Below, one piece after another: positions 1-64,000 of a stretch of DNA of 64,000 nt (position 1 is its first letter; each line of letters opens with the position of its first letter). The notes under the pieces were generated by a model. That model was not told where the DNA came from. It ran no database searches and saw only the letters and a list, made by a program, of their open reading frames with translations. Source of the DNA: Thermus amyloliquefaciens (GTDB taxonomy: Bacteria > Deinococcota > Deinococci > Deinococcales > Thermaceae); the NCBI RefSeq assembly GCF_000744885.1, contig NZ_JQMV01000003.1, positions 992,001-1,056,000 on the forward strand, given 5' to 3'. Both the position numbers and the translations under genes were made by a program.

Positions 1-111
1 CTCCCCGGTGTGGAGGCGGGAGACGATCTCCTTCCTGGGGAAAAGCTCTGCTGCCCGCTCCAGGAAGTCCCAAAGGTTCAGGTCCTCCTCCATCATGGTG
101 CTTGGGAACAT
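1..111 (-). CDS. Long-chain fatty-acid--CoA ligase, N-terminal 37 residues (runs off the window)
   Basis: Only the first 37 codons lie in the window; the reading frame is open to the left edge. The N-terminus contains the stretch EEDLNLWDFLERA followed by KEIVSRLHTGE, which I recognise from memory as the start of the T. thermophilus long-chain acyl-CoA synthetase, an ATP-dependent adenylate-forming enzyme that activates free fatty acids. A strong GGAGG ribosome site sits 6 bases before this ATG. It is the last gene of the operon that begins with the TetR regulator at 2741, and the hydratase, thioesterase and dehydrogenase upstream fit fatty-acid activation. The catalytic regions are not visible, so the call rests on the N-terminus and context. 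Confidence 0.62.
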   Translation of the reverse strand, partial: MFPSTMMEEDLNLWDFLERAAELFPRKEIVSRLHTGE

Positions 112-211
112 GGCTTACCTCCTTTGCCGCCAGGATAACCCGGTTTGCCCGCGGATGGTTAGGGTGGGGATGGCCGGCCACCCCATGGCGGCCTGGGGCC
201 AGCGCCGTCCT

Positions 212-568
212 CTAGTCCCTGCGGTAAAAGGTGCCCTTGGCGAAGGCCACCCGCTCCTCCCCCAAAAACGCTTCCCCCACCGCATGGAAAAGCCTCCCTC
301 CCCGGTGGATCACCCAGCCGCGGGCGGAAAGCACCCCTTCCCGCACGGGGCGGAGGTAGCTCACGGAAAGCTCCGCCGTGACCACCCGCACCCCCAGGCT
401 CTCCACCGCCTGGCCAAGGGCGCTGTCCAGGAGGGTGGCCAGGATCCCCCCGTGCACCAGGCTCTGCCCCTGGAGGAACTCCTCCCGCACGGCAAGCCTC
501 AGCTCGGCCTCCCCGCCTTCCCGCCTCACCACCTCGGCTCCGAACCAACGGGCAAAGGGGCTGGCCAT
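212..568 (-). CDS. PaaI/YdiI-type hotdog-fold acyl-CoA thioesterase
   Basis: A 118-residue protein, the normal size of a single hotdog domain. It hydrolyses acyl-CoA or aryl-CoA thioesters in the cytoplasm. The family signature VHGGILATLLDSA is at residues 38-50, with HGG forming the usual loop before the long helix, and the beta-strand pattern of the fold follows (VVTAELSVSYLRP). It starts 5 bases after the MaoC stop, in the same operon. Sitting between a hydratase and a CoA ligase, it probably recycles CoA from stalled or aromatic acyl-CoA esters. Substrate specificity cannot be read from the sequence. Confidence 0.85.
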   Translation of the reverse strand: MASPFARWFGAEVVRREGGEAELRLAVREEFLQGQSLVHGGILATLLDSALGQAVESLGVRVVTAELSVSYLRPVREGVLSARGWVIHRGGRLFHAVGEAFLGEERVAFAKGTFYRRD

Positions 569-573
569 ACCCG

Positions 574-1023
574 CTACTCCCGGGGCCGCCTGCGGATCAG
601 GGTGACGAACTCCCCCTCCTGCACCACCTCGTCCCGCTGGTTGAGGACCCGGACCCGCTGGACCACCACCCCCCGGTCGGGCTTGCTGGTTTCGTGCTTC
701 TCCAGGATCTCGCTCTCCCCCCTCACCGTGTCCCCGATGAACACGGGCTTCAGGAACTTGTAGTTCCGGATCTCCATCCAGGCGAGGATGGTCCCCTCAA
801 AATGCCCGCTTCGCTGCCGCAGGCCCGTGAGCATGGAAAGGACCAGGAGCCCATGGGCGATGCGCTGGCCGAAGGGGGTGGACTTGGCGAACTCCGCGTC
901 CGTGTGGATGGGGTTGTAGTCCCCCGAGACCCCGGCGAAGTTCACCACGTCCGCCTCGGTGACCGTGCGGGCCGGGGTGGTAAAGCGCTGGCCTACCTCA
1001 AAGTCCTCAAAGTACATGGGCAT
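574..1023 (-). CDS. MaoC-family (R)-specific enoyl-CoA hydratase/dehydratase
   Basis: A 149-residue single hotdog domain that hydrates enoyl-CoA. The catalytic dyad region is DYNPIHTD (about residues 36-43) with the later AHGLL segment, both typical of MaoC hydratase 2 proteins. I chose the ATG at 1023 because a GGAGGT ribosome site lies 8 bases before it; the ATG two codons earlier would be almost on top of that site. It starts 14 bases after the acyl-CoA dehydrogenase stop and is followed by the thioesterase, so the four genes look co-transcribed. It would act on the product of the neighbouring dehydrogenase. Confidence 0.85.
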   Translation of the reverse strand: MPMYFEDFEVGQRFTTPARTVTEADVVNFAGVSGDYNPIHTDAEFAKSTPFGQRIAHGLLVLSMLTGLRQRSGHFEGTILAWMEIRNYKFLKPVFIGDTVRGESEILEKHETSKPDRGVVVQRVRVLNQRDEVVQEGEFVTLIRRRPRE

Positions 1024-1036
1024 CCCCATCACCTCC

Positions 1037-2179
1037 CTAGCCTTCCGCAAAGGCCTTGATCCCCGTGAGGTGGGCCCCGATCACCAGGGTCTGGATCTCG
1101 CTCGTCCCCTCGTAAAGGGTGAGGATGCGGGCGTCCCGGTAGAGCCTGGCCACCTCGTACTCCTCAAAGAAGCCGTAGCCCCCGTGGATCTGGATGGCCC
1201 GGTAGGCCACGCGGTTGGCGGCCTCCGAGGCGAAGAGCTTGGCCATGCTGGCCTCGAGGGTATACCTTTCCCCCTTGAGCTTTTTGGCCACCGCCTGGTA
1301 GGTGAGGAGGCGGCTGGCCTCGAGGTCCAGCTTCATCTGGGCCAGGTGGGCCTGGACCAGCTGGAAGCCGGCGATGGGCCGGCCGAACTGCCGCCTCTCC
1401 TGGGCATAGCGCAGGGATAGGTCCAAAGCCCTCTGCATGAGCCCCACGGCTCCCGCCGCCAGGGAGACCCGGCCGGTGTCCAAGGTGGCGAGGGCGATCT
1501 TGAAGCCTTCCCCCTCCCTCCCCAAGACCCTATCCTTGGGGACGCGCACCCCCTCGAGGAAGACCATCCCCGTGTCCGCGGCCCGAAGCCCCAGCTTGCC
1601 CTTTAGGGGCGTGGTGCGCACCCCGTCCTCCCGCTCCACCAAGAAGGCGGTGATGCCCCGGCTTCCCTTTTCCGGATCGGACTTGGCGAAGATCAGGAAG
1701 ACCTGGGCCACGTCCGCGTGGGAGATGAAGGTCTTCTGCCCCTCCAGGACGTAATGGTCCCCATCCCGGTAGGCCCGGGTGCGGAGGCTTGCCGCATCCG
1801 AACCCGCCTCGGGTTCGGTGAGGCCATAGGCCCCCAGGATCTCCCCCCGGGCCAGGCGGGGGACGTAGCGGCGCTTTTGCGCCTCGGTCCCGAAGGCAAG
1901 GAGGGGCGTGAGGACCAGGCTTTGTTGCACGGAGAGGATGGAGCGCAAGGAGGCATACCCCCCAAGCTCTTCCAAAAGGGCCACGTAGGCCCAGAAGTCC
2001 AGGCCGGCGCCCCCCAGCTCCTCAGGCACGAAGACCCCGAGGAAACCCAGCTCCCCCATGCGCTTCACCAAGGGCCAGGGAAAGGCTTCCTGAGCCTCGT
2101 ATTCCCCCAAGGCGGAGCGAGCTTCTTCCAGGAAACGCCTGGCCAGGTGTCGGATCTCCCGGTGTTCAGGTATCTCCAT
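1037..2179 (-). CDS. Acyl-CoA dehydrogenase (FAD-dependent)
   Basis: A 380-residue protein of standard length for the family, catalysing alpha,beta-dehydrogenation of acyl-CoA with transfer of electrons to ETF. Recognisable are YGLTEPEAGSDAA (about residues 118-130, the FAD/substrate signature), RRQFGRPIAGFQLVQ, IQIHGGYGF and the C-terminal segment LYEGTSEIQ, where the glutamate of YEGT is the usual catalytic base of straight-chain enzymes. Its start overlaps the end of the TetR gene by 14 bases, indicating translational coupling. The likely electron acceptor, EtfAB, is encoded at 43.7-45.4 kb. Confidence 0.93.
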   Translation of the reverse strand: MEIPEHREIRHLARRFLEEARSALGEYEAQEAFPWPLVKRMGELGFLGVFVPEELGGAGLDFWAYVALLEELGGYASLRSILSVQQSLVLTPLLAFGTEAQKRRYVPRLARGEILGAYGLTEPEAGSDAASLRTRAYRDGDHYVLEGQKTFISHADVAQVFLIFAKSDPEKGSRGITAFLVEREDGVRTTPLKGKLGLRAADTGMVFLEGVRVPKDRVLGREGEGFKIALATLDTGRVSLAAGAVGLMQRALDLSLRYAQERRQFGRPIAGFQLVQAHLAQMKLDLEASRLLTYQAVAKKLKGERYTLEASMAKLFASEAANRVAYRAIQIHGGYGFFEEYEVARLYRDARILTLYEGTSEIQTLVIGAHLTGIKAFAEG

Positions 2180-2741
2180 CTTCTAACCCCCTGAGGAGGA
2201 GGTGGTAGTACCACCGGGCCACCTCCTCCGCCCGTAAAGGCCCCCCTGGGCGGAACCAGCGGATCATCCAGTTGAGCATGGAGAGGATGGCCCGCCCGGT
2301 CAAGGCCACGTCCAGCTGGCGGAAAACCCCAGCCTCCATGCCCCGCCTTAGGAGGGTGCGGAGGGCCTCCTCGTACTGGTCCCTCAGGGCCAGGATGGGA
2401 GCCTGCTTTTCCGGAGAGAGGCTTTGGAGGCCCTGGAGCATGGTGACGAAGAAGGGTCGGTTTTCCTCAAAGAAGCGGGCGTGCCCCTCCATAAAGCGGA
2501 GGAGGGCTTCCCGGGGATCGGAGACGGCCAAGGCCTTTTTCGCCTCCTCGAGGAGCCCCTCCAGGGCCTGGCGGCTGATCTCGTAGAGGACCTCCTCCTT
2601 ACTCCTAAAGTGGTGGTAGAGCGCCGCCTTGGAAAGCCCCAAGGCCTCGGCCAGGTCCTGGACGCTGGTGGCCTCGTAGCCTCTTTCCGTGAAGAGCCTT
2701 GCGGCTTCCTCCAGGATGCGGTGGCGGGTGGTGGTTCCCAT
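2166..2741 (-). CDS. TetR/AcrR-family repressor of the fatty-acid operon (PfmR/FadR-like)
   Basis: A 191-residue regulator. The N-terminal helix-turn-helix runs from RHRILEEAARLF through VQDLAEALGLSKAALYHHF (residues 6-45), and the rest is the variable ligand-binding domain. It is the first gene of the acyl-CoA operon. A perfect palindrome, ACCGACCGGTCGGT, lies 5 bases before its ATG and matches the PfmR box TACCGACCGNTNGGTN as I remember it for T. thermophilus. It therefore probably represses itself and the operon until a long-chain acyl-CoA binds. Whether it is the true PfmR or a paralogue cannot be settled here. Confidence 0.85.
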   Translation of the reverse strand: MGTTTRHRILEEAARLFTERGYEATSVQDLAEALGLSKAALYHHFRSKEEVLYEISRQALEGLLEEAKKALAVSDPREALLRFMEGHARFFEENRPFFVTMLQGLQSLSPEKQAPILALRDQYEEALRTLLRRGMEAGVFRQLDVALTGRAILSMLNWMIRWFRPGGPLRAEEVARWYYHLLLRGLEDGDT

Positions 2742-2745
2742 ATCT

Positions 2746-2761
2746 CACCGACCGGTCGGTA
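2746..2761 (-). promoter_or_regulatory. TetR operator (PfmR-box-like palindrome)
   Basis: On the minus strand this reads TACCGACCGGTCGGTG, with a 14-bp perfect palindrome at its heart. It lies 5 bp upstream of the TetR start codon. A one-mismatch version occurs at 22506 before a thiolase gene. The palindrome is seen directly; assignment to a PfmR-type repressor is from memory of its consensus. Confidence 0.8.
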
Positions 2762-2794
2762 AGTTCACTCTACCCCCGGGCGGGCAGGGCGTCA

Positions 2795-2803
2795 AGGTCC
2801 CCG
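2795..2803 (+). repeat. Left copy of 9-bp target-site duplication
   Basis: AGGTCCCCG directly outside the left inverted repeat of the insertion sequence. The identical word occurs at 3705-3713 outside the right end, marking the insertion point. Confidence 0.85.
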
Positions 2804-3704
2804 GGGCTTGCCTTGCAAGCCCTCTTGAGTTATGCCTTTCCCGAGATGGGCAAGCGCGGCTTCGTCCGAAGGGAACCGAGGCCCAAGGAAGTCCTGGAGC
2901 TCTGCCTGTACCTGGCCCAAGAGGTGGCCCCACCCACCCCCAAAGGCCACCGCGGCAGACCCTGGCGCTACACCCATGCCCTGTACCTGGCCCTCCTCCT
3001 CTTCCGCGCCTTCTACGGTCTCACCTACCGAGCCACAGAGGCCCATCTCCAGGACCTCCTAGAGGGCCCCTTCCCCTCCCACCAGGCCCTGGCCGCCTAT
3101 GCACAGAAACACCTGAACGAAGAGGTGCTGCAGGCGCTGCTGGAACGGCTGGTACAGGAAGTGGAAGCCCGGCTTCCCCAAGAGGAAGGGGAACCCCCCT
3201 TTTCTTGATGGACAGCACGGGGCTGGCCTACCGTAGCAAAGACACGGTGCTGCGCTGGCGCAGGGGGCAGGAGGAGCGGCGGATGCGGGGGCACAGCCGG
3301 CTTTTGGCCCTGGTGCGGTGGAGGAGGGGGCAGAAGCTTTTGGCCCCTTGGGGGGGCGGGGTGCTTTTGGGGGACGCGGGCTTTGACGGGAGGGAGGTGT
3401 GGGAGGTGGTGCGAGGGCTTGGGGTGTGGCCCCTGATCCGGCTGCGGGGAGGGGGAGAGGTGCGGGATGAGGTGCGGCGGGAGGTAGCGGCGAGGTGGGA
3501 CGGGGAGGTGTATCGGAGGCGAGGGGTGGTGGAGGGGGTGTTTGGGGGGATGAAGACGCGTTTGCGGAGGGGTTATTTGCAGGAGCGGAAACCGCATACG
3601 GCCATGTGGCGGGCCTTTATGGAGTTCCTTGCCTACGGCCTGCGCATCCTGCTCACCCTGCTTCCCCCTCAGGGGGGGTACAAGGCGATTTACTAGGCAA
3701 GCCC
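2804..3704 (+). mobile_element. Complete 901-bp insertion sequence (IS5-like, DDE transposase)
   Basis: The ends are a perfect 10-bp inverted repeat, GGGCTTGCCT at 2804-2813 and AGGCAAGCCC at 3695-3704, flanked by the 9-bp duplication AGGTCCCCG. The single transposase region is read in two frames and its stop codon lies inside the right repeat. Intact repeats and an exact duplication point to a recent insertion. It sits 43 bp upstream of the TetR operator, between that gene and the divergent FBP aldolase/phosphatase gene. Family assignment (IS5 superfamily) is from the transposase motifs only. Confidence 0.85.
2846..3696 (+). CDS. IS transposase read across a -1 frameshift
   Basis: The first part (2846-3208) encodes a basic N-terminal region with a GHRGRPWRY segment and ends at TGA. 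The rest continues in the -1 frame with DSTGLAYR (first catalytic Asp), LLGDAGFDG (second Asp) and RRRGVVEGVFGGMKTRLRRG (catalytic Glu with the usual R/Y..VE..FG..K pattern), stopping at 3694-3696. The crossover lies at about 3195-3206 in a C6-T4 run, where tRNA-Pro or the RNA polymerase could slip. About 283 residues result if the frames are joined. A TTG at 2825 is an alternative start. It may be programmed frameshifting, as in several IS5-group elements, or a disabling mutation. Confidence 0.75.
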
Positions 3705-3713
3705 AGGTCCCCG
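3705..3713 (+). repeat. Right copy of 9-bp target-site duplication
   Basis: AGGTCCCCG immediately after the right inverted repeat, identical to 2795-2803. Confidence 0.85.
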
Positions 3714-3730
3714 GCGGCTTCCATCCATGT

Positions 3731-3791
3731 TTCCACGCTTTTCCCGCCTTATGGAGGAAGCAGGCTTGCCAAAGCACCCATTAGCGTGGAA
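3731..3791 (+). promoter_or_regulatory. Inverted repeat in the leader of the FBP aldolase/phosphatase gene
   Basis: TTCCACGCT (3731-3739) is exactly complementary to AGCGTGGAA (3783-3791), with further partial pairing beyond. It lies 25 bases before the start codon and would form a long hairpin if the leader is transcribed. No function can be assigned. Confidence 0.4.
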
Positions 3792-3815
3792 GGATGGAAA
3801 CGGAAGGAGGGACTT

Positions 3816-4907
3816 ATGAAGGTCACGCTCAGCGTCCTCAAGGCCGACATCGGTTCCGTGGGGGGCCATACCCTGCCGAGCCGCAGGGTCCTGGCCAGGG
3901 TAGAGGAGGTGGTGCGGGGGGAAGTGGGCCGCCTCCTGCGGGATGCCCATGTGTTTCACATCGGGGACGATATCGTCCTCCTCCTCGCGCACACCCATGG
4001 GGTTCGGAACCCCTCCATCCACGAGCTGGCGTGGAAGGCCTTCCGGGAAGGTACCCAGGTGGCCAAGGAGGAGGGGCTTTATGGGGCGGGACAGGACCTT
4101 TTGAAGGACGCCTTCACCGGTAACCTCCACGGCCTGGGGCCCCAGGTGGCGGAGATGGAGTTTGAGGAACGCCCCGCCGAGCCCTTCATGGTCCTGGCCG
4201 CCGATAAGACGGAGCCCGGGGCCTTCAACCTACCCCTTTACCTGGCCTTTGCCGATCCCATGTACTCCTCGGGCCTCCTTCTCTCCTCGGAGTTGCGCCC
4301 GGGTTTCCGCTTCCGCATCATGGACCTGGCCCAGACGGAGAGGGATAGCTACATTGAGCTGGAGGCCCCGGAAAGGCTCTACGACATCGCGGCCTTGCTC
4401 CGGGATTCCCACCGCTTTGGGATAGAGTCCATCTGGTCCCGGCGCTATGGGGAGATCGCCGCGGTGGTGAGCACCACCCGCTTGCGCAACATCGCCGGGC
4501 GCTACGTGGGCAAGGACGATCCCGTGGCCATTGTTCGCACCCAGAAGATCTTCCCCGCCACGGAGGAGTTCGGCCCCCCCTTTGCCCTGGCCCCCTTTGT
4601 GGCGGGGGACACCCGGGGAAGCCATCACCTGCCCCTGATGCCGGTCAGGGCCAACACCCCCGCCTCCAGCTTCTTCTGCGTGCCCATGGTGTGCGGGCTT
4701 GCCTTTTCCCTCAGGGAGGGGAGGCTCTCCGAGCCCGTGGATCTCTTTGCGGACCCCGTCTGGGATGCGGTGCGGGCCAGGGTGGTGGAGAAGGCCCAGG
4801 AGATGCGCCGCCAGGGCTTCTACGGCCCCGCCATGCTGCCCATGGAGGAGCTGGAGTACACGGGGATCGCCGAGCGGCTTAGGGAGTTGGAGCGGGAGTT
4901 TTCGTAG
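3816..4907 (+). CDS. fbp: Bifunctional fructose-1,6-bisphosphate aldolase/phosphatase (class V FBPase)
   Basis: A 363-residue gluconeogenic enzyme that condenses triose phosphates and dephosphorylates the product to fructose 6-phosphate. It carries the family hallmarks: SVLKADIGSVGGHT at residues 6-19, the metal-binding HIGDD around 48-52, ADKTEPGAFNLP around 129-140, and GRYVGKDDP at 228-236. By family knowledge Lys233 would form the Schiff base, Tyr230 is the aldol tyrosine, and the following Asp pair binds magnesium. A GGAGG site precedes the ATG. The IS element at 2804 now separates it from the TetR gene. The enzyme fits a thermophile that grows gluconeogenically on acetyl-CoA-yielding substrates. 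Confidence 0.93.
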   Translation: MKVTLSVLKADIGSVGGHTLPSRRVLARVEEVVRGEVGRLLRDAHVFHIGDDIVLLLAHTHGVRNPSIHELAWKAFREGTQVAKEEGLYGAGQDLLKDAFTGNLHGLGPQVAEMEFEERPAEPFMVLAADKTEPGAFNLPLYLAFADPMYSSGLLLSSELRPGFRFRIMDLAQTERDSYIELEAPERLYDIAALLRDSHRFGIESIWSRRYGEIAAVVSTTRLRNIAGRYVGKDDPVAIVRTQKIFPATEEFGPPFALAPFVAGDTRGSHHLPLMPVRANTPASSFFCVPMVCGLAFSLREGRLSEPVDLFADPVWDAVRARVVEKAQEMRRQGFYGPAMLPMEELEYTGIAERLRELEREFS

Positions 4908-4928
4908 GGGCGAAGGGAAGACAAAAAG

Positions 4929-4961
4929 CACAAGCAGTGTAATCGTGAAAGTCAGCACATA
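4929..4961 (+). repeat. Intergenic repeat, copy A (core TAATCGTGAAAGTC)
   Basis: CACAAGCAG followed by TAATCGTGAAAGTC, then nAC.TA. The same two blocks recur at 23794-23827 on the opposite strand with a one-base change in spacing. It lies 22 bases after the stop codon of the aldolase/phosphatase gene. Confidence 0.6.
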
Positions 4962-4990
4962 ACCATGAGCCCGCAGGCCTAAGACCGCTG

Positions 4991-4996
4991 TACAGT
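4991..4996 (+). promoter_or_regulatory. -10 box of a leaderless promoter for the gamma-glutamyltransferase gene
   Basis: TACAGT lies 7 bases before the ATG at 5004, which would place transcription start at or next to the start codon. No ribosome site is visible. Confidence 0.6.
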
Positions 4997-5003
4997 AAAC
5001 CCC

Positions 5004-6590
5004 ATGGACCTCACCCACTACCCCCACCCCTCCCGCCGGCACGTGGTCATGGGCCGGCGGGGGGCGGTGGCCACCAGCCAACCCTTAGCGGCCCTGGCGG
5101 GGATGGAGATGCTCCTTAAGGGGGGAAGCGCTGTGGATGCGGCCATCGCCATGGCCGCCTGCCTCACGGTGGTGGAACCCACCTCCAACGGGCTTGGCGG
5201 GGACCTCTTCGCCCAGGTGTGGGATGGAAAGCTCCACGGCCTGAACGCCTCCGGGAGGAGCCCCATGGCCCTTACCCCGGAAAGGGTGCCGGAGGAGGGG
5301 ATGCCGGCTCGAGGCTGGCTTCCGGTGACCGTGCCGGGGGCGGTCTCGGGCTGGCAGGCCCTCCACCAGCGCTGGGGCCGGTTGCCCTTTGCCGAGGTGC
5401 TGGCCCCGGCCATCCGCTACGCGGAGGAGGGGTTTCCCGTGGGGCCGGAAACGGCCCGGGCCTGGCGGCGGGCGGAGGGGATCTACCTCCCCCTCGAGGG
5501 CCCCGAGTTCCAGGCTTTCAAGGAGGTCTTCTTCCCCGGGGGCCGGGCGCCTGGGGCAGGGGAGGTGTGGGCAAGCCCCTGGCACGCCAAGACCCTGAGG
5601 GAGCTCGCCGAGAGCTACGGGGAGAGCCTTTACCGCGGCTTTCTGGCGGAGGCCGTGGCCCAGTTCAGCGAGGCCACCGGGGGGCTCCTGGCCTTGGAGG
5701 ACCTGGCGGCCCACCGCCCCGAGTGGGTGGAGCCCCTGGCCTACACCTACAAAGGGCTTACGGTGCACGAGCTTCCCCCCAACGGCCAGGGCATCGCCGC
5801 CCTCTTGGCCCTGGCCATTTTGGAGGGTTTTGACCTGAAGCCGGAGGACGCCTTCAGCTACCACCTGCAGATTGAGGCCATGCGCCTGGCCCTGGCGGAC
5901 GCCTTTCGCCACGTGGCCGACCCCCGGTGGCTGGAGGTGCCTTCCCAGGCCCTCCTCGCCCCCGGGTACGTGGCCCAGCGCCGGCAGCTCATCGGCGAGA
6001 GGGCCCTGCCCCAAGCCCTTCCGGGGTTCCGGCCCGAGGGGACGGTGTACCTGGCGGCGGCGGACGGGGAGGTCATGGTCTCCCTGATCCAGTCCAACTA
6101 CCAGGGGTTTGGGTCCGGGATCCTCGTCCCCGGGACGGGCATCGCCCTGCACAACCGGGGCCTGGGCTTCTCCCTCGAGGAGGGCCACCCCAACCGGGTG
6201 GGGCCAGGCAAGCGGCCTTACCACACCATCATCCCGGGCTTCCTCACCCGGGAGGGGAAGCCCTTGGGGCCTTTTGGGGTGATGGGGGGCTACATGCAGC
6301 CCCAGGGGCATGTGCAGGTGGTGCTGGCGCTCACGGACTTCCGCCTAAACCCCCAGGCGGCCCTGGACCGGCCGAGGTGGCAGGTGGTGCCGGGTAGGGG
6401 AGGGGACGAGGTGCTCCTGGAACCGGGCATCCCCCCGGCCACGGCCCTCCTCCTCAAGGACCTGGGGCACCGGGTGCGCTACGAGGCGGAGTACGGCCTT
6501 TTTGGGCGGGGACAGGTGGTGCTGCGGCATGGGGAGGTGCTGGTGGCGGGCTCGGATCCAAGGGCGGAGGGGTTGGCTTTGGTCTGGTGA
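5004..6590 (+). CDS. ggt: Gamma-glutamyltransferase-family Ntn hydrolase, cytoplasmic type
   Basis: A 528-residue precursor of the GGT family, which self-cleaves and transfers or hydrolyses gamma-glutamyl groups. Family features include GGSAVDAAIAMAACLTVVEP near residues 40-59, NGLGGDLF, and the processing site where Thr347 in PEGTVYL would become the N-terminal nucleophile of the small subunit; FGSGI and the GGYMQPQGHVQ segment follow. There is no signal peptide, so it resembles cytoplasmic YwrD-type members rather than secreted GGT. The residue after the nucleophile is Val rather than the usual Thr of TTH. The true substrate may not be glutathione. Confidence 0.85.
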   Translation: MDLTHYPHPSRRHVVMGRRGAVATSQPLAALAGMEMLLKGGSAVDAAIAMAACLTVVEPTSNGLGGDLFAQVWDGKLHGLNASGRSPMALTPERVPEEGMPARGWLPVTVPGAVSGWQALHQRWGRLPFAEVLAPAIRYAEEGFPVGPETARAWRRAEGIYLPLEGPEFQAFKEVFFPGGRAPGAGEVWASPWHAKTLRELAESYGESLYRGFLAEAVAQFSEATGGLLALEDLAAHRPEWVEPLAYTYKGLTVHELPPNGQGIAALLALAILEGFDLKPEDAFSYHLQIEAMRLALADAFRHVADPRWLEVPSQALLAPGYVAQRRQLIGERALPQALPGFRPEGTVYLAAADGEVMVSLIQSNYQGFGSGILVPGTGIALHNRGLGFSLEEGHPNRVGPGKRPYHTIIPGFLTREGKPLGPFGVMGGYMQPQGHVQVVLALTDFRLNPQAALDRPRWQVVPGRGGDEVLLEPGIPPATALLLKDLGHRVRYEAEYGLFGRGQVVLRHGEVLVAGSDPRAEGLALVW

Positions 6591-6604
6591 AGGGGGTTTA
6601 AGCC

Positions 6605-6624
6605 CCATCCCCTCCCAGGGATGG
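6605..6624 (+). terminator. Possible hairpin terminator after ggt
   Basis: CCATCCC pairs with GGGATGG over a 6-base loop, 15 bases after the ggt stop. No T-run follows directly, so it may only be an RNA 3' end stabiliser. Confidence 0.4.
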
Positions 6625-6648
6625 CTTCCCCTTTTCGCGCGGGGAGGG

Positions 6649-6654
6649 GATAAT
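6649..6654 (+). promoter_or_regulatory. -10 box of a leaderless promoter
   Basis: GATAAT, 6 bases before the ATG at 6661 of the lipoprotein gene. Confidence 0.55.
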
Positions 6655-6660
6655 GGTTCC

Positions 6661-7263
6661 ATGGAAAGGAAGACCATGTTTTCCTTCCAGCGTTTGGGCC
6701 CCTTAGGCTTCCTCACCCTGGCCCTTCTCCTTTCGGCCTGCCAGAGCCTCTTCCAGGTTCCCAAGCCCCCCGTGGAGGTCCAGGGGGCGGGGGTTCTCCT
6801 CGAGGCCCTCCCCGGGGACTCCCGGCAGGTGGCCGTCCGCCTGGCCCAGGGAGCAGAGGGGGCGGAGGTCTTCCTGCGCCTGGCGGACCCCTGCGCCAAG
6901 GGCACCGCCTCCTGCCCCGGCTGGGATGCCAGCCGCTACCCCGGGGTGGAGCACACCCGGGAGCGCTTCGTCCTCTCCGCCACCGAGCCCCAGGCCACCT
7001 TCACCTTCACCGTGAGCGGGGATGCCCTACCCCAGGGGCCCTTCAAGTGGGAGGTGGTGGCGGTGGATGGGGCGGGGAAGGAGTGGACCTTCCCTGTGTA
7101 CCTCAGGATCCGCCAGTCCCAGGACGAACCTCCCCTGGAGGTCATGAACCGCTGGCGGGCATGGGCGGGCCTCCGCCCCTTTGCCCGGGAGGACGCCGAA
7201 AGGTCCTTCGAGTGTTGGCAGTACGGGCGCTACGCCGTGCTGAACCGGGATGTCATTGGTTAA
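6661..7263 (+). pseudogene. Lipoprotein of unknown function, N-terminal part of an interrupted gene
   Basis: Encodes 200 residues with a lipoprotein signal peptide: basic N-terminus, hydrophobic stretch, and lipobox LLSAC with Cys27. The mature part contains an extracellular beta-sandwich-like segment (TFTFTVSGDALP..GPFKWEVVAVD) and then a CAP-like-looking MNRWRAWAGLRPF region, though I would not claim a family. The frame meets TAA at 7261, but the next 100 codons in the same frame (to about 7570) read as sensible protein (FYTPEADRC, SLYIAAPFHRLSLFLDYPE). The stop therefore looks like a mutation within a longer gene that was then cut by a transposase fragment. The rest of the reading frame resumes at 7893. 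Confidence 0.6.
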
Positions 7264-7569
7264 GACCCTCCCCACACTGCAAACCCCACCCGTCCCTTTT
7301 ACACCCCGGAAGCGGACCGGTGTGCCCGGACCAGCAACCTAGTTTTCGCTCATGAGAACTCCCTTCTTCTTTATACCCCCCAGGATGTCATAAGCCTTTA
7401 CATTGCTGCGCCCTTTCACCGGCTCAGCCTCTTCCTGGACTACCCAGAGTCGGTTACTCTCTGGTATGCCCAGTTCCGTTTGAGGATCGATGACGGGATT
7501 ATCTCGGAAATACCCTTCGGCATTGATACACCTATTGCTCAACCAAAAGAGATTCCTTCGTTTGCTACT
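7264..7569 (+). pseudogene. Continuation of the interrupted lipoprotein gene after its in-frame stop
   Basis: Continuing in the frame of 6661 after the TAA, this stretch has no stop until it reaches the transposase remnant and gives plausible protein sequence (AHENSLLLYTPQDVISLY, SVTLWYAQFRLRIDDG). Base composition is lower in GC than the neighbours, as expected for an acquired gene. No start codon or ribosome site of its own is convincing. Confidence 0.5.
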
Positions 7570-7890
7570 TCAAAGCTCCACCCCTGCCATCTTCAGGAGA
7601 ACCCGACTCCGGATGAGGTTGTGGGCTAAGAGGACGAGGTTCACCCTCGCCACGAGCCCCCAGTAAGAGCGAGCCTCAACCCGCCCAAGCCCCAGGGAAC
7701 GCACCATCACACTGAAACGCGTCTCGATCCAGTTTCTCACCCTCCCCATCCACTTCCGCCATCCCGTCTCCACCACCTGTCCCCCCCGCAGGCGATAAGG
7801 TGGGGTGAGAACGCCCTCCACCCAGCGAAAGCCTCGGTCCCCCAGAACGTGCTCCAGCCCCTCCAGAAGCCCCCTGGCCCAGGTTTCCCG
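7570..7890 (-). mobile_element. Transposase remnant (IS982-like C-terminus)
   Basis: Read on the minus strand, the sequence gives an uninterrupted transposase C-terminal part. It contains EHVLGDRGFRWVEGV, the KWMGRVRNWIETRFSVM segment, RVEARSYWGLVARVNL and LLAHNLIRS, ending at TGA (7570-7572). This resembles IS982-group transposases, with GDRG carrying a catalytic Asp and RNWIE the catalytic Glu. The N-terminal half and one end of the element are missing. It interrupts the lipoprotein reading frame, whose tail resumes at about 7893. Confidence 0.7.
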
Positions 7891-7892
7891 GG

Positions 7893-8051
7893 CACCGCTA
7901 CCGGGTGGTGGAGTACTGGGACTGGTCCGCCAACTTCGCCGCGGTGGACAACGGGAAGGAGGGTTTTTCCTCTCTTCCTTCTGGTCCCGTTGAAATTTTC
8001 CTCGGCGACTACTACGATTTCTCCAACGGGGTGTGGCGCATCAGCCGATAG
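7893..8051 (+). pseudogene. C-terminal tail of the interrupted lipoprotein gene
   Basis: Immediately after the transposase remnant a plus-strand frame reads RYRVVEYWDWSANFAAVD and ends FSNGVWRISR before TAG at 8049-8051. It has no start of its own and no relation to the transposase. It lies 13 bases before the next lipoprotein gene. The simplest view is that it is the end of the gene that starts at 6661, but it could also be the tail of a separate deleted paralogue. Confidence 0.5.
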
Positions 8052-8064
8052 GGGGTGGTGAAGG

Positions 8065-8547
8065 ATGCGTAAGCTCGTCGGCCTTGGCCTGCTGGTGTCG
8101 CTGGCGGTGCTGTTTTCGGCCTGTGGTAAATTGGTCTTTGATTATCCTGGTTATCCCACAGAGCTTCCCGTGTTGTACTACCCCCAGAATCCCAGCCTCT
8201 GCCCCGGAGGAGCGGGAGCGGTGAGCACCAACAACCCAAGGTTCTACAGCCTGCCCCTGAAGCCCACCACCTCCCCTCCCACGCCCCCGGGACCGGGGGA
8301 GATCATTCCTTTTCCGGCTGATATTGGGCCCGTCACGGGGCTACCTTTCTACATGGGCGACAGCGCAGAGAAGTACGACCTGACCTTCTACTGCAACGCC
8401 GGGGAGGGCCGCCACCTGACCACCCCCGGCCCCCGCTGGCCGCCACGGGACTACTTCGTCGTCAAAGATAAGATCCCCGTCCTCGTGGTGGTGGAGGACG
8501 TCGGCCAGCCCGGGTACCTGCGCTGGTACTGGGCGTACCTCGAATGA
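8065..8547 (+). CDS. Orphan lipoprotein of unknown function
   Basis: A 160-residue protein with a clear lipoprotein signal: MRKLVGLGLLV, a hydrophobic core, and lipobox LFSAC with Cys20. The mature part has a proline-rich stretch at about 70-80 (TSPPTPPGPG) and two further cysteines, in SLCPG and FYCNAG. The C-terminus is aromatic (YLRWYWAYLE). I do not recognise the family. It lies 13 bases after the tail of the broken lipoprotein gene, so the two were probably an operon of surface proteins. Cell-envelope location is inferred from the signal; function is unknown. Confidence 0.75.
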   Translation: MRKLVGLGLLVSLAVLFSACGKLVFDYPGYPTELPVLYYPQNPSLCPGGAGAVSTNNPRFYSLPLKPTTSPPTPPGPGEIIPFPADIGPVTGLPFYMGDSAEKYDLTFYCNAGEGRHLTTPGPRWPPRDYFVVKDKIPVLVVVEDVGQPGYLRWYWAYLE

Positions 8548-8585
8548 ATAAAGGCCTTCAGCTCCGAGGCGGTGGTTCTGACAGG

Positions 8586-8791
8586 GTGCCCAGCTCCGCT
8601 CTCCCTACGGCGGAGGTGGTGGAGGCCAGGCCCCTGGAGGGCCTCAAGCTCCGGCTTCGCTTCTCGGACGGGAAGGAGGGGGTCTCGGGGCCCCGGTCTG
8701 GCCCGGGGGGCTAGACCTGGACCCCCTGGTGCTCTACGCCCAGGCCCTAGGCACCGGGCTTCCCCTGCCGGCGGAGGCCTCGGGGGCCTAG
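8586..8791 (+). pseudogene. Decayed DUF2442 gene
   Basis: The frame from 8586 reads EVVEARPLEGLKLRLRFSDGKEG, the start of a DUF2442 domain, then hits TAG at 8712. In another frame the hallmark VWPGGLDLDP and a C-terminal LVLYAQALGTGLPLP follow, ending at TAG 8789-8791. The middle of the domain is deleted and the frames no longer match. DUF2442 proteins usually accompany a DUF4160 partner in toxin-antitoxin-like pairs; no partner is visible here. Confidence 0.65.
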
Positions 8792-8814
8792 GGGCTTTCC
8801 AGCCGATGCGTGTG

Positions 8815-8842
8815 TGTTCGCGAAAGGTACATTTCGCGCATG
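8815..8842 (+). other. dif-like imperfect palindrome in the xerD promoter
   Basis: Two 11-bp arms, TGTTCGCGAAA (8815-8825) and TTTCGCGCATG (8832-8842), flank a 6-bp centre, GGTACA. The arms are inverted copies in their inner 7 bases. The 11-6-11 geometry is that of a Xer recombination site, and it directly abuts the -10 box of a XerD-like recombinase gene. The sequence does not match the E. coli dif consensus, so it could instead be an operator. Confidence 0.45.
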
Positions 8843-8848
8843 TATAAT
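8843..8848 (+). promoter_or_regulatory. -10 box (TATAAT) of the xerD-like gene
   Basis: A perfect TATAAT lies 6 bases before the ATG at 8855, giving a leaderless transcript. It touches the right arm of the palindrome, so anything bound there would block transcription. Confidence 0.7.
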
Positions 8849-8854
8849 GCCCCC

Positions 8855-9781
8855 ATGGCCGCAGACCACCCCCAGCCCGTTGTTTGGAAAACCCTCGGCA
8901 TTAGAAAGCCCGATAAGGCCCTTGCAGAGCTAGCCCCCTACGCGGAGTACCTGCTCCTGGAGCGGGGCTACTCCCCCCGGGGGGTGCGCCGGTACCTGCA
9001 GGACCTGGCCTTCTGGTTCCGCTTCCTCGAGGCCCAAGCCCTTCCCCCAGGCCCCGAGGCGGTGCGAACCCTCCTGCTCCAGGAGCGCTGGGCACCCAGG
9101 CGGGTGCAAGGCTTCCTGGCGGCCCTCAGGAGCTACTACCGCTACCTGGCCCAGGTGCGGGGCGAGCCGGTGCCGGACCCCACGGAGGGCATCGGCCGGC
9201 CCAAGGCGGGGCGCCGACTGCCCTTGCACCCAAGCCCCGAGGAACTCAGGCGCTTCCTCGAGGCTTTTCAGGAGGCCAAGGAAGCCAGGCTCCTCGCCGC
9301 CTTGGCCCGCTTCCTGTACGGCACCGGCCTACGCATCTCCGAGGCCCTCTCCCTAAAGGGCCGCAACCTGGTCCTGGAAAAAGGGGTTCCCGTGGCGGTG
9401 CGGGTGGTGGGCAAGGGCAACAAGGAGCGCCTGGTGCCCCTTTCCAAGACGGCCCGGGAGGCCCTGCAGGAGCTGGGGCCGCCCCAGGGCAATGTGCCGA
9501 TTTTCACTTTCTCCCAGGGGAAGCGGAAGGGGCGGGTACCTTCCGCCCGCTACGTGGAGGCCCAGTTCCGGGAGGCGGCCCTCAGGGCGGGCCTGGACCC
9601 CCGCCGCTTTACCCCCCATAAGCTCCGGCATGCCTACGCCACCCTGCTGGTGGAAAGGGGCGTGGAACTGGACGCGGTGAAGGACCTTCTCGGCCACGAG
9701 TCCATCGCCACCACCCAGATCTACCTGCACGCCTCCCGGGAAAGGCTCAAGGAGGCGGCCTCGAGGCTCCCCGAGCTCTGA
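8855..9781 (+). CDS. xerD: XerC/XerD-like tyrosine recombinase
   Basis: A 308-residue site-specific recombinase. The N-terminal SAM-like core-binding domain covers about 20-105 and the catalytic domain about 120-300. Active-site residues are visible: Arg160 in GTGLRISEA, Lys187 in GKGNKER, His255 and Arg258 in HKLRH, His281 in LLGHES and nucleophile Tyr290 in TQIYLH. Length and layout match chromosome-dimer-resolving Xer proteins rather than phage integrases. I start at the ATG 6 bases after TATAAT. Neighbouring decayed and toxin-antitoxin genes allow an alternative role in a mobile island. Confidence 0.88.
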   Translation: MAADHPQPVVWKTLGIRKPDKALAELAPYAEYLLLERGYSPRGVRRYLQDLAFWFRFLEAQALPPGPEAVRTLLLQERWAPRRVQGFLAALRSYYRYLAQVRGEPVPDPTEGIGRPKAGRRLPLHPSPEELRRFLEAFQEAKEARLLAALARFLYGTGLRISEALSLKGRNLVLEKGVPVAVRVVGKGNKERLVPLSKTAREALQELGPPQGNVPIFTFSQGKRKGRVPSARYVEAQFREAALRAGLDPRRFTPHKLRHAYATLLVERGVELDAVKDLLGHESIATTQIYLHASRERLKEAASRLPEL

Positions 9782-9790
9782 CGCGGCCCC

Positions 9791-10195
9791 TCAGGAGGGC
9801 TCCTGGGGCAGCACCTCCCGCGCCCTACGGGCCAGGGCCCGGTCCAAGGTGGCCAGGCCCCCTAGGCGCGCCCGGTGAAGCAGAAAGGCGTCCACGAAGC
9901 TCAAGGGGCCGCGCCCCGCCTCCTCGAGGGCCAAGCGGCACACCTCCGCCTCCTCCACCTCCACCCCGTCCCTTTCCAGAAGCTCCCCAAGCGCCCGAGC
10001 CGCCTCCTCCTTCGGCACCCGATAGAAGGAAACCAAGGTGTAAAAGGCCTCCGCCACCACCAGGGGGTGCACCCTTAGGCGGTAGCCTCCCCCCTCGGCC
10101 CCAGCGAAAACCTGCAAGGCCCTCTCCGCCAGCTCCGGGGGTTCCCCGGTGAGGAGCCGCAAAATAAGGCTCGTGTCCACCCAGTAACGCTTCAC
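9791..10195 (-). CDS. PIN-domain toxin (VapC-like)
   Basis: A 134-residue PIN domain, expected to be a magnesium-dependent RNase. The first catalytic Asp is in YWVDTSLILRLL at residues 4-15, conserved Glu in VVAEAFYTL, and the C-terminal acidic cluster in LSFVDAFLLHRAR and LATLDRALARRA. I take the GTG at 10195 as start: it overlaps the antitoxin stop (GTGA) and has AGGAG 6 bases upstream. The pair with the AbrB-type antitoxin makes a type II toxin-antitoxin module. The target RNA is unknown. Confidence 0.83.
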   Translation of the reverse strand: MKRYWVDTSLILRLLTGEPPELAERALQVFAGAEGGGYRLRVHPLVVAEAFYTLVSFYRVPKEEAARALGELLERDGVEVEEAEVCRLALEEAGRGPLSFVDAFLLHRARLGGLATLDRALARRAREVLPQEPS

Positions 10196-10434
10196 GGCTC
10201 CTGCGCCCACGCCTCCTCCCGCGCCTTCCGCTCCCCTTCCTCCCCAGGGTAGGCCACCCGGCCCCGGAAGCGCCCCAAGAGGTCCCGCAGGGAAACCCGT
10301 TTGCGCAGCCGTAGCACCACCTCTCCCTCCCTTACCTCAAAGGCCACCTCATCCCCTGGGCCCACCCCCAGGGCTTCCCGCACCCGCTTTGGCAGGGTGA
10401 TCTGTCCTTTACTGCTGATTTTGCTCTTTACCAT
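10192..10434 (-). CDS. AbrB/SpoVT-type antitoxin (VapB-like)
   Basis: An 80-residue protein. Residues 1-45 form a swapped-hairpin AbrB domain (SKGQITLPKRVREALGVGPGDEVAFEV), which binds DNA and usually represses its own operon. The C-terminal tail (about 45-80) is charged and would wrap the PIN toxin. Its stop codon overlaps the toxin start by 4 bases, so antitoxin is made first. On the minus strand TAAACT lies 9 bases before the ATG and is the likely -10 box. Confidence 0.85.
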   Translation of the reverse strand: MVKSKISSKGQITLPKRVREALGVGPGDEVAFEVREGEVVLRLRKRVSLRDLLGRFRGRVAYPGEEGERKAREEAWAQEP

Positions 10435-10490
10435 GACATGTTTAGTTTACCCCGAGGACCATACCCAAGCCATAAGGTAACCCGGGACAC

Positions 10491-10535
10491 TTGTCCCTTC
10501 CCCCAAGGTGTGCTAGACTAACAAACGACCGTTAG
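10491..10535 (+). promoter_or_regulatory. paa operon promoter and PaaR operator
   Basis: A -35 box TTGTCC (10491-10496), a 17-bp spacer and a -10 box TAGACT (10514-10519) are followed at once by CAAACGACCGTTAG (10522-10535). That word fits the T. thermophilus PaaR consensus CNAACGNNCGTTNG, recalled from memory, at every fixed position. It lies over the expected transcription start and 2 bases before the paaR start codon, so binding would block the operon. Confidence 0.8.
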
Positions 10536-10537
10536 CC

Positions 10538-11125
10538 ATGGAGCGCCGGGAACAGATCCTCACCGTGGCTGGCCACCTCTTCAGCCAGCGGGGCTACCAC
10601 GCCACCAGCATGCGGGAGCTGGCCAAGCACCTTAACCTCCAGGGGGGAAGCCTCTACGCCCACATCGCCTCCAAGGAGGAGCTCCTCCTGGAGGTGGTGC
10701 GGCAGGCGGCCAAGCGCTTCCTTGGGGTCCTGGAGGGACTGGAGGGCGATCCCGTGTCCAAGCTGAAGGGCCTGGTGCGGGGCCACCTGGAGGTCATCGC
10801 CCAGGAGCTCCCCCGGGCCACGGTCTTCTTCCACGAGTGGAAACACCTCTCCCCTCCCCTTCTGGAGGAGGCCAAGGCCCTGAGGCGCCGCTACGAGGAG
10901 GGGGTGCAGGCGGTGATCCAAGAAGGGATGGAACAAGGGGTCTTCCGCGTGGAAAACCTGCGCCTGGCCACCCTCTTCGTCCTTTCCGCCCTGAACTGGA
11001 CCTACCAGTGGTACCGGGCGGATGGGCCCCTTTCCCTGGAAGAACTTTCGGAAGCCTACGCCACCCTCATCCTGAGGGCGCTCGGCGTGGAGGCCAAAGA
11101 GGAGGAAGGAGGCGGCAATGGTTAG
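10538..11125 (+). CDS. paaR: TetR-family repressor of phenylacetate degradation
   Basis: A 195-residue TetR protein with helix-turn-helix at about residues 5-48 ([16 protein letters not shown] through [19 protein letters not shown]). It is the first gene of the phenylacetate operon and overlaps paaA by 8 bases. The operator directly before it matches the PaaR box of T. thermophilus, where phenylacetyl-CoA relieves repression (family knowledge). Autoregulation is inferred from operator position. It is a paralogue of the TetR regulator at 2166, with the same QW(Y/F)R.DGPL-type tail. Confidence 0.9.
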
Positions 11126-12089
11126 GCTTAGGATCGGCTACCCTGAGGACCCCGACTACGGGGAAAGGCTTGCGGAGTTTGAGGCCCGCATCGCCCGGGG
11201 CGAGAAGCTCGAGCCCGGGGACTGGATGCCCGCCGAGTACCGGCGCCAGCTCATCCGGATGATCTCCCAGCACGCCCATAGCGAGTGGGTGGGCATGCTG
11301 CCCGAAGGGGCCTGGATCCCCCGGGCCCCCTCCATCAGGCGGAAGCTCATCCTGCTGGCCAAGGTCCAGGACGAGGCGGGCCACGGCCAGTACCTCTACC
11401 ACGCCGCCGAGACCTTAGGGGTGACCCGGGAGGAGATGGTGGAGGCCCTCCTCTCGGGGCGGGCCAAGTACTCCAACATCTTCAACTACCCCACCCTCAC
11501 CTGGGCGGACGTGGGCATCATCGGCTGGCTGGTGGACGGGATGGCCATCAAGAACCAGACCATGCTGGCCCAGTGCTCCTACGGGCCCTACTCCAGGGCC
11601 ATGGTGCGCATCTGCGCCGAGGAGACCTTCCACCACAAGCAGGGCAAGGAGGCGGTCCTCCTCTACGCCAAGGGCTCCAGGAAGCAACGCCAGATGGTGC
11701 AAGACGCCCTGAACCGTTGGTGGTGGCCCACCCTGATGATGGCCGGCCCCCACGACACCGACTCCCCCCACACCCCCCTTCTCCTCCGCTGGGGCATCAA
11801 GACCAAGACCAACGACCAGGTGCGCCAAGAGTTTTTAAACGAGCACGTGCCGGAGCTTTTAGACGCGGGCCTCATCCCTCCAGACCCCGACCTCCGCTAC
11901 GACGAGAAGACGGGCAACTGGATCCACGGCCCCATCCCCTGGGACGAGTTCTGGAAGGTGATCCAGGGCGAAGGCCCCATGAACCGGCACCGCCTCGAGG
12001 CCCGGCGGAGGGCCCACGAGGAAGGGCGCTGGGTGCGGGAAGCCCTGGAGGCCCACGGAAGGCGCCGCCTGGCCCAGGCCGCGGATTAG
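11118..12089 (+). CDS. paaA: 1,2-phenylacetyl-CoA epoxidase, catalytic subunit PaaA
   Basis: A 323-residue ferritin-like diiron oxygenase subunit that epoxidises the ring of phenylacetyl-CoA. Two E-x-x-H iron sites are visible: [16 protein letters not shown] (about residues 77-92) and [15 protein letters not shown] (about 160-175). [20 protein letters not shown] is a strongly conserved PaaA segment. It overlaps paaR by 8 bases and has a GGAGG site. It works in a complex with PaaC and PaaB. The C-terminus is basic and alanine/arginine rich. Confidence 0.94.
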
Positions 12090-12099
12090 GAGGTAGGCC

Positions 12100-12621
12100 A
12101 TGTGGGGAACCGAATGGCCCCGGTATGAGGTGATGAAGCAGGACACCCCCAGGTCCCCCGTGCAAATGGTGGGCTCGGTGCACGCCGCAGACCCCGAGCA
12201 CGCCCTCCTCGTAGCCCGGCACGTCTTCGTCCGCCGCCCCGCCGCCTACGCCCTCTTCGTGGCCCCGGCGGAGGCCTTCTTCCACATCACCCAGGAGGCC
12301 CTCAAGGACCCCGGGGGGCTGAGCCCCGAGGAGGGACCCGAGGAGGCCTACTGGGTCTTCGCCAAACGGAGCCACCGCCGGAGCATGGTCTACGGGGACC
12401 TCCTGGGCCGGTTCCTGGCCAAGGGCCCGGCGGACGCCATCGCCCAAGCCCTCCTCCAGGGGCAAGGGGTAGCCTTCTGGGCGGTGCCCGAGCGGCTGGT
12501 GGTGGGCACCGAGTCCACGGAGGAGGTGGTGGAAAGCTGGTTCGCCCCGGCCAAGGAGAAGACCTACCGCCTGCAGAGCTACTACGGGCTCATCACCGCC
12601 AAGGGGGTGGAGGATGCTTGA
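12100..12621 (+). CDS. paaB: Phenylacetyl-CoA epoxidase subunit PaaB, long form
   Basis: The N-terminal about 75 residues (WPRYEVMKQDTPRSPVQ, HALLVARHVFVRRP, LFVAPAEAF) match PaaB, a small structural subunit that bridges PaaA-PaaC units. The protein has 173 residues, whereas E. coli PaaB has about 95. The extra C-terminal half contains EEAYWVFAKRSHRRSMVYGDL and FWAVPERLVVGTESTEEVVE, which I cannot assign. A GGAGG site precedes the ATG and the end overlaps paaC by 8 bases. Confidence 0.88.
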   Translation: MWGTEWPRYEVMKQDTPRSPVQMVGSVHAADPEHALLVARHVFVRRPAAYALFVAPAEAFFHITQEALKDPGGLSPEEGPEEAYWVFAKRSHRRSMVYGDLLGRFLAKGPADAIAQALLQGQGVAFWAVPERLVVGTESTEEVVESWFAPAKEKTYRLQSYYGLITAKGVEDA

Positions 12622-13372
12622 GGCCTACCTTAAGGACGCCCTGGTGGCCCGGCTCACCGCCTTGGCCGACGACGAGGTGATCCTGGCCCAGCGGCTTTCC
12701 GAGTGGGTGGGGCACGCCCCCATCCTCGAGGAGGACATCGCCATCGCCAACCTGGCCCAGGACGAGCTGGGCCACGCCAAGATCTGGCTGGAGCTTCGGC
12801 AGGAGCTGGACGGCGCGGATCCCGACCGCCTGGTCTACTTCCGCGACCCCCTTGAGTTCCAAAACGCCGTTCTGGTGGAGCTTCCCAAGGGGGACTGGGC
12901 CTTCACCATGGTGCGGCAGTACCTCTTTGACGCCTACGAGAACCTCTGGCTCAAGGAGGCCACCCAAAGCGCCTATCCCCCCCTGGCCGAGGCCGCGGCC
13001 CGCATCCTCAAGGAGGAGCGGTTCCACCTCAGGCACAGCGCCCTCTGGGTGGAGCGCCTGGGCCAGGGAACCGAGGAGAGCCACCGCCGGGCGCAGGCGG
13101 CCCTGGAGACCCTCTTCCCCTACGCCCGCCAGCTCTTCCAGCCCCTCCCCGAGGAGGAGGCCCTGGTGGAGGCGGGGGTGGTGCCGGCCCCGAAGGCCCT
13201 CGAGGGGCCCTACCTGGAGGAGGTAACCGCCCATCTGGAGCGCTCCGGGCTCACGCCCCCCAAGGGGGGGTACGTGCCCAAAAGCCGCCAGGAGCACACG
13301 GAATACCTCTGGTCCCTCCTGGCGGAGATGCAGTCCGTGGCCCGCTGGGACCCGGAGGCCAAGGCATGGTAG
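12614..13372 (+). CDS. paaC: Phenylacetyl-CoA epoxidase structural subunit PaaC
   Basis: A 252-residue ferritin-like protein, the non-catalytic partner of PaaA. Typical segments are LADDEVILAQRLSEW, IAIANLAQDELGHAKIW (about residues 43-59) and EERFHLRHSALWVERLG (about 133-149). It overlaps paaB upstream and paaD downstream (7 bases), so the four subunits are translationally coupled. Confidence 0.92.
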   Translation: MLEAYLKDALVARLTALADDEVILAQRLSEWVGHAPILEEDIAIANLAQDELGHAKIWLELRQELDGADPDRLVYFRDPLEFQNAVLVELPKGDWAFTMVRQYLFDAYENLWLKEATQSAYPPLAEAAARILKEERFHLRHSALWVERLGQGTEESHRRAQAALETLFPYARQLFQPLPEEEALVEAGVVPAPKALEGPYLEEVTAHLERSGLTPPKGGYVPKSRQEHTEYLWSLLAEMQSVARWDPEAKAW

Positions 13373-13821
13373 AGCGGTACTGGGAAGCCCTAAGGGGGGT
13401 TAAGGACCCGGAGATCCCGGTGCTGGACATCGTGGAGATGGGCATGGTCCTCTCCGTGGAGGAGGAGGGGGAAAGGGTACGGGTCACCTTCCGCCCCACC
13501 TTCTCGGGCTGCCCCGCCCTGCGCCTCATCCGGGAGGAGATCCAAAAGGCCCTGGAGGCCGCGGGGGCCAAGGCGGTGGAGGTGGTGGAGGCCCGCACCC
13601 CCTGGACCACGGAGGCCATGGCGGCGGAGGCCAAGGAGAAGCTGCGCGCCTACGGCATCGCCCCACCCCTGCCTCTCCCCATGGCGAGCGGGGACCCCCC
13701 CTGCCCCCGGTGCGGGAGCCAGGAGGTGGCCCTGAAAAACGCCTTCGGGGCCACCTTGTGCAAGTCCCTCTACCAGTGCCAGGCCTGCGGGGAGGTGTTT
13801 GAGGCCTTCAAGGCGGTCTAG
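13366..13821 (+). CDS. paaD: PaaD, MIP18/DUF59-family assembly factor of the epoxidase
   Basis: A 151-residue protein. The DUF59/MIP18 domain occupies about residues 1-90 (GVKDPEIPVLDIVEMGMV, FRPTFSGCPALRLI with the reactive Cys). A C-terminal zinc ribbon follows from about 105, with CPRCGS and CQACGEVFEAF. PaaD proteins help mature the iron or Fe-S centres of the PaaABCE complex. No paaE reductase gene follows, so the electron donor must be encoded elsewhere. Confidence 0.92.
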   Translation: MVERYWEALRGVKDPEIPVLDIVEMGMVLSVEEEGERVRVTFRPTFSGCPALRLIREEIQKALEAAGAKAVEVVEARTPWTTEAMAAEAKEKLRAYGIAPPLPLPMASGDPPCPRCGSQEVALKNAFGATLCKSLYQCQACGEVFEAFKAV

Positions 13822-13837
13822 GCCAAGCCCTGGGGAA

Positions 13838-13860
13838 GGGCCCCGGAGGGACCGGGGCCC
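13838..13860 (+). other. Intra-operon hairpin between paaD and paaZ
   Basis: GGGCCCCGG and CCGGGGCCC form a perfect 9-bp stem with loop AGGGA. There is no T-run, so it is more likely an RNA processing or stability element than a terminator. Confidence 0.5.
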
Positions 13861-13887
13861 GAAACGCCGCTACGGGAGGGAAGGCTG

Positions 13888-15890
<2,003 letters not shown>

Positions 15891-15914
15891 GGGGAAGCCG
15901 AAGCCGGCTTCCCC
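15891..15914 (+). terminator. Hairpin after paaZ
   Basis: GGGGAAGCC pairs with GGCTTCCCC over a 6-base loop immediately after the paaZ stop codon. It is a plausible end of the paa transcript, although no long T-run follows. Confidence 0.55.
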
Positions 15915-15919
15915 TGTGC

Positions 15920-15925
15920 TACCAT
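15920..15925 (+). promoter_or_regulatory. -10 box of a leaderless promoter for the HxlR gene
   Basis: TACCAT, 6 bases before the ATG at 15932. Confidence 0.55.
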
Positions 15926-15931
15926 GGGGGT

Positions 15932-16255
15932 ATGGCCGAGCCGGAGGCCTTCTGCCCGGTCTACGAGGCCCTCAACCTCCTCCAGGAAAAGTGGACCCTG
16001 CACATCATCAGGGCCCTCCTGGAAGGCCCCAAGGGGTTCAACGAGCTCTCCCGGGCCATCGGGGGGGTGAACCCCGCCACCCTATCCCAGCGCCTGGAAC
16101 ACCTGGTGAACCTGGGGGTGGTGGAGAAGAGGGTGGAGTCCTTCATGCCCCCCCGCACCCGGTACAGCCTCACCGAGGCCGGCCGGGAGCTGGAGGCGGT
16201 GATCGCCGCCGTCGACCGCTGGGCGCGCAAGCACCTCAAGGCCCCCGTGGGCTAG
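15932..16255 (+). CDS. HxlR-family winged-helix transcriptional regulator
   Basis: A 107-residue protein that is one winged-helix domain. The HxlR pattern is clear: CPVYEALNLLQEKWTLHIIRALLEGPKGFNEL, then GGVNPATLSQRLEHLVNLGVV and RTRYSLTEAGRELE. Cys in the N-terminal CPV is often redox active in HxlR/YodB-type members. It stands alone after the paa operon and converges with bacterioferritin (4 bases between stops). The start is chosen from the -10 spacing; the ATG at 15924 is out of frame. Its target is unknown. Confidence 0.88.
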   Translation: MAEPEAFCPVYEALNLLQEKWTLHIIRALLEGPKGFNELSRAIGGVNPATLSQRLEHLVNLGVVEKRVESFMPPRTRYSLTEAGRELEAVIAAVDRWARKHLKAPVG

Positions 16256-16259
16256 GGCC

Positions 16260-16736
16260 CTACCCGGCCTCCCCCGCCAGGTACTGCAGGTAGTTCTGTA
16301 GGCCCATCTGGTGGAGGAGTTCCCGCTGGGTTTCCAGCCAGTCCACGTGGGCCTCCTCGTCCTTGAGGATCTCTGCCACCAGGTCCCGGGTGCCGTTATC
16401 CCCCAAGGACTGGGCCAGGTTCATGGTCTCGTTGTAGCCCCGCACCGCTTGGAGTTCCCCCTCATAGTCCTTGAAGAGGATCTCCTCCACGTTCTTGCCG
16501 ATCCTGATCTCCCCGATGCGGCTCACCTCGGGGAAGCCCTCCAGGAAGAGGATGCGCTCAATGTGCCGCTCCGCATGGCGCATCTCGGTGATGGCGTGGG
16601 CCTTGAGGTGGCGGGCCAGGGCCCTAAAGCCCCAGTTCTCCGCCATCTCCGCGTGCACCATGTACTGCAAGATGGCGGCGAGCTCCTCGGAAAGCCTTTC
16701 CTGAAGGCTTTGGATCACGTCCGGATGCCCTTTCAT
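16260..16736 (-). CDS. bfr: Bacterioferritin
   Basis: A 158-residue iron-storage subunit that assembles into a 24-mer with ferroxidase activity. All ferroxidase ligands are in their standard positions: Glu18, Glu51, His54, Glu94, Glu127 and His130. Met52, the axial haem ligand between subunits, is present, so this is a haem-binding bacterioferritin rather than ferritin. On the minus strand a TATAAT -10 box lies at 16754-16759, overlapping the end of nadB, and GGAGG precedes the ATG. Confidence 0.95.
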   Translation of the reverse strand: MKGHPDVIQSLQERLSEELAAILQYMVHAEMAENWGFRALARHLKAHAITEMRHAERHIERILFLEGFPEVSRIGEIRIGKNVEEILFKDYEGELQAVRGYNETMNLAQSLGDNGTRDLVAEILKDEEAHVDWLETQRELLHQMGLQNYLQYLAGEAG

Positions 16737-16753
16737 AGGGAACCTCCAGGGCC

Positions 16754-16759
16754 ATTATA
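16754..16759 (-). promoter_or_regulatory. -10 box (TATAAT) of bfr
   Basis: TATAAT on the minus strand, giving an mRNA leader of about 10 bases with a GGAGG ribosome site. It overlaps the last codons of nadB, so bfr can be expressed independently of the nad operon. Confidence 0.65.
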
Positions 16760-18245
16760 CCCCCAGGGGCACCCGGCGCAGGGTGAGGCCCTGGGCCTCC
16801 AGGTGGTAGGCCTCCTGGGCCTCCTGGGGGAAGTCCTCCCGGAAGTGGGCCCCGCGGCTTTCCTCCCTGAGGAGGGCCATGCGGAGGAGAAGGCGGGCCA
16901 AAAGGGCCAGGTTCCCCGCCTCCAGGTGGGGCCTTGCGGCCAGGTCCGGGGGGCCTTCCTCCAGGGGAAGCCCCTCGGCGAAGGCCAGGGCCTCCTCCAG
17001 GCCCTCCCTCCGGCGAACCACTCCAGCCCCGGCGCCCATCCGCCTCCGGAGCTCAGGGAGGTGGCGGGGGTCCAGGGTGAGGGCCGGAAGGGCCTCGAGG
17101 GCCTTGGGGAAGGCCAGGTCAGCCAGCGCCGCCCGGGCGGCCCGCTCCCCCATGACCAGGCCCTCCAGGAGGCTGTTGGAGGCCAGGCGGTTCGCCCCGT
17201 GGAAGCCGGTGGAGGCCACCTCCCCCGCCGCGTAGAGCCCCGGAACCCCGGTGAAGCCCCAGGGGTCCGTCTTCACCCCGCCCATGGCGTAGTGGGCGGC
17301 GGGGGCCACGGGGATGGGTTCCCTAAGGGGTTCCAAGCCCAAGGCCCGGGCCGAGGCCACCACCGTGGGAAAGCGCTCCTCCAGCTGGGGGATGGGCCTT
17401 AGGTCCAGGAAGACCCCGCCCGTGCGCTCCCTCTCCCGGAAGACCGCCCGGGCCACCACGTCCCGGGGGGCCAGCTCCCCTAGGGGGTCGTAGCGGGGCA
17501 TGAAGCGCTCCCCCAGGGCATTCAGCAAAAGGGCCCCCTCGCCCCGGCAGGCCTCGCTCACCAGGGAACCGTCCGGAAGGGCCGTGGGGTGGAACTGGAC
17601 GAACTCCAGGTCCCGGAGGACCGCCCCCGCCCGGTGGGCCAGGGCCATGCCGTCCCCCGTGGCCCCAGGGGGGTTGGTGGTCACGGGGAAAAGCTGCCCA
17701 AGCCCCCCGGTGGCCAGGAGCACCGCCCCCGCCCGCACCTCCAGGGGGCCCTCGGGGCCCAGGACCCAGGCCCCGGCCACCCGGTTTCCCGCCACCAGGA
17801 GGCTTGCCGCCAGGTGCCTCTCCAGCACCGGGCTCCTAAGGCGGGCAAGGAGCCCCTGGAGGAGGAAGAGGCCGCTCCTGTCCCCGCCCAGGTGGCGCAC
17901 CCGGGCCCGGGAGTGCCCGCCCTCCCGGGTGGGCTCGGGGTGGAAGGGAAGCCCCCAGGCGAGGAGGCGCTTTAGGTGCTTGGGCGCCTCCTCCAGGAGG
18001 GAGCGGGCCACCCCTTCCTCCACCAGGCCCCGCCCGGCCCTCAGGGTGTCCTGGAGGTGGGCCTCCAGGTCCTCCTCGCCCAAGGGGAAGGCCACCCCGC
18101 CCTGGGCCCAGGAGGTGGCGCCGGAGGGCAGGGGGTCCTTGCTGAGGAGGAGCACCCTGGCCCCCTCGGCCTCCGCGGCTAGGGCGGCGTACACCCCCGC
18201 CACCCCCGCCCCCAGGATCAGGAGGTCCACGGTCTGGGTGCGCAT
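16755..18245 (-). CDS. nadB: L-aspartate oxidase
   Basis: A 496-residue FAD enzyme that oxidises L-aspartate to iminoaspartate, the first step of NAD synthesis. It begins with the dinucleotide-binding LLILGAGVAGVYAALAAEAEG (residues 8-28). Further marks are SGATSWAQGG, EFVQFHPTAL, the catalytic-region HYAMGGVKTD and GLYAAGEVASTGFHGANRLASNSLLEG. I use the ATG at 18245; an in-frame TTG two codons upstream is less likely. It follows nadA by 16 bases in the nadC-nadA-nadB operon. Confidence 0.94.
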   Translation of the reverse strand: MRTQTVDLLILGAGVAGVYAALAAEAEGARVLLLSKDPLPSGATSWAQGGVAFPLGEEDLEAHLQDTLRAGRGLVEEGVARSLLEEAPKHLKRLLAWGLPFHPEPTREGGHSRARVRHLGGDRSGLFLLQGLLARLRSPVLERHLAASLLVAGNRVAGAWVLGPEGPLEVRAGAVLLATGGLGQLFPVTTNPPGATGDGMALAHRAGAVLRDLEFVQFHPTALPDGSLVSEACRGEGALLLNALGERFMPRYDPLGELAPRDVVARAVFRERERTGGVFLDLRPIPQLEERFPTVVASARALGLEPLREPIPVAPAAHYAMGGVKTDPWGFTGVPGLYAAGEVASTGFHGANRLASNSLLEGLVMGERAARAALADLAFPKALEALPALTLDPRHLPELRRRMGAGAGVVRRREGLEEALAFAEGLPLEEGPPDLAARPHLEAGNLALLARLLLRMALLREESRGAHFREDFPQEAQEAYHLEAQGLTLRRVPLGV

Positions 18246-18261
18246 GGCCAAAGCCTAGGCC

Positions 18262-19185
18262 TTAGCCCACGGCCACCATGGCCTCGAGGGCCCGCCGGGC
18301 TCGCTGGGCCACCTCCTCGGGCACGCGCACCTCGTGGCGCATCTCCTTCAGGGAGAGGTAGACCTTTTCCAGGGTGATCCTTTTCATGTACTCGCACACC
18401 GCCTCGGGCTTCACCGGGATGAAGGTCTTCCCCGGGGCCTCCTTCTTGAGGCGGTGGAGGATCCCCACCTCCGTGGCCACCACGAACTCCTGGGCCTCCG
18501 AGCGTTTGGCGTGGCGCACCATGCCCTCCGTGGAGAGCATCTTGGCGTCGGGCTTCAGGTAGAGGCAGCTTGAGCCGCAGCCGCACTCGGGGTGGATCAG
18601 GAACTCCGCCCCCGGGTGCGCCTCCAGGAGGGCCTTTAGGTGCTCCTCCCGGATGCCCGCGTGCACGTGGCACTCCCCCGGGAAGAGGTCCATCCGCCTG
18701 CCCGTGACCCGGGCCACGTGGGCCCCCAGGAACATGTCCGGAACGAAGAAGATGGGCCGGTCCTGGGGGAGGCGGGAGACCACCTCCACCGCGTTGGCGC
18801 TGGTGACGCACACGTCCGCCAGGGCCTTCACCTCCGCCTTGGTGTTCACGTAGGCCACCACGATCCCCTCGGGGTGGGCCTCCTTCCAGGCCCGCACGTC
18901 CTCGGGGCGGATGCTGTCCGCCAGGGAGCAGCCCGCCTCCAGGTCTGGCAGGAGCACGGTCTTGTCGGGGTTGAGGATGGCGGCGGTCTCCGCCATGAAG
19001 TGCACCCCAGCGAAGACGATCACCTTCGCCCGGGTTCTCTGGGCCTCCCGGGCGAGGCCCAGGGAGTCCCCCACGAAATCCGCCACCTCCTGCACCTCGG
19101 GAAGCTGGTAGGAATGGGCCAGGATCACCGCCTGCCGCTCCGCCTTCAGGCGGAGCACCTCTTGGGTAAGGCGTTCCTTTTCCAT
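18262..19185 (-). CDS. nadA: Quinolinate synthase A
   Basis: A 307-residue [4Fe-4S] enzyme that condenses iminoaspartate with dihydroxyacetone phosphate to quinolinate. Cluster ligands by family position are Cys86 (EAGCSLAD), Cys172 (GECHVHAG) and Cys264 (EAVCEYMKRITL). A further CGCGSSC motif at 201-207 matches short NadA proteins. ILAHSYQLPEVQEVADFVGDS at 21-41 is the classic N-terminal signature. It lies 3 bases after the toxin-antitoxin remnant and upstream of nadB. Confidence 0.95.
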   Translation of the reverse strand: MEKERLTQEVLRLKAERQAVILAHSYQLPEVQEVADFVGDSLGLAREAQRTRAKVIVFAGVHFMAETAAILNPDKTVLLPDLEAGCSLADSIRPEDVRAWKEAHPEGIVVAYVNTKAEVKALADVCVTSANAVEVVSRLPQDRPIFFVPDMFLGAHVARVTGRRMDLFPGECHVHAGIREEHLKALLEAHPGAEFLIHPECGCGSSCLYLKPDAKMLSTEGMVRHAKRSEAQEFVVATEVGILHRLKKEAPGKTFIPVKPEAVCEYMKRITLEKVYLSLKEMRHEVRVPEEVAQRARRALEAMVAVG

Positions 19186-19188
19186 GGT

Positions 19189-19512
19189 CTAAACGTCCAC
19201 CGGGCTGAAGCCCTGTTCCCAAAAGCCTTCGTCAAAGGCCAAAGCCTTCCGCAAGCCCCTTCGTTGCATGAAGAAAAAGCTGGTCCAGTCCACCAGGCTA
19301 ATCTCCCTCCGCCCGGAGGCCGAAAGGGCGGTCAGGACCGCAGGCGCGCACCGCCTCGAGTCTGGACCAAGGCCACGCTCTCCACCACCCCATAGCCCTG
19401 GGTCACCAGCCGCCCGGCGCACCAGCTCCGCCAGGGATACCCCTTCCTCCTGGGCCAGGGCCCTTAGGCGCTGGGCCTGCTCCTCGGGAAGCTGCACCTG
19501 GGTCCGCACCAT
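19189..19512 (-). pseudogene. Fused remnant of a vapBC toxin-antitoxin pair
   Basis: The 107-codon frame begins like a ribbon-helix-helix antitoxin (MVRTQVQLPEEQAQRLRALA, then EGVSLAELVRRA) and ends like the last third of a PIN toxin (ISLVDWTSFFFMQRRGLRKALAFD). The stretch between (about residues 40-68) resembles neither. A deletion has evidently joined the start of vapB to the end of vapC, removing the toxin's N-terminal active-site residues. It sits between nadC and nadA without breaking the operon. A functional antitoxin-like product is possible but not supported. Confidence 0.65.
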
Positions 19513-19537
19513 GCCTTCATGGTAGCGCAGCATGCCC

Positions 19538-20365
19538 TCATGGCTTCACCACCAGGAGGGAGAGGTCCAGGGCCTTGGCGGAGTGGGTGAGGGCCCCCAC
19601 GCTCACGTAGTCCACCCCGGCCTCCGCCGCCTTTCGGGCGCGCTCAAGGGTCATGTTGCCGCTCGCCTCCAGGGGCACCCGTCCCCCCACGCGGCGCACC
19701 GCCTCGCGGAGGTCCTCGAGGGGGAAGTTGTCCAGGAGGATCAGGTCCGCCCCCGCCTCCAAAGCCTCCGCCAGCTCCGCCAGGTTCGTCACCTCCACCT
19801 CCACCTTCAGGTGGTGGGGCGCCCCGGCCTTGGCCCGGCGCACCGCCTCGGCCACGCCCCCCGCCGCCCGGATGTGGTTCTCCTTGAGGAGGATCCCGTC
19901 AAAGAGGCCAAAGCGGTGGTTCCTGCCGCCGCCCACCCGCACCGCGTACTTCTCCAAGGCCCTAAGGCCCGGGGTGGTCTTGCGGGTGTCCAGCACCTGG
20001 GTCTTGGTCCCCTTTAGGGCCTCCACGTAGGCCCGGGTGAGGGTGGCGATGCCGGATAGGCGCTGGAGGAGGTTGAGGGCAAGCCTCTCCCCCGCCAGGA
20101 TGCCCCTTAGGGGCCCCTCGAGGCGGGCCACCTCTTGCCCGGGCTCCACCCTCATCCCCTCCTCCACCAAGGGGGTGAAGGTGATGCGGGCGTCCGCCAG
20201 GGCGAACACCTCCCGGGCCACGGGAAGCCCGGCCATGACCCCCCTCTCCTTGGCCAGGATAACCGCCTGGCCCACCAGATCCTCAGGAACCGTGAGGCGC
20301 GTGGTGAGGTCCCCGTGGCCCAGGTCCTCGAGGAGCCAGGCCTTTAGGGTGTCCAAGGGCACCAT
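19538..20365 (-). CDS. nadC: Nicotinate-nucleotide pyrophosphorylase (carboxylating), quinolinate phosphoribosyltransferase
   Basis: A 275-residue enzyme that converts quinolinate and PRPP to nicotinate mononucleotide. Typical segments are [14 protein letters not shown] near the N-terminus, [21 protein letters not shown], the substrate-binding [37 protein letters not shown] and [14 protein letters not shown] start at the ATG at 20365 because TACAAT lies exactly 7 bases before it; an ATG at 20374 would overlap that -10 box. It is the first gene of the NAD operon. Confidence 0.94.
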
Positions 20366-20372
20366 GGCCCCC

Positions 20373-20378
20373 ATTGTA
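20373..20378 (-). promoter_or_regulatory. -10 box of the leaderless nad operon promoter
   Basis: TACAAT on the minus strand, 7 bases before the nadC start codon. Confidence 0.6.
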
Positions 20379-20437
20379 AAAAAGACTTTGTGGGGTTCGG
20401 GTACCCACCGAACCGCCTCCAGGTCTAGGCTAAGGCC

Positions 20438-22426
<1,989 letters not shown>

Positions 22427-22437
22427 TCTTTCACGAT
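22427..22437 (-). repeat. Partial intergenic repeat, copy C
   Basis: On the minus strand this reads ATCGTGAAAGA, sharing the core ATCGTGAAAG with the copies at 4929 and 23794. It touches the stop codon of the DUF255 gene. Confidence 0.35.
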
Positions 22438-22474
22438 GCCATAGGCTCGTGCGCTACCTCTCACCCACTCGGCG

Positions 22475-22521
22475 TTGACATCCACCCCCGACCCCCTTAA
22501 GCTGTTACCGACCATTCGGTA
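22475..22521 (+). promoter_or_regulatory. Thiolase promoter with PfmR-type operator
   Basis: A consensus -35 box TTGACA (22475-22480), 17-bp spacer and -10 box TAAGCT (22498-22503) are followed by TACCGACCATTCGGTA (22506-22521). The last word differs at one fixed position from the recalled PfmR box and resembles the palindrome at 2746. The operator covers the expected transcription start, so this gene is probably co-regulated with the operon at 1-2.7 kb. Confidence 0.78.
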
Positions 22522-22531
22522 AGGAGGCCCC

Positions 22532-23734
22532 ATGCCCGAAGCCTGGATCGTCCAAGCCCTAAGAACCCCCATCGGCAAGCACGGGGGAGCCCTGGCCTCC
22601 GTGCGCCCCGACGACCTCCTGGCCCATACCCTCGCCGCCCTCATGGAGCGCACTGGGGTCCCCAAGGAGGAGGTGGAGGATGTCTACGCGGGTTGCGCCA
22701 ACCAAGCGGGGGAGGACAACCGCAACGTGGCCCGCATGGCCCTCCTCCTGGCGGGCTTTCCCGTGGAGGTGGCGGGCTGTACGGTGAACCGCCTCTGCGG
22801 CTCCGGCCTGGAGGCCGTGGCCCAGGCGGCCCGCGCCATTTGGGCGGGGGAAGGCCAGGTCTACATCGGCGCCGGGGTGGAGTCCATGTCCCGGGCCCCC
22901 TTCGTGGTGCCCAAGGCGGAGAGGCCCTTCCCCACCGGCAACCAGGTCATGTACGACACCACCCTGGGCTGGCGCCTGGTCAACCCCAGGATGCAGGCCC
23001 TCTACGGCACGGAGAGCATGGGGGAAACCGCGGAGAACCTGGCGGAGATGTACCGGATCCCCAGGGAGGAGCAGGACCGCTTCGCCCTCCTCTCCCACCA
23101 GAAGGCCATCCGGGCCTGGGACGAGGGCCGCTTCCAGGAGGAGGTGGTCCCCGTGCCCGTGAGGCGGGGCAAGGAGGAAGCCCTGGTGGAGGTGGACGAG
23201 GGGCCGAGGAGGGACACCTCCCTGGAAAGGCTGGCCCAGCTCAGGCCCGTCTTCCGGGAAGGGGGGACGGTGACCGCGGGGAACTCCAGCCCCCTAAACG
23301 ACGGGGCGGCGGCGGTGCTTCTGGTTTCCGACAGCTACGCCAAGGCCCACGGCCTAAGGCCCCTGGCCCGCATCCGGGCCCTGGCCGTGGCCGGGGTGCC
23401 CCCCAGGATCATGGGCATCGGGCCGGTTCCCGCCACCAAGAAGGCCTTGGCGCGGGCGGGGCTCACCTTGGGGGAGATCGGCCTCATTGAGCTCAACGAG
23501 GCCTTTGCCGCCCAAAGCCTGGCGGTCCTCCGGGAGTGGGGCTTGGACATGGAGGACCCCCGCCTGAACCCCAACGGCGGGGCCATCGCCCTGGGCCACC
23601 CCCTGGGGGCCTCCGGCGCCCGGATCCTCACCACCCTGGTCCACGAGATGAGGCGGCGGAACGTGCAGTTTGGCCTGGCCACCATGTGCATCGGCGTGGG
23701 GCAGGGCATCGCCGCGGTGGTGGAGAGGCTTTAG
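22532..23734 (+). CDS. Acetyl-CoA C-acetyltransferase / 3-ketoacyl-CoA thiolase
   Basis: A 400-residue thiolase catalysing the last step of beta-oxidation. The nucleophile is Cys89 in NRLCGSGLEAV. The C-terminal pair is His in [17 protein letters not shown] (about 357) and Cys in TMCIGVGQG (about 387). GGAGG precedes the ATG. It has its own strong promoter and a TetR operator. It is a second thiolase besides the one at 62620. PaaJ-like use in phenylacetate breakdown is also possible, since paaJ is otherwise missing from the paa cluster. Confidence 0.92.
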   Translation: MPEAWIVQALRTPIGKHGGALASVRPDDLLAHTLAALMERTGVPKEEVEDVYAGCANQAGEDNRNVARMALLLAGFPVEVAGCTVNRLCGSGLEAVAQAARAIWAGEGQVYIGAGVESMSRAPFVVPKAERPFPTGNQVMYDTTLGWRLVNPRMQALYGTESMGETAENLAEMYRIPREEQDRFALLSHQKAIRAWDEGRFQEEVVPVPVRRGKEEALVEVDEGPRRDTSLERLAQLRPVFREGGTVTAGNSSPLNDGAAAVLLVSDSYAKAHGLRPLARIRALAVAGVPPRIMGIGPVPATKKALARAGLTLGEIGLIELNEAFAAQSLAVLREWGLDMEDPRLNPNGGAIALGHPLGASGARILTTLVHEMRRRNVQFGLATMCIGVGQGIAAVVERL

Positions 23735-23748
23735 TTGGGGATGGGGGG

Positions 23749-25293
23749 CTAGGGGCTCTCCCCTATGGCGTCCCAGGGGAGCAGGTTTGCACGTAAGTGA
23801 GGACTTTCACGATTATAGCTGCTTGTGAATCTCAGCTCTGCCCCAGGTGCCACCTGCCCCAGGCACCACAGATCCCGGGGCTCCACCCGCACGGGCTTGG
23901 CGTAACCCCCAAGGCTTCCCTTGTCCGCCAGGAGAACCAAGGGGCGGCCCGAGGGAGGCACCTGGATGCCCCCTAAGGGCGTGGCCTCGGAAAGCCCCTC
24001 CCCGCCGGGAACCTCCGGCCCCGAAAGCTCAAGCCCCATCCGGTCGGCCCGCACCACGCGGAAAGACCCGGACAGGAAGGCGGCCCAGGCCTCCTCGGTG
24101 AACTCGGGCCCAGCCCGCAGGCGCAGGCGAAAGGTCTCTGGCAGGGGCCTCTGGGGGAAGGCCCTTCCCGGCCGCACCGCCTTCTCTTCCTTTAGCCCCA
24201 GCACGTCCCCCGCCGCCAAGGGGCGGCCGATCCTTCCCCTTAGGTCCGGGGAGGCGGAGCCCAAAAAGCGCCGCACCTCGAGGCCCCCCGCCACCGCCAG
24301 GTAAACCCTCACCCCCCGGCCTCGAGGCCGGAAGGAAAGGGTCTTGCCCCTGGGCCACAGAAAGCTCTGGCCTGGGGCGATCTCCTCCCCATCCAGAAGG
24401 GCCACAAGGCCGTACCCCGCCAAGCCCACCACCAGATCCCTAAGGGCGGTGAGGACCGGCCCCCGGTAGGCGATCTCCAAAAGGGCCGCCCCCGGAGGGT
24501 TGCCCACGAGCCGGTTGGCCAGGGCGGCGGAATAGGGGTCTAAGGGGCCGGAGCGGGCCATCCCCAGATGCCCCGCCAAGAACCTCCCCCCGTCCACCAC
24601 CAGGTCCAAGAGGCCCGGGGCCTCCACGCGGAAGGCCGGGTGCCTGGGCTCCAGGGGAAAAAGGTCCAGGGGAGGGGGCTCGGGCGGCGTGGGCCCCTCC
24701 GCCTCCCGGAAACGCACCCGGTCCCCCGGCCTCAGGAAAAAGGGCTCCTCCCGGTGGGGGTCGTAGACCGCCACCAGGGCGGTGCCCAAAAGGTGCCAGC
24801 CCCCGGGGGAGGGTAGGGGGTAGATGCCCGTCTGGGGCCCCGCCATGGCCACCGCATGGGCCGGCACCCGGGGCCTGGGGTGGGGCCTTCGGGGGAGGCG
24901 CAGGGCCTCGTCCACTGGGGCCATGAAGGGGAAGCCAGGGGTGAAGCCCAGGGCGTAGACCCGATAGAGGGGGGCCTGGTGGCGGCGCTTCACCGCCTCG
25001 AGGGGAAGGCCGGTGCGGGCCGCCACCACGGGCAGGTCCTCCCCGTCGTAGCGAAGGGGCACCTCCACCACCCGTTCCCCTTCCCCACCCTCCTCGGGCA
25101 GGCGCAAAAGGCGGAATAGATGCCCCCGGGAAAGGTGGCGGGGATCGTACTCCAGGTAGAGGGTGCCGTAGGCGGGCACCGCCTCCAAGAGCCCCTTGGG
25201 AGGGGCCTTCAGAAGGGCCCGGGCCAGGGCCTGGGCCCGCCGGTTGGCCTCCTCGGAAAGCCCCTCCCCGAAGACCAGGTAAAACCCCTCCAC
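23749..25293 (-). CDS. pxpBC: Fused 5-oxoprolinase subunits B and C (PxpB-PxpC), unusual C-terminus
   Basis: A 514-residue fusion. The KipI/PxpB part covers about 1-205, with VPLRYDGEDLPVVA, YALGFTPGFPFM and GGWHLLGTALVAVYD. The KipA/PxpC biotin-carboxylase-like part covers about 225-490, with VVDGGRFLAGHLGMARSGPLDPYSAALANRLVGN split around 235-265 and LADKGSLGGYAKPV. With PxpA it would cleave 5-oxoproline to glutamate using ATP; pxpA is not nearby. The GTG start follows TAGAGT by 6 bases. The last 25 residues after LRF are encoded by the repeat at 23794 and by unrelated sequence, so the natural end seems to have been replaced. Confidence 0.85.
   Translation of the reverse strand: MEGFYLVFGEGLSEEANRRAQALARALLKAPPKGLLEAVPAYGTLYLEYDPRHLSRGHLFRLLRLPEEGGEGERVVEVPLRYDGEDLPVVAARTGLPLEAVKRRHQAPLYRVYALGFTPGFPFMAPVDEALRLPRRPHPRPRVPAHAVAMAGPQTGIYPLPSPGGWHLLGTALVAVYDPHREEPFFLRPGDRVRFREAEGPTPPEPPPLDLFPLEPRHPAFRVEAPGLLDLVVDGGRFLAGHLGMARSGPLDPYSAALANRLVGNPPGAALLEIAYRGPVLTALRDLVVGLAGYGLVALLDGEEIAPGQSFLWPRGKTLSFRPRGRGVRVYLAVAGGLEVRRFLGSASPDLRGRIGRPLAAGDVLGLKEEKAVRPGRAFPQRPLPETFRLRLRAGPEFTEEAWAAFLSGSFRVVRADRMGLELSGPEVPGGEGLSEATPLGGIQVPPSGRPLVLLADKGSLGGYAKPVRVEPRDLWCLGQVAPGAELRFTSSYNRESPHLRANLLPWDAIGESP
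23794..23827 (-). repeat. Intergenic repeat, copy B, inside the 3' end of pxpBC
   Basis: On the minus strand the blocks CACAAGCAG and TAATCGTGAAAGTC recur in the same order as at 4929-4961, with one base more between them. Here they are translated as the tail of PxpC, just after the conserved LRF. Confidence 0.6.
23838..23869 (+). repeat. Tandem 16-bp duplication in pxpBC
   Basis: CTGCCCCAGGTGCCAC is followed directly by CTGCCCCAGGCACCAC, differing at two bases. It encodes part of the LWCLGQVAPGAEL segment just before repeat B and may mark a local slippage or rearrangement. Confidence 0.55.
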
Positions 25294-25299
25294 CCCCTC

Positions 25300-25305
25300 A
25301 CTCTA
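25300..25305 (-). promoter_or_regulatory. -10 box of pxpBC
   Basis: TAGAGT on the minus strand, 6 bases before the GTG start codon at 25293: a leaderless arrangement. Confidence 0.5.
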
Positions 25306-25584
25306 GCGGAAGAGAAGATGCGCTCCAAAGCCCGCAAGATGCCCCCGGGGAGGCTCCGGCCCGGACCACCGGCTCGGCCTTCAGGGCCTCCAACTGAGCC
25401 ACTTCCTGGCCCCATAGGGCCTGAACCCAATATCCGGGGGAAACCCCCGGGGTTGGCCCCCAGGGCCTTAGGCAGGAAGGTATGGACCATCAGGACCCCG
25501 GGGGATCACCACGCCATGGGATGGCCAACCATGCCACCTTGACCCCCAAGCGCCTCCGGGGGTAGCCTCGTGGTGGAGGTCCAG
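25306..25584. other. Gene-free stretch with signs of decayed coding sequence
   Basis: No intact gene is visible in 279 bases. On the minus strand around 25330-25440 a frame gives protein-like sequence (GYWVQALWGQEVAQLEAL, then KAEPVVRAG) that stops making sense on both sides. I cannot identify the family. Just before the next gene a GGAGG site leads into the ATG at 25585. Confidence 0.35.
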
Positions 25585-27132
25585 ATGAGAAGCCGCTTTT
25601 ATAGCCAGGGCGAGGATCACTACGTCCTAGACCCCGATCTGAAAGCGATCCTGGACACCTTTGCCCCCGGCCTCCCCCAGGAGGAGCTTTCCGCCTTCGG
25701 CAAGCTGGTGGGGGAGGAGGTCTTGGAGGTGGCCCACCACGTGGACCAAGACGCCCACCCCCGCCTGCAGATGCACGACCTGGACGGCAACCGCATCGAC
25801 CGGGCCCTCCTCTCCCCAGCGCAGAAGAGGCTTTTGGAGAGCCTCCGCCCCATGATCCGCCCCGCCTACGAGGGCCGGGGCTGGCCCCTCCACTACGCCT
25901 TCGGCTACCTGCTGGCGGACGGCGGGCTTTACTGCATCCTCACCATCACCCACCAGGTGGCCTACGCCCTTCACAAATACGCCCCGGAACACGAGGGGGT
26001 GAAGCGGGAGCTCCTTTACGGGCAGGCCTTCGGCGCCACCTGGATGACGGAGATCCAGGGGGGAAGCGACCTAGGGGCCAACCGCACCCTGGCCCGGCGG
26101 GAAGGAGCCGCCTACCGCCTGTACCAGGGGGACAAGTACTTCGCCTCCGGGGCGGGCCTGGCGGACTATGCCCTGGTCACCGCAAGGCCGGAAGGGGCTC
26201 CCCCTGGCCCCAAGGGGCTCGGCCTCTTCCTCCTGCCCCGGGAGGTGGAGGGGCGGCTCAACTTCACCGTGCGCCGCTTCAAGGAGAAGCTGGCCACCCG
26301 GGCCGTGCCCTCGGGGGAGGTGGAGCTGGAAGGAAGCCTGGCCTACCCCATCGGCCGGCTGGAGGAAGGCATCTACTACACCCTGGAGAACCTCACGGTG
26401 AGCCGGCTGGCCAACGCGGCGGCCGCCATGGGCATCGCCAAGAAGGCCCACCTCGAGGCCCTCTTCCGCGTCCGTCGCCGCACCGCCTTTGGCAAGCGCC
26501 TCCTGGACCACGACCTGGTCCAGCACGACCTCCTGACCCTGCGCCTGCGGCAGGTGGGGGGCACGGCCCTGGCCTTTTTGGCGGTGGCCGCCTTCGACCG
26601 GGTCTGGGAGGAGCGCCCCCCTTACTCCCCCGCCTACCACCTGGCCCGCCTCCTTTCCCACCTGGCCAAGGGGCGCACCGCGGAACACGCCAGCGCCGCC
26701 ACCCAGCTGGCCATGGAGCTCTTCGGGGGCCTGGGGTTCCTGGAGGAGTACGGGGTGGCCCGCTGGCACCGGGAGGCCCTCATCACCCCCATCTGGGAGG
26801 GCCCCGCCAACATCCAGGCCCTGGACATGGCCGAGGCCATCGCCAAGAAGCAGGCCCACCTGCCCTTCCTGGAGCTCCTCAAGGAAAGCCCCGAGGCCCT
26901 GGCCCACGCGGAAAGGGCCCTGAAGCGCCTGGCGGAGGAAGGCCCCTGGTACGCCAAGGAGGCCCTGAGGCGCCTGGCGGACGCCGCCGCCCTTTACGCC
27001 CTGGAGCGGGTGGAGGCGGAGCCCTTCCCTGAGCTATCCCGCCTCTACGCCCGGGCCTTCTTGGAGGGGGAGGCCCTGCCCCCTTCCGCCCGGCGTCCGG
27101 AGCTTTACGATCCCTGGTGGAGCCTCTCGTAA
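25585..27132 (+). CDS. AidB-like acyl-CoA dehydrogenase-family flavoprotein
   Basis: A 515-residue protein, longer than standard acyl-CoA dehydrogenases (about 380) and similar to E. coli AidB (541). The N-terminal about 100 residues are an extra domain (DHYVLDPDLKAILD, EEVLEVAHHVDQDAHPR). The dehydrogenase core has WMTEIQGGSDLGANRT, a signature with Met-Thr-Glu typical of the AidB branch, then RRRTAFGKRLLDHDLVQHDL and LFGGLGFLEEYGVARW. AidB proteins bind DNA and are linked to alkylation stress, but dehydrogenase activity is also possible. I chose this ATG for its GGAGG site. Its 3' end overlaps that of the convergent AOR gene by 28 bases. Confidence 0.85.
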   Translation: MRSRFYSQGEDHYVLDPDLKAILDTFAPGLPQEELSAFGKLVGEEVLEVAHHVDQDAHPRLQMHDLDGNRIDRALLSPAQKRLLESLRPMIRPAYEGRGWPLHYAFGYLLADGGLYCILTITHQVAYALHKYAPEHEGVKRELLYGQAFGATWMTEIQGGSDLGANRTLARREGAAYRLYQGDKYFASGAGLADYALVTARPEGAPPGPKGLGLFLLPREVEGRLNFTVRRFKEKLATRAVPSGEVELEGSLAYPIGRLEEGIYYTLENLTVSRLANAAAAMGIAKKAHLEALFRVRRRTAFGKRLLDHDLVQHDLLTLRLRQVGGTALAFLAVAAFDRVWEERPPYSPAYHLARLLSHLAKGRTAEHASAATQLAMELFGGLGFLEEYGVARWHREALITPIWEGPANIQALDMAEAIAKKQAHLPFLELLKESPEALAHAERALKRLAEEGPWYAKEALRRLADAAALYALERVEAEPFPELSRLYARAFLEGEALPPSARRPELYDPWWSLS

Positions 27133-28817
27133 AGGGGAAGGAGGTCCTCGGGACGGAAGCGGGCGGTGTAGCCCTTGGGGGGCAGGGGCTCCTCGTAGAA
27201 AAAGCTGGGCAGGCGGTCCTCCTCGTGGGTGAAGCCCGCCAGGTGGTTGAACCGGTGCTCCAGGCGAAGGACGCCCTCCCCCAGCTCCTGCCAGAAGGCG
27301 GGGGTGAGGCGGGTGCCCAAGGCGGCGTTCACGCTCTCGGCCACGAAGGCCGCCTGCTTGTTGGTGACGCTCCCCCCGAAGACGCAAAGGCCCAGGCTGT
27401 CGTTGGCGGCGGCGTTCACCTGGGCCTGGTAGCTGGCCTCGAGGATCTCCGCCACGGGCATGGCCCGGGTTTCCAGCCTTGGGGCGTTCCCCGCGGTGTG
27501 GTCTGCCCCTTGGGCGGTGACCATCATGGTGATGCCCGTGGCCTCCACCACCCGTGGGTCGTAGGCGCTGATGGCCTGGCGCTTGATCACGGGCACCCGC
27601 CGTAGGCCCAAGGCCTCCCCCACCCGGGCCGTACCCTGGGCCAGGAAGCGGGCCTCCTCGCCCGGGGCGTAGAGGGCCTTGAGCTTGGCCTCCATGAAGG
27701 CGTAATCCCCCCAAGGGGCCTCCCCCTTCTCCATCAGGAGGGCCAAGGTGGCCCCGGTCTCTATGGTGTCCACCCCCAGGTCGTTGGCCAACCGGTTCAA
27801 GCGGGCAAGTTCATCGGGATCGCTGAGGCCGCAGTTGGTGCCCAAAAGGCCGATGGTCTCGTACTCCAGGGGGGAAACCACCTCCTCTCCCCTTTCGTCC
27901 ACGATGACGTTGGAGCACTGGATCACGCACCCCGGCATGCAGGCGTGGGTGTGCTTCCCACCCCGGGCCTTGTTGAGGGGGGCGATGTACTGCCCCCCCA
28001 TGCGGAAGGCCTCCGGAGGGGCAAGCCTCCCTTCGCGGAAGTTCCGCACGGGAAGCCCGCCGAAGGCGTTTTGGAAATCGGCCATGCCCATGGTCCCGAT
28101 GGCGTTGTAAAACTGCATGACCAGGGGGTCTTGCCGAAGAAGCCCCGCATAGCGGCGGATGCTCTCCACCACCTTGGGCTTGTCCCAGACCTCCGCCTTC
28201 CCCGGCACCTCCACCACGATGGCCTTCACCCGCTTGCTCCCCATCACCGCCCCCACGCCCCCACGGGCGGCCAAGCGGGAGGGACGGCCGTCAATGTCGG
28301 AAAAGGCGATGCCGGAAAGGAGGCCCAAGTACTCCCCCACGGGGCCCAGGAGGGCGAAGGCGATCTTCCGGCCGTAAGCGGCGAAAAGCCTCCGGGCGGC
28401 CTCAAAGTTCCCCAGGCCCAAGAGGTCCCTTGCCGGGTCAAAGAAGACCTGGCCCTCCCGGGTGATGCGCAAGACCACCCAGTCCGGGCTTGCCCCCTCG
28501 AGGACCAGGTAGGCCAGCCTCATCTGCCCCAAGGCGTAGCCGAAGGTGCCGCCCCCATTGGCCTCCTTGATGCCCAAGGTCAAGGGGCTTCGCGTGCCCA
28601 CGCTGGTGCGGTTGGCGTTGGAAAACCCGGTACCCGCCAAGGGGCCGATGGCGAAGACCAGGGGGTTTTCCGGGGAAAGCGGGTCAAAGCGCCAAGCCTC
28701 CCGCTCCAAAAGGAGGCTTGCGGTGCGGTAACGCCCGCCCCGCACCACCTCCTCCGGGGGCACCGCTTGCCAATAGGCCTCTTGCGCCGCCAGGTCAAGC
28801 CTCAAAGACCGCCACAC
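27105..28817 (-). CDS. aor: Tungsten-containing aldehyde:ferredoxin oxidoreductase
   Basis: A 570-residue enzyme of the AOR family that oxidises aldehydes to acids and reduces ferredoxin. Cys293, Cys297 and Cys301 in CMPGCVIQC and Cys478 in SLGLCVFGG supply the [4Fe-4S] ligands. The pterin-binding first domain has IGPLAGTGFSNANRTSVGTRS and RGGVGAVMGSKRVKAI. The start is GTG at 28817. It is last in an operon with an aminotransferase and a COG3044-type ATPase. An oxygen-sensitive tungsten enzyme is unexpected in an aerobe, but is known in several Thermus and other facultative thermophiles. The tungstate transporter and ferredoxin are not in view. Confidence 0.9.
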   Translation of the reverse strand: MWRSLRLDLAAQEAYWQAVPPEEVVRGGRYRTASLLLEREAWRFDPLSPENPLVFAIGPLAGTGFSNANRTSVGTRSPLTLGIKEANGGGTFGYALGQMRLAYLVLEGASPDWVVLRITREGQVFFDPARDLLGLGNFEAARRLFAAYGRKIAFALLGPVGEYLGLLSGIAFSDIDGRPSRLAARGGVGAVMGSKRVKAIVVEVPGKAEVWDKPKVVESIRRYAGLLRQDPLVMQFYNAIGTMGMADFQNAFGGLPVRNFREGRLAPPEAFRMGGQYIAPLNKARGGKHTHACMPGCVIQCSNVIVDERGEEVVSPLEYETIGLLGTNCGLSDPDELARLNRLANDLGVDTIETGATLALLMEKGEAPWGDYAFMEAKLKALYAPGEEARFLAQGTARVGEALGLRRVPVIKRQAISAYDPRVVEATGITMMVTAQGADHTAGNAPRLETRAMPVAEILEASYQAQVNAAANDSLGLCVFGGSVTNKQAAFVAESVNAALGTRLTPAFWQELGEGVLRLEHRFNHLAGFTHEEDRLPSFFYEEPLPPKGYTARFRPEDLLPLYERLHQGS

Positions 28818-28869
28818 CGTCCACCACCCCTTGACCCCCAGGATAATCCCGAGGCCCAGGAGAAAAGGT

Positions 28870-30540
28870 TCAGTCCCCCACCCGCCTCACCTCCAGGCCC
28901 CGGAGCCGGTTCACCGCCGCCCCCAGTTCCAAGGAGCGCACCTCCGCCACCTCGGGGGCCTCCTCGAGGGCGAAGAGGTCCTCCACCCCCTCCAAGGCGG
29001 TTTCCACCAGGGCCCTTAGAGAAAGCCGGCCATCCGCCAGCCGCCAAAGCCTCTGGAACCAGGCCCCCAGGGCCCGCACCTGAGCGTTTTCAAACAGGTC
29101 CAAGGCGGAAAGGTCCACCACCTCCTCCCCGTAAACCAGCTCTCTGAGCCCCCGGCCCTTCACCCGGGCCTTCCGGCCCCGCCGGGGATCAAAGCTTTCG
29201 GGCAGGGGGGCCCGGGAAGCCACGGCAAGGGGATACCGGGGTTCGCCGAAGAGGCGGCCTGTAGGGTGGGCTTGGGCGATGGTTTTGGCCTCCAGGGTCA
29301 CCTCCCTTGGCCGGTACTCCTCCAGGAGCAAGACGGTGTCCGCCAGGTCCAGGTAATCCCCCACCCCGCCCACCACCAGAAGGAGGCTCACCCCCTTGGC
29401 CCGGAAATCCCCCACCCGGTCCAAAAGAGGGGTAAGGGTTTCCCGCCGCACCAGGGCCTGCATGCGGGCGTCCCGCACCAGGAGGTTGGTGGCGGAGGTG
29501 TCCTCGTCCAGGAGAAGCACCCGGGCGCCCAGCTCCAGGGCCTCCAGGATGGCGGCGGCCAGGCTGGTGGAGCCCGAGGCGTCCTCCGTGGAGAAGAAGG
29601 AGGTGTCCTGGCCCAGGGGAAGGTCGTGCACGAAGGGCCTGAGGTCCACCCCCTTCACGCTTCGGCCATCCTCGGACTGGACCCTCTGGGCCAGGGCATG
29701 GGTCACCACCCACTCCCGCCCATCCCCCGGGATGTGGGGGTAGACCCCGTGCACCAGGGCCTCGAGGAGGGTGGTCTTCCCATGGAACCCTCCCCCGGTG
29801 ATGAGGGTGAGCCCCTGGGGGATGCCCATGCCCAAGACCTCGCCCGCATGGGGCACCCGGAAGGCTACCCGCAAGGAAGGGGGGCTCTGGAAGGGCACCG
29901 CCCCCTTCAGGGGCCTTTGGCTCACCCCGCTCTCCCGGGGAAGGATGGCCCCATCCCCCACGAAGGCCACCAAACCCCTTTGGGAAAGGCCTTCCTGGAT
30001 GTGGGCGAAATCCTCCGCCTGGTGGACGTGGGCGAGGAGCGCCCTCTCCTCCAGCTCCCCCAGGAAGCCCCTCAGCGCTTCCGCCATGGCCCGGAAAAGC
30101 CTCGCCGCCTCCTTGCCCAGGATCCTCCGGCCCGAGGCCGGCAGACCCACCCGGAAACGGAGGTAAAGGCCCTGGGGCGAGAGGTGGGCCCCGGCCCGCC
30201 GCAAGACCTTGGGGCTTTCCACCTCCACCAAGACCCTACCCGAGTGGCCGCTACCCCCCACCTGGGGCAGATGGCGGAAACGGGCCTTGAGGGCCCGCAG
30301 CAAAAAGTCCTCCACCGCCGCCTTTCCCAGGGGGTGGGAGAAGACCCGAAGCCGCGCCGCGGCCGCGGCCGGATAGCGCACCTCCACCACGCTGGGGGAG
30401 GCGAAGGGGTCGCCCTGGACGTGGACGAAGCGGAGGTCAAAGCCATCCCCTCGCCAGGTGCCCTTTAGATCCTTGTAAAAAGGGTATGGCTTCCCCTCCA
30501 AAGAGGCCAGAAAGGGGAAAAGCTCCTCTAGGCGCCGCAC
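28870..30540 (-). CDS. COG3044-type ABC-class ATPase of unknown role
   Basis: A 556-residue soluble protein. Walker A is GGGFHGKTTLLEAL at about residues 247-260. A signature-like SGSTSLAAAI follows, and Walker B is RVLLLDEDTSATNLLVRD at about 340-357, where the extended Asp-Glu-Asp-Thr pattern is typical of this COG3044 family. There are no membrane segments, and the N-terminal about 220 residues form the family-specific domain. It starts 10 bases after the aminotransferase stop and ends 52 bases before the AOR gene, clearly in one operon. The cellular role of the family is not known to me. Confidence 0.85.
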   Translation of the reverse strand: MRRLEELFPFLASLEGKPYPFYKDLKGTWRGDGFDLRFVHVQGDPFASPSVVEVRYPAAAAARLRVFSHPLGKAAVEDFLLRALKARFRHLPQVGGSGHSGRVLVEVESPKVLRRAGAHLSPQGLYLRFRVGLPASGRRILGKEAARLFRAMAEALRGFLGELEERALLAHVHQAEDFAHIQEGLSQRGLVAFVGDGAILPRESGVSQRPLKGAVPFQSPPSLRVAFRVPHAGEVLGMGIPQGLTLITGGGFHGKTTLLEALVHGVYPHIPGDGREWVVTHALAQRVQSEDGRSVKGVDLRPFVHDLPLGQDTSFFSTEDASGSTSLAAAILEALELGARVLLLDEDTSATNLLVRDARMQALVRRETLTPLLDRVGDFRAKGVSLLLVVGGVGDYLDLADTVLLLEEYRPREVTLEAKTIAQAHPTGRLFGEPRYPLAVASRAPLPESFDPRRGRKARVKGRGLRELVYGEEVVDLSALDLFENAQVRALGAWFQRLWRLADGRLSLRALVETALEGVEDLFALEEAPEVAEVRSLELGAAVNRLRGLEVRRVGD

Positions 30541-30549
30541 CCCTCTAGG

Positions 30550-31872
30550 CTACAAGACCTCCACCTCCACCCGTCTAAGCGCCCGGGAAAGCCGGTCCAG
30601 ACCCTCCAGGAACTCCTCCTCCTTGATGGTGAGAGGTGGGGCCACCAGGAGGACATTGTGCTTGGCCAGGAGGTAGACCCCCTCTTGCCAAAGCCCCTGG
30701 AGGAGGGCCTGCATGGGAGGGCTGAAGGGCGCATGCCAGGGGGAAAGGGGCTCCTTGCTCTCTCGGTCCCGCACCAGCTCCAAGGCGTAGAAGGCCCCAA
30801 GCCCCCGCACCTCCCCCACCAGGGGATGCTGGGCCGCCAAGGACTGAAGGGCCTCCCGGAAAAACCCCTCCAAGGCGCGGACGCGGGCAAAGACCCCCTC
30901 CTCTTGGTAGGCCTGAAGGGCGGCCAGCCCCGCCGCCACCGCCAGGGGGTGGCCCGAATACGTGTGGCCGGTGGGCAAGGGGTGTTCGTCAAAGTAGCGG
31001 GCCAGGCTCTCCCGCAAAAGCACCCCTCCCAAGGGCACGTAGGCCGAGGTCACCCCCTTGGCGAAGGTGATGAGGTCGGGAACCACCCCGAAGCGCTCCG
31101 CGGCGAAGGCAGCCCCCACGCGGCCAAACCCGGTCATCACCTCGTCAAAGACCAGGAGGATCCCGTGCCGGTCGCAAAGGGCCCGCACCCCCTCCAGGTA
31201 CCCCTCCGGGTACACGATCACCCCGTTGGAGCCCACCACCGGCTCCAGGAAGATGGCCGCCACCCGCTTGGGGTCCTCGTGGAGGAGGACCCTTTCCAGG
31301 TGCTCCAGGGCCCGGGCGGCCTCCTCCTGGGGATCGTCCGTAAAAAAGGGGCTCCGGTAGGGATACGGGGCGAAGAAGTGAACCACCCCCGGTGCGGTCC
31401 CCGGCTCCGCAGGCCAGCGGCGGTTTTCCCCGGTGAGGCTGGCGGAGGCATGGGTGGCCCCGTGGAAGGAGCGGTAAGCGGCCAGGACCTTGAAGCGGCC
31501 CGTAAGGTGGCGCACGAACTTTAGGGCATCCTCGTTGGCCTCGGTGCCGGAGGGGGTAAAGAACACCCGGGCGCCTTCCGGCCAAGGAGCCAAGTCGGAA
31601 AGCGCCTTGGCGAGAAGGGCCCTTTTATCGTGGAAGAGGCTTGGGGCCGCATAGGCCAAGGTGGCCGCCTGCTCGGCGATGGCCCGCACCAACCTGGGGT
31701 GGCCATGGCCCAGGTTCAGGGCCACGAGGCCGCTGGACAGGTCCAGGTAGCGCCGCCCCTCCTGGTCGTAAAGCCAAACCCCTTCCCCCCGCACCACCAG
31801 GGGCGGGTTCAGGGAAGCCTGGGCTACCCAAGGCGTGAGGACGTGCTTTTTGTGGAGGCTTCTAAGGTCCAT
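30550..31872 (-). CDS. Class III PLP-dependent aminotransferase
   Basis: A 440-residue omega/class III transaminase. Marks in order: WLYDQEGRRYLDLSSGLVAL, FTPSGTEANEDALKFVRH (phosphate-binding), LVFDEVMTGFGRVG with the ring-stacking Asp, ITFAKGVTSAYVPLGG with the PLP lysine, and TYSGHPLAVAAGLAAL. It transfers amino groups between an amine or omega-amino acid and a 2-oxo acid, and could supply aldehydes to the AOR encoded downstream. The substrate is not deducible. The ATG at 31872 is chosen because TATACT lies 9 bases before it. Confidence 0.9.
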   Translation of the reverse strand: MDLRSLHKKHVLTPWVAQASLNPPLVVRGEGVWLYDQEGRRYLDLSSGLVALNLGHGHPRLVRAIAEQAATLAYAAPSLFHDKRALLAKALSDLAPWPEGARVFFTPSGTEANEDALKFVRHLTGRFKVLAAYRSFHGATHASASLTGENRRWPAEPGTAPGVVHFFAPYPYRSPFFTDDPQEEAARALEHLERVLLHEDPKRVAAIFLEPVVGSNGVIVYPEGYLEGVRALCDRHGILLVFDEVMTGFGRVGAAFAAERFGVVPDLITFAKGVTSAYVPLGGVLLRESLARYFDEHPLPTGHTYSGHPLAVAAGLAALQAYQEEGVFARVRALEGFFREALQSLAAQHPLVGEVRGLGAFYALELVRDRESKEPLSPWHAPFSPPMQALLQGLWQEGVYLLAKHNVLLVAPPLTIKEEEFLEGLDRLSRALRRVEVEVL

Positions 31873-31881
31873 GGTGCCCCG

Positions 31882-31887
31882 AGTATA
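31882..31887 (-). promoter_or_regulatory. -10 box of the aminotransferase-ATPase-AOR operon
   Basis: TATACT on the minus strand, 9 bases before the start codon at 31872. Confidence 0.55.
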
Positions 31888-31937
31888 CCCCGGCCGCCAT
31901 AAGCCGGGGCGCGGTTTAAGGGGGCTTGCGCGCATAG

Positions 31938-31956
31938 TGATAATGGACTATCATTA
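31938..31956 (+). promoter_or_regulatory. Fur/Zur-like operator over a leaderless promoter
   Basis: TGATAATGGACTATCATTA contains the perfect inverted repeat TGATA-N6-TATCA and resembles Fur-family boxes (GATAATGATAATCATTATC). It includes the probable -10 box TATCAT (31949-31954), 7 bases before the start codon of the metal-binding protein. Metal-dependent repression is a direct prediction. Confidence 0.7.
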
Positions 31957-31961
31957 CCCAT

Positions 31962-32816
31962 ATGCTGCGGCTATCCCTTTGGCTCCTGGTCTTTAGCCCC
32001 GCCTTGGCGCAAGTCCCCGTGGCGGCCACCACCCCCATCCTGGCCGACCTGGTGCGGGAAGTGGGAGGCAACCGGGTCAGCGTGGAAAGCGTGGTCCCCC
32101 CGGGGGCAGACCCCCACACCTTTGAACCCACCCCCAGCACCGCCAAGGCCCTGGCCAAAAGCCGGCTTCTCTTCGCCAATGGGCTTGGCCTCGAGCCCTT
32201 TTTGCCCAGGTTGCAAAACCTCCTCCCCCCGGGGGCCCGGGTGGTGAAGCTAGGGGAAGGCCAGCCCGGGCTCCTCTGCGAGGAAAAGCACCCTGGGGAG
32301 CAGGAGGAAGCCCACGCCCATGGCCCTTGCAACCCCCACCTGTGGCTGGACCCCACCTACGCCGTGCGCTATGCCGAAAGGATCGCTCAGGAACTCTCCC
32401 GGCTGGACCCCAAAGGGCAGGCCCTTTACCAGGCCAACCTCCAGCGCTTTAAAGCGGAGGTGGAAAAGCGGGACAAAGCCTTCCAGGCTTGCAACCTGAA
32501 GGGCCTCAAGGTGGTGACCCAGCACGATGCCTTCGCCTACTTTGCCCGCCGCTATGGCCTCCAGGTGGTGGGAAGCCTCACCGCCTCCGGGGTGCAGGAG
32601 GCGGGGAGCCGGGCCTTCCTCTCGCTCCTGGAGCGGGCACGCCGGGAAGGGGTGAAGCTGGTCCTGGCCGAGCCCCAGTTCCAGGGCACGGCCCTCCGAG
32701 CCCTGGCCGAAGCCTTGGGCGCCCGCATCGCCGTGCTCTACACGGACACCCTGGACCGCAAGGTGCCGCATTACCTGGCCCTTTTGGACCACAACCGCAA
32801 GGCCTTATGCCCATAA
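31962..32816 (+). CDS. znuA: ZnuA/TroA-like zinc or manganese ABC transporter substrate-binding protein
   Basis: A 284-residue periplasmic protein with signal peptide MLRLSLWLLVFSPALAQ; there is no lipobox. Metal-binding positions are visible in PPGADPHTFEPTPS (His about 51), the short His/acid loop EQEEAHAHGPCNPHLWLDP (second His) and QHDAFAYFARRYGL (third His), with Asp near the end (YTDTLD). The loop is short, as in Mn/Zn TroA types. Its permease and ATPase are not adjacent: galK follows 7 bases later, with its own -10 box. Regulation by a Fur-family metalloregulator is indicated by the operator at the start. Confidence 0.9.
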   Translation: MLRLSLWLLVFSPALAQVPVAATTPILADLVREVGGNRVSVESVVPPGADPHTFEPTPSTAKALAKSRLLFANGLGLEPFLPRLQNLLPPGARVVKLGEGQPGLLCEEKHPGEQEEAHAHGPCNPHLWLDPTYAVRYAERIAQELSRLDPKGQALYQANLQRFKAEVEKRDKAFQACNLKGLKVVTQHDAFAYFARRYGLQVVGSLTASGVQEAGSRAFLSLLERARREGVKLVLAEPQFQGTALRALAEALGARIAVLYTDTLDRKVPHYLALLDHNRKALCP

Positions 32817-32817
32817 T
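32812..32817 (+). promoter_or_regulatory. -10 box of galK
   Basis: CATAAT, 6 bases before the galK ATG, overlapping the stop codon of the preceding gene. Confidence 0.55.
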
Positions 32818-32823
32818 GGGGGC

Positions 32824-33867
32824 ATGGGATTCAGGGAAGTCTTCGGCACCCTCCCCGAGGCCAGCGCCCAGGCCCCGGGCCGGGTGAACCTGCTTGGGGA
32901 ACACACGGATTACCAGGAGGGCTACGTCCTCCCCACCCCTCTCCCCTACTTCACCCAGGTGGAGGCGGCCAAGGCCGAGGGGCGGGTGGAGGCCTACAGC
33001 GAGGAGCTCAAGGAGCTTAGGGCCCGCCCCCTGGAAAGCCCCCCCCAGGGGGATTTCCTGGACTACCTCCTCGGGGTGGTCTGGGCCTTGCGGGAGGTGG
33101 GGTATAGGGTCCATGGGGCCCGGTTTTACGTGCGGAGCAGGATACCCATGGGGGCCGGGCTTTCCAGCTCGGCGGCCCTCGAGGTGGCGGCGCTCAAGGC
33201 CCTGCGCACCCTTTACCGGCTGCCCCTTTCCGACAAGGAGATCGCGGTTTTGGGCCAGCGGGCTGAGGTGGGGTACGTGGGGGTGCGCTGCGGCATCATG
33301 GACCAGATGGCCGCCAGCCTGGGCGAGGTGGGCAAGGCCCTCTTCCTGGACACCCGCACCCTGGAGCACGAGAGCCTGCCCCTGCCCCCAGGGGCGAGGG
33401 TGGTGGTGCTGGATTTGGGGCTAGGCCGGCGCCTGGCCGAGGCCGGGTACAACCAAAGGCGGGGGGAGGCGGAGGAGGCGGCCAGGCGGCTTGGGGTACG
33501 AAGCCTTCGCGACCTCGGGGACCTTTGCCTGGTGGAGAGCCTGCCCTCCCCCTTGGACAAAAGGGCCCGGCACATCGTGGGGGAAAACCTCCGGGTGCTA
33601 AGGGGGGTAGAGGCGCTCCGAAGAGGGGACGCCAAGGCCTTCGGCGAGCTCATGGTGCAAAGCCACCGCTCCCTTTCCCAAGACTACGAGGTGAGCCTGC
33701 CGGAGCTGGATGCCCTGGTGGAGGAAGCCCTTAGGGCCGGGGCCTACGGGGCCAAGCTCACGGGGGCGGGGTTCGGCGGGGCGGTGGTGGCCCTGGTGCC
33801 CGAAGGCCTTAGGGAGGAGTTCCAAAAGGCCCTCCTTGCCCGCTTCCCCCAGCTCCGCCTCCTCTGA
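32824..33867 (+). CDS. galK: Galactokinase
   Basis: A 347-residue GHMP kinase that phosphorylates galactose at C1. The galactokinase signature GRVNLLGEHTDYQEGYVLP lies at residues 19-37. The ATP-binding GHMP loop PMGAGLSSSAALEVAALKAL follows near 109-128, then CGIMDQMAASLG with the catalytic Asp, and the C-terminal GAKLTGAGFGGAVVAL. Slightly shorter than E. coli GalK (382). No galT or galE is adjacent. It probably has its own leaderless promoter within the end of znuA. Confidence 0.93.
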   Translation: MGFREVFGTLPEASAQAPGRVNLLGEHTDYQEGYVLPTPLPYFTQVEAAKAEGRVEAYSEELKELRARPLESPPQGDFLDYLLGVVWALREVGYRVHGARFYVRSRIPMGAGLSSSAALEVAALKALRTLYRLPLSDKEIAVLGQRAEVGYVGVRCGIMDQMAASLGEVGKALFLDTRTLEHESLPLPPGARVVVLDLGLGRRLAEAGYNQRRGEAEEAARRLGVRSLRDLGDLCLVESLPSPLDKRARHIVGENLRVLRGVEALRRGDAKAFGELMVQSHRSLSQDYEVSLPELDALVEEALRAGAYGAKLTGAGFGGAVVALVPEGLREEFQKALLARFPQLRLL

Positions 33868-33892
33868 AGGGGGTAGCCCTCCCGCCTCGGGG

Positions 33893-33898
33893 TAAGCT
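33893..33898 (+). promoter_or_regulatory. -10 box of the formate dehydrogenase operon
   Basis: TAAGCT, 6 bases before the ATG at 33905. Confidence 0.55.
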
Positions 33899-33904
33899 AG
33901 GGGT

Positions 33905-35377
33905 ATGGAAAAGCCAAGCCTCCTCCCCCTCCTGGACGCCCGCCTTCCCCTAAACGAGGAAAAGGTGGCGGAGGCCGCCCGGCTTGCCGGGGTGCCCCTG
34001 GCCCAGGCCTGGGGGGTGGTGCGCTACTACCCCCGGTACCGGGGCCTGCCCCAGGGGAGGCTTCTGGTGGACGATCCCGTGGCCCGGGCCCGGGGATTCG
34101 CCCGCCTCCTGGAGGAGGCCGACGGGACCCATCCCCCCTTGGGCCTCGAGGCCCTCTCCCCCGTGTACGTGCGCCTGGAGGGAGGGGAGCGCCACGTGGA
34201 ACACGGGGGGAGCCTGGTGCCCTTCCACCGCTTCCGCCTCCCCTTTTCCCTGGGCCACGGGGAAAGGCTTCTTCCCCCCGAACCCATCCTGGACCTGGAG
34301 GCATACCAAAGGATGGGGGGGCTTGCGGGGCTGGAAGGCCTCCTAAAGGGCAGGCTGTCCCCGGATGGGCTGATCCAGGCGGTGGAGGAGGCAGGGCTAT
34401 TGGGCCGGGGCGGGGCCGCCTTCCCCACCCACATCAAGATGCGGGCCGTGGCCCAGGGAGAACCCCCCAGGTACCTGGTGGTGAACGCCGACGAGTCGGA
34501 ACCCGGCAACTTCAAGGACCGCTTCCTCCTGGAGCACCATCCCTTCCTGGTCCTGGAGGGGGCCCTTCTGGCCGCCTTGGCCATAGGGGCCAGCCGGATC
34601 TTCCTGTACGTGCGGGACGAGTTTGAGGCCGCCATGCGGGGCCTGGAAAAGGCCATCGCCGAGCTGGAGGAAGCCGGTCGCCTTCCCGTCCCCACCGAGG
34701 TCTTCCGCAGCGGGGGCCTTTACATCTGCGGCGAGGAAACCGCCCTTTTGGAATCCATGGAGGGGAAAAGGGCCGAACCCCGCCTCAAGCCCCCTTTCCC
34801 CGTGGAGAAGGGCCTTTGGGGAAGGCCAACCCTGGTGCAGAACGTGGAGACCCTGGCGAGCCTCCCCCTCCTCCTGCGGGAAGGCCCCGGGGCCTGGCGG
34901 GCCCGGGAGCCCAAGCTTTTCTCCATAAGCGGGGACGTGGAAAGGCCTGGCCTCTATGAGCTCCCCCTGGGCACGCCCCTGGAGGACGCCCTGCGCAAGG
35001 CGGGAGGCGAGCCAGGGGAACTCAGGGCCGTGCTCCTGGGCGGGGCCGCGGGGGTGTTCACCCGCGACCTCTCCTTCCCCTTGCGCTATAGGGATAGACT
35101 CCCCCTGGGGGCTGGCGCCATCGTGGCCTTCGGCAAGGGGGTGGACCTATGGGAAGTCCTCCTGGGCCTCACCGAGTTTTTCCGGGAGGAGTCCTGCGGC
35201 AAGTGCTTCCCCTGCCCCCTGGGCACGGCGGTGCAGGTGGAAATGGTGAGGAGGCGGGAGCGGGACAGGAGCCTGGTCCAGCACCTGGGCCAAACCCTAA
35301 GGGGAAGCCTTTGCGGGCTGGGGCAGTCCGCCTATTGGGCCTACCAAAGCCTACTGGAGGTGGAGGGTGCGGCTTAA
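33905..35377 (+). CDS. NuoF/FdsB-like flavoprotein subunit of formate dehydrogenase
   Basis: A 490-residue NAD(P)H/FMN subunit. The N-terminal about 130 residues begin with a NuoE-like helix region (LNEEKVAEAARLAGVPLAQAWGVVRYY), but the thioredoxin-like part has no cysteines at all. The NuoF part has GLLGRGGAAFPTHIK (FMN/NAD loop), VVNADESEPGNFKDR and YICGEETALLESMEGKRAEPR, with ESCGKCFPCPLG and SLCGLG giving the four Cys of the [4Fe-4S] cluster. It couples formate oxidation to NAD reduction. Its end overlaps the next gene by 11 bases. Confidence 0.88.
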   Translation: MEKPSLLPLLDARLPLNEEKVAEAARLAGVPLAQAWGVVRYYPRYRGLPQGRLLVDDPVARARGFARLLEEADGTHPPLGLEALSPVYVRLEGGERHVEHGGSLVPFHRFRLPFSLGHGERLLPPEPILDLEAYQRMGGLAGLEGLLKGRLSPDGLIQAVEEAGLLGRGGAAFPTHIKMRAVAQGEPPRYLVVNADESEPGNFKDRFLLEHHPFLVLEGALLAALAIGASRIFLYVRDEFEAAMRGLEKAIAELEEAGRLPVPTEVFRSGGLYICGEETALLESMEGKRAEPRLKPPFPVEKGLWGRPTLVQNVETLASLPLLLREGPGAWRAREPKLFSISGDVERPGLYELPLGTPLEDALRKAGGEPGELRAVLLGGAAGVFTRDLSFPLRYRDRLPLGAGAIVAFGKGVDLWEVLLGLTEFFREESCGKCFPCPLGTAVQVEMVRRRERDRSLVQHLGQTLRGSLCGLGQSAYWAYQSLLEVEGAA

Positions 35378-35969
35378 GGTGAACGGACAGGAACGGGAGG
35401 CCCAGGAGGGCACCCTGCTGCTGGATCTGGTGGAGGTTCCCACCCTCTGCCACCATCCCCACACCGAGACCAAGGGCCTCTGCCGGCTCTGCCTGGTGGA
35501 GGTGGGGGGGCGCCTCGTGCCCGCCTGCGCCACCGAGGCCCAGGAGGGCATGGAGGTGAGGACGGACACGGAGGGCCTCCGAGCCCTCCGCCGGACCCTC
35601 CTGGAGTGGCTGGCCCTGGCCACAGACCTGAGCCAGGCCCCCTCCCTCCTAGAGCTCCTAGAGGCCCACCAGGGCCAACCCCAGCGCTGGGGAGGCCTCG
35701 GCCTGACCCGAAAGGAACGGGAGCCCATCCGGGACAACCCCTTCTTCCTCCGGGACTACGCCAAATGCGTGAACTGCCGCCGTTGCGTGGACGCCTGTGG
35801 GGATGGGATCATGGGGGTCTACGCCTTGACCCTCGAGGACCGGGGCCTGCTGGCCCACCCCACCACCCCCCTGGACCGGCCCCTTCCCGAAACCCCCTGC
35901 GTCTTCTGCGGCAACTGCATCCAGGTATGCCCCACGGGGGCCCTCAGGCCCCTGAGCATGGAGGTGTAG
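35367..35969 (+). CDS. HoxU/NuoG-N-terminal-like iron-sulfur subunit of formate dehydrogenase
   Basis: A 200-residue electron-transfer protein. The plant-type [2Fe-2S] domain has Cys28, Cys39, Cys42 and Cys54 (TLCHHPHTETKGLCRLCLVE, PACATEA). Two [4Fe-4S] motifs follow: CVNCRRCVDACGDGI and CVFCGNCIQVCPTGAL. These domains form the N-terminus of FdsA or NuoG in many species; here they are a separate gene. The GTG start lies within the end of the upstream gene. It links the flavin subunit to the molybdenum/tungsten subunit encoded next. Confidence 0.88.
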   Translation: MRLKVNGQEREAQEGTLLLDLVEVPTLCHHPHTETKGLCRLCLVEVGGRLVPACATEAQEGMEVRTDTEGLRALRRTLLEWLALATDLSQAPSLLELLEAHQGQPQRWGGLGLTRKEREPIRDNPFFLRDYAKCVNCRRCVDACGDGIMGVYALTLEDRGLLAHPTTPLDRPLPETPCVFCGNCIQVCPTGALRPLSMEV

Positions 35970-35970
35970 C

Positions 35971-38010
35971 GTGCGCACCACCTGTCCCTATTGCGGCGTG
36001 GGCTGCCAGGTGGAACCCAGGCTGAGGGAGGGCCGCATCGTGGAGGTGCGGGGCGCCGAGATCCCCCCCAACCACGGGGCCCTCTGCGTGAAGGGCCGCT
36101 TTGGCCTGGACTTCCCCTTCTCCAAAAAGCGCCTCCTCTACCCCATGGTGCGGGAAAGCCGCCAAGAGCCCTTCCGCCGGGTGAGCTGGGAGGAAGCCCT
36201 GGACCATGCGGCCCGAAAGCTTCTGGAAGTCCTCCAGCGAAAGGGTCCCAAGGCCCTGGCCGTCTTCCCCTCCGCCAAGACCACCAACGAGGAGGTCTAC
36301 CTGGCCCAGAAGCTGGCCCGGGCCCTTCTTGGGACCAACCACGTGGACCACTGCTCCCGCCTCTGCCACTCCTCCTCCACCGCCGCCCTTTCCCGCTCCC
36401 TGGGCGGGGCCAGCATGACCAACCCCATAGAGGACATCTGGAAAACCGATCTCTTCCTGGTGGTGGGCTCCAACACCACGGAAACCCACCCGGTGATCGG
36501 GGCCATGATCAAGAAAAGGGTCCGGCAGGGGGCAAGGCTCCTCGTGGTGGACCCCCGGTACACGGGCATGGCCGAGGCGGCCACCCTTTGGCTCCGCCCC
36601 CGCCCAGGCACGGACCTCTTCCTCTTCAACGCCATGGCCCGGTACATCCTGGAGGAGGGCCTTTGGGACCAGGAATACGTCAAGGAGCGCACGGAGGGCT
36701 TTGCCGAGTGGCAGGCCTCCCTGGACCCCTATACCCTCGAGGAGGCCGAGCGCCTCACGGGGGTGGAAAAGGAGAAGATCGCCCTGGCCGCGAGGCTCTA
36801 CGCCACCACGGAAAGGGCTGGGGCCTACTGGGCCATGGGCCTCACCCAGCACACCAAGGGAACGGCCACCGTCCAGGCCCTGGTGAACCTGGCCCTCCTC
36901 ACGGGCAAGGTGGGCCGGGAAGGGGCGGGCCTAAACCCCTTGCGGGGCCAGAACAACGTGCAGGGGGCGGGGGACATGGGGGGCCTGCCCGACGTCTTCC
37001 CGGGGTACCTGAAGGTGTCGGATGTAACGGCCAGGCGGCGCTTTGAAGCCCTCTGGGGGGTGAGCCTAAACCCCGAGCCCGGCCTGCGCATGACCGAGGT
37101 GTTTGCCGCCATCCCCGAGGTGGAAGCCCTCTACCTCATCGGGGAGGACCCGGTGACCAGCGAGCCTTACCAGGACCACCTGAAGGCCAAGCTGGAAGCC
37201 CTTCCCTTCCTCATCGTCCAGGACATCCTGGAAAACGAGACCACCCCCTTCGCCCACGTGGTCCTGCCCGCGGCCAGCTTCCTGGAAAAGGACGGCACCT
37301 TCACCAACACCGACCGCCGGGTCCAGCGGGTGCGAAAAATCCTGGACCCCCCAGGCGAGGCCCGTCCCGACTGGTGGATCACCCGGGAACTGGGAAAACG
37401 CCTGGCCCAGGCCCTGGGCCGCCCCTGGACCCTCCACCCGGGCCCCGAGGCCATCTGGGAGGAGATCCGCCGGGCGGTTCCGGAAATGATGGGCGGGATC
37501 ACCTATCGGCGCCTGGAGGAGCAAGGCGTGCGTTGGCCCTGCCCCCAGGAGGACCACCCCGGCGAGGCGGTGCTTTTCCGCCAGCGCTTCAACACCCCCT
37601 CGGGGAAGGCCCGCTTTATCCCAGTCCACTTCACCCCGCCGGCGGAAACCCCCTCGGAGGAGTACCCCCTGGTCCTCTCCACCGGCCGGGTGCTCTACCA
37701 CTGGCACGGGGGCACCCTAAGCCGCAACAGCCGGCTCCAGGAGGCCTACCCGGAGCTCAAGGTGGAGGTGAACCCGAAGGACGCCCAAAGGTTAGGGATC
37801 GGGGACGGGGAGCCCATCCAGGTGGTGAGCCGCCGGGGCCGGATCCGGGCCCGGGCCTGGGTCACGGACCGCACCCCCGAAGGGGTGGTCTACGCCCCCT
37901 TCCACTTCGCCGAGGCCCCCGCCAACCGCCTCACCCAAGACGCCCTGGACCCCATAAGCCGCATCCCCGAGTACAAGGTGGCGGCGGTACGCCTGGAGAA
38001 ACTGGACTGA
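35971..38010 (+). CDS. fdhF: Formate dehydrogenase catalytic (molybdopterin) subunit
   Basis: A 679-residue molybdopterin oxidoreductase. The N-terminal [4Fe-4S] ligands are Cys5, Cys8, Cys12 and Cys39, with Lys41 after them. HCSRLCHSSS at 127-136 places Cys132-His133 where E. coli FdhH has selenocysteine 140-His141, so it is a cysteine-type formate dehydrogenase. Further marks are NPLRGQNNVQGAGDMG, the family-specific segment near 325-340, and the C-terminal molydopterin-binding ARAWVTDRTPEGVVYAPFHF. The GTG start has GGAGG just upstream. No fdhD sulfurtransferase gene is in view. Nitrate-reductase-like relatives lack this CH pair. Confidence 0.92.
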   Translation: MRTTCPYCGVGCQVEPRLREGRIVEVRGAEIPPNHGALCVKGRFGLDFPFSKKRLLYPMVRESRQEPFRRVSWEEALDHAARKLLEVLQRKGPKALAVFPSAKTTNEEVYLAQKLARALLGTNHVDHCSRLCHSSSTAALSRSLGGASMTNPIEDIWKTDLFLVVGSNTTETHPVIGAMIKKRVRQGARLLVVDPRYTGMAEAATLWLRPRPGTDLFLFNAMARYILEEGLWDQEYVKERTEGFAEWQASLDPYTLEEAERLTGVEKEKIALAARLYATTERAGAYWAMGLTQHTKGTATVQALVNLALLTGKVGREGAGLNPLRGQNNVQGAGDMGGLPDVFPGYLKVSDVTARRRFEALWGVSLNPEPGLRMTEVFAAIPEVEALYLIGEDPVTSEPYQDHLKAKLEALPFLIVQDILENETTPFAHVVLPAASFLEKDGTFTNTDRRVQRVRKILDPPGEARPDWWITRELGKRLAQALGRPWTLHPGPEAIWEEIRRAVPEMMGGITYRRLEEQGVRWPCPQEDHPGEAVLFRQRFNTPSGKARFIPVHFTPPAETPSEEYPLVLSTGRVLYHWHGGTLSRNSRLQEAYPELKVEVNPKDAQRLGIGDGEPIQVVSRRGRIRARAWVTDRTPEGVVYAPFHFAEAPANRLTQDALDPISRIPEYKVAAVRLEKLD

Positions 38011-38018
38011 CAAGCCCC

Positions 38019-39095
38019 CTAGACGGTGGGGAAGGCGAAGCTTTCGTAGCCCAGCTCCGCCACGGAGAACCAGCGGTACTGCTCGTTGCGGAAGGCCCAG
38101 TAGGCGGCGTACACCTTGCGGTAGGTGGCGTCCTTGGCTGCCTGCTCCTCGTAGAGGGCCCGGGCCTCCTCGAGGGCCTTCTTCATGATCTCCGCGGGCC
38201 AGCGGCGCAGGCGCACCCCCGCCTTGAGGAGGCGGTTCAGGGCCGGGGGGTTCTGGGCGTCGTACTTGGCCATCATGGTGAGGTTGACCTCCGCGGCCGC
38301 CACCTGGAAGGCCTCCTGGAACTCCTTGGGAAGCCGTTGCCACTCCCTTTGGGAAACCAGGAAGGAGAGCTGGGCGCTGGGCTCCCAGAAGGAGGGGTAG
38401 TAGTAGTAGCGGGCCACCTTGTAAAAGCCCAGCTTCTCGTCGTCATAGGGGCCGGAAAACTCGGTGGCGTCTATGGTGCCCCGCTCCAGGGCCGGGTAGA
38501 TGTCCCCCGCGGCCAGGGTCTGGGGCACCACCCCAAGCCGCCCTATCACCAGGCCGCCAAGGCCAGGAATGCGCATGCGCAGGCCCTTGAGGTCGGCCAA
38601 GGTCCGGATCTCCTTGCGGAACCATCCCCCCATCTGGGCCCCGGTGTTGCCCCCGGGGAACTGGAGCACGCCAAAGTCGGCATAGACCTGGCGCAGGAGC
38701 TCCAAGCCCCCGCCATGGCGCATCCAGGCGTTGTGTTGCCGGTAGGTCATGCCGAAGGGCACGCCCCCGTCAAAGGCCAGGGTCGGGTTCTTTCCCACGT
38801 AGAAGGGGCCGTAGGTGTGGCCCGCCTCCACGGTCCCCTGCTGGACCGCATCCAGCACCTGGCCCCCGGGCACGATCTCCCCCGCCTGGTAGACCCGGAT
38901 CTGAAAGCGCTCCCCGGTGAGCTCCGCCACCCGCTTGGCCAGGTCCTCGGCGCCCCCGTAGAGGGTATCCAGGCTCCTGGGGTAGCTGGAGACAAGCCGC
39001 CAGCGCACCTGGGGGGTGGCCTGGGCGAAGGCCCTAAAGGAAAGGCTTGCCGCCAGGCCCACCCCTGCCTTTAGAAGGAACTGCCGCCGCCTCAT
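38019..39095 (-). CDS. dctP: TRAP transporter solute-binding protein (DctP family, likely lactate or 2-oxo acid)
   Basis: A 358-residue periplasmic protein. The signal begins MRRRQFLLKAGVGLAASLS, with a Tat-like RRRQF and an alanine cleavage site near residue 25. The mature part has the DctP features: SLDTLYGGAEDLAKRV, QAGEIVPGGQVLDAVQQGTVE, LKGLRMRIPGLGG with the Arg that binds the solute carboxylate, and ERGTIDATEFSGPYDDEK. It resembles, from memory, the T. thermophilus calcium-lactate-binding TRAP protein. No DctQ or DctM membrane genes are adjacent. TATACT precedes it with a GGAGG site. It converges on fdhF. Confidence 0.87.
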   Translation of the reverse strand: MRRRQFLLKAGVGLAASLSFRAFAQATPQVRWRLVSSYPRSLDTLYGGAEDLAKRVAELTGERFQIRVYQAGEIVPGGQVLDAVQQGTVEAGHTYGPFYVGKNPTLAFDGGVPFGMTYRQHNAWMRHGGGLELLRQVYADFGVLQFPGGNTGAQMGGWFRKEIRTLADLKGLRMRIPGLGGLVIGRLGVVPQTLAAGDIYPALERGTIDATEFSGPYDDEKLGFYKVARYYYYPSFWEPSAQLSFLVSQREWQRLPKEFQEAFQVAAAEVNLTMMAKYDAQNPPALNRLLKAGVRLRRWPAEIMKKALEEARALYEEQAAKDATYRKVYAAYWAFRNEQYRWFSVAELGYESFAFPTV

Positions 39096-39159
39096 CCCTG
39101 CCTCCTTTCGGTGGACCAGTATACAGGAGGGGGTGGCCGGGAAAGGGCATGCGCAAGGC

Positions 39160-39522
39160 TTAACCCCTCGCCGCTAAAAGCGCCTCCACCTGGGCCAGAA
39201 GCGCCTGGGACTCAAAGGGCTTGCCCAAAAAGGCCTGCGCCCCCGCCTCCAAGGCCTCCTGCCGGCTTCTTTCGGAAACGCTGGCGGAAAGGGCCAGAAT
39301 GGGGCTGGAAAGGCCAAGCGCCCGTACCTTTTGGATCACCTCCAGGCCCGAAACCCCCGGCATCACCAGATCGCACACCAAAAGGTCGTAGGGCTCGGAT
39401 AGCCTCTCCAAGGCCGCCTGGCCGGAAGCGGCCCAGTCCACCTGGTGCCCCGCCCGCTCCAGGATCCGGCGCACCAGGTGGGCCACCAAGGGCTCGTCCT
39501 CAACCAGAAGGATGCGGGCCAT
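39160..39522 (-). CDS. Single-domain response regulator (receiver only)
   Basis: A 120-residue CheY-like receiver. Acidic pair Glu8/Asp9 in LLVEDEP, phosphoacceptor Asp51 in LLVCDLVMPGVSG, Ser79 in LALSAS and Lys101 in FLGKPF are all present. There is no output domain, so it must act by protein-protein contact or as a phosphotransfer step. It overlaps the end of the histidine kinase gene by 23 bases, which makes the two an obvious pair. Confidence 0.88.
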   Translation of the reverse strand: MARILLVEDEPLVAHLVRRILERAGHQVDWAASGQAALERLSEPYDLLVCDLVMPGVSGLEVIQKVRALGLSSPILALSASVSERSRQEALEAGAQAFLGKPFESQALLAQVEALLAARG

Positions 39523-42439
39523 ACACAGGCAGGATAACCCTAAAGAGGCTTCCCTTCCCCTCCTCGCTTTCCACCTCAATCCGGCCCCCGTGGGCCTCCA
39601 CGATGTGCTTGGAGATGAAAAGGCCAAGCCCCGTGCCCGACACCCCCCGGGCGCTGGCGTTCTTGGCCCTGGCGTAGCGCTGGAAAAGCCTGGGAAGCTC
39701 CTCCTTGGGAATGCCCGGGCCGGTGTCCTCCACCTCCACCCTCACGCTTCCCGCCTCCTCCCAGGCCCGAAGGCGTACCCTTCCCCCTGGCGGGGTGAAC
39801 TTGAAGGCATTGGAGAGCAGATTCCCCACCACCTGGAGCACGCGGTCAGGGTCGGCTTCCAGAAGGGGCAGGTCCGCCACCTCCACCTCAAAAGCCACCC
39901 CGGAAAGCCGGGCCACCCCCTGGAAGCTTCGGGCCAGGTCCAGCAAGAGGGGCTTCAGGTTGACCGGCCTTTTGGAAACCTCAAACCGCCCCGCCTCGAG
40001 GCGGCTGGTGTCCAGGAGGTTGTCCACCATGGTCTTGAGGCGAAAGGAACTCTCTAGGATCAGGTCCACGGATTCCCGGGCGGTTTCGGAAAGGCCCTCC
40101 TCCCGCAGGAGCTCCGCCAGGCCCATGATCACCGCCAGAGGGGTCCTGAGCTCATGGCTCACCGCGGCGATGAACTCCCCCTTAAGCCGCTCCGCCTCCA
40201 ACCGGGGCCTGAGGTCGTGAAGGTCCACCACCACCCCCCGCACCCGGGGGTCCTCCAGGAGGTTTTGCCCCCAGGCCTCCATGGGGATGGGGGTGCCGTC
40301 CGCATGGAGGACGCGAAACTCGCCCGTGCGCACCTCCGAGGGGGAGGAAAGAAGCTCCCGGAATAAGGCCTCCGCCACGGGGCGGTCATCGGGATGGACG
40401 AACTCCAGACCGTTAACCCTTGCCCGCTTATACCCCTCGGGATCGTAGCCCAGCACGTGGCGTACGCTGGCGCTCACAAAGCGGATCATCCCCTCCCCGT
40501 CAAGAACGTAGATGACATCCTGGGAATGCTCCAAAAGAGCCTTGAGGCGCTCCTCCTCCAGCTCCAGAAGCTCCAGGAAGCGGGCCTTCTGCACCGAGAG
40601 GGCCAAGAGGGTCCCCACCTGGGCCAGCCGGGCAAGAAGCCTTTCGGAAAAGCGCCGCTCCTTCCGGTAGCCCACCAGCACCGCACCCCGCGCCTCCCCT
40701 GCCCCAAAGGGCACCACCAGGGCGCTTTTGAGCCCCAGGGCCTCGGCCAGGGCGCAGTCCTCCGGGCCGAGGGTTTCGGCCCCCAAGGGGGCAAACCCTC
40801 CCTCCTGCCCAACCGCCACCCGGTCCAGGGCCCTCCGCAGAAGGTTGGGCTGAGGGGGGCCCTCGGGAAGGGGGCAGGTGGCGTAGAGCACCCTGGGCAC
40901 CCCCTCCACCTCGAGGAAAAAGAGCCCCTCATCCGCGGCAAAGAGGCCCCTCAGGCGCTCCACCACCCCGCGGCCCAAGGCGGCGAGGTCCCGCTCCCGC
41001 AGGGCCTCCTGGGCCAGGTCCACCAGGGCCTGGGTGAAGGCCACCTGGTCCCGGAGGGCCCGCTCCATGCGGGTGCGCTCGGTGATGTCGTGGAGGACCA
41101 GGATGCGCATCCCCTCCACCTGTTTGCCCCGGACGCTGTAGGTGGCCCCGCCCAGGCTAACCTCCACCCGCCCCCCTTCCAGGGCAGGCCCCAGGCTTGC
41201 GGGCAGGTCCTCCAGGGCCATCTCCCGCCTCAGACCCAAGGCCTCCCGCGCCCGGCTGTTGGCGTAACCCTGCTCCCCAAAGAGCACCACCACCCCATCG
41301 GGAAGCTCCTCCAAAATCTCCGAAAGCCGCTTCCTTTCCGCGGCCAGGGCCAGGGAGAGCTGCGTCTTTTCCCGGTAAAGCTGGGAGTTCCTGAGGGCCA
41401 CCCCTGCCACCCCCGCAAGGAGCTCCACATAGCGCACCTCCTCCTCGCTCACCGCGGGCCCCCCGGGCCCGTGGTCCACGGCCACCGCCCCCAAGGGCTC
41501 ACCCTCCGCCAGGATGGGCACGAAGGCCACCCGGGCCCCCACCTCCGGGGCCACGTGGGGAGGAAGCTGGTGCCTATCCACCAAGAGGGTCCTTCCCTCC
41601 CGCACCGCCCGGGCCAAGGGATCGGAGGAGGCCCCGAGGGGAAGGTGGATGCGGCTACGCCCTTCCGTCCAGTAAAGGGCTTCCCCCTTGAGGGTCAGGT
41701 ACCCCTCCAGGTAGGCACCAAGGCGACCCGAGCCCTCCCCCTTGATCAAGGCCACCGTCACCCGGAAAAAGCCAAACCGCTCCGAGAGGGAGCGGGCCAG
41801 GGTTTCCAGCACCGCATTGGGCTCGAGGACCCGCCCCACCTCCCTGGCCAGGGCGGTCACGTGGGAAAGCGCCTCCACGTGGCGGAACAGCTGGGCAAAG
41901 GCCCGGTTGCGCTCCGCCCAAAGCTCGCCGTTTTTCAGGGCCAGGGCGGTGAGCTGGGCGAGAAGGGGAAGAAGGGGCCTTAGGGCCTGGGGAACCCCTT
42001 CCAGGCTGAGCACCCCCTTAGGGGCAAACCGGGGGCAACTGGGGCAGACCAGGGCCCGGGTTTCCCGGCTCGCCCGGGGGCGCTCCGTGCACCGGGATTC
42101 GGGGTCCGCCCAGCAGTACGAGGTCTCCTCCCCCACCACGGGCAACAGCCACTCCTCCCCCACCTTTACGGGGCCCTCGGCGAAAAAAGCCTCCTGCACA
42201 GGCCCCCTGGCGTGGAGGGGCAGGGCGATGGAGGAAACCGTGTAGTGCCGCCCTCGGCCCGAGGCCACCTCCCCCACCAGTTCCCGGGTGCCCTTGTGGT
42301 AGAGGAACAGGGCCGCCCGTTCCACCCCTTCCTCCGTGGCCACCTCCAGGAGGTTGCGCAAAATCTGAATGGGCTCCAAATCCTTTAGCAGCGCCCGCTG
42401 GAATCGCCCAAGAATCTCCCACTGACCCACAGATCGCAT
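39500..42439 (-). CDS. Large cytoplasmic sensor histidine kinase (GAF-GAF-PAS-GAF-PAS-HisKA-HATPase) with a four-cysteine motif
   Basis: 979 residues with no membrane segment. First GAF-like domain about 1-160, carrying Cys109, Cys117, Cys132 and Cys135 (C-x7-C-x14-C-x2-C). Second GAF about 190-350; PAS about 365-460; third GAF about 470-620; PAS about 630-745. HisKA has phosphoacceptor His762 in SHELRTPL, and the ATPase has NLLSNAFKF and DTGPGIP. The cysteines suggest an iron-sulfur or zinc site and hence redox or oxygen sensing; this is inference. The frame stays open far upstream, antisense to the next operon, but the ATG at 42439, with TACCAT 9 bases before it, is the sensible start. It is divergent from the acyl-CoA dehydrogenase-etf operon. 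Confidence 0.85.
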   Translation of the reverse strand: MRSVGQWEILGRFQRALLKDLEPIQILRNLLEVATEEGVERAALFLYHKGTRELVGEVASGRGRHYTVSSIALPLHARGPVQEAFFAEGPVKVGEEWLLPVVGEETSYCWADPESRCTERPRASRETRALVCPSCPRFAPKGVLSLEGVPQALRPLLPLLAQLTALALKNGELWAERNRAFAQLFRHVEALSHVTALAREVGRVLEPNAVLETLARSLSERFGFFRVTVALIKGEGSGRLGAYLEGYLTLKGEALYWTEGRSRIHLPLGASSDPLARAVREGRTLLVDRHQLPPHVAPEVGARVAFVPILAEGEPLGAVAVDHGPGGPAVSEEEVRYVELLAGVAGVALRNSQLYREKTQLSLALAAERKRLSEILEELPDGVVVLFGEQGYANSRAREALGLRREMALEDLPASLGPALEGGRVEVSLGGATYSVRGKQVEGMRILVLHDITERTRMERALRDQVAFTQALVDLAQEALRERDLAALGRGVVERLRGLFAADEGLFFLEVEGVPRVLYATCPLPEGPPQPNLLRRALDRVAVGQEGGFAPLGAETLGPEDCALAEALGLKSALVVPFGAGEARGAVLVGYRKERRFSERLLARLAQVGTLLALSVQKARFLELLELEEERLKALLEHSQDVIYVLDGEGMIRFVSASVRHVLGYDPEGYKRARVNGLEFVHPDDRPVAEALFRELLSSPSEVRTGEFRVLHADGTPIPMEAWGQNLLEDPRVRGVVVDLHDLRPRLEAERLKGEFIAAVSHELRTPLAVIMGLAELLREEGLSETARESVDLILESSFRLKTMVDNLLDTSRLEAGRFEVSKRPVNLKPLLLDLARSFQGVARLSGVAFEVEVADLPLLEADPDRVLQVVGNLLSNAFKFTPPGGRVRLRAWEEAGSVRVEVEDTGPGIPKEELPRLFQRYARAKNASARGVSGTGLGLFISKHIVEAHGGRIEVESEEGKGSLFRVILPVYGPHPSG

Positions 42440-42448
42440 CTGCTTCCA

Positions 42449-42454
42449 ATGGTA
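42449..42454 (-). promoter_or_regulatory. -10 box of the histidine kinase operon
   Basis: TACCAT on the minus strand, 9 bases before the start codon; TTGCAA lies 15 bases further upstream as a weakly spaced -35. Confidence 0.45.
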
Positions 42455-42469
42455 GCATGGGGAGCGGGG

Positions 42470-42498
42470 TTGCAAGGGGTTAGGCAAAATCTTAGACT
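42470..42498 (+). promoter_or_regulatory. Promoter of the acyl-CoA dehydrogenase-etfBA operon
   Basis: -35 box TTGCAA (42470-42475), exact 17-bp spacer, -10 box TAGACT (42493-42498). The leader is about 40 bases long and contains a GGGGGAGG ribosome site. The TTGCAA word is palindromic and also points at the divergent kinase gene. Confidence 0.75.
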
Positions 42499-42541
42499 GG
42501 GTCAAAGAGTAGGGCCCCTGGCCCCTAGGGGGAGGAAAGCC

Positions 42542-43687
<1,146 letters not shown>

Positions 43688-43697
43688 GAGGTAGGGG

Positions 43698-44441
43698 ATG
43701 AAGTTCATAGCGGTCATCAGGCAGGTACCGGACGGGGAAAGCAGGCTTAGGATCCAAGGGGACCGGGTGGACCTTTCCGGGGCCACCCTGATCCTAGACC
43801 AGATGGACGAGTACGGGGTGGAGGAGGCCCTTCGCCTCAAGGAGAAGCACGGGGGGGAGGCAGTGGTGGTGGGCTTCGGCCCGGAGCGCACCGAGGAGGC
43901 CATCCGCACCGCCTTGGCCATGGGGATGGATCGGGGCATCCACGTGGTTTACGAGGGCTATGCGGATCCCGTGACCGTGGCCGAGGCCCTGGCCCCCATC
44001 CTGAAGGAGGAGTCCCCCACCCTTATCCTGACGGGGGGGCAGCAGGCGGACTGGGATAGCCAGGCCCTGGGCGGGGCCCTGGCGGAGGCCCTGGGCGTCC
44101 CGGTGGTGGCCTGGACCACCGCCCTCGAGCTGGAAGGGGAAACCGCCAAGGCCAAGCACGACCTGGACGAGGGGGCCGAGTGGGTCCGGGTGCGGCTTCC
44201 TGCGGTCTTCACCACGCAACAGGGCTTGAACGAGCCCCGCTACCCCACCCTGCCCGGCATCATGAAGGCCAAGAAGAAGGAGATCAAAAAGGTCCCCTTT
44301 GGCGGCGGAAGCCGGGTGGAGATCCTGCAGGAGAGCATCCAGGAGAAAACCCGGCTTCAGAAGGTTCTGGATGGCAAGGATCCCGTGGCCGCGGCCGAGG
44401 AGCTGGTGCGGCTTTTGCACGAGGAAGCCAAGGTGATTTGA
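43698..44441 (+). CDS. etfB: Electron transfer flavoprotein beta subunit
   Basis: A 247-residue EtfB of normal length that binds AMP and accepts electrons from acyl-CoA dehydrogenases. Family features are MKFIAVIRQVPDGE, DQMDEYGVEEALRLKEKHGG, ILTGGQQADWDSQALGGALAEALG and the recognition-loop region ARLPAVFTTQQGLNEPRYP-like (here VRLPAVFTTQQGLNEPRYP). AGGAGGTAGGGG precedes the ATG. The partner etfA follows 10 bases later. Confidence 0.94.
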   Translation: MKFIAVIRQVPDGESRLRIQGDRVDLSGATLILDQMDEYGVEEALRLKEKHGGEAVVVGFGPERTEEAIRTALAMGMDRGIHVVYEGYADPVTVAEALAPILKEESPTLILTGGQQADWDSQALGGALAEALGVPVVAWTTALELEGETAKAKHDLDEGAEWVRVRLPAVFTTQQGLNEPRYPTLPGIMKAKKKEIKKVPFGGGSRVEILQESIQEKTRLQKVLDGKDPVAAAEELVRLLHEEAKVI

Positions 44442-44451
44442 GGAGGCGACC

Positions 44452-45393
44452 ATGATCCTGGTGGTTTTGGACCACGATGGAAGCAGGTTGAGGAAGGCGA
44501 GCCTCGAGGCCCTCACCCGGGCCCGAAGGCTGGCGGAGGCCCTAGGGGAACGGGTTGCCGGGGTGCTTTTGGCTGAGGGCCAAGCCCCTGTGGAGGAGGC
44601 CCGAGGCCACGTGGAGACCCTTTACGTGGCCGAGCTCGGCCCCTACACCGCGGAGAAGTGGGCGGCGGGCATCCTGGAGGCCGCCAAGGCGGGGGTGAAG
44701 GCCATCGTGGCCCCCTCCTCCCGGCAAAGCCGCACCTATTTGGGCCGGGTGGCCTACGCCTTGAAGGCGGGGCTACTGGAGGACACCCTGGACTCCTGGG
44801 CGGAAGGGGGCCAGGTCTACGCCACCCGCTACGCCTACCTGAACCGGGTGACGCAGAAGGTGCGAAGCGCCCTCCCCGTGGTGCTCACGGTAAAGCCCAA
44901 CACCACCCCCTTGGCCGAACCCCTGGGCGCTCAGGGCGAGGTGGTGGCCCTGAGCCTGCCCCCCGTGGCCACGGTGGAGGTGCTGGAGAGGGTGCAGGAG
45001 GAGAAAAAGGGCGTCTCCCTCACCGAGGCGGACGTGGTGGTCACGGGCGGCCGCGGCCTGGGGAGTCCGGAGGCCTTCCAAAAGGTGGAGGAGCTGGCCG
45101 CCCTCCTGGGCGGGGCCGTGGGGGCCACCCGGGCGGTGGTGGATGCCGGCTGGCGGCCCTACAGCGAACAGGTGGGCCAGACCGGAAAGACCGTGCAACC
45201 CTCCCTCTACATCGCCCTGGGGGTTTCTGGGGCGGTGCAGCACCTGGCGGGGATGAACAAGAGCAAGTACATCGTGGCGGTGAACAAGGACCCCGAGGCC
45301 CCCATCTTCAAGCATGCGGACTACGGCATCGTGGGGGATGTGCACCAGGTGCTTCCCGCCCTGATCCATGCGGTGAAGAAACTGAAGGACTAG
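44452..45393 (+). CDS. etfA: Electron transfer flavoprotein alpha subunit
   Basis: A 313-residue EtfA. The N-terminal domain (about 1-185) is followed by the FAD-binding domain with VVTGGRGLGSPEAFQKVEEL, GATRAVVDAGWRPYSEQVGQTGKTV, YIALGVSGAVQHLAGM and NKDPEAPIFKHADYGIVGD, all strongly conserved. It delivers electrons from several acyl-CoA dehydrogenases in this window to ETF:quinone oxidoreductase. A strong hairpin terminator follows. Confidence 0.95.
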   Translation: MILVVLDHDGSRLRKASLEALTRARRLAEALGERVAGVLLAEGQAPVEEARGHVETLYVAELGPYTAEKWAAGILEAAKAGVKAIVAPSSRQSRTYLGRVAYALKAGLLEDTLDSWAEGGQVYATRYAYLNRVTQKVRSALPVVLTVKPNTTPLAEPLGAQGEVVALSLPPVATVEVLERVQEEKKGVSLTEADVVVTGGRGLGSPEAFQKVEELAALLGGAVGATRAVVDAGWRPYSEQVGQTGKTVQPSLYIALGVSGAVQHLAGMNKSKYIVAVNKDPEAPIFKHADYGIVGDVHQVLPALIHAVKKLKD

Positions 45394-45410
45394 GCCAAGC
45401 CACACCAAAG

Positions 45411-45438
45411 GGACGGGCAGGGACATCCCTGCCCGTCC
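45411..45438 (+). terminator. Bidirectional hairpin terminator between etfA and the coiled-coil gene
   Basis: GGACGGGCAGGGA and TCCCTGCCCGTCC form a perfect 13-bp stem with a 2-base loop. Outer bases AGGCCAA and TTGGCCT extend it. It separates convergent genes. Confidence 0.75.
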
Positions 45439-45457
45439 AAGGTTTGGCCTACCTGGC

Positions 45458-45865
45458 TTACCTAAGAGGGGGAGCCCCTTCGTCTTCCATGCGGGAGACC
45501 TCTGGGTTCTCCTGGGACACCTCCTGAACCCCCTTCTCCCGGTTACCCCTGAAAAGCTGCAACAGGAAGAAAAGGAGGACCGCGGCCACCACCACGCCCA
45601 CCACATAGGGCCAAGTGGGGGCGCCAGGGGTAGCGGGCACCTCGGGCAGGGAAAGAGGGGGAGCCGGAGCCTTAAAGACCTCACCCTCCAGCTTGCCCAC
45701 CCGCTCCGCCAAGGCCTTGAGGACCTCCTCCTGGGCCTGGACCCGGGTTTCCAAGGCGGCCACCTGGCCCTCGAGGACCAGGAGGCGGGCATAGCCCTGG
45801 TACCCAGCCCAGGCCAGAAGGAGAACCGCCACCAGCAACAAGACCAGGCCTAACCAGCGCTTCAT
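45458..45865 (-). CDS. Small membrane protein with coiled coil, unknown function
   Basis: A 135-residue protein. A transmembrane segment spans about residues 4-20 (WLGLVLLLVAVLLLAWAG). It is followed by a heptad-rich helix at about 28-65 (LEGQVAALETRVQAQEEVL). A proline-rich linker (PAPPLSLPEVPATPGAP) leads to a second transmembrane segment near 86-106, and the tail is acidic. I do not recognise the family. GGGAGG precedes the ATG at 45865. It is divergent from the carboxylase gene. Confidence 0.72.
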   Translation of the reverse strand: MKRWLGLVLLLVAVLLLAWAGYQGYARLLVLEGQVAALETRVQAQEEVLKALAERVGKLEGEVFKAPAPPLSLPEVPATPGAPTWPYVVGVVVAAVLLFFLLQLFRGNREKGVQEVSQENPEVSRMEDEGAPPLR

Positions 45866-45938
45866 CCTTAGCACCTCCCTTGCCGGGCCCCCGTACTTTG
45901 GCAGCAAACCCGGCTTCTTAGTATATCATGCAGCCAGT

Positions 45939-47504
45939 ATGGCCGATAACGCCAAGCTCATCCTGGACGAGCTACTGGCCGAGCTGGAGGAAAGGCGAAA
46001 AAAGGTCTTCCTTGGCGGGGGTGAAGAGCGCATCCGCAAACAGCACCAGCAGGGTAAGCTCACCGCCCGCGAGCGAATAGAATACCTCCTGGACCCAGGA
46101 AGCTTCGTGGAGCTCATGCCCTTCGCCGAGCACCTGGAAACCGGGCTCATGGAGGGCCTCGAGGCCCCGGCGGACGGGGTGGTGACCGGCTACGGCACCA
46201 TCGGGGGCCGCCTGGTCTTCGTCTTCAGCCAGGACTTCACCGTCTTGGGAGGGTCCTTGGGCAAGATGCACGGGCGCAAGATCGCCAGCCTCATGGACCT
46301 GGCGGCCAAGGTGGGCGCGCCCATCATCGGCCTCAACGACTCCGCCGGCGCCCGCATCCAGGAAGGGGTGGACAGCCTCTCCGGCTACGGGGAGGTCTTC
46401 TACCGCAACGCCATCTACTCCGGGGTGGTGCCCCAGATCTCCGCCATTCTGGGGCCTTGCGCCGGGGGAGCCGTCTACAGCCCCGCCATGACCGATTTCA
46501 TCCTCATGAGCCGCGGCACCAGCTACATGTTCATCACCGGCCCCGAGGTGATCAAGAGCGTCACCCGGGAGGAGGTGAGCTTTGAGGAGCTGGGGGGGGC
46601 GGACGTGCACATGGAAAGGAGCGGGGTGGCCCACCTGGAGGGCCAAAACGACCAGGAGGTGCTGGACCTCATCAAAAAGCTCCTTTCCTACCTTCCCCAA
46701 AACAGCCGGGAGAAGCCCCCGGTGGTGGAGCCCCAGGACGACCCCCACCGCCCCACCCCGGAGCTCCTGGAGATCGTCCATCCGGACGCCAAGCGGCCTT
46801 ACAACATGCACCAGGTGATCAAAACCCTCCTGGATGACGGGGAATTCTTGGAGATCCAGCCCGGCTTCGCCCGGAACATCATCGTGGGTTTAGGCCGGCT
46901 CGGCGGTTACCCCGTGGGGGTAGTGGCCAACAACCCCCGCTTCATGGCCGGGGCCCTGGACATCAACGCCTCCGACAAGGCCGCCCGGTTCATCCGCACC
47001 ATGGACGCCTTCAACATCCCCATCCTCACCCTGGTGGACGTAACCGGCTTCCTGCCCGGGGTGGCCCAGGAGCACGGGGGGATCATCCGCCACGGGGCCA
47101 AGATGCTCTTCGCCTACGCCGAGGCCACGGTGCCCAAGATCACCCTCATCGCCCGCAAGGCCTACGGGGGGGCCTACCTGGCCATGAACTCCAAGGACAT
47201 GGGGGCGGACGTGGTCCTGGCCTGGCCCACGGCGGCGGTGGCGGTGATGGGGGCCGAAGGGGCGGCCAACATCATCTACCGCAAGGAGATCCAATCCTCC
47301 CCCAACCCCGAGGAGACCCGCCGCCGCAAGATCGAGGAGTACCGCCGGGCCTTTGACAACCCTTGGGTGGCGGCGGGCCGGGGCTACATCGACGACGTGA
47401 TCGACCCCGCCCACACCCGGCGCCTCCTCTACCAGCACCTAAGGATGCTCTGGAACAAAAAGGAGGAGCGGCCCTTCAAGAAGCACGACAACATCCCTCT
47501 TTAG
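45939..47504 (+). CDS. pccB: Acyl-CoA (propionyl-CoA) carboxylase beta subunit, carboxyltransferase
   Basis: A 521-residue carboxyltransferase that moves CO2 from carboxybiotin to propionyl-CoA or a related acyl-CoA. Conserved elements: GKLTARERIEYLLDPGSFVEL, SQDFTVLGGSLGKMHGRKI, LNDSAGARIQEGVDSLSGYGE, GPCAGGAVYSPAMTDF, LVDVTGFLPGVAQEHGGIIRHGAK split across 360-385, and ARKAYGGAYLAMNSKDMGAD. The biotin carboxylase subunit is not adjacent. TATCAT lies 9 bases before the ATG. Methylmalonyl-CoA decarboxylase alpha is a close alternative, but no decarboxylase partners are present. Confidence 0.9.
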   Translation: MADNAKLILDELLAELEERRKKVFLGGGEERIRKQHQQGKLTARERIEYLLDPGSFVELMPFAEHLETGLMEGLEAPADGVVTGYGTIGGRLVFVFSQDFTVLGGSLGKMHGRKIASLMDLAAKVGAPIIGLNDSAGARIQEGVDSLSGYGEVFYRNAIYSGVVPQISAILGPCAGGAVYSPAMTDFILMSRGTSYMFITGPEVIKSVTREEVSFEELGGADVHMERSGVAHLEGQNDQEVLDLIKKLLSYLPQNSREKPPVVEPQDDPHRPTPELLEIVHPDAKRPYNMHQVIKTLLDDGEFLEIQPGFARNIIVGLGRLGGYPVGVVANNPRFMAGALDINASDKAARFIRTMDAFNIPILTLVDVTGFLPGVAQEHGGIIRHGAKMLFAYAEATVPKITLIARKAYGGAYLAMNSKDMGADVVLAWPTAAVAVMGAEGAANIIYRKEIQSSPNPEETRRRKIEEYRRAFDNPWVAAGRGYIDDVIDPAHTRRLLYQHLRMLWNKKEERPFKKHDNIPL

Positions 47505-47635
47505 GCTCCAGGGGTTAAACCCCATGCGTGGGGGTTGCAATAGCTAGGGAATAACTAACGCCGGCCTCCTGGGCCAGTACAACGAGGGCCTGATCGGACC
47601 CGGACACTGTAGCGAGTAGGCCTCATGGCCTCCCC

Positions 47636-47663
47636 ATAACCCCCGCCTTCGGGCGGGGGTTAT
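47636..47663 (+). terminator. Hairpin with TTCG loop between pccB and udgB
   Basis: ATAACCCCCGCC and GGCGGGGGTTAT form a perfect 12-bp stem closed by a TTCG tetraloop. It is very stable and lies 131 bases after the pccB stop and 12 before the udgB start. The intervening stretch also has AACCCC/GGGGGTT pairing just after pccB. Confidence 0.7.
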
Positions 47664-47675
47664 GCTTATAGGCCG

Positions 47676-48347
47676 ATGGACACCTTCTCCTGGGATACCT
47701 TCCATAAGGAGCTCACCGCCTGCCGCCTCTGCCCCCGGCTGGTGGCCTGGCGGGAGGAGGTGGGGCAAAGGAGGCGCCGGGCCTACCGGGAGTGGGACTA
47801 CTGGGCCAAGCCGGTCCCCGGCTTCGGAGACCCCGGGGCGCGGCTCGTCCTCTTCGGCCTCGCCCCCGGGGCCCACGGTTCCAACCGCACGGGCCGCCCC
47901 TTCACCGGGGACGCCTCCGGGGCCTTCCTCTATCCCCTCCTCCACGAGGCGGGGCTCGCCAGCAAGCCCACCAGTGAGCCTGGGGACGACCTCAGGCTCT
48001 TTGGCGTCTACCTCACCGCCGCGGTGCGCTGCGCCCCGCCGGAGAACAAACCCACCCGGGAGGAGCTCCTGGCCTGTGGCGCCTGGACCCGGGTGGAGCT
48101 TGGGCTCCTCCGGGAAGCCAGGGTCTACCTGGCCCTGGGCCGGGTGGCCCTCGAGGCCCTCCTGGACCACTTCCGCCTGAAAAAGAGCGCCCATCCCTTC
48201 TTCCACGGGGCCCACTACCCCTTGCCCGGAGGGCGGCACCTTTTGGCCAGCTACCACGTGTCCCGGCAGAACACCCAGACGGGGCGGCTCACCCGGGAAA
48301 TGTTCCTGGAAGTTTTGCTAAGGGCTAAAACCCTCGCCGGGCTTTGA
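47676..48347 (+). CDS. udgB: Family 5 uracil-DNA glycosylase (UdgB)
   Basis: A 223-residue repair enzyme that removes uracil and some other deaminated bases from DNA. Cys16 and Cys19 in LTACRLCPRL, with the later RCAPPENKPTREELLAC pair, supply the [4Fe-4S] cluster. Motif A, GLAPGAHGSNRTGRPFTG, lacks the catalytic Asp of other UDGs, which is diagnostic of family 5. The second motif is SYHVSRQNTQTGRLT. Its 3' end overlaps that of the convergent polX gene by 23 bases. Confidence 0.93.
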   Translation: MDTFSWDTFHKELTACRLCPRLVAWREEVGQRRRRAYREWDYWAKPVPGFGDPGARLVLFGLAPGAHGSNRTGRPFTGDASGAFLYPLLHEAGLASKPTSEPGDDLRLFGVYLTAAVRCAPPENKPTREELLACGAWTRVELGLLREARVYLALGRVALEALLDHFRLKKSAHPFFHGAHYPLPGGRHLLASYHVSRQNTQTGRLTREMFLEVLLRAKTLAGL

Positions 48348-50052
48348 GCCGGGCCATGAGGTCCTCGTAGGAGAGGGTGTTCAGCACCCTTTCGGGTCCA
48401 ATCCAGGCCCTTTGCGCCGTGCCCACCGCCAGCTCCATGAAGCGCAGGTGCTCCACCTGGTGGGCGTCGGTGGAGAGGCTGATCCAAAGCCCCATCCCGT
48501 AGCCCATCCGGGCCAGGTCGTCGGGGAGGTCCATGCGGTCGTAGTAGCCGTCGATCTCCACCGCCACCCCCCTCTCCTTGGCCTTTCGCAAGATGGCCTC
48601 CCAGTCGGCCTCGATGGGGGCCCGCCGACCCAGGAGCCGGGCCGTGGGGTGGGCCAGGATGTGGACGAAGGGGTTTTCCAGGGCCCTTAGGATGCGCCGG
48701 GTCTGGTCGGCCTTGGGGAGCTTGAACTGGGAGTGGATGGACACCAGGACCAAATCCAGCTCCCGCAACACCCAGTCGGGGTAGTCCAGGGAGCCGTCGG
48801 GCCTGATGTCCACCTCCGCCCCCGCCAGGAGGTAGGGGGGGCCGTGGCTCTCGTTGAAGCGGCGGATGGCCTCAATGCGCCTCAGGGCCTCCTCCGGGGA
48901 AGGCCCCCCCGCCACCCGCACCGCTGGGGAGTGGTCGGTGACCCCCAGGTACTGGTAGCCCAAGGCCTTGGCCGCCTCCCAGAGTTCCTCCAGGCTGTTC
49001 TGCCCGTCGGAGTAGGTGGAGTGCACCTGCAGATCCCCCTGGATCTCCGAAAGCTCCAGAAGCCTCGGCAACCTCCCCTCGAGGGCCGCCTCCACCTCCC
49101 CGTGGTCCTCCCGGAGGGGTGGGGGGATGAAGGGCAGGCCCAAGGCCTCGTACACCCCTTCCTCCGTCTCCCCCGCCAGGCGCTTTTCCCCGCGGAAGAC
49201 CCCGTACTCGGAAAGCTTTAGCCCCTTCTCCTGGGCAAGGGCCCGGAGCTTGATGGAGTGCTCCTTGCTCCCCGTGAGGTACTGGAGCCCAGCCCCATAG
49301 CTCTCGGGCGGCACCACCCGGAGGTCCACCTGGAGGCCATTTTTAAGGAACACGGTGGCCCGCTCCTTGCCCTGGGCGTAAACCTCCCTCACATGGGGAA
49401 GCTTCACGAAGGCCTTCACCACCTCCTCGCTCCTCGCGCTCGCCACCAGGTAGTCCAGGTCCCCCACGGTGTCCTTGTACCTGCGGGCGGACCCGCACAG
49501 CTCCGCCCTCTCCACCCCGGGCAGGGCGCGGATGGCGGCCAGGAGGTTCCGCGCCAGGGAGAGCACCGCCCCCAAGGGCCTGCGCTTACCCGCCACCTGC
49601 ACCAAGGCCAGCCCCTCCCGGATCCTTTCCGCCTTTTTGGGACCAAAGCCCTTAAGGCGAAGCAGGTCTCCCCGATCCAGGGCTTCCTTTAGTTTTTCCA
49701 GGGAATCAATGCCCAGCTGGTCATAAAGCTGCCGGGCGGTCTTGGGCCCCACCCCGGGCACCGCCATCACCTCCAGGATCCCCCGGGGGACCTTGGCGGC
49801 CAGCTCCCCGTGCTTAATGATCCTGCCCGTCTTCAGGAACTCCAAGACCTTCTCCGCCAGGTCCGGCCCGATGCCGGGAAGGGCCATGAGGGCCTCCTTT
49901 CCCCCCTTGGCCACCTCCTCAATGGGGGTGTCCAGGTCTTGGAGGGTTCGGGCCGCCTGGTAATAGGCCCGCACCCGGAAGGGGTTGTCCCCCAGAAACT
50001 CGCTCATGAGCCCGATCTCCTCCAAGAGGCGGGCCAGCTCCTGGTTCCTCAT
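48325..50052 (-). CDS. polX: Family X DNA polymerase with PHP exonuclease domain
   Basis: 575 residues, the same length as I recall for T. thermophilus PolX. Helix-hairpin-helix motifs lie near 55-65 and 97-107 (ALPGIGPDLAEKVL, AVPGVGPKTARQLY). The polymerase active site has Asp198 and Asp200 in GDLDYLVA. The C-terminal PHP domain (about 335-575) has HSTYSDGQNSLEELW, GVTDHSP and the metal-binding LSTDAHQ near the end; it gives Mn-dependent 3'-5' exonuclease activity in this family. TATAGT lies 6 bases before the ATG. It works in base-excision repair, for which the neighbouring udgB gene is a fitting partner. Confidence 0.95.
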   Translation of the reverse strand: MRNQELARLLEEIGLMSEFLGDNPFRVRAYYQAARTLQDLDTPIEEVAKGGKEALMALPGIGPDLAEKVLEFLKTGRIIKHGELAAKVPRGILEVMAVPGVGPKTARQLYDQLGIDSLEKLKEALDRGDLLRLKGFGPKKAERIREGLALVQVAGKRRPLGAVLSLARNLLAAIRALPGVERAELCGSARRYKDTVGDLDYLVASARSEEVVKAFVKLPHVREVYAQGKERATVFLKNGLQVDLRVVPPESYGAGLQYLTGSKEHSIKLRALAQEKGLKLSEYGVFRGEKRLAGETEEGVYEALGLPFIPPPLREDHGEVEAALEGRLPRLLELSEIQGDLQVHSTYSDGQNSLEELWEAAKALGYQYLGVTDHSPAVRVAGGPSPEEALRRIEAIRRFNESHGPPYLLAGAEVDIRPDGSLDYPDWVLRELDLVLVSIHSQFKLPKADQTRRILRALENPFVHILAHPTARLLGRRAPIEADWEAILRKAKERGVAVEIDGYYDRMDLPDDLARMGYGMGLWISLSTDAHQVEHLRFMELAVGTAQRAWIGPERVLNTLSYEDLMARLKARRGF

Positions 50053-50058
50053 GCCCTC

Positions 50059-50074
50059 ACTATACGGGTATACT
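50059..50074. promoter_or_regulatory. Divergent overlapping -10 boxes for polX and the winged-helix gene
   Basis: ACTATA (50059-50064) is TATAGT on the minus strand, for polX. TATACT (50069-50074) serves the plus-strand gene at 50085. They are four bases apart, so the two promoters must compete for polymerase. Confidence 0.6.
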
Positions 50075-50084
50075 GGGGCTACCC

Positions 50085-50332
50085 ATGCCCCCACCGGACC
50101 GGTTCCGCAAGGCGGTGCTGGAGATGCTGAAACAGGAGGGCCGGCCCCTCCACTACACCGAGGTGGGCCGCCGCCTCAAGGAATCGGGGCTCTGGGCCGA
50201 GGTGAAGGAACCGGAGAAGATCGCCAAGATCCGCTTTCCGCCCTGGCCCGCTGGTCCAGAAGCCCGGTGGTGGCCTTGGGAAAGGGCTTGTACGCCCTTA
50301 GGGAAGAAGGCGATACGAGCCCAGAACCTTAA
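50085..50332 (+). pseudogene. Small HARE-HTH-like winged-helix gene, frameshifted
   Basis: The first frame reads FRKAVLEMLKQEGRPLHYTE and VGRRLKESGLWAEVKEPEKIAK, the start of a HARE-HTH/winged-helix domain. The continuation SALARWSRSPVVALGKGLYALRE, ending at TAA 50330-50332, is in another frame. One missing G near 50228 (AAGAT for AAGGAT) would restore an 82-residue protein, EKIAKDPLSALARW. The gene is divergent from polX and its end overlaps that of the convergent flavoprotein gene. Whether the frameshift is real or an error is open. Confidence 0.6.
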
Positions 50333-51296
50333 GGTAGTTGGCCCTTTCCAGGGCAGCGGGTTCCGCCACCTTCAGGTAGCTCATCACCCCCCGCATCTCC
50401 TCCACGCTCCCGTATTCCTTTTCCTCCATAAAGGCCTTGAGCTCCTCCAGCACGGTGCGAAAGTGCCCGGGCCCCTTTTCCAAGACGGCCGAGGTCATCA
50501 TCACCACCTGGGCCCCGGCCAAAAGCCCCTTCACCGCCTCCTTCCCCGAGTGCACGCCCCCCGTCAAGGCCAGCTCCAGGCCAACCCTCCCGTAGAGGAG
50601 GGCGATCCAGTGGATGCGCAAAAGGGCCTCGTAGGGACGGGAAAGGCTTAAGGTGGGCACCACGGAAAGGGTTTCCAGGTCCAAGTCGGGCTGGTAGAAG
50701 CGGTTGAAAAGGACCAGGGCCCGGGCCCCCGTGGCCTCCACCCTCTTGGCAAAGTGGGCGAAGGCGGTGAAGGCGTGCCCCACCTTCACCGCCACCGGGA
50801 CCCGCACGCTTTCCACCACGGCGCGGATGGTGTCCAGGCACATGGCCTCCACCTCCGCCCCGGAGAGGTTGGGGTCCGTGGGGATGTAGTAGAGGTTGAG
50901 CTCAATGGCGTCCGCGCCGGCCTCCTCCAGGAGCCTGGCGTACTCCACCCATCCCCCCCGGCTGATGCCGTTCAGGCTGGCGATGATGGGGATGGCCACC
51001 CGCTCCTTGGCCCGGGCGAGGAGATCCAGGTGGCGCTCGGGGGTGAGGCGGTACTCGTGGGCCCGGGGAAAGTAGGAAAGGGCCTCGGCGTAGCTCTCGT
51101 GGCCGTAGTGGAGGTAATGGTCCAGCATTTCCTCCTCGAGGGTCACCTGCTCCTCAAAGAGGGAATGCATCACGATGGCCGCCGCACCCCCATCCTCCAG
51201 GCGGAGGAACCCGTCCAGCCTCTCCGTGAGGGGCGAGGCCGAAGCCACCAAGGGGTGCTCCAACTTCAAACCCAGGTAGGTGGTGCTGAGGTCCAT
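50298..51296 (-). CDS. Dihydroorotate-dehydrogenase-like flavoprotein linked to PFOR
   Basis: 332 residues, a TIM-barrel FMN protein. MDLSTTYLGLKLEHPLVASASPLT at the start, IPIIASLNGIS, GADAIELNLYYIPTDP, PVAVKVGHAF and LALTGGVHSGKEAVKGLLAGAQVVMM (split about 255-280) are the family segments. It lacks the usual catalytic context of PyrD for pyrimidine synthesis. Such proteins are often found beside nifJ-type PFOR genes, as here, 37 bases downstream of it. A role in electron transfer or pyrimidine reduction is inferred only. GGAGGAGCT precedes the ATG. Confidence 0.83.
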   Translation of the reverse strand: MDLSTTYLGLKLEHPLVASASPLTERLDGFLRLEDGGAAAIVMHSLFEEQVTLEEEMLDHYLHYGHESYAEALSYFPRAHEYRLTPERHLDLLARAKERVAIPIIASLNGISRGGWVEYARLLEEAGADAIELNLYYIPTDPNLSGAEVEAMCLDTIRAVVESVRVPVAVKVGHAFTAFAHFAKRVEATGARALVLFNRFYQPDLDLETLSVVPTLSLSRPYEALLRIHWIALLYGRVGLELALTGGVHSGKEAVKGLLAGAQVVMMTSAVLEKGPGHFRTVLEELKAFMEEKEYGSVEEMRGVMSYLKVAEPAALERANYLKVLGSYRLLP

Positions 51297-51329
51297 AGCT
51301 CCTCCTTTCCTAACGGGAAGGCCCATCCC

Positions 51330-54300
51330 CTAGCTGGGCACGCTTTCCCTTTGGGCCATGCGGGAGAGCCTTTCCCACCTTTCCCGCACCGCCTCCTCCG
51401 CCAGCCTTAAGAAGGCCTCGGCCCCCTCGGGGTGGGTCTGGAGGAGGAGCCGGTAGCGGTTTTCCGCAAAGAGGTATTCCCTAAGCGGCAGCGTGGGGGG
51501 TTTGGAATCCAGGATGAGGCCTTGGCCCGGAATGTAGCGGAAGAGGGGCCAGTACCCCGTGCGCTCCGCCAGCCGCTGGTGCTCCATGCCCTTGGCCATG
51601 TCGATGCCGTGGGCGATGCAGTGGCTGTAGGCGATGAGGAGGGCCGGACCCCGGTGGGCCTCGGCCTCCAAAAAGGCCCGCAGGGTGTGGGCATCGCTTG
51701 CCCCCATGGCGATCTGGGCCACGTACACGTGCCCATAGCTCATGGCCATGAAGGCCAGGTCCTTCTTGGGGGTGGGCTTGCCCGCCGCAGCGAACTTGGC
51801 CACCGCCCCTAGCCCCGTGGCCTTGGAGGCCTGCCCCCCGGTGTTGGAGTAGACCTCGGTGTCCAGAACCAGGACCTTCACGTTGGCCCCGCTGGCCAGC
51901 ACGTGGTCCAGCCCCCCGTAACCGATGTCGTAGGCCCAGCCATCCCCGCCCACAATCCACACGGAATGGGGGATCAGGGCCTCCGCCACCGCCAAGAGGT
52001 CCTTGGCCTTAGGATCGTCCAGGCCCCTCAGCTTTTCCCGAAGCATCGCCACATCCTGGCGCCTGGCCTCCACCCCCTCGAGGCCCGCTTGCGCCAGTAG
52101 CCTCTCCACCAGCTCCTCACCCAGGACCTGCCGGAAGTCCCTCACCAGCTCCCGGGCATACTCCGCCTTTTTGTCCAAGGCCAGGCGCATCCCCAGGCCA
52201 AACTCCGCGTTGTCCTCAAAGAGGGAGTTGGCCCAGGCCGGGCCCCGGCCCTCCCGGTTTTTGCTCCAAGGGGTGGTGGGAAGGTTCCCCCCGTAGATGG
52301 AGCTACACCCGGTGGCGTTGGCCACGATGAGGCGGTCCCCGAAGAGCTGGGAGAGGAGCCTCAGGTAAGGCGTTTCCCCACACCCCGCGCAGGCGCCCGG
52401 GAACTCAAAGAGGGGCTCCAGAAGCTGCACGTCCTTGACCGCATGCAGCTTAAGCCCCGCCCTCGGGGTTTCGGGTAGCGAGAGGAAGAAATCCCAGTGG
52501 CGGTTCATGGCCTCCCGCACCTCGAGGCGCGGGGCCATGTTGAGCGCCTTGCGGCTGGGGTTTTGCTTGTCCTTGGCGGGGCAGACCTCCACGCAAAGGG
52601 AGCACCCCGTGCAGTCGTCTGGGCTGATGGCCAAGACAAACTCGCCGGCAAGCTCCTTCCACATGGCCTTGCGGTGGGGAAAACCCTCGGGGGCCTCGGC
52701 CAAGGCCGCCTCCGGCACCACCTTGGCGCGGATCACCGCATGGGGGCAGACTAAGACGCACTTGCCGCACTGCACGCACACCTGGGGGTCCCAGGTGGGG
52801 ATGAACTCGGCAATGCCCCGCTTCTCGTACCGGGCCGTCCCCGTGGGGTAGGTGCCATCCGGGGGAAAGGCGGAAACCGGCAAGGCGTCCCCCAGGCCCA
52901 GGGCGATGGGCCCCAGCACCTCCCGCACGAAGGCAGGGGGGTGGCCCACCATGGGCGGCACCAGGTCCTTTTCCGAGGTAACCCTCCCGGGCACAGGGAG
53001 GGGCTCCACCGCCTGGAAGCCCAGCTCCACCGCCTGGAAGTTCCGCTCCAACACCGTCTTCCCCCGCTTGCCGTAGCTTTTTTCTATGCCCTTCTTGATG
53101 CGGGCCTTGGCCTCCTCCTCGGGGAGCACCCCAGAGAGCTTGAAGAAGGCCGCCTGCATGATGGTGTTGATGCGCCCGGGCAGGCCCACCCGCCTGGCCA
53201 GTTCGTAAGCGTTGACCACATAGACCTTGAGGTTCTTCTTGAGAATCTCCTCCTGCACGGGCCGGGGCAGGCGGTCCCAGACCTCCTCCTTGGGGTAGGG
53301 ACTATTGATGAGGACCGTGGCCCCCTCCTCCGCCACCCCCAGCATGGGAAGGCGCTCCAAGAAGCTCCATTGGTGGATGCCCACGAAGTTCGCCTTCTGC
53401 ACCAGGTAGGGCTTATTTAAGGGGTTGGGGCCAAAGCGCAGGTGGCTCACCGTGCGGGAGCCCGACTTCTTGGAGTCGTAGACGAAGTACCCCTGGGCGT
53501 AAAGGGGGGTCTCCTCCCCGATGATCTTGATGGTGTTCTTGTTGGCGCTCACGGTCCCGTCGGCCCCCAGGGCGAAGAAGACCGCCCGCACCGAGGCCGG
53601 GTCCTCAAAGTCCACCTCGGGGTAGGAAAGGCTTGTGCCCGTGACATCGTCCACGATCCCCACGGTGAAGCCGTGGCGGGGGCGATCCTTGCTGAGCTCC
53701 TGGAAAACCCCAAGGGCCATGGCCGGGGTGAACTCCTTGGAGGAAAGCCCGTAGCGCCCGCCCACCAAAAGGGGCACCGGGCCTCCCCGAAGGGCAAAGG
53801 CCGCCGCCACCTCCTGGAAGAGGGGCTCTCCCACAGCCCCGGGCTCCTTGCCCCGGTCCAGGACGGCCACTTTCCTCACCGTCTCTGGGAAGGCCTTGAG
53901 CAAGGCCTCCGCATGGAAGGGACGGTAGAGCCTGACCCGCACCATCCCCACCCTCTCCCCCCGCCTCAGGAGGTGCTCCACCGCCTCCTCCACCGCCAAG
54001 GAGGCCGAGCCCATGACCACCACCACCCGCTCGGCCTCCGGGTGGCCCACGTACTCGTAAGGGGCGTAGCGGCGTCCGGTTACCTGGGCAAAGTGCTCCA
54101 TGGTTTCGGCCACCACCTGGGGCAGGCGCAGGTAATAGGGGTTGATGGCCTCCCGGTTTTGGAAGTAGTGGTCGGGGTTTTGCGCGGTGCCGCGGATGGC
54201 CGGGGCCTCAGGGGTGAGGGCGCGCCGGCGGTAGGCCTCGAGGGCCCCGAAGGGGAAGAGGGCCTTAAGCTCCCGGTCGGAAAGGGGCAGGATCTTCTGC

Positions 54301-54833
54301 ACCTCGTGGGAGGTGCGGAAGCCGTCCATGGCGTGAAGCACCGGGAGGCTTGCCTTCAGGGCGGTGAGGTGGGCGATGGCCGCCAGGTCCTGGGCCGCCT
54401 GGACGGAGTCCGAGACCAAGATGGCCCAACCGGTGGGCCTGACCGCATAGAGGTCCTGGTGGTCTCCAAAGATGGAGAGGGCATGGGTGGCCAGGGCCCG
54501 GGCGGCCACGTGGATGACCCCAGGCAGCGCCTGGCCGGCGATCTTGTACATGTCGGGGATCATGAGGAGGAGGCCTTGGCTGGCGGTGAAGGTGGTGGCC
54601 AAAACCCCTTGCTGGAGGGCTCCGTGGAGGGCCCCGGCCGCCCCACCCTCGGACTGCATCTCCACCACCCGGGGCACCAGCCCCAACAGGTTGGGCTCCC
54701 CCTTGGCTGCCCACTCGTCGCAAAGCTCCGCCATGGGGCTGGAGGGGGTGATGGGGTAGATGGCGATCACCTCGCTCAAGCGGTAGGCCACCCGGGCCAC
54801 CGCCTCGTTGCCGTCCACGGTGATGGGACGCAT
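51330..54833 (-). CDS. nifJ: Pyruvate:ferredoxin (flavodoxin) oxidoreductase, single-chain
   Basis: A 1167-residue homodimeric-type PFOR that oxidises pyruvate to acetyl-CoA and CO2 with ferredoxin as acceptor. Domain order: pyrimidine-binding region ([20 protein letters not shown] at the start), the gamma-type region with [27 protein letters not shown] near 430-456, and two [4Fe-4S] motifs, [16 protein letters not shown] and [15 protein letters not shown]. Then comes the TPP domain with CAGCGETPY, the [20 protein letters not shown] segment, and further Cys at GCSSIYGGN. The ATG at 54833 has GGAGG 8 bases upstream. PFOR is oxygen sensitive in most bacteria. Confidence 0.95.
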   Translation of the reverse strand: [1167 protein letters not shown]

Positions 54834-54890
54834 ACGGTTCACCTCCCTCTCACCATAGCGCCCCCTGGGGTGAAGAATGTCCCCCTGGTG

Positions 54891-54896
54891 TACCCT
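54891..54896 (+). promoter_or_regulatory. -10 box of the small membrane protein gene
   Basis: TACCCT, 6 bases before the ATG at 54903. Confidence 0.4.
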
Positions 54897-54902
54897 GGAG
54901 GC

Positions 54903-55037
54903 ATGTCCATGCGGTACCTCCTGGCTGCGGTCTTCCTGGTGGCGGCCTTCCTTTTGGAGGGCTACAGGCCCTTTTTCCTGCTGCTTGCGGGCCTTGCCCT
55001 CCTGCTCGGCCGGCCCAAAACCTGCCCCCGGCCTTGA
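54903..55037 (+). CDS. Very small hydrophobic membrane protein, unknown
   Basis: 44 residues. Two hydrophobic stretches are separated by a charged turn: RYLLAAVFLVAAFLL (about 4-18), EGYRP, then FFLLLAGLALLLG (about 24-36), with a basic, Cys-containing tail. It is divergent from nifJ and 32 bases upstream of the aminopeptidase gene. A TAnnnT box lies 6 bases before the ATG, as for other genes here. It has no recognisable family and could be a chance frame, though composition and promoter argue for a gene. Confidence 0.5.
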   Translation: MSMRYLLAAVFLVAAFLLEGYRPFFLLLAGLALLLGRPKTCPRP

Positions 55038-55069
55038 CGGAAGGCCTTCCGGAGGGAAGACTTTAGGGC

Positions 55070-56296
55070 GTGAGCGCGTTTCAGGAAAACCTGGAGAAGC
55101 TGGCCGACCTGGCCATCCGCGTGGGGCTGAACCTGGAGAAGGGGCAGGAGGTCATCGCCACCGCCCCCATCGAGGCCGTGGACTTTGTCCGCCTTCTAGC
55201 GGAAAAAGCCTATGGGCACGGGGCCAGCCTCTTCACGGTCATCTATGGGGACAACGCGATAGCCCGCAAGCGGCTTTCCCTGGCGCCCGAGGAAGGCCTG
55301 GACAAGGCCCCGGCCTGGCTCTACGAGGGCATGGCCAAGGCCTTCCGGGAGGGGGCCGCTCGGCTCGCGGTTTCCGGCAACGACCCCAAGGCCCTGGAGG
55401 GCCTCCCCCCAGAACGCATAGGCCGGGCCCAGCAGGCGCAGAGCCGGGCCTACAAACCCGCCCTGGAGGCCATCACCGAGTTCGTCTCCAACTGGACCAT
55501 CGTCCCCTTCGCCCACCCCGGCTGGGCCCGGGCGGTCTTCCCGGACCTTCCCGAGGAGGAGGCGGTGGCCAGGCTCTGGCAGGCCATCTTCCAGGCCACC
55601 CGGGTGGATACCCCCGACCCCGTGGCCGCCTGGGAGGCCCATAACCGAAGCCTTCACGAAAAGGTGGCCTTCCTGAACGCCCAGCGCTTCGCCGCCCTGC
55701 ACTTCCGGGGGCCGGGCACGGACCTCAGGGTGGGCCTGGCGGAGGGCCACCTGTGGCAGGGCGGGGCCACCCCCACCAAGAAGGGGCTTCTTTGCAACCC
55801 CAACCTGCCCACGGAGGAGGTCTTCACCGCCCCCCATCGGGAGCGGGTGGAGGGGATCGTGCGGGCAAGCCGCCCCCTGGCCCTGGGTGGCCAGCTGGTG
55901 GAGGGCATCTGGGCCCGGTTTGAAGGGGGGTATGCGGTGGAGGTGGGGGCGGAAAAGGGGGAGGAGGTCCTTCTCAGGGTCCTCTCCACCGATGAGGGGG
56001 CCCGACGCCTAGGGGAGGTGGCCCTGGTGGCCGCGGATAACCCCATCGCCAAGACGGGCCTGGTCTTCTTTGACACCCTCTTTGACGAAAACGCCGCCAG
56101 CCACATCGCCTTCGGCCAGGCCTATGCGGAGAACCTGGAAGGCCGCCCCACGGGGGAAGCCTTCCGTAGCCGCGGGGGCAACGAGAGCCTGGTGCACATC
56201 GACTGGATGATCGGCTCCGAGGAGGTGGATGTGGACGGCCTCCACCAGGATGGCACCCGGGTACCCCTCATGCGGCAGGGGCGTTGGGTGGTCTAA
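55070..56296 (+). CDS. ampT: Aminopeptidase T (M29 family)
   Basis: A 408-residue metallo-aminopeptidase, the same length and nearly the same sequence as I recall for the T. thermophilus enzyme. Family segments: NLEKGQEVIATAPIEAVDFVRLL, SNWTIVPFAHPGWARAVFP, GHLWQGGATPTKKGLLCNPNLPTEEVFTAPHR (in two parts around 230-262, with a metal-binding Glu), GLVFFDTLFDENAASHIAFGQAY with metal-binding His, and VHIDWMIGSEEVDVDG with the C-terminal His and Asp. The start is GTG. It releases N-terminal amino acids in the cytoplasm. A hairpin terminator follows. Confidence 0.95.
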   Translation: MSAFQENLEKLADLAIRVGLNLEKGQEVIATAPIEAVDFVRLLAEKAYGHGASLFTVIYGDNAIARKRLSLAPEEGLDKAPAWLYEGMAKAFREGAARLAVSGNDPKALEGLPPERIGRAQQAQSRAYKPALEAITEFVSNWTIVPFAHPGWARAVFPDLPEEEAVARLWQAIFQATRVDTPDPVAAWEAHNRSLHEKVAFLNAQRFAALHFRGPGTDLRVGLAEGHLWQGGATPTKKGLLCNPNLPTEEVFTAPHRERVEGIVRASRPLALGGQLVEGIWARFEGGYAVEVGAEKGEEVLLRVLSTDEGARRLGEVALVAADNPIAKTGLVFFDTLFDENAASHIAFGQAYAENLEGRPTGEAFRSRGGNESLVHIDWMIGSEEVDVDGLHQDGTRVPLMRQGRWVV

Positions 56297-56390
56297 GCAC
56301 CCCAGGAGTCCCAGAAAAGCCTTGGGGATGCCCCTTATTCCCTAGCCACCCGTCTGGGACAAGACCCCGTGCCTCGTGGCTAACCTCAGG

Positions 56391-56416
56391 GGACCCTGCG
56401 GTTGCGGGGCCCTTTT
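56391..56416 (+). terminator. Rho-independent terminator after ampT
   Basis: GGACCCTGC and GCGGGGCCC form an imperfect stem with loop GGTT, followed by TTTT. It lies in the convergent gap between ampT and the sulfhydrylase gene. Confidence 0.7.
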
Positions 56417-56420
56417 GTTA

Positions 56421-56438
56421 CTACATTCACGATGTAAG
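56421..56438. repeat. Palindromic repeat, copy D
   Basis: CTACATTCACGATGTAAG reads as CTTACATCGTGAATGTAG on the other strand: an inverted repeat sharing ATCGTGAA with the copies at 4929, 22427 and 23794. It also lies at gene 3' ends. Confidence 0.4.
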
Positions 56439-56461
56439 CGGCTAGGGAAATCCTTCCCCCC

Positions 56462-57808
<1,347 letters not shown>

Positions 57809-57840
57809 TTAGGCCGTTCTCGGGAAGCCGGGCAGACGTC

Positions 57841-58254
57841 CTAACGCACCAAGAGCACGGGGCAAGGAGCCTCCGCCACCACCTTCTGGCTTTGGCTCCC
57901 CAAAAAGAGGCTTCCCACGGCCCCAAGGCCCCGCGTGCCCATAACGATCAGGTCTGCCCTTTCCCCCAAGGCCGCTTCCAGGATGGCCTCCGCAGGGCGG
58001 CCCTCGAGGAGCAGGGCATCCTCCTGGGGGATCCCCGTCCGCTCCCTGGCCTCCGCCAGCACCTTCTCCGCCCGCTCCAAGCGCCGTTTCAGGGCCTCCT
58101 GGAAGAAGGGCTCCCCCAGGTAATCGGGGACGGGCTCGTAGACATGCACCACCACCAGCCTGGCCCCGTGGGCCAAAGCCTCCGCCTTGGCCACATCCGC
58201 CGCCCGCTTGGCGTGGTCCGAACCGTCATAGGCCAGGAGGATGGTCTTGAACAT
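57841..58254 (-). CDS. Universal stress protein (UspA family, ATP-binding type)
   Basis: A 137-residue single Usp domain. KTILLAYDGSDHAKRAADVA begins the nucleotide-binding fold, and the ATP-binding GTRGLGAVGSLFLGSQSQKVVAEAPCPVLLVR at 105-136 (G-2x-G-9x-G-S/T pattern) is intact. It starts 12 bases after the hsp33 stop on the same strand, so the two stress genes are probably co-transcribed. Confidence 0.9.
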   Translation of the reverse strand: MFKTILLAYDGSDHAKRAADVAKAEALAHGARLVVVHVYEPVPDYLGEPFFQEALKRRLERAEKVLAEARERTGIPQEDALLLEGRPAEAILEAALGERADLIVMGTRGLGAVGSLFLGSQSQKVVAEAPCPVLLVR

Positions 58255-58266
58255 GGCCTCAGCTTA

Positions 58267-59292
58267 TCAAGCTTGGGCCCGCCCTTCCGAGGGGATCTCC
58301 ACCTTGCGCCCACAGCGGCAGGTATTCCCCTCAATGCGGAAAAGGGTGCCGTCCGCCCTAGGGTAAAGCCAAAGGGTGCCGCAGTCGGGGCAGCGCACCT
58401 CCGCCACCAAAGAGCGGATCTCCTCCGGGGAGAAGCGGTAAACCTCCCCACACCAGTGGCAGACCACCTCCGCTCCCCCCTCCTTCACGATCATGTCCTC
58501 CCGCTCCTCGGGGGTGAAGAAGACCAGGGCCTCCAGGGCCTTCTCCCGGTTGCACCGGCAGCGGAAGCGGGCGGGGATCTCGTTCAGGGGGTAGCCCAGG
58601 GCCCGGAGGTCCGTGCGCTCAAACCCAAGCCCCGCCAGGAGCACCTCCAGGGCTCCCTCCAAGCCCCTTTCCTTGAGGAGGGGCGTGAGGCCCGTGAGGC
58701 CCGAAAGGTTGTCCTCCAGGCGCTTCAGCACCTCCTCCGGGGCCTCGGGCATCACCTGCACCGCCACGCCCCCCGCCACGTCCACCTCCCCTTCCCCCTT
58801 CACCCGCACCCCTAGGAGGACGGCGGAGGGGATCTGCTCCGACTGCCAAAGGTAATGGGCCAGGTCCTCGGCGATCTCCCCGGAGACCAGGGGCACCGTG
58901 CTGGTGTAGATCTCCCCATTCGGGAGGCTCCGGTCCACCCGCAAGACCCCGGCGCCCACCAGCTCGCCCACGTTGAGCTTCCCGTCGGGGCGTAGGGGGA
59001 CCTCCGCCCGGGAGTTTTGCACGTAGCCCCGCACGTGGCCTTGGGCGTCCGCCTCCACCACCAGCCCCCCCAGGGGCCCGGTCCCCTCGAGGCGCAGGGT
59101 GAGGCGCTCCTTGGGGGTCTTGAGGAGAAGCTGGGCCAGGAGGAGGGCCCCGGTCATGGCCCGGCCCAAGGCGGCGGTGGCCGTGGGGGAAAGGCCATGC
59201 CGCCTGCGGGCCTCCTCCACCACATCCCCCGTCTCCGCCGCCACCACCCGCAGGTGGCCCTCCCCCGCCAAGCCCCTAAGGATCCGTCCCAT
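58267..59292 (-). CDS. hslO: Redox-regulated chaperone Hsp33 with an extra C-terminal cysteine-rich tail
   Basis: 341 residues; ordinary Hsp33 has about 290. The N-terminal chaperone core has AMTGALLLAQLLLKTPKERLTLRLEGTGPLG (about 45-75) and GEIAEDLAHYLWQSEQIPSAVLLGV (about 138-162). The zinc/redox domain has Cys245-x-Cys247 (RCRCNRE) and Cys278-x2-Cys281 (CHWCGEVY), where oxidation would unfold the linker and activate the chaperone. After the normal end (about 297) comes CPDCGTLWLY and CRCG, with Cys301, Cys304, Cys325 and Cys327: a second zinc-ribbon-like set in the reverse order. The ATG at 59292 follows CATAAT by 8 bases. Confidence 0.9.
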   Translation of the reverse strand: MGRILRGLAGEGHLRVVAAETGDVVEEARRRHGLSPTATAALGRAMTGALLLAQLLLKTPKERLTLRLEGTGPLGGLVVEADAQGHVRGYVQNSRAEVPLRPDGKLNVGELVGAGVLRVDRSLPNGEIYTSTVPLVSGEIAEDLAHYLWQSEQIPSAVLLGVRVKGEGEVDVAGGVAVQVMPEAPEEVLKRLEDNLSGLTGLTPLLKERGLEGALEVLLAGLGFERTDLRALGYPLNEIPARFRCRCNREKALEALVFFTPEEREDMIVKEGGAEVVCHWCGEVYRFSPEEIRSLVAEVRCPDCGTLWLYPRADGTLFRIEGNTCRCGRKVEIPSEGRAQA

Positions 59293-59300
59293 ACCCCGCC

Positions 59301-59321
59301 ATTATGCCACGGGCCTATAAT
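59301..59321. promoter_or_regulatory. Back-to-back -10 boxes for hslO and cysS
   Basis: ATTATG (59301-59306) is CATAAT on the minus strand, 8 bases before the hslO start. TATAAT (59316-59321) is 7 bases before the cysS start. Both transcripts would be leaderless or nearly so, and only 36 bases separate the two start codons. Confidence 0.7.
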
Positions 59322-59328
59322 GGCCCAC

Positions 59329-60774
59329 ATGGGCCTTCGCATCTACGACACCCTGCAAAGGGCCAAGGTGGACTTCACCCCTGCCACCCCGGGGCACGTG
59401 GGGATCTACGTGTGCGGCCCCACCGTGTACTCCGACCCCCACCTGGGCCACGCCCGGGGGCCCATCGTCTACGATGTGCTCCGCCGCTACCTCCTCCACC
59501 AGGGGTACAAGGTGCGCTTTGTCTCCAACATCACCGACGTGGGCCACCTCACCGACGACGCCGACCAAGGGGAGGACAAGATCCTCAAGCGGGCCAAACT
59601 GGAACAGCTCGAGCCCATGGAGGTGGCGGAGAAGTACACCTGGAGTTACTTTGACGCCATGGCCGCCCTGAACGTGCTCCGCCCCTCCATCGCCCCCAGG
59701 GCCAGCGGCCACATACCGGAACAGATTGAGCTCACGGAAAGGCTCCTGCGGCTTGGCTTCGCCTACGAACGCCAGGGAAGCGTTTACTTCCGGGTAAGGG
59801 CCTTCCCCCAGTATGGGAAGCTATCGGGAAAGCGTTTGGAAGAACTCCGGGCAGGGGCCAGGGTGGAGGTGCGGGAGGAGAAGGAGGACCCCCTGGACTT
59901 CGCCCTTTGGAAGGCGGCCGAGCCCGGCCACCTCATGCGCTGGAAAAGCCCCTGGGGCGAGGGCTACCCGGGTTGGCACATCGAGTGCACCGCCATGAGC
60001 CTCAAGTACCTCGGGGAGGGGTTTGACCTCCACGCCGGGGGCATTGACCTCCAGTTTCCCCACCACGAGTGCGAGATCGCCCAGGCGGAAGCGGCGGGCT
60101 ACCGCTTTGCCCGCCACTGGATGCACCACAACCACGTGCTCCTGGAAGGGGAAAAGATGGCCAAGAGCACGGGGCACCTGGTCCTCCTCCACGACCTCCT
60201 AAGGGCCCACGAGCCCATGGCCCTGCGGTTTTACCTCCTGCAGACCCACTACCGCAGCCCCATGGACTTCACCTGGGAGGGCCTCGAGGCGGCCAAGCGG
60301 GGGTATGCCCGGCTCCTCACCGCCTACCGCGAGGTCCGGACCCATCTGAAGACGGCAGGCCCGGGCACCACCCCGGAGCTGGAAAGGGCGCTGGACGCTC
60401 TGGAAAGGGACTTCCTGGAGGCCATAGAGGACGACCTCGGCACCCCGGAGGCCCTGGCCGCCTTTTTCACCTTCCTCCCCGAGCTGAACAGGCTCCTCCC
60501 CGAGGCCAAGGGGGACACCCTAAGGCGCACCGCCCAGGTCTTCCACACCCTGGGGGAAGGCATCCTGGGCCTCTTCCCGGAAAGGGTTCTGGAGGAAAAG
60601 GTATCAGGCCCCCTCTTGGAGGGCCTCATCGCCCTGCTTCTAGAGCTTCGCGAGGAGGCCCGGCGGGCCAAGGACTACGCCAAAAGCGACCTGATCCGGG
60701 AAAGGCTTAAGGCGCTAGGGGTTATCGTGGAGGACACCAAGGAAGGCCCCAAGTGGCGGCTCGCCCTGGAGTAG
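59329..60774 (+). CDS. cysS: Cysteinyl-tRNA synthetase
   Basis: 481 residues. A class I synthetase that charges tRNA-Cys. The zinc ligand Cys in [18 protein letters not shown] lies beside the HIGH-like HLGH (about 22-40), [16 protein letters not shown] follows, and [15 protein letters not shown] with [21 protein letters not shown] contains the remaining zinc ligands. The KMSKS loop appears as KMAKSTG. The C-terminal anticodon domain is shorter than in E. coli. I start at the ATG 7 bases after TATAAT, not at earlier in-frame codons that overlap the hslO gene. Confidence 0.95.
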
Positions 60775-60833
60775 CCCGCTCAAGGGGTTCCCTGGGGTAA
60801 CCCCACCTTAGCTGGATTTCTGGGGCATAGGAG

Positions 60834-60864
60834 TACCCCGCCGGGGCCAAGCCCCGGCGGGGTA
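60834..60864. terminator. Bidirectional hairpin terminator between cysS and fadE
   Basis: TACCCCGCCGGGGC and GCCCCGGCGGGGTA form a perfect 14-bp stem with loop CAA, between convergent genes. Confidence 0.75.
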
Positions 60865-60876
60865 AGGCCCTTAGGT

Positions 60877-62610
60877 TTAACGGGGGATGGGGTAGCCCTC
60901 CGCCTCGAGGACCCTCTCCGCCACCTCCCGCCTCAGGGCCACCAGGTCCGCGGGCTCGTGCTTGGTGAGCCTGCGGGCGGCGGAGTAGACCACCCGGGCC
61001 TCATCCCCTTCCACCAGGCGGGGCAGCACGGAAAGGGCCGAGGCCTGGGCCCGGTCCAGGGCCTGGAGCAGGTAGAGCCGGGCCATGGCCTGGGCCACGC
61101 CCCCAAGCCTGCGGGCCCGGAGGAGGGCGCTTTCCGCGGCATAGGTGTCGATGAGGATGTCCGCCGCCACCCCCAGGACCTCCTGCTCCTCCTCCAGCTT
61201 CTCCCCGTACCTCTGGGCCGCCAGGCCCGCCACCATGAGGGCCAGCTTCTTGAGGTTTTGCACCTGGTGCACCTCCAGGTCCTCGGGCTCCTCAAAGCTG
61301 GGCTCCAAGAGCTCCTTCTGGAGCCTCATGGCCGCCTGGAAGAGGGGAAGCTGCCCCTTCAGGGCCCGCCTCAGGAGCATCCCGGGGATGAGGAGGCGGT
61401 TGATCTCGTTGGTGCCCTCAAAGATGCGGTTGATGCGGGCGTCCCGGTAGGCCCGCTCGATGGGGTACTCCTGGGAGTAGCCGTAGCCCCCGTGGATCTG
61501 CACCCCCTCGTCCACCACGTAGTCCAGCACCTCCGAGCCCAGCACCTTGATGATGCTGGCCTCCACCGCGTACTCCTCAATGCCCGCCATCACCGCCTCA
61601 GGGCCCTTCTTCCCCAAAAGGGCCTCATCGATCAGGCCCACGGTGCGGTAAACGGCGCTCTCGGCGGCGTAGATGCGGGAGGCCATCTCCCCGAGCTTCT
61701 GCTTGATGAGCCCGAAGCTCCCGATGGGCCGGCCGAACTGGTGCCGCTCCTTGGCGTACTTGGCGGAAAGCTCCAAGGCCCTTTTGGCCCCGCCCACCGC
61801 CCCGGCGCCCAGCTTGTAGCGGCCCACGTTGAGGACGTTGAAGGCGATCTTGTGCCCCTTGCCGATCTCCCCCAGGACGTTCTCCACGGGCACCTTCACG
61901 TCCTCCAGGATCACCTGCCGGGTGCTGGAGGCCTTGATGCCCATCTTCTTCTCCTCGGGGCCAAAGGAGAGGCCGGGGGTGCCCCGCTCCACCAGGAAGG
62001 CGGTAAAATGCTCCCCATCCACCTTGGCGAAGACGGTGAAGAGCTGGGCGAAGCCGGCGTTGGAGATCCACTGCTTGACCCCGTTCAGGACGTAGTGCTT
62101 GCCATCTTCGGAAAGGGTGGCCCGGGTTTTGGCCGAAAGGGCATCGGAGCCCGAACCCGGCTCCGTAAGGCAGTAGGCGGCGATCCACTCCCCGCTGGCC
62201 AGCTTGGGAAGGTACTTTTGCTTTTGCTCCTCGGTGCCGAAGTAGACCAAGGGCAGGGTACCGATGGAGGTGTGGGCCCCGTAGGTCACGGAGAAGCCCC
62301 CCGAACCGGAAAGCTCCTCCGCCACCACCGTGGAGATCACCTTGGGCAGGTCCAGCCCCCCGTACTCCTCGGGCACGTCAATGGCGAGAAGCCCCAGCTC
62401 CCCCGCCTTTCGCATGAGGGGGACGTTCAGCTCCAGCTCCCCATGCTCCATGCGCTCCAAGAGGGGAAGGACCTCCTTCTCCACGAAGGTGCGGGTGGTA
62501 CGGGCGATCTCCTTGACGCTCTCGTCAAAATCCTCGGGGGTGTAGATCCGCTCAGGAGCCTCCAGCAACCAACCCCCGCCCCTGTGCCAAAGCTTCTTTT
62601 CCTCGGTCAT
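60877..62610 (-). CDS. fadE: Long acyl-CoA dehydrogenase (FadE type) with C-terminal extension
   Basis: 577 residues, longer than the classical 380. The core covers about 25-410: YCLTEPGSGSDALSAKT, NGVKQWISNAGFA, ERHQFGRPIGSFGLIKQKLGEMA, VDEGVQIHGGYGYSQEYPIERAYRDARINRIFEGTNEINR (spread over about 360-400) with the catalytic Glu. A C-terminal helical domain of about 165 residues follows, as in very-long-chain-type bacterial FadE proteins. It starts 9 bases after the thiolase stop and is part of the fadB-thiolase-fadE operon on the minus strand. Confidence 0.93.
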   Translation of the reverse strand: MTEEKKLWHRGGGWLLEAPERIYTPEDFDESVKEIARTTRTFVEKEVLPLLERMEHGELELNVPLMRKAGELGLLAIDVPEEYGGLDLPKVISTVVAEELSGSGGFSVTYGAHTSIGTLPLVYFGTEEQKQKYLPKLASGEWIAAYCLTEPGSGSDALSAKTRATLSEDGKHYVLNGVKQWISNAGFAQLFTVFAKVDGEHFTAFLVERGTPGLSFGPEEKKMGIKASSTRQVILEDVKVPVENVLGEIGKGHKIAFNVLNVGRYKLGAGAVGGAKRALELSAKYAKERHQFGRPIGSFGLIKQKLGEMASRIYAAESAVYRTVGLIDEALLGKKGPEAVMAGIEEYAVEASIIKVLGSEVLDYVVDEGVQIHGGYGYSQEYPIERAYRDARINRIFEGTNEINRLLIPGMLLRRALKGQLPLFQAAMRLQKELLEPSFEEPEDLEVHQVQNLKKLALMVAGLAAQRYGEKLEEEQEVLGVAADILIDTYAAESALLRARRLGGVAQAMARLYLLQALDRAQASALSVLPRLVEGDEARVVYSAARRLTKHEPADLVALRREVAERVLEAEGYPIPR

Positions 62611-62619
62611 GGCCTCCTC

Positions 62620-63813
62620 CTAAGCTGGGTATACCTCAAAGACCCCGGCGGCCCCCATGCCGCCGCCGATGCACATGGTCACCAAGCCATACCCCCCGCC
62701 CCGCCGCCCCAGCTCGGCGATGAGCTGGGCGGTGAGCTTGGCCCCGGTGGCCCCCAAGGGGTGGCCCAGGGCGATGGCTCCGCCGTTCACGTTGGTCCTT
62801 TCCTCCGGCATTCCCAGGGTGCGCATCACCGCCAGCACCTGGGCGGCAAAGGCCTCGTTGAACTCGATGAGGTCGATCTCTTCCAGGGAAAGCCCGGCCC
62901 GCTCCAAGGCCTTGGGCACCGCCTTGACGGGGCCAATGCCCATCACATCGGGCTCCACCCCCGCCACGGCGAAGCTGACGAAGCGGGCAAGGGGCTTTAG
63001 GCCCAAAGCCTCCGCCTTCTCCCGGCTCATGACCACCACCGCCGCCGCCCCATCGGAGTAGGGGCTGGCGTTCCCCGCGGTTACCGTGCCGCCCTTTTTG
63101 AAGGCAGGCCGCAACTTGGCCAAGGCCTCCAGGGAGGTCTCGGGCCGCACGGTCTCGTCCCGCTCAAAAAGCGCCTCCTCCACCACCTTCTTGGTTCCTT
63201 CGTAGCGCACCCTCGGGACCCGGATGGGCACCACCTCGGTGAACCGCCCCTCCGCCCAGGCCTTCGCCGCCCTTTGGTGGCTCCTTAGGGCCCAGCGGTC
63301 CTGGTCCTCCCGGCTGATGCCAAAGCGCTCCGCCACCCTCTCGGCGGTGAAGCCCATGCCGATGTAGGTGGAATAGCCCTCCGGGCTCCACTCCGTGGGG
63401 GTGAGGTCGGGGTGGAGGCGGGTGTGGAAGCCCGACATGGGCACCTGGCTCATCATCTCCACCCCGCCAGCCAGGACCGCATCCGCCATGCCCGTCATCA
63501 CCGCCTGGGCGGCCATGGCGATGGTCTGGAGGCCAGAGGAGCAAAAGCGGTTGACGGTGGCCCCCGCCACCTCCACGGGGAAACCCGCCCGCAGGAGGGC
63601 CAGCCGGGCGATGTTGAGCCCCTGGGCCGCCTCCGGCATGGCGCACCCCCAGAGGACGTCCTCGAGCTCCTTGGGGTCCAGGCCCACCCGCTCCACCGCC
63701 TGCCGCATCACCTGGGCGGAAAGGTCCACCGGGTGGAGGGCGGCCAAGGCCCCGTCCTTCTTGCCCCGGGCCACGGGGCTACGAACCGCACTGACGATTA
63801 CCGCTTCCCGCAT
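62620..63813 (-). CDS. fadA: 3-ketoacyl-CoA thiolase / acetyl-CoA acyltransferase
   Basis: 397 residues. The nucleophile is Cys91 in [23 protein letters not shown] is the version found in FadA/mitochondrial-type thiolases. The C-terminal His and Cys are in [17 protein letters not shown] and [20 protein letters not shown] precedes the ATG. It lies between the end of the fadB-like gene (13 bases) and fadE (9 bases), completing a compact beta-oxidation operon. Confidence 0.94.
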
Positions 63814-63826
63814 GGTTTCACCTCAT

Positions 63827-64000
63827 TCAGTTCCTCAGGGGCTTGCCCGTCTTCAGGGTGTAGGCGATGCGCTCCTGGGTCTTCCGGGTGCCGAGGAGCT
63901 TCAAGAAGGCCTCCCGCTCCAGGTCCAAAAGGTCCCACTCGGAAACCTCCCTAGGCGCCCCCTCGCCCCCGGAGAGCACGTAGGCGATCTCCAGGCCGAT
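63827..64000 (-). CDS. fadB: 3-hydroxyacyl-CoA dehydrogenase/enoyl-CoA hydratase (FadB-like), C-terminal 57 residues
   Basis: Only the end of the gene is in the window. The frame reads [36 protein letters not shown] and ends KTGKPLRN before TGA at 63827-63829. [15 protein letters not shown] is the characteristic tail of FadB/FadN-type fusion proteins (hydratase domain at the C-terminus in this subgroup). Placement immediately before the thiolase gene supports the call. Confidence 0.8.

Follow-up and report, generated by a model that had tools for sequence, protein, structure and literature searches.

Described Iron-Sulfur Sensor Kinases and the Thermus Kinase

AirS (YhcS) of Staphylococcus binds a [2Fe-2S] cluster through an N-terminal C-x7-C-x-C-x17-C motif, and the oxygen-sensing kinase NreB holds a [4Fe-4S] cluster on four cysteines of a PAS domain (PMC4601167). 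In CSK/Hik2, a [3Fe-4S] cluster is found in a GAF domain; CSK has no obvious cysteine motif, and one cysteine ligand has been shown (PMC6949291).

The DNA analyzed here is a stretch of 64,000 nucleotides (the window) from Thermus amyloliquefaciens, a species whose strain YIM 77409T is a facultatively anaerobic nitrate reducer (PMC4769583). It encodes a cytoplasmic sensor histidine kinase (39500-42439, minus strand) with four N-terminal cysteines spaced C-x7-C-x14-C-x2-C. The kinase resembles AirS in having an N-terminal four-cysteine cluster with a C-x7-C first pair, but the rest of the motif differs from the published AirS spacing. Similarly, NreB is a cytoplasmic kinase with four N-terminal cysteines; however, these lie in a PAS domain and are spaced otherwise, while the Thermus cysteines fall in a predicted GAF fold. 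Moreover, the NreB partner NreC is a DNA-binding regulator, whereas the Thermus receiver has no output domain. The likeness to CSK/Hik2 would be a redox cofactor site in the GAF domain of a histidine kinase, provided that the Thermus protein has the presumed cofactor, but CSK/Hik2 is a GAF-HisKA kinase with one conserved cysteine in place of a four-cysteine motif. By analogy, the Thermus kinase may work like these three proteins, while by motif it belongs with none of them.

Domain Organization of the Kinase

Translation of the gene gives 979 residues, and the start is supported by the orthologues, which share a conserved MR(L/S)VGQ at the same beginning. The domain order is GAF-CW, GAF, PAS, GAF, PAS, HisKA, HATPase. 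Pfam detects the second GAF domain (residues 207-349; 41393-41821), a PAS domain (residues 630-742; 40214-40552), the HisKA dimerization and phospho-acceptor domain (39989-40183; E 1e-20), with His762 in the sequence SHELRTP, and the HATPase catalytic domain (39524-39853; E 5e-32), with intact N, G1, and G2 boxes, all on the minus strand. Nothing before residue 207 rises above the Pfam cut-off. The cytoplasmic location proposed in the original prediction holds, as no segment is hydrophobic enough for a membrane helix (the highest Kyte-Doolittle mean over 19 residues is 1.44).

The only cysteines of the protein are residues 109, 117, 132, 135, 522, and 562; the first four are exactly those of the original prediction. 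If six cysteines were placed at random, four of them would lie within 27 of the 979 residues with a probability of about 0.001, but conservation, rather than this clustering, is the real test of the motif. The two remaining cysteines had been described as scattered. They are indeed the only others but they are not random, being kept in most close orthologues that align there (Cys522 in 19/21 and Cys562 in 22/22) and absent from the distant copies.

The first domain (residues 1-183; 41891-42439, minus strand) was modeled with AlphaFold2 from a 15-sequence alignment, with a mean pLDDT of 91.4. The best structural matches of the model are GAF domains (PtsP GAF, Z 14.7; PDE5, 14.2; phytochromes, 12-13), which match over 130-150 residues. 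The Pfam GAF model stays below its cut-off in the window protein and is weak in relatives. A GAF alpha/beta fold is predicted at high confidence, in agreement with the original placement of the cysteines in a first GAF-like domain. In the model, the motif forms an insert linking the GAF strands 96-102 and 140-147 and holding short helices at 113-116 and 128-134, while a long helix (154-182) extends from the domain toward the second GAF. We call the four-cysteine segment, residues 109-138 (CWADPESRCTERPRASRETRALVCPSCPRF; 42026-42115, minus strand), the CW module.

Conservation of the Four-Cysteine Insert

Copies were sought with residues 1-183 in 61 relatives (tblastn) and with a profile of the domain in 111 Deinococcota genomes. 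This led to 37 true copies in 35 Deinococcota genomes. Of the 27 Thermus genomes, 26 have the domain, and the one lacking it is 65% complete; two Thermus genomes have a second copy. Outside Thermus, the domain was found in the sister genus (G028), in further genera of the same family, and in two additional families. Those full-length copies that were examined are all histidine kinases that begin with the GAF-CW domain. A profile match in G070 was rejected as an unrelated GAF of an HD-GYP protein, and a search of plasmids found no copy of the domain.

All four cysteines are present with the same spacing in 37/37 copies, down to about 33% identity, and none is replaced by His or Asp. For 36 of the copies, this was scored on alignments made without a motif filter and for one (G075) on the full-length alignment, where the four cysteines are found in 34/34 sequences. 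The alignment of Thermus and Meiothermus homologues proposed with the original prediction thus finds the cysteines kept together; their loss at random, which would have counted against the motif, was looked for and not seen. Among 15 diverse members, which share 33-92% identity with the window protein, Trp110, Pro113, Pro121, Arg128, Phe138, and Gly142 are also invariant. Invariant columns make up 10/34 of the insert versus 7/149 elsewhere in the domain (Fisher P 1e-4).

Some copies stand in altered genes. The kinase gene is shortened to a 274-aa frame in G011 (locus L045, 5636-6457), where part of the receiver is lost as well, and to a 195-aa frame in G022 (L043, 5391-5975); both keep the four-cysteine GAF domain and have lost the kinase core, by what may be natural loss or an assembly fault. 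The copy of G039 (L041, 5106-9474) is apparently frameshifted: the four-cysteine domain stands in a 371-aa frame, and a 1161-aa frame that overlaps it encodes GAF, PAS, and the kinase core. In another genus of the family, two genomes (L039, 88-5813, and L040) have the four-cysteine GAF kinase in a tail-to-tail arrangement with a receiver, and at L039 a bacteriophytochrome kinase comes before that receiver.

Relation to the Two-CW Domain

The NCBIfam two_CW_domain (NF045718) has a curated cut-off of 35 bits. This model has no match in the genome of the kinase at E values up to 10 and weakly matches 3 of 15 members of the four-cysteine domain (best E 0.013); the kinase domain thus falls outside the family, in which both CW halves score above the cut-off. 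For comparison, 22 two-CW domains were gathered with NCBI's own model and their second halves were read. These have C-W-x6-C-x14-C-x2-C in 20 of the 22 and x15 in two, which is the cysteine and tryptophan pattern of the kinase insert; the two share C-W-x6-C-x14-C-x2-C-x2-[FY]. In addition, the two-CW domains have a conserved Lys at the position of Arg128 of the kinase, 11 residues after the second Cys.

A profile-profile comparison (hhalign) of the insert with the two-CW domain gave P values of 1.5e-5 to 1.8e-5, and none of 200 column-shuffled profiles reached the real score (maximum 16.0 vs 25.9). The first, three-cysteine half of the two-CW domain did not align with the kinase domain in the profile comparison. 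Because spacing, profile P value, and shuffle control agree, the insert is most likely, as judged by sequence comparison, one half of a two-CW domain moved into a GAF domain. An origin by convergence, though conceivable, would need to recreate 30 columns of spacing. The two systems share the Cys/Trp pattern, the basic residue, and their occurrence in signaling proteins; they differ in that the kinase has a single half, built into the GAF domain of a histidine kinase.

When 398 Bacillota_A genomes were searched with a profile of the module alone, the best and only true match was a chemoreceptor with a C-terminal two-CW domain. No true matches were found in 398 Pseudomonadota, 194 Cyanobacteriota, and 199 Planctomycetota genomes; the best match in these three phyla, L152, was rejected as out-of-frame inside a cheA gene. 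The two-CW domain may also occur in Desulfobacterota and Chloroflexota. The two-CW proteins checked are all chemoreceptors (9/9), and the alignment of the domains (A3, loci L099-L125) has seven invariant cysteines, three in the first half and four in the second. L099 is a stand-alone two-CW domain of 97 aa. The predicted two-CW model has a pLDDT of 91.9, with no Foldseek match in the PDB better than E 6, and sequence and fold searches of the PDB returned no solved structure matching the CW module. We found no literature on the function or the ligand of the two-CW domain.

Gene Neighborhood and the Proposed Link to Fatty-Acid Oxidation

The start of a single-domain response regulator of 120 aa (39160-39522, minus strand) overlaps the end of the kinase gene. 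Pfam detects a lone REC domain, in agreement with the original description of a receiver without an output domain; its phospho-acceptor Asp, in CDLVMPG, and the Ser and Lys switch residues are all present. Such a receiver could pass the signal on through contact with another protein or through a phosphorelay. In most Thermus, the third gene of the kinase operon encodes a TRAP-transporter solute-binding protein, DctP (38019-39095, minus strand; Pfam). In two Thermus genomes, G002 and G004 (loci L139 and L144), it is replaced 3' of the receiver by what its sequence suggests is a P-type cation ATPase, in agreement with the HB8 annotation of TTHA1141, so that DctP is not an obligatory partner. A gene for a molybdopterin oxidoreductase that carries an Fe4S4 domain at its N-terminus (35971-38010 in the window) is oriented convergently to the kinase operon in most Thermus genomes.

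Pfam and synteny confirm that the kinase is divergent from an operon (42542-45393, plus strand) encoding an acyl-CoA dehydrogenase (acd; 42542-43687), etfB (43698-44441), and etfA (44452-45393). The dehydrogenase gene probably begins at 42542, which leaves an intergenic gap of about 100 bp. This region (42440-42541) has strong phylogenetic footprints in 22 sequences. One is a FadR-type operator, TTAGACTGGGTCAAA (42492-42506, plus strand; also written TTAGACTnGGTCAAA), with one mismatch to the consensus TTRNACYNRGTNYAA from a T. thermophilus study (PMC5597230). It is conserved in 22/22 sequences of the genus and overlaps the putative acd-etf -10. The other is a palindromic TTGCAA block (42470-42475, no strand assigned), 17 bp from TAGACT on the acd side, which could serve as the -35 of both divergent promoters.

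The T. thermophilus kinase TTHA1143, with its receiver, is likewise divergent from the dehydrogenase-etfBA genes, with a FadR site between; on gene order only, it is evidently the orthologue of the window kinase, and we found no reported function for it. In an HB8 fadR deletion, TTHA1144-1146 were up 5.7-, 5.7-, and 4.7-fold, while TTHA1143 was unchanged at 0.9-fold (PMC5597230). The site and this derepression together place the etf genes under FadR.

The original prediction had the kinase sense the electron flow of fatty-acid oxidation and control acd-etfBA. The divergent order, with the kinase-receiver pair, is indeed preserved in those Thermus loci that were read through, as well as in the sister genus, but it is limited to these, the more distant copies of the four-cysteine domain having no adjacent etf genes. 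Furthermore, the operon already has a regulator in FadR, the receiver has no DNA-binding domain, and the two Thermus genomes with a shortened kinase gene retain etf. A kinase-to-etf circuit is thus unsupported and, in our estimate, very improbable; the neighborhood may be due solely to a bidirectional promoter that both sides share.

Probable Ligand and Proposed Sensing Mechanism

The four cysteines, kept in every copy, support the metal or iron-sulfur site of the original prediction, and the insert is likely such a site. The invariant cysteines with Trp and Arg, the lack of His or Asp replacements, and the chemoreceptor homologues argue for a metal site and favor an Fe-S cluster over zinc. 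Taking strict conservation, the GAF model, and the two-CW match together, we infer that the kinase is best interpreted as a metal sensor with a CW module embedded in its GAF domain, for which Fe-S is likelier than zinc. We found no report of a metal measurement for the kinase or for any two-CW protein.

Structural Zn2+ would brace the insert and leave sensing to the GAF pocket or to the later GAF/PAS domains. CxxC with two further cysteines is a common arrangement for zinc, and equally normal for it; small metal knots are also frequent in proteins of thermophiles. Absolute cysteine conservation would also suit a structural site. Over long divergence, however, zinc sites usually accept exchanges to His or Asp, at odds with the uniform cysteines here, and the homologous two-CW half occurs, with its seven invariant cysteines, in chemoreceptors of Bacillota_A, mostly anaerobes, where Fe-S fits at least equally well. 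A zinc precedent among PAS kinases is WalK, whose regulation by zinc is cited in a passage of PMC8534201. On balance, we consider structural zinc unlikely, though it keeps real weight. A metal-free thiol/disulfide switch responding to peroxide, sulfide, or quinones would find some backing in the CPxC sequence, which resembles redox-active dithiols, and in a cytoplasmic kinase with few other cysteines. But two cysteines would suffice for this, whereas all four are invariant together with Trp, two Pro, Arg, and Phe, and the four recur in another fold context, the two-CW domain; such a switch is improbable.

We therefore lean, with slightly better than even confidence, to a soluble kinase in which an Fe-S cluster on the CW insert of the GAF domain senses and signals to the lone receiver. 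For the metal, cluster type, signal, and output, we infer the following scheme. Cys109, Cys117, Cys132, and Cys135, with Trp110 and Arg128 nearby in sequence, would make a small module holding a 2Fe or 4Fe cluster, zinc being less likely. A change in the cluster, whether by reduction or oxidation, by NO, or by its loss to O2 or peroxide, would displace the module along with the helices at both ends of the GAF domain. The C-terminal helix 154-182 could then relay the signal through the later GAF/PAS domains to His762, from which phosphate would pass to the neighboring lone receiver.

Significance

T. thermophilus lacks FNR, and how it senses oxygen and redox state is poorly understood; the GAF domain of DnrS is its proposed O2 sensor (PMC6282519, PMC5748679). 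DnrS was rejected as a homologue, the domain profile matching only the described kinase in the genome of the window. The kinase would be a useful second, genus-wide GAF-based candidate sensor beside DnrS, and it is likely a new form of GAF-type redox sensor kinase, one that employs a single half of the two-CW domain. More tentatively, at a little under even confidence, the CW module may be a portable Fe-S unit for redox or gas sensing, single in the GAF kinases of Deinococcota and, in other phyla, doubled to the two-CW domain of chemoreceptors. No ligand assignment was found for the two-CW domain, and the Thermus version is compact, thermostable, soluble, and inside a GAF domain. The question is directly testable in Thermus, as T. 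thermophilus has genetics and the apparent orthologue TTHA1143. If the module is indeed a portable Fe-S unit, an experiment on the Thermus domain would give the cofactor for a widespread domain of unknown function.
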